A stretch of 13,578 bases of DNA. It comes from a bacterium. GTDB lineage: Bacteria; SZUA-182; DTGQ01. Below, in pieces: positions 1-13,578 of the stretch. The notes under the pieces are model-generated. The model saw only the letters and a list, made by a program, of their open reading frames with translations. It made no database searches and had not been told where the DNA came from. Each line of letters opens with the position of its first letter. The first letter of the stretch is position 1. The stretch is taken from NCBI GenBank assembly GCA_023512255.1, contig JAILZY010000088.1, positions 1 to 13,578 of the forward strand. The letters run 5' to 3'. The position numbers were made by a program, and so were the translations under genes.

Positions 1-93
1 ACTTTCTTCTCTCTTTATTTTCTCTCCTCCCCTTTATATTTTCAACATTATTTTTTCAACATGGGGAACATCTGGCAAAGGATCAGTACTCTC

Positions 94-137
94 AATCTCT
101 TCCCCCTGCTCTTTTCTCTGTCCAGGGGGAAGAGATT
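94..137 (-). terminator. Perfect 15-bp inverted repeat downstream of the ferritin-like gene
   Basis: The arms AATCTCTTCCCCCTG (94-108) and CAGGGGGAAGAGATT (123-137) are perfectly complementary around a 14-nt pyrimidine-rich loop. The hairpin starts about 30 bp after the stop codon of the minus-strand ferritin-like gene, where a terminator or mRNA 3'-end stabiliser is expected. There is no T tract on the downstream side of the minus strand, so it is not a textbook intrinsic terminator. Its C5/G5 core and CTCT/AGAG flanks resemble the hairpin at 1493-1544. The remaining DNA in 1-167 is pyrimidine-rich and holds nothing else that I recognise. Confidence 0.6.
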
Positions 138-167
138 TGATCTACTCTTAGAAAGCCATAGAGAGCA

Positions 168-1334
168 TCAGGCTGCCATCTTCCACTCTCTCTTGGCCCT
201 ATCGGTGATAATCTGCGACGGGAAGCCGCTGCCACGAACCTGCTCCTCATAGGCAAAGGAAGCCCAATCTGAGGGCAGCTGATCCCGATTGACAAATCTC
301 ATATCATACGGACGCCAGTTGACCGTTTCTCGAATAACCTGGTTAATGTACTCCTTGTTAGGTTCAAAGACGATCAGCGGTGAAATCGTATAGGGAATGA
401 GGCTGTGGATATCATTGCCTTCCATATTCTTCAGCAAATCTCCAGCTATACGCAGATGCTCAAGTTCCATGTAGTAAAACTCCTCCCAGATTTTCCTGAT
501 CCGATCGTCGGTTTCTGTCTGCATGCAGCTAAAATAATTGTAGGCCTCATTAACCTGTATCAGGCAAAGCCGCTCAAGCGGTGTCCAGGAGGCATCGAAC
601 AGGCACTCGTATTGGGTAACATGCTGCTCTTCGATTTCGGCAATTTCGGCATAAAGTTGCCTGGCTAGATTATCCTTATAGGCATTGCCATGTTCACGAT
701 AGTATAGCATGGTTTGCTGCTCAGCCGCGGTAACCGTAAGAGCATTCAGTTTTGTCTTGATACCATCGGTTCTCTGGTAATGCTGCATCATAGTATCGTA
801 GGGATGGCGATGTTCATCCCAGGTTGGCCGCCCATCCTTGAGCTCTGTTTTGCCCTGGAGCAAAATTGTGGCCTCGCCGCCTTCTAGCATTTTCAAAAGA
901 TAACTATATCTTAGCAGGTGATCAAAATCCTCCAGAAGGCCAAAATCATAAACCTTTTTGGCCTCAAGGTTTGGCTCATTTCTGGCCACATTAGCCGTCA
1001 AATCCACAGCTACTTGCTCAAAGGTAATGGTGGTCTCAAGCACGGTTTGATCAGCCGGATTAAGCCAGTTGATAGCTACCTGCTGTTGCTGCTCACTCCT
1101 TCGAATCATGGACAGAGCCTTCTTGATATTGTAGTCAGTAGTCTGACGGGCCATTTCATGCAGAGTGATATTACTAGCATTCTCAAGACCGTTCATAAGA
1201 ACGATCCGACACTTGGTATAGGCATCGGTTTCTTTCTTATCAAAAGGCTTCTTAATCACTAAGCTGTCAAAGCTTTTGTACTGCTTGTTAATCTCGATCC
1301 CCTTCTCTTCGAAAGGTTTAAACTCCTGTTGCAT
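168..1334 (-). CDS. Ferritin-like di-iron domain protein (388 aa)
   Basis: This is a soluble, largely helical protein with the signature of a ferritin-like four-helix bundle. The clearest metal-ligand candidates are two ExxH motifs. One lies in EIEEQH (E235, H238) and the other in YMELEH (E290, H293). E263 lies in a helix between them, and acidic/His residues at 135-139 (EDFDH) and 174-177 lie upstream. No signal peptide or membrane helix is visible. The ATG start is supported by GGGGAG eight bases upstream. At 388 aa it is much longer than classical ferritin or rubrerythrin, with an N-terminal region of about 120 residues and a C-terminal tail of about 90 residues ending in KREWKMAA. The reaction cannot be deduced; oxidative-stress defence or metal handling is an inference. 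It is apparently monocistronic, with a hairpin downstream and a very AT-rich leader upstream. Confidence 0.75.
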   Translation of the reverse strand: MQQEFKPFEEKGIEINKQYKSFDSLVIKKPFDKKETDAYTKCRIVLMNGLENASNITLHEMARQTTDYNIKKALSMIRRSEQQQQVAINWLNPADQTVLETTITFEQVAVDLTANVARNEPNLEAKKVYDFGLLEDFDHLLRYSYLLKMLEGGEATILLQGKTELKDGRPTWDEHRHPYDTMMQHYQRTDGIKTKLNALTVTAAEQQTMLYYREHGNAYKDNLARQLYAEIAEIEEQHVTQYECLFDASWTPLERLCLIQVNEAYNYFSCMQTETDDRIRKIWEEFYYMELEHLRIAGDLLKNMEGNDIHSLIPYTISPLIVFEPNKEYINQVIRETVNWRPYDMRFVNRDQLPSDWASFAYEEQVRGSGFPSQIITDRAKREWKMAA

Positions 1335-1349
1335 GTGATTTCTCCCCTC

Positions 1350-1490
1350 GTTCTTCTATAAATAATTATATTAATTATATAATTATATTGATTGATAGTT
1401 ATAATATTATAAATATATAAAAAATATAAATAATAAATTATAAATAAATAACTAAAAATAATAAATAACCAAAATAATCTATCCAGCTAG
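1350..1490. promoter_or_regulatory. Extremely AT-rich spacer upstream of the ferritin-like gene
   Basis: About 140 bp composed almost wholly of A and T, with many overlapping TATAAT-like hexamers on both strands, separate the ferritin-like gene from the hairpin at 1493-1544. The ferritin promoter must lie here if the gene is transcribed alone. So many AT hexamers are present, without a clear -35 box, that I cannot single out one promoter. DNA of this kind is also a typical target for nucleoid-associated silencing proteins, but that is inference. Confidence 0.4.
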
Positions 1491-1492
1491 CA

Positions 1493-1544
1493 TACTCTCT
1501 CCCCCCTACAAGGAGATAGCGGCCCCTTGCAGGGGGAGAGAGTA
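1493..1544 (-). terminator. Long hairpin between the HhH gene and the ferritin-like gene
   Basis: The left arm TACTCTCTCCCCCCTACAAG (starting 1493) pairs with a right arm CTTGCAGGGGGAGAGAGTA (ending 1544) over roughly 20 bp, with one mismatch and a one-base bulge around a loop of about 11 nt. It sits about 50 bp past the stop codon of the helix-hairpin-helix gene and separates it from the AT-rich leader of the ferritin-like gene. A terminator role is therefore likely, although no U tract follows the stem on the minus strand. The core resembles the hairpin at 94-137. Confidence 0.55.
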
Positions 1545-1595
1545 CACATCCACTATCTTATCTCATCTAGTTAATACTTATTCTCCATCTAGTTA

Positions 1596-1850
1596 CTACT
1601 TCTTCTCACCCAGTGTAGCTCCGCTCTTTTTGATATCCTCGATCATACCCTTTGAAAAGCCAGGGACATTATCAAGTTCATCCCAGCTCTTGAATGGGCC
1701 GTGCTCATTTCGATAATTAATTATTTCCTGAGCCCGACTCTTCCCTACCATCCGAAGCTGGGAAAGCTCTTCTAGGCTAGCTGTATTAATATTTATATGA
1801 TGGCCCGGCTGAGACTCAGGCTGCTGCCTTACATGTTCTCCTCTTGGCAT
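1596..1850 (-). CDS. ComEA-like helix-hairpin-helix protein (84 aa)
   Basis: This small protein ends in a tandem helix-hairpin-helix domain of the type found at the C terminus of ComEA. Residues 20-50 carry [10 protein letters not shown] followed by the first hairpin MVGKSRA (34-40). Residues 53-78 carry the second, with [16 protein letters not shown]. Such domains bind the DNA backbone without sequence specificity. The protein lacks the membrane anchor of true ComEA, so it is probably a cytoplasmic or nucleoid DNA-binding protein rather than a DNA-uptake receptor. I choose the ATG at 1850 (MPRGEH) because GGAGGG lies seven bases upstream. An open frame continues upstream to a GTG at 1883 without a good ribosome site. 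The N-terminal 18 residues are polar and His/Gln-rich, probably disordered. The gene stands alone between a hairpin and AT-rich DNA. Confidence 0.8.
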
Positions 1851-1883
1851 GGTATTTCCCTCCATATACTCCATGTTAACCAC

Positions 1884-2209
1884 AGCCTCTATCAGACTCT
1901 ATTCATTCTGCTGATATTATCTTTTTGTCTATTCGGCAGTTTATTGACATGGGATGCACTTGATGAAAGAAAGTATGCTAAGAAGGGTTGGGTTGATGAG
2001 GGGAAAGTTATCAGGGGTATATTATCAGGGGAGATGAGGGAAAACCTGGGAAATTATATCGTAAATATAAGTAATTGAAAATAAATAATTTTTAAAAAAC
2101 CAAGATTCAAATCAATTTTTATTGGAAATGAAAATCTATAAATAACAATAAGTTATAAAAATAATTTCTGATTAAGTCTATTGATCACTCGCTGACTGAC
2201 CAGAGCTGA
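1884..2209. other. Non-coding spacer between the HhH and Fe-S protein genes
   Basis: This stretch becomes increasingly AT-rich towards 2209. An open plus-strand frame with a hydrophobic segment runs through its left part, but its only in-frame ATG codons lie inside the opposite-strand HhH gene and no ribosome site supports it. The HhH promoter and any terminator of the Fe-S protein gene must lie here. I see no convincing hexamer pair and no strong hairpin. Confidence 0.4.
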
Positions 2210-3247
2210 TCAGATCTCAACCACCTTGGGCTCGAGGCTGCCTGCTTGATTTAAGCGGGCAAGATACCTTGGCTGAATCAGGCAATCGGTGTCATGAAGC
2301 TGATCAAGATGCTGATAGTCGATCCGCTGCAATCCGGCTGCATCTATGGACAGGGGAGAAAAGGCAGCGAATATCCCAAGATCTGGGCCGACTGGCTTTC
2401 CCCGAAATGGAACACAATCACAAAACGTGCTCATATCGTGGGCAAAATTAATATAGGCGACCTTATGCTCTGAAAATGTGCTCAAAACAGCAGCCGCCGC
2501 CACAGCCACAGCCATACCGAGCCTACTGCGGCCCACAAGCCTTATGGCACCTGCTGGGCAGGCAGAGCTACAGTTCAGACAACGCATGCACTGTGGATGA
2601 TCAGCCATGGTAGCCTTGTAATTTTCAATTCGAGGCAATCCAAACCAACAGGCCTCAACGCAGCTGCCGCAAGCCTGGCAAAGCTCCTCATCTACTTCAA
2701 TATCCACCACCCGATGCTGAGCGAGTTTGCTCTTTTTAGACACACAGCCCATGCCGAGATTTTTGATCGCTCCGCCATATCCAGTCAAAGGATGCCCCTT
2801 GAGGTGGCTGACCACAATCATAGCCTGAACCTGGTGAATTACCCCAGCTACTTCTACCTCGGGAAGAATCGGATCAGGAGAGGGCACAGGGATGGCATTT
2901 TCACTATTTAGGCCATCGGCTATGATCAGGGGAGCAAAACCAAAGCCATTGGCCAAAGCGGTCTCCATATAGTCAAAAGCATTGGAGCGCTCAAGAGGAT
3001 AGTAAGTAGAGGTGTCGGTCAAAAAGGGCTTTGCCCCGCGCGCTTTAATCAGGTCAATAATCTGCTTGATAAAGAAGGGACGAATGTAATTGGGATTTCC
3101 AAGCTCTCCCATGTGAAGTTTAACCGCTACCAGATCACCCTTTTCAATCACAGAAAAGAGATTGGCCGCCTCGTATAACTTTCGGGCTTTAGTAAGCATA
3201 TTGACATAAGGATCCCAGGGAGTGAAAAAAACCGCTTCAGCATCCAT
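2210..3247 (-). CDS. DUF362 / COG2768-type Fe-S centre protein (345 aa)
   Basis: The protein joins a DUF362 domain to a pair of 4Fe-4S ferredoxin motifs. Family hallmarks occur in order: GDLVAVKLHMGELGN (37-51), PFLTDTSTYY (74-83), SHLKGHPLTGYGGAIKNLGMG (147-167), then the cysteine sets C190/C193/C196/C200 and C220/C223/C226/C230. A C-terminal DUF362 segment with AYINFAHDMSTFCDC (264-278) and GPDLGIFAAFSP follows. Two CxxCxxCxxxC sets imply two [4Fe-4S] clusters. The first is followed by Trp rather than the usual Pro. No signal peptide is seen, so it is probably cytoplasmic. The biochemical role of COG2768 proteins is unsettled; an electron-transfer or redox-linked function in anaerobes is the usual inference. 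The ATG at 3247 has AAGGAGG ten bases upstream. It is divergent from the exported-protein gene at 3765. Confidence 0.88.
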   Translation of the reverse strand: MDAEAVFFTPWDPYVNMLTKARKLYEAANLFSVIEKGDLVAVKLHMGELGNPNYIRPFFIKQIIDLIKARGAKPFLTDTSTYYPLERSNAFDYMETALANGFGFAPLIIADGLNSENAIPVPSPDPILPEVEVAGVIHQVQAMIVVSHLKGHPLTGYGGAIKNLGMGCVSKKSKLAQHRVVDIEVDEELCQACGSCVEACWFGLPRIENYKATMADHPQCMRCLNCSSACPAGAIRLVGRSRLGMAVAVAAAAVLSTFSEHKVAYINFAHDMSTFCDCVPFRGKPVGPDLGIFAAFSPLSIDAAGLQRIDYQHLDQLHDTDCLIQPRYLARLNQAGSLEPKVVEI

Positions 3248-3272
3248 AACCCACCGTCCTCCTTAGAATTGT

Positions 3273-3317
3273 AAGCTACCCTAATACCTTTTAGACTAAG
3301 CCACCCTAATACTTTTA
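3273..3317. repeat. Two approximate 20-bp direct repeats
   Basis: The unit aagctaccctaatacctttt at 3273-3292 recurs as aagccaccctaatactttta at 3298-3317, a period of 25 bp. They lie within 30-70 bp upstream of the Fe-S protein start codon on the minus strand, in a position suited to a regulator-binding site or leader. Function is unknown. Confidence 0.45.
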
Positions 3318-3422
3318 TCAATTATCAATACTTTTATCCTATTACCCTACTATTCTATACCCTACTAAACTTTCTCTTTATTTAAGCTCCTTCACTAACT
3401 GATATTCTGTACCGAATCATCA

Positions 3423-3458
3423 ATATGGGCAAAAATATGGGCAAAGATATAGACAAAT
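3423..3458. repeat. Three tandem 12-bp iteron-like repeats
   Basis: The units ATATGGGCAAAA (3423-3434), ATATGGGCAAAG (3435-3446) and ATATAGACAAAT (3447-3458) abut exactly. The third copy has two changes in its core. A period of 12 bp places the copies slightly more than one helical turn apart, compatible with an operator array in the divergent promoter region. No replication gene is nearby to suggest an origin. Confidence 0.55.
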
Positions 3459-3764
3459 CGAGCATCCAGATATTTTTGAATGAATAATATATTGATCAAT
3501 AAGTTATGTCAAGTAAAAATTCACCATTCAGAATCAGTCTACAAGAGAATAGCAAAAAGATTAACTAAAGAGGCCTCTAATTGGCCATTTTAAACCAAAA
3601 AGAAAAACCGGCCTATTACATATTTAGAAAATAACACCCCAAGGGGGAGTTTTGCAAAATATTTTTGTCCATATTTAACTTGTATTTGAACGATTATGAA
3701 ATCAACAATACTGAATTTTTAACCTTATGCATTATCTAAGAACGAAATTGAGGGAGGATAAGCG

Positions 3765-4601
3765 ATGCTTGATCCAAAAATAAAATTTGTCTTTTATGTT
3801 CTCCTGACAGTGAGTATTTGTCTTCCAAGAGGCTTTCTCTTGCAGCAAGCCAGGGCTGAAACCGTAAAATCTAGCCGCGATGGGGAGGAAAAACTTAATA
3901 AAGCACTCCATGAGCTACTCACCATATTCAAAACTTACACCCCATGCGAAACAGATGCCGATTATGCCGCCCAGATCGAAAAACTCGAGCAAAGGCTCGA
4001 TAGACTCAACCGGGAAGAGCTGGCTAACCTAACTCGCTCATTTGACGTTACCCGATTCGTGGCCCTGGTGGAAAAACTGAAGGCCCGAATCACTCAGATG
4101 AAAGGAGAAAAAGGGCATGAGCCGGTGCGCTCTCCTCTTGAGCCGCCAAATTACGAAGATATCTGCCCTCCGCCCCGGCTTCCAAGCACAGTGCTGATCG
4201 GTTTTATCCTGGTAGTTGCTGCCCTTGAAGAGGCTGAGAACACCTCGGCTATTGTCTGTGAAACTGGAAACGCTCTGCCGATTGAGGGTATCAATACCCC
4301 GGCCTGTGTGGCCGCTCTTTTTGTCGAGTCAGTAGCCATCGTTGGCCGCACTGCCCTAGCCTTATTGGTAACCTGTAGCGACAGTATTGATTCTGCAGAA
4401 ATTGAAGCCGGCTGGAAAAACACAGTTAATATTCATGAAGATCTAGCTGCCTATAGCGAAAAAATCGGCCAAAGATTAAATGCTATCGAACAGAAGCTGA
4501 ATACTATAAGCATACAATTGCAAAAAATTCTAAGCCGTCCAGCAGATTCTAAGACTTCCAGCGGCGGCACAATGATGAGAGGGGTTAACACGGCCCAATG
4601 A
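3765..4601 (+). CDS. Exported helical protein of unknown function (278 aa)
   Basis: The N terminus is a Sec signal peptide: a Lys-containing start, a hydrophobic core at residues 8-20 and a probable cut after ARA (residue 31). The mature part has a charged, probably coiled-coil region at 36-115, with heptad-like stretches such as IEKLEQRLDRLNREEL. A Pro-rich linker with Cys (125-140) follows, then two hydrophobic stretches (141-155 and 181-204) and a second amphipathic helix (225-256). Five cysteines remain after cleavage (61, 134, 165, 181, 204), consistent with disulfides outside the cytoplasm. GGGAGG precedes the ATG at good spacing. I cannot assign a function. The gene has the same direction as the propeller gene downstream but is separated by about 190 bp of AT-rich DNA, so a shared operon is uncertain. 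Confidence 0.75.
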   Translation: MLDPKIKFVFYVLLTVSICLPRGFLLQQARAETVKSSRDGEEKLNKALHELLTIFKTYTPCETDADYAAQIEKLEQRLDRLNREELANLTRSFDVTRFVALVEKLKARITQMKGEKGHEPVRSPLEPPNYEDICPPPRLPSTVLIGFILVVAALEEAENTSAIVCETGNALPIEGINTPACVAALFVESVAIVGRTALALLVTCSDSIDSAEIEAGWKNTVNIHEDLAAYSEKIGQRLNAIEQKLNTISIQLQKILSRPADSKTSSGGTMMRGVNTAQ

Positions 4602-4791
4602 TAAGGGGGCTAACACGATTATTAAGGGGAGCTAATATGCAAAAAGTGTCTCTCTCTGATTTATCATGAGACATTATTTGAGGATTATTAATATTAATAT
4701 AATCTTATTAAGTATAATATTATTTATATTAAAAGATTTATTGTTAAAATATTTATGTACAGGATAGCAGGTACACTAGGAGATGAAGAGT
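4602..4791. other. AT-rich spacer with decayed GGGG-TAA repeats
   Basis: Immediately after the upstream stop codon, similar units ggggttaacacg (4581-4592), gggggctaacacg (4605-4617) and ggggagctaatatg (4626-4639) occur about 20-24 bp apart. A ten-codon ORF (4637-4669) follows the last unit. The rest, to 4770, is almost purely A/T and probably holds the promoter of the propeller gene, although no clear box pair stands out. Confidence 0.35.
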
Positions 4792-6180
4792 ATGAAAGCG
4801 GATCTCAAGATATTCATAGCAGTCAGCTTATCGGTTCTTTTAATCAGCCAATATTCGAGTGCCGAATCCTGGAGAAGGGTTGTGGAAAATGGGTTCGGAA
4901 ATCCGGCTAACGATTATATCTGGAGCATGGCCACGTTCAAGGGGAAACTGTACGCCGGAACACTAAACTCTCTGAATGGGGCGGAAATCTGGTGCAGCAG
5001 CAGCGGGGAGGAAGGCAGTTGGGAGCGGGTTTATAAGTCTCCGGCTGATCAATCATGGGGAATACGCTGCCTGTATGCCGATGGGGATCGAGCTCTGTAC
5101 GCCTGTGGGTTCAATGTGCTCGGAGCTGCAATTTTGCGGACTGAAAATGGGAAAAGATGGGTTACGGTGGCCAGAGGAGGGCTGGGAAATCGGAGCAATT
5201 ACACGATTCGCTGTATGATTCGATTCGGAGACTATCTCTACGCAGGAGCAGGGAGCGATAAGGCCCAGCTCTATCGCAGTAGGGATGGATTCAACTGGAG
5301 TCTGGTCAAGACCGAGCCTGATTTTGGATCAACCAAGGTCAGGGAACTCAGCGGGAACATGGTTACTAATAATGTCCTAATAGGCGAGCTGGCTGTTTTT
5401 CGTGACCAGCTCTATGCCTTTACCTGGACCGCAGACTTCAATATTCAAAGTCTGCGGGGTTTTAAGAATCTGGAAGATCGTCCACAAGGCTCTGAATCCA
5501 TTGGGCAAGACTCTGAGCACATGGAATTTGACCCCTTGCAGCTTATCCGCCCAGCTCCAGGAGCCTTTGAGGTGTGGCGAAGCAGTGACGGAGATAATTG
5601 GGAAAAGGTGGTGGGGGATGGCGATCCGTACGGAAACGGAATGGGGTTCAGTCAGTATGATCAGGAAAATATGGCCAATGACGCGGTTACCTCAACGGCG
5701 GTGTTCAATGGATATCTATACCTAGGTACAGAGAATGCCAACTCGAAAAGCTCTATCTGGAGAACAGCAGATGGCACAAGATGGGAAAAGGTTTTAGACT
5801 TCTTCAGCCTTGGGGAAAAATATAATCACTATATCTGGCGCTTGATTCCCTTTCAAGGCAGGCTATTTGTCGGCACCTTCAATGTCGGTCCCAAAACATT
5901 GCCCAAGGTAACCGGTGCCCAAATATGGGCGTCTGCCTCTGGTGAGGCCGGAACTTTCTATAACCTTGTCCATGACGGCTTCGATGGGGAGAGCATATTT
6001 GCCTCCTATATCAGAATCCCAAAAAACTACGGCGTTCGCGCCTTTGGTATTTTAAGAGGCAGCCTGTTTGCAGGTACGGCAACCATGCTCAGTATCATGG
6101 CCCCGGACCCCAAACTTGGCGGAGCACCAAGTGTCATGGGGAAAGATACGGGCTGCGAAATTTGGAGGTTAGTTTACTAA
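4792..6180 (+). CDS. Secreted seven-bladed beta-propeller protein (462 aa)
   Basis: A signal peptide with a hydrophobic core at 6-20 ends after SSA (residue 24). The mature chain is built of seven repeats, each with a core like LYAGT followed by EIWRSxDGxxWxxV, an Asp-box/BNR-like pattern. They start near residues 53, 99, 146, 204, 306, 356 and 424. The last repeat ends at GCEIWRLVY and lacks its outer strand. The N-terminal ESWRRVVENGFG supplies the equivalent, so the ring probably closes by strand exchange. Repeat 4 carries an insertion of about 45 residues (215-260). Asp-box propellers occur in sialidases and in non-enzymatic surface proteins. The sialidase Arg triad and FRIP motif are not evident, so a binding or scaffold role is at least as likely. 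I prefer the ATG at 4792 because AGGAG lies nine bases upstream; the ATG at 4783 abuts that AGGAG directly. Confidence 0.8.
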   Translation: MKADLKIFIAVSLSVLLISQYSSAESWRRVVENGFGNPANDYIWSMATFKGKLYAGTLNSLNGAEIWCSSSGEEGSWERVYKSPADQSWGIRCLYADGDRALYACGFNVLGAAILRTENGKRWVTVARGGLGNRSNYTIRCMIRFGDYLYAGAGSDKAQLYRSRDGFNWSLVKTEPDFGSTKVRELSGNMVTNNVLIGELAVFRDQLYAFTWTADFNIQSLRGFKNLEDRPQGSESIGQDSEHMEFDPLQLIRPAPGAFEVWRSSDGDNWEKVVGDGDPYGNGMGFSQYDQENMANDAVTSTAVFNGYLYLGTENANSKSSIWRTADGTRWEKVLDFFSLGEKYNHYIWRLIPFQGRLFVGTFNVGPKTLPKVTGAQIWASASGEAGTFYNLVHDGFDGESIFASYIRIPKNYGVRAFGILRGSLFAGTATMLSIMAPDPKLGGAPSVMGKDTGCEIWRLVY

Positions 6181-6267
6181 AAGGGTGACGGCCGGCGGCC
6201 AGCCCCTTGGACATTACCCCTGCCCAGTGGTTTTGATTTTTTGATTTACTGAAGAGGAGAAAAGCCC

Positions 6268-6312
6268 CGCAAAGATCATCAGGCAGGGGAAACCTTCTTG
6301 ATGATCCTTGCG
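6268..6312. terminator. Imperfect 14-bp hairpin downstream of the propeller gene
   Basis: The arm cgcaaagatcatca (6268-6281) pairs with tgatgatccttgcg (6299-6312) with a single mismatch around a 17-nt loop. It lies about 90 bp after the propeller stop codon. A T-rich stretch (ttctttggtggttctttt) follows, so it could end transcription of the propeller gene. A dispersed palindromic repeat is an alternative. Confidence 0.45.
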
Positions 6313-6404
6313 ACTGGCGTTCTTTGGTGGTTCTTTTGCTAACAAAATAGCACAATTTGGGCGGACCTAAGTGGGCCCCCCTACAATTGATAGCGTAGTT
6401 GATT

Positions 6405-6434
6405 CGCTGCGTAACTTGTGTTACGCGCTTAGCG
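6405..6434. repeat. Compact palindrome GCGTAAC-ttgt-GTTACGC
   Basis: A perfect 7-bp stem (6409-6415 with 6420-6426) with a four-base loop is extended by CGCT (6405-6408) and AGCG (6431-6434) across a four-base bulge. It could be an RNA hairpin or a protein-binding palindrome. It lies beside a duplicated decamer TTTGGTTCAC. No function can be assigned. Confidence 0.5.
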
Positions 6435-6542
6435 AGAAAACCATTTGGTTCACTATTTTCTTTGGTTCACCTCTCGGATTGCAATCGCCATTATTTTTTA
6501 ATATATCGCCATGTATCAATATCGCAATCACTATTCTTTGAA

Positions 6543-6675
6543 TCGCGATTAGCTCATAATTTATTAGCTACCATCTGAGAGACATAACCCTAATAAGAGC
6601 TAAGCCCCTTCGAGGGTTTATGGTTGTTCTGATACTAGGGTTTATGGTGTCTGATATAAGAGCGTCGCGATTAGC
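6543..6675. mobile_element. MITE-like element, copy 1, with flanking direct repeat
   Basis: A unit of about 112 bp (6552-6663) begins GCTCATAATTTA and ends GATATAAGAGC. The ends form imperfect inverted repeats, GCTC-TA with TATAAGAGC. The 11-base sequence TCGCGATTAGC occurs immediately outside both ends (6543-6553 and 6665-6675, overlapping the GC of the left end), as expected for a target-site duplication of 9-11 bp. Inside, the stem arms cataaccct and agggtttatg can pair, and AGGGTTTATGGT is repeated at 6613-6624 and 6637-6648. Positions 6559-6623 recur at the right end of the window. There is no coding capacity, so any movement would need a transposase supplied elsewhere. Calling it a MITE is inference from structure and copy number two. 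Confidence 0.6.
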
Positions 6676-6930
6676 CTACTTTTATTGATATTCTACCCAA
6701 CTAACATAATATTGATACAATAATTTTACCTAATTTAATACAAATAGGTACCAGTCATCATATCTTGATCCGAAGCGATGTGCTATAGCAATCGATAAGG
6801 AAAGTGTGTAATAAATACATATAATAGTAGCTGATATTGTGCTTATATCCCTATTTTTTTACTCCTTTAGCCTTCTCCATATCCGGGTAACAAGCTCATT
6901 TTTCAGCAAATCACCCAAAAATCATAACGC

Positions 6931-7015
6931 GGAGGTGAGCCCTTATGCATAAAACCTAGCTCAGCTAATTTAAACCTCGGGGGTTCTTCAGATGACCTCC
7001 CCCTTTAAGGTTAAA
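6931..7015 (+). promoter_or_regulatory. Perfect Shine-Dalgarno, four-codon ORF and hairpin (possible leader)
   Basis: GGAGGTGA (6931-6938) is followed at good spacing by ATG (6945), giving a minimal ORF Met-His-Lys-Thr-stop (6945-6959). The start lies within the palindrome TTATGCATAA (6943-6952), flanked by TGAGC and GCTCA. A hairpin follows: TTTAAACCT (6969-6977) can pair with AGGTTAAA (7008-7015) with one bulge, enclosing GGGGG (6979-6983) and CCCCC (6999-7003). This resembles a leader or attenuator ahead of the hydrolase gene about 190 bp on, but chance or gene decay cannot be excluded. No U tract follows the stem. Confidence 0.35.
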
Positions 7016-7105
7016 GACAGATTAAAAGGCGGACAAAATCAGGCTCGGGTGAAAAAAACGAATCGGACAAGTTCAAAATCCACATTCTGATCTTCGAGTA
7101 CACGT

Positions 7106-7164
7106 TTCCTTCGGTATCTGAAGCGCTGACACAGCTTCCCTTCAGTATCTGAAGCACTAACAGC
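7106..7164 (+). repeat. Tandem pair of 30-bp stem-loop repeats before the hydrolase gene
   Basis: Two adjacent copies (7106-7135 and 7136-7164) share the pattern ttccttc-gtatctgaagc followed by gct/act and acagc. Each can form a short stem: CTTCGG-tat-CTGAAG in the first, with one G-U pair, and a perfect CTTCAG-tat-CTGAAG (7140-7154) in the second. They lie about 40 bp upstream of the chosen hydrolase start. They could be paired operator sites or leader RNA hairpins. Confidence 0.5.
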
Positions 7165-7205
7165 AACCGTTCCTGTGACCCATGGACGATGCAAGGAGAC
7201 CGCTC

Positions 7206-8555
7206 ATGAGTAAACGATGCGATGAAAGCCGCAGATGCAAACCTTCTTTCGTTAGATTCTTGACCGCCATCACCCTTTTCTCTCTTTGGCTAATTTTCTC
7301 CCTCAGCCCAGCCTCCACCCTGGCCGCGACTCCACCCGCACAGCCAGCATCTGGACCCGGAGGAGCCGACTATGCCCACCGCTCTGTCAGCACCTCGATT
7401 CATGGCTTTGGCGACTTGCAGTATTATCTTTTCGAACCTGACAACCCCAAGCCCCAAACCGCACCGCTTATTGTCTTCACCCACGGCTACGGAGGCACAA
7501 ACCCGGCCTCATATGGAGCCTGGATCGAGCATATCGTCAGGAGAGGAAACATCGTAATCTATCCGAAATATCAATCCCTGACCTCAATGATTGGCGGATC
7601 CTTCCGCTATACCTCAAATTGTATCTCATCGGTGCAGGATGCTCTAGAGGTCCTCAAAACAGCAGGCCATGTTAAACCAGACCTTGATAAATTTGCCACT
7701 GTAGGGCATTCCTACGGGGGGATACTGACGGTCAATATCGCTGCCTTGGCTCAAAAATCTGGCCTACCCGCCCCAAGAGCGGTCATGTCTGTTCAGCCAG
7801 GAGTTACTCCGGCCATGCCGCTCGAAGACCTATCTTTGATTCCACCCGATGCCCTGCTGATCGTGGTGGTCGGCGACCGAGACCTAGTTGTAGGCAACAA
7901 GGATGCCAAAAAGATTTTCCGACTCACACGGCAGATTCCCTTAGATAACAAGGATTACATTATCATGGTCTCAGACACCCACGGCACCCCCCGCTTGAGT
8001 GCCGATCACTTTGCCCCAACCTCCCTGGCTACGATCGGTGGTCTCCTGCCCGATCCGGGCCGCATAGTGCCTGATTATGGAAGGATCGTGCCTGCGGCCT
8101 TACGGCCATACCTTAGCGGAGAGAGCCTAGGGCCGGACTTCCCCTCATTTTTGCCGGACGCCGAAGGCACTATCCCTGAGTTTGGCGGCATCTTTGGAGC
8201 ATATTTTCAAAATCTTGCCGACAAGGTCCGCTCTTCGACCTCTGAAGAAGATGACCTTTCTAATCCTGACACTCTCTGGCCAGACCCTTCCATCCTTATG
8301 ACTGACTCTGGCCTCCTGCTGCCCTCTGCACCTTCCACAGCGGCTTCTGTGAACCTAGGCAGCTTCATACCGATGTTCGGCACCAATGCACTCGATTACT
8401 ACTGCCTCTGGAAATTGTTTGATGCGCTTACTGACGCGGCCTTCTACGGGAAAAACCGCGAATATGCCCTCGGCAACACTCAACAACAGCGCTACATGGG
8501 AGAGTGGAGCGATGGCAAGCCGGTGAAGGAGCTGATCGTTACCGATAATCCCTAA
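7206..8555 (+). CDS. Secreted alpha/beta hydrolase with an inserted low-complexity region (449 aa)
   Basis: The N terminus has basic residues and a hydrophobic core (about 18-35), then AxA-like sites near 36-41, indicating export. The hydrolase fold shows the oxyanion-loop motif THGYGG (92-97), the nucleophile elbow GHSYGG with Ser169, a candidate acid Asp226 in GDRD, and a candidate His259 in DTHG. This is a complete Ser-Asp-His triad of the dienelactone-hydrolase/lipase type, so an ester-cleaving role is likely; the substrate is unknown. Between about 274 and 392 lies a Pro/Gly/Asp-rich stretch with repeated units such as LLPDPGRIVPDYGRIVP. The C terminus (from NALDYYCLWK to the end) returns to folded-domain composition. 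ATG 7206 is chosen because AAGGAG lies seven bases upstream; ATG 7182 lacks a site. It converges with the small gene downstream. Confidence 0.82.
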   Translation: MSKRCDESRRCKPSFVRFLTAITLFSLWLIFSLSPASTLAATPPAQPASGPGGADYAHRSVSTSIHGFGDLQYYLFEPDNPKPQTAPLIVFTHGYGGTNPASYGAWIEHIVRRGNIVIYPKYQSLTSMIGGSFRYTSNCISSVQDALEVLKTAGHVKPDLDKFATVGHSYGGILTVNIAALAQKSGLPAPRAVMSVQPGVTPAMPLEDLSLIPPDALLIVVVGDRDLVVGNKDAKKIFRLTRQIPLDNKDYIIMVSDTHGTPRLSADHFAPTSLATIGGLLPDPGRIVPDYGRIVPAALRPYLSGESLGPDFPSFLPDAEGTIPEFGGIFGAYFQNLADKVRSSTSEEDDLSNPDTLWPDPSILMTDSGLLLPSAPSTAASVNLGSFIPMFGTNALDYYCLWKLFDALTDAAFYGKNREYALGNTQQQRYMGEWSDGKPVKELIVTDNP

Positions 8556-8590
8556 TTCTTAGGCCTTTCTAAAGGCCGCGCTGTCTTCAA

Positions 8591-8636
8591 AAGGTGGGGG
8601 GCACAGATTCTCTTCAAATAATCTGCCCCCCCACTT
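8591..8636 (+). terminator. Strong hairpin after the hydrolase gene
   Basis: The arm AAGGTGGGGGGCACAGATT (8591-8609) pairs with AATCTGCCCCCCCACTT (8620-8636) around a ten-base loop, with small bulges. It starts 35 bp after the hydrolase stop codon and lies between two convergent genes, so it may act in either direction. No U tract follows. The right arm is also the first half of a direct repeat (8620-8682). Confidence 0.55.
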
Positions 8637-8682
8637 GGCAGCCGCACTATTAATCTAATCTGCCCCCCACTGGCAGCCGCAC
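8620..8682. repeat. Two direct repeats of about 27 bp
   Basis: The unit AATCTGCCCC...CACT-GGCAGCCGCAC occurs at 8620-8647 and again at 8657-8682, differing by one C and one T in length. The first copy forms the right arm of the hairpin at 8591-8636, and the second could compete for the same left arm. This suggests alternative RNA pairing or a small duplication. Confidence 0.55.
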
Positions 8683-8700
8683 ACTGCCTACTGCCTTAAA

Positions 8701-8736
8701 GAGGAGGAGAGAGGGGGGCACTCCCCTCCTCTCCCT
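8701..8736. terminator. G/C-rich purine-pyrimidine hairpin in the convergent spacer
   Basis: A purine run (gaggaggagagagggg) faces a pyrimidine run (cccctcctctccct) across a six-base loop. This gives a GGGG/CCCC-anchored stem with a bulge and a wobble. On the plus strand tgtcttgtttt follows, a modest T-rich tail. It also lies just past the stop codon of the minus-strand small gene, so it may serve as a bidirectional terminator. Confidence 0.5.
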
Positions 8737-8780
8737 GTCTTGTTTTGCTGCTGACTGCCTCAGTTTGCCCCGCGGCCCAG

Positions 8781-9074
8781 CTAGTCTCCTACCCGGATGA
8801 ATTCTCCCATATCTTTAAAGGTGAAATTAACAAAGATGCGGCTTCCATCAAAATCAAGAACCCGCATATCTCCATCTGGATTCATGCTTTCCACTACCAA
8901 GTCAAAATGATTTCCATAAAGGGCCCGGCATTTTTCCACTGGAACTTCTGATAATATATATCTTTTGAGCCCCTTGTCGTGTAACCTGGCAGTTATATTT
9001 TCATCCAAAAGGTTTTCGTAGGTAGTAATAATTAGAATCGGACTACTACCGCTGAAAATGATTGCTGCCTTCAT
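8781..9074 (-). CDS. Small conserved-type cytosolic protein, function unknown (97 aa)
   Basis: The protein begins MKAAIIFSGSSPILIITTYENL, a beta-strand/turn pattern with a GSSPIL segment. It continues with alternating helices and strands (DKGLKRYILSEVP, 33-45; NHFDLVVESM, 55-64; RVLDFDGSRIF, 71-81), giving a compact alpha/beta appearance. There is no signal peptide or membrane helix. It resembles, from memory only, short uncharacterised proteins that start MKAVxIFTGSGPIxxLTS; I know no assigned function. AGGAG lies ten bases upstream of the ATG. The gene converges with the hydrolase gene and diverges from the large ATPase gene. Confidence 0.65.
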   Translation of the reverse strand: MKAAIIFSGSSPILIITTYENLLDENITARLHDKGLKRYILSEVPVEKCRALYGNHFDLVVESMNPDGDMRVLDFDGSRIFVNFTFKDMGEFIRVGD

Positions 9075-9384
9075 AAGCTGATCACTCCTCTCCTTAAAAC
9101 TTGGCTCTGAAAGAGCAGCCTGATTAAGGTGAGTTATTTATACACCTTCCTACTTATCATTGTAGCACATTCAGTGGAGAAAATAGACTTATTTTGAGTC
9201 ATCATTCTCATTTAATCTTTCCAGTATCCATACTCGCCAGTATCCACACTCATTTAATTTCTTCTACTCCTTTTTTCTTTGTACTTTTAGCCTCTTTATG
9301 ATACATATATTTAATATTCAATTGATTCGATTATTAAGGTTAAAATTTCATTTCTTTTTCTTTTCACGAAGGAACAAAAAAGCC
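9075..9384. promoter_or_regulatory. Divergent spacer upstream of the BrxC/PglY-like gene
   Basis: This 310-bp AT-rich spacer must hold promoters for the small minus-strand gene and the large ATPase gene. It contains the tandem 16-bp repeat listed separately, flanked by the phrase CTCATTTAAT on both sides (9208-9217 and 9249-9258). A long T/C-rich tract lies before the ATPase start. No confident -35/-10 pair is visible. Confidence 0.4.
9221..9252. repeat. Tandem 16-bp repeat upstream of the ATPase gene
   Basis: CCAGTATCCATACTCG (9221-9236) is followed directly by CCAGTATCCACACTCA (9237-9252), with 14 of 16 bases the same. CTCATTTAAT occurs just before and again at the end. Its location about 130 bp upstream of the chosen start codon suits an operator. 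Function is unknown. Confidence 0.5.
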
Positions 9385-12300
9385 ATGCCGAAAATCAAGG
9401 ATCTAATTCAGGTCCCTGAGATCAGGACTGTGGTCAGGCTATCAGATGTCTATGATCGAACTACGCGAAGGTCTATATTTGAAAATTTCGTCTTAACCAG
9501 GCAAGTGGCTGATATTCTGCAAAGGCTTCTCACCTCGATCCGAAAAGGGAAGGGAGAGGGAGCCTTCATCCAAGGGCATTTTGGTTCTGGAAAATCGCAT
9601 CTAGTCAGTGTCTTGAGCCTGCTGTTTCAGGAAAGCGAAGCCTGGCTTCCCATCCTTGAACAAAGGGCAGATTTTCAGGAATACTTTGATACCTTAAGTA
9701 AAGAGCGCTACCTCCTGCTTGATATCTCGCTGGTAGCCAGCAGCCGCGATGAATCTCTGGAGGAGATCGTGCTTGGCCACCTCGACCGCAAGATCAGGGA
9801 GCAGTTTGCTGAACGCCTCACCTTCCTTGATCCGCAAAGATTTATAGCTGACATGAAGCTTCTGATCAGCCAGCGATACCGCAGCCAGTGGGATGAGTTT
9901 GCTCGGGAAAATTCTTTTGTTCCCGATCTCGATCAGCTCTCTCCTGATCTTGCCGAATCCGCAGCTTTGATCAGCCGCTTTCTAACCAGGATTAATCTGC
10001 CCTATCATCTTAGGTTTAATCGCCTTGAGGCATTCCATCGACTAGGGAGGCTCTTTGAGCAGCATCATGTCCGAGGGCTGATCATTATTCTCGATGAGCT
10101 TTCCGAATTCCTCAACTCAAAAAAAGAGGATGTGGGTTTTCATGAAGATATTCGCCTCTTGCAGTTTCTGGCCGAGGGTCTTCCCCCAAGTGCTGAAATT
10201 CCCAATCCATACCCGATCTGGGTAGTGGGCACAGTCCAGGAATACATTGAAGACACTGCCCAGCTTCCCCAGGAGCTGTTAAACAAAATCAAAGACCGCT
10301 ATCCTCTCCGCTTCTCCCTGACTGGCACTCACATCGAGGAACTGATCAGCAGCCGACTAATTAAAAAAAGCCCGCACAGTCAGAAAATTATCCGCACTCT
10401 CTACCAGCAGTACAAATCTGCCTTCACCACCTTGCCCGTGTCCGAAGAACGCTTTCTGCGGCTCTATCCAGTGCATCCGGCCACCATTGATCTTCTGGAC
10501 GATCTCAAGCCCCTCTTTTCTCAGCAGCGGGGGGTAGTGGATTTTATCTACCATCAGATTCGAGGCGGCCCCTCAGCCTCCATGCCTGGCATTCTCGATG
10601 AGGAGGCTGATTTTTTACTCACTCCAGACCGGATCTTCGATCACTTTCTCTCCCGCCTTCAGGATCGGGTGGAAACAAATCCGTATATCAGGGTAGTGTT
10701 TAAATACTACACTGGCGAGATGGCCAAAATACTGCCTGATGAAGAACAGCAGGCTATCGGCTTTCGGCTGATCAAGATTCTGATCCTTTTGGCCATCTGC
10801 CCAGTGAAAAAAAGGTATACTGTGCGCCAGCTCGCTGAAAGCCTGCTGTACAAGGTATCCGGGCTTGAGTCTTCCATAAACTATGACTACATTCGGGAGA
10901 TTCTCGATCAGCTCTACCAGAAGGGCTCTTACCTGAAATTAGCCGAGAGAGGAGAGAGCGCGGCTGAGGATGTTTTGGCCATTGATCTTGAGGCGGATTT
11001 TCAACTGATTGTAGCCAATAAGATCGAGAGCATGAAGCAAACCGTGGCCAGAGAGGATGCTCGAATCTTCTATCGCCTTGGCCAGTCAGTCGATCTGCCC
11101 CATCTTCCCTTGGGCCGAATCATCAGCCAGGGCAGTTGGCCACAGACCGTTAAGTGGCAAAACACTAGTCGTGAGGGTCGCCTTATACTCACTCAACTCG
11201 ATGAATTTCCTCAGGATGCATTTGAGGAGATTCTTCAGGCACTTCAGCAAACCGAGCTTGACTTTGCCCTCCTGATCGGCCCGGCCCAAAGAGCTGAGAA
11301 TCAAAAGAAGGCGGTGTTTGAGCACCTAGCGCCGATCATCCCCCAGGAGCTTAAGCCGGTAGTTTTCTTCTGGCTACCAGCACAGATAAAAGACCAGGAA
11401 TTTATGCGGCTTGCCCTCATATTTCATCTGCTTCAGGAAAAATACTCTTCTGATTATACTGAGCTCGGAAGGCAGATTCACCAATACCTTGAAAAACAGG
11501 CCGCGGCTAATCAAAGCAAGATCAGGGAGGAGTTTACCCAGGCCTATTTTGGCGGGCTAATTGTTAACGGCTATCTCCAGCCAGCCATAGACCTTGACTC
11601 TCTCGGCACGATCGCCTTTGCCAGGCTTCTTGATACCCTGATCAGCCAAGGGCTTAGCAGCCGCTTTCCCAAGCACAAATCAATTGCCCCAAGCATCGAG
11701 TATGTTCAGCGGGGAATTATCCAGGAGGCTATTGAAACCTTCCTGAGCCGTGGGGAGATCATCTTCAGCCATCAGGAGCAGCAGGGAGTGCGGGCCCTGA
11801 TCGAGGGTTTCCTGCGGCCTATGGAGCTTGTGATGCGCACTGCAAACGGCTTTCGCCTGCGGTGCGATGTCCGCAAAAACCCTCTCATTGCTCACCTTAT
11901 CTCGCTCATTCGGACCGATCGAGAGGAACCCTTTGATCAGCTCTACTGGCTGATGCGAAAGGGTGAGTGGGGACTTAGCCGTCTTCAGTTTGAGCTACTG
12001 TCCCTATGTCTAATATTTAGTGGGCTTATCACTCCCTACAGTGGCAAGACGCGAAAGCCTCTTGATCAGATCACCATCTACAATCTGGACAAGATCACCG
12101 CGGTGGGCAAGGGGGAGTTAATCCCGCCAGAGCTTCAGGCTCTTTTGGCTGAGATACCCTTTATGCCTAAAAGGTTCCAGGCAGAATATTGCCTGCCTCT
12201 TCAAGAGGAGGCTTGGAATTTTTTGTCTCAGCTCAAGGAGGAGGAAGAGGAAAATATCCTGATTGCTACCTCTCGATTGTCCAAGCTGGAGAAAGAAAGC

Positions 12301-13386
12301 GAGCTTTTCGGTCTTGCTCAGGAAGGGTTTGAGCGGGCCAGGAAGGCTTTGGCTGCAATGAGCAGCCTCTGGGCAGGTCTTGATACCAATCTTTCGGCCA
12401 GGCAGGGGCTGTCGCAGTTCCTCGACCACTATCGACAAATGCCAGGCTATGGAGAGGATTATCCCCTATGGGGAAGTTTGCGAATCTTCTTATTAAAAAG
12501 ATATGACCGTCTGGTGTATATTGGCCATTATCTTACCCATCCAGGGCTCTTCATCCCTGAGGATCGGTCTGATCTTATCTCTCTGCATCGGCAGATTCAG
12601 GAGCTTATCTCAAGTCCCTATCTTTTCTTTTCCGAGAGCTGTTTTGCGGATCTTGAGAGCAAGTTTGACCGCTTCTGTGAAAGCTATCGGCTGGCTTATT
12701 GCCGAGGGCACCAGGAGTTTTCCTCCCCTGGTCTCTTTGCCCAATATGAGGAGATCAGGCAAAGTCGTCAGTATCTTATCCTCAAGCAACTAGCCCGGAT
12801 CAGCTTCATTTCGGTCAAGGATGATCTTGGCAAGGTGGATCGGCTACTTTCTGCTATCCTGAGCCGGCAATGCCCAAGGGCTGCCGATGAGCAGCTTGAG
12901 ACTGTGCCTGCCTGCTCCTGCGGCTACAGGCTTGGCCAGCAGCCTGATTGGCCAGGGGTGGCTGAAATAAGCTTCCAGCTAGAGCAAGGCATCAGTCAGT
13001 ATCTTCAGACATTTCAAGAGGAAGAATACCGACAGAGGATCATCCCCTATACCCTAACTCTAAAAGAAATTGGCAGGCAGGCTGAGGCAGAAAAAATCCA
13101 AAAACTACTTGAGTTAAGTCAGGAGAGGATCGACCCACAGCAGGGAGTCTGTGGCCTCCTCCTCGACCGCTTGGAGGCCCTCCTTGAGGATCGGGTCATT
13201 GATGCCCTGAATGAAGCCTTTCTTGGCAAGGTTAGGGTGGTCTGCCGCGATCTTGACCAATTGTATGAGAATCTGATCGACCGACAATTTCCGCTGAAAA
13301 AACTGCAAGACATCCTTCAGGAGTGGATCATGGGAGGCGAGCAGCTCGAGGGAGGGCAAATCTATATAAAAATCATCACCAAATAA
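9385..13386 (+). CDS. BrxC/PglY-like (DUF6079-type) large P-loop ATPase (1333 aa)
   Basis: The N terminus follows the BREX-family pattern: KIKDLIQVPEIRTVVRLSD, then ENFVLTRQV, then the Walker A loop GHFGSGKSH (64-72). Walker B is LIIILDELSE (232-241, with Asp237-Glu238), a sensor-like strand is WVVGTVQEY (about 279-287), and a conserved-type segment KIKDRYPLRFSLTGTHIEELI (about 301-321) could hold an arginine finger. The rest, about 1000 residues, is mostly helical, with C1163, C1177 and C1179 (CSCGYR) as a possible small metal site. BrxC/PglY proteins are essential ATPases of BREX and Pgl phage defence; that role here is inference, as PglZ, BrxL and PglX are absent. The open frame extends to an ATG at 9298 with a Phe-rich N terminus. 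I prefer ATG 9385, where AAGGA lies 11 bases upstream and family similarity begins. A truncated gene follows 47 bp on. Confidence 0.78.
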   Translation: MPKIKDLIQVPEIRTVVRLSDVYDRTTRRSIFENFVLTRQVADILQRLLTSIRKGKGEGAFIQGHFGSGKSHLVSVLSLLFQESEAWLPILEQRADFQEYFDTLSKERYLLLDISLVASSRDESLEEIVLGHLDRKIREQFAERLTFLDPQRFIADMKLLISQRYRSQWDEFARENSFVPDLDQLSPDLAESAALISRFLTRINLPYHLRFNRLEAFHRLGRLFEQHHVRGLIIILDELSEFLNSKKEDVGFHEDIRLLQFLAEGLPPSAEIPNPYPIWVVGTVQEYIEDTAQLPQELLNKIKDRYPLRFSLTGTHIEELISSRLIKKSPHSQKIIRTLYQQYKSAFTTLPVSEERFLRLYPVHPATIDLLDDLKPLFSQQRGVVDFIYHQIRGGPSASMPGILDEEADFLLTPDRIFDHFLSRLQDRVETNPYIRVVFKYYTGEMAKILPDEEQQAIGFRLIKILILLAICPVKKRYTVRQLAESLLYKVSGLESSINYDYIREILDQLYQKGSYLKLAERGESAAEDVLAIDLEADFQLIVANKIESMKQTVAREDARIFYRLGQSVDLPHLPLGRIISQGSWPQTVKWQNTSREGRLILTQLDEFPQDAFEEILQALQQTELDFALLIGPAQRAENQKKAVFEHLAPIIPQELKPVVFFWLPAQIKDQEFMRLALIFHLLQEKYSSDYTELGRQIHQYLEKQAAANQSKIREEFTQAYFGGLIVNGYLQPAIDLDSLGTIAFARLLDTLISQGLSSRFPKHKSIAPSIEYVQRGIIQEAIETFLSRGEIIFSHQEQQGVRALIEGFLRPMELVMRTANGFRLRCDVRKNPLIAHLISLIRTDREEPFDQLYWLMRKGEWGLSRLQFELLSLCLIFSGLITPYSGKTRKPLDQITIYNLDKITAVGKGELIPPELQALLAEIPFMPKRFQAEYCLPLQEEAWNFLSQLKEEEEENILIATSRLSKLEKESELFGLAQEGFERARKALAAMSSLWAGLDTNLSARQGLSQFLDHYRQMPGYGEDYPLWGSLRIFLLKRYDRLVYIGHYLTHPGLFIPEDRSDLISLHRQIQELISSPYLFFSESCFADLESKFDRFCESYRLAYCRGHQEFSSPGLFAQYEEIRQSRQYLILKQLARISFISVKDDLGKVDRLLSAILSRQCPRAADEQLETVPACSCGYRLGQQPDWPGVAEISFQLEQGISQYLQTFQEEEYRQRIIPYTLTLKEIGRQAEAEKIQKLLELSQERIDPQQGVCGLLLDRLEALLEDRVIDALNEAFLGKVRVVCRDLDQLYENLIDRQFPLKKLQDILQEWIMGGEQLEGGQIYIKIITK

Positions 13387-13433
13387 TCAGCGCCGCAAAA
13401 AAACAACTTGCCAAAGGGAGGGATAAGCAGAAG

Positions 13434-13523
13434 ATGAATACCCAAGATATCCGCTGGATTCAAAGATTCAATAAGTTCACCAAGGCCCTTGGTCGGTTAA
13501 AAAAATTCGCTCTTATTTATTAG
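13434..13523 (+). pseudogene. 5' fragment of an HI0074-like (HEPN-type) nucleotidyltransferase-partner gene
   Basis: The 29-codon frame MNTQDIRWIQRFNKFTKALG... matches the characteristic start of nucleotidyltransferase substrate-binding proteins of the HI0074 family. These are helical HEPN-like partners of minimal nucleotidyltransferases, many of them toxin-antitoxin pairs. Full-length members are roughly 130-150 aa, so only the first helix is present. GGGAGGGA lies upstream of the ATG. The match ends near Phe25, and the last codons, Ile-Tyr-stop, fall in the first bases of the dispersed repeat that starts at 13515. The gene was probably broken by insertion of that element. The remainder could lie beyond the window edge. 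It follows the ATPase by 47 bp in the same direction. Family assignment rests on about 25 residues. Confidence 0.6.
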
Positions 13524-13578
13524 CTACCATTGAGAGACATAACCCTAATAAGAGCTAAGCCCCTTCGAGGGTTTATGG
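13515..13578. mobile_element. MITE-like element, copy 2 (partial, cut by window edge)
   Basis: This sequence matches 6559-6623 at every base except one missing C after the tetranucleotide CCAT, in the same orientation. Directly upstream GCTCTTAT (13509-13516) corresponds to the GCTC end of copy 1. It is the exact reverse complement of ATAAGAGC at the far end of copy 1, which supports the idea of terminal inverted repeats. The copy overlaps the end of the HI0074-like fragment and provides its stop codon. The right end and any target duplication lie outside the window. Confidence 0.65.

Follow-up and report, generated by a model that had tools for sequence, protein, structure and literature searches.

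A stand-alone BrxC-like ATPase encoded away from BREX operons, with a PglZ-type domain fused to several of its relatives

BREX is defined by two proteins, BrxC and PglZ, whose mode of cooperation is still being worked out (PMC13326643). In type 1 BREX, BrxC binds DNA and forms dimers that close via ATP at the AAA+ domain, and a BrxB:BrxC:PglZ core complex has been described in which BrxB bridges the ATPase and PglZ (PMC13326643). PglZ itself is reported to be a metal-dependent nuclease (PMC12205998). A 2026 census of BREX was anchored on BrxC and PglZ, and hits that could not be assigned to a subtype were discarded (PMC12839542); it also describes BRC (HerA/FtsK BREX-related capture) systems, where a BrxC-type DUF6079 ATPase is paired with PglZ outside BREX. 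We found no description of stand-alone members of this group, or of BrxC-PglZ fusions, in the accessible portion of that census or in the open-access literature.

The window analyzed here is a stretch of 13,578 nucleotides that makes up all of contig C95 in a bacterial genome of 172 contigs (G000). On its plus strand, positions 9385..13386 encode a stand-alone BrxC-like AAA+ ATPase of 1,333 amino acids, identified as an intact gene from its open reading frame, the DUF6079 profile, the alignment of an orthologue, dN/dS values and a BREX-3 BrxC profile. The start at ATG 9385, already proposed in the original prediction, agrees with that of the orthologue from a second species of the genus (G002), which is 75% identical and begins with the same MPKIKDL, and a longer start at 9298 is not common to the orthologue. 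A blastn match to G002 starts at position 9264, and the upstream segment that it delimits (9264..9384, plus strand) carries a GAAGGA ribosome site (9368..9373), 12 bases 5' of the ATG and kept in G002. Upstream of the gene, neither a sigma-70-like promoter nor a terminator was recognized. Differences between the two ATPase genes number 226, 165 and 557 by codon position, with dN of 0.15–0.16, dS of 0.83–1.07 and dN/dS of about 0.14–0.20. The gene is thus under purifying selection and functional, and its status as a relic, which had been one of two explanations offered for its isolation, is unsupported; full-length solitary homologues in other phyla also speak against it.

Profile comparisons bore out the assignment to the BrxC-like ATPases, with matches well beyond chance level. 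The protein scores 129 bits against DUF6079 (PF19557 in Pfam; cut-off 23), matches the PADLOC BrxC model at 2.9e-27 and aligns with the solved Acinetobacter BrxC chains at 2e-15. It reaches 94.4 bits with the NCBIfam BREX_BrxC equivalog, under the 400-bit cut-off, a threshold that is not decisive alone since the BREX-3 BrxC of G002 also falls under it, at 54 bits. With the PglY equivalog, whose cut-off is 1700 bits, the protein scores 24.5 bits and other family members are equally low, and no DUF499 match was obtained at E 0.1. When the profile of the family was aligned with that of BREX-3 BrxC using hhalign, the match ran end to end over 1,163 columns (E 3.6e-43).

The Walker motifs recognized at the outset as those of a BREX ATPase also align with solved BrxC, as does an arginine finger. 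Walker A is GHFGSGKSH (residues 64–72; 9574..9600, plus strand), which aligns with GFFGSGKSH of BrxC and is near-invariant in the family; Walker B, with D237 and E238 (LDELSEF; 10078..10110, plus strand), aligns with BrxC LVDE and is also near-invariant; and R305 (KIKDRYP; 10297..10299, plus strand) aligns with BrxC R330 and is invariant in the family. In BrxC, R330 is the arginine finger and E269, the counterpart of E238, is catalytic (PMC13326643). A full AAA+ active-site set (K70, D237/E238, R305), aligned with solved BrxC and conserved in the family, is present, and, together with the full-length profile match, it shows that the protein has the entire BrxC architecture, beyond the P-loop alone. 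Three cysteines located where the coiled coil ends, C1163, C1177 and C1179 (CSCGY; 12871..12921, plus strand), occupy invariant alignment columns and may form a metal site. AlphaFold models of the two halves of the protein, calculated without an alignment, had pLDDT values of 34.0 and 33.7 and were uninformative.

The left neighbour is, as first described, a small gene on the opposite strand (97 amino acids; 8781..9074, minus strand). It has homologues at 84% in G002 (C78) and 61% in G001 (C112), neither of which lies beside an ATPase, and we consider it an unrelated neighbour. To the left, the ATPase flank on C95 also includes hydrolase and DUF362 genes. The right neighbour was likewise correctly read as a broken HEPN-type gene: a 5' fragment of HI0074 type (13434..13507, plus strand), whose partnership with the ATPase is putative at most, is split at 13508 by a MITE within which the contig ends. 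This MITE copy (13508..13578) is truncated from a full size of about 120 bp, has CGCTCTTAT terminal inverted repeats and belongs to a set of about 40 copies in G000. It is preceded by an 8-bp target-site duplication, AAAAAATT (13500..13507), which recurs where contig C36 begins; the remainder of the HEPN gene comes next on C36, and then genes for MNT, RecC, RecB and RecD. We infer the junction between C95 and C36 from this duplication and from the continuity of the HEPN protein, rather than from reads. The start of contig C87 is a second strict match to the MITE and duplication pattern, and was rejected as a junction for want of a HEPN continuation. Neither C95 nor the initial 20 kb of C36 contains a BREX partner gene. 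The solitude claimed for the ATPase thus held beyond the right edge of the window, and it held as well for its close homologues, which lie outside BREX operons.

Whole-genome profile searches recovered relatives in 13 genomes besides G000. Outside the phylum of the window, a sample of about 378 genomes yielded 7 with a relative; copies also occur in 4 of 7 other genomes of the phylum of G228 (G085 being counted in both sets) and in two further genomes of the phylum of G082. In these searches the family is sparse and spread over several bacterial phyla. No BREX operon was present at any family locus read, with no BREX partner next to the ATPase in any of the 14 genomes, and no BREX core family was among the 25 families listed in a PADLOC scan of 85 neighbour proteins, a screen that found few defence genes near family members. 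In contrast, the remaining BrxC-like genes from the phylum to which the window belongs (L013–L016) do sit in BREX operons. Most neighbours of the family resemble ordinary chromosomal genes. G228, G085, G386 and, partly, G388 have a common neighbourhood, with genes for a peptidyl-prolyl isomerase, a hotdog thioesterase and a small membrane protein directly upstream of the ATPase; in G082 and G157, homologous TPR genes occupy the directly upstream position, with a weaker case in G389. Gene calls beside family members revealed no recognizable HerA/FtsK, DUF4007, STAND, GNAT or TGT genes.

Some further matches were noted. The G250 copy is split over two contigs at AT-rich repeats, where rearrangement or assembly error is possible. 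Plasmid matches to the ATPase are distant, and most of those opened lie in BREX operons; the context of a Klebsiella copy is ambiguous and an Aeromonas record is without annotation at the match. Peptide-pattern scans of genome contigs and viral contigs, with poorly chosen patterns, gave zero confirmed relatives.

Five of the 13 relatives (G082, G417, G421, G126 and G389) are longer proteins that carry a C-terminal PglZ-type domain. The fused tails display motifs of the alkaline phosphatase superfamily, namely the first aspartate (IIDALR), TTT, D..LLHE, ADHGF and HGG, and their metal ligands are intact at the sequence level. Matches to Pfam PglZ are weak, and hhalign gave 96.5% with PglZ of PorX, 95.8% with BREX PglZ and 0.3% with an unrelated control. 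The proteins of the window, G002, G228, G085, G386, G388 and G250 end before this domain, and those of G095 and G157 are cut short by contig ends, so that their tails are not judgeable. Among the partners that the original prediction had named, MNT/HEPN pairs do not recur and a methyltransferase adjoins the orthologue of G002 alone; the recurring link of the family is PglZ, fused to the C-terminus of five relatives.

The position of the family was assessed in a tree of 12 non-BREX proteins and 13 BREX ATPases of types 1, 2, 3 and 6, types 4 and 5 being outside the sample. All 12 non-BREX proteins fall on one side of a single branch, with support of 91/90, under the program's mark of 95, and the proteins of the window, G002 and G095 form one starred clade. 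The deep split between BREX and the rest is thus moderately supported, because the BREX branches are long; at this level of support, the window family appears to be separate from the ATPases of types 1, 2, 3 and 6, and inside no sampled subtype clade.

Comparison with the described systems leads to a similar picture. Type 3 BrxC (DUF6079 beside brxF) resembles the window protein in the profile match over its full length, in motif order and in size, but the window family lies in a separate clade and is without the operon of BrxF, PglX, helicase and PglZ. With type 1 BrxC (Acinetobacter structures 9zdx, 9zll and 9zn5) it has the aligned Walker A, Walker B and arginine finger of the AAA+ domain in common; it differs in its equivalog score (94 bits versus 400) and in the absence of BrxA, BrxB, PglX, PglZ and BrxL nearby. 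The likeness to type 2 PglY is a weak N-terminal match, against a score far below the PglY cut-off. DUF499 BREX-related (BR) systems also have a BrxC-like N-terminal ATPase and simplified loci, whereas the window protein has no DUF499 match, no tripartite methyltransferase-helicase locus and no helicase neighbour. By context and phylogeny, the window ATPase is not a BREX member, although the BrxC architecture is common to both.

Several explanations for a solitary BrxC-like gene turn on the comparison of G000 with G002. In G002, the ATPase orthologue (C22) sits between a lone type II adenine methyltransferase gene, which is without counterpart in G000, and a pRiA4b-like gene. The hydrolase and DUF362 genes to the left of the window ATPase have their G002 counterparts on C6, and the RecC gene to its right has its counterpart on C1, in neither case next to an ATPase; the counterparts of the orthologue's flanks are on C130 and C88 in G000. 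The ATPase is in different places in the two genomes, with zero neighbours in common. A compact system formed with a neighbour (MNT/HEPN plus RecBCD in G000, the type II methyltransferase in G002) is suggested by the defence-type character of both neighbour sets; it was already weak, and we judge it very improbable, as neither set is common to the two species or recurs at other family loci, the HEPN gene is interrupted, and HEPN/MNT pairs are absent beside the ATPase at the loci of the 13 other family genomes. The pairing with an MNT/HEPN module put forward in the original prediction is thus unsupported. G000 also holds, on contig C83, a degenerate BREX-3 operon in which BrxF, the helicase and PglZ survive, 78–82% identical to their G002 counterparts, but which has no BrxC and a broken methyltransferase. 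The ATPase could accordingly be imagined as an orphan BrxC remaining after loss of a BREX operon. This reading is largely refuted, and we give it scarcely any credence: G002 has both a BREX-3 operon with its own BrxC (C61) and the solitary orthologue, so that the BrxC lost in G000 is a different protein; the solitary gene is intact and constrained; and it is equally solitary in other phyla. That the ATPase substitutes for the lost BrxC, acting in trans with the well-preserved C83 survivors, is similarly hard to credit, given the retention of both genes in G002, the broken methyltransferase of C83 and the limited resemblance of the ATPase to the G002 BREX-3 BrxC (28–31% identity in short N-terminal stretches only).

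A role as the ATPase component of a BRC system would account for a DUF6079 protein linked to PglZ outside BREX, but it is most improbable: no family member has a recognized HerA/FtsK, DUF4007, STAND, GNAT or TGT neighbour, and PglZ is found in cis in five relatives. The distinction is drawn from the gene content described for BRC in PMC12839542. A chromosomal housekeeping ATPase of BrxC-fold descent, serving replication, segregation, envelope or stress functions with no tie to defence, is a more substantial alternative that we nevertheless regard as unlikely. The common neighbourhood around G228, the TPR genes adjoining the G082 and G157 copies and the scarcity of nearby defence genes are in its favour, while the sparse spread outside the phylum of the window, the change of location between two species of one genus and the exclusively defensive nature of the characterized relatives (PMC12839542, PMC13326643) argue against it.

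We consider it about an even prospect that these BrxC-like ATPases make up a stand-alone family, separate from the BrxC and PglY proteins of BREX types 1–3, and function as a compact DNA-bound machine with PglZ chemistry in cis or a partner in trans. The ATPase and PglZ assignments are read from the sequences; how the machine loads onto DNA, what it targets and what it is for, we infer. By analogy with BREX BrxC, ATP binding would drive the AAA+ domain into dimers or larger rings on DNA, and the C-terminal part, with winged-helix and coiled-coil regions, could hold this assembly in place. In the fused relatives, the ATPase engine would deliver a metal-dependent PglZ phosphodiesterase directly, and with both activities in one chain the BrxB bridge would be unnecessary. 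The window copy, which has no PglZ domain, would either need a trans partner or work by itself as an ATPase on DNA. The only PglZ found in G000 with PF08665, a profile that is a weak test for a trans PglZ in G000, G095, G085 and G228 since it missed the fused domain of G082, is that of the broken BREX-3 operon, and this, with the lack of the domain in the window lineage, counts against a PglZ-based reading. The most likely role would be that of a compact system, lacking a methylation branch, for defending against or surveying foreign DNA. A defence function of the family is likely, since the relatives characterized so far all act in defence and its members are patchily distributed; the mostly ordinary neighbours count against it, as does the conserved neighbourhood in the phylum of G228, which fits housekeeping.

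We tentatively propose, at a little short of even confidence, that these proteins form a branch of the BREX superfamily that has so far gone undescribed, made up of one-gene machines of the chromosome, partly vertically inherited, with a BrxC-type ATPase alone or fused to PglZ and without methyltransferase, BrxA or BrxB. If this is true, the branch would represent either the BREX engine in minimal form or a stock of non-defence proteins that gave rise to BREX. Single-chain BrxC-PglZ proteins would offer a simple object for studying the effect of the ATPase on the nuclease, free of BrxB, methylation and phage recognition, and a stand-alone, partly vertical branch would bear on whether a chromosomal ATPase was the source of BREX.

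The genome from which the window derives (G000) carries a degenerate BREX-3 operon on contig C83 (loci L092 and L098), in which BrxF, the helicase and PglZ are intact and the methyltransferase is broken into three pieces; compared with the operon on contig C61 of the congener G002, it lacks BrxC and a Schlafen-type gene. About 40 copies of a MITE of ~120 bp, with inverted repeats CGCTCTTAT and target duplications of 8 bp (window 13508-13578; loci L019-L047), were found in G000 and none in G002. This element interrupts the HEPN gene to the right of the ATPase and fragments the G000 assembly. The window also encodes a secreted alpha/beta hydrolase (7182-8555), of which both G000 and G002 contain several paralogues (51-86% identity).

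Among the relatives, the ATPase of genome G250 is split into N-terminal and C-terminal genes on separate contigs (L080:2036-4657 and L081:8744-10318), with 'cagattacgcagatt' repeats at both break points. Five loci, all outside BREX operons, encode BrxC-like ATPases with a C-terminal PglZ-type domain (L077:5395-10656, L110:42-5357, L083:5206-9489, L109:7453-11826 and L111:6387-9821). PglZ-domain PorX-like response regulators are present in four of the host genomes (L086, L087, L088 and L089), adjoined by PorY-like kinases in at least two.

Immediately 5' of the ATPase, three genomes of one phylum encode a small predicted single-pass membrane protein (L079:12686-13288, L082:8359-9069 and L107:10311-11165), for which no Pfam match was obtained. 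Related TPR genes adjoin the ATPase in three genomes from at least two phyla (L077:10745-11815, L078:7244-8227 and L109:12104-13033), and their product is a possible partner.
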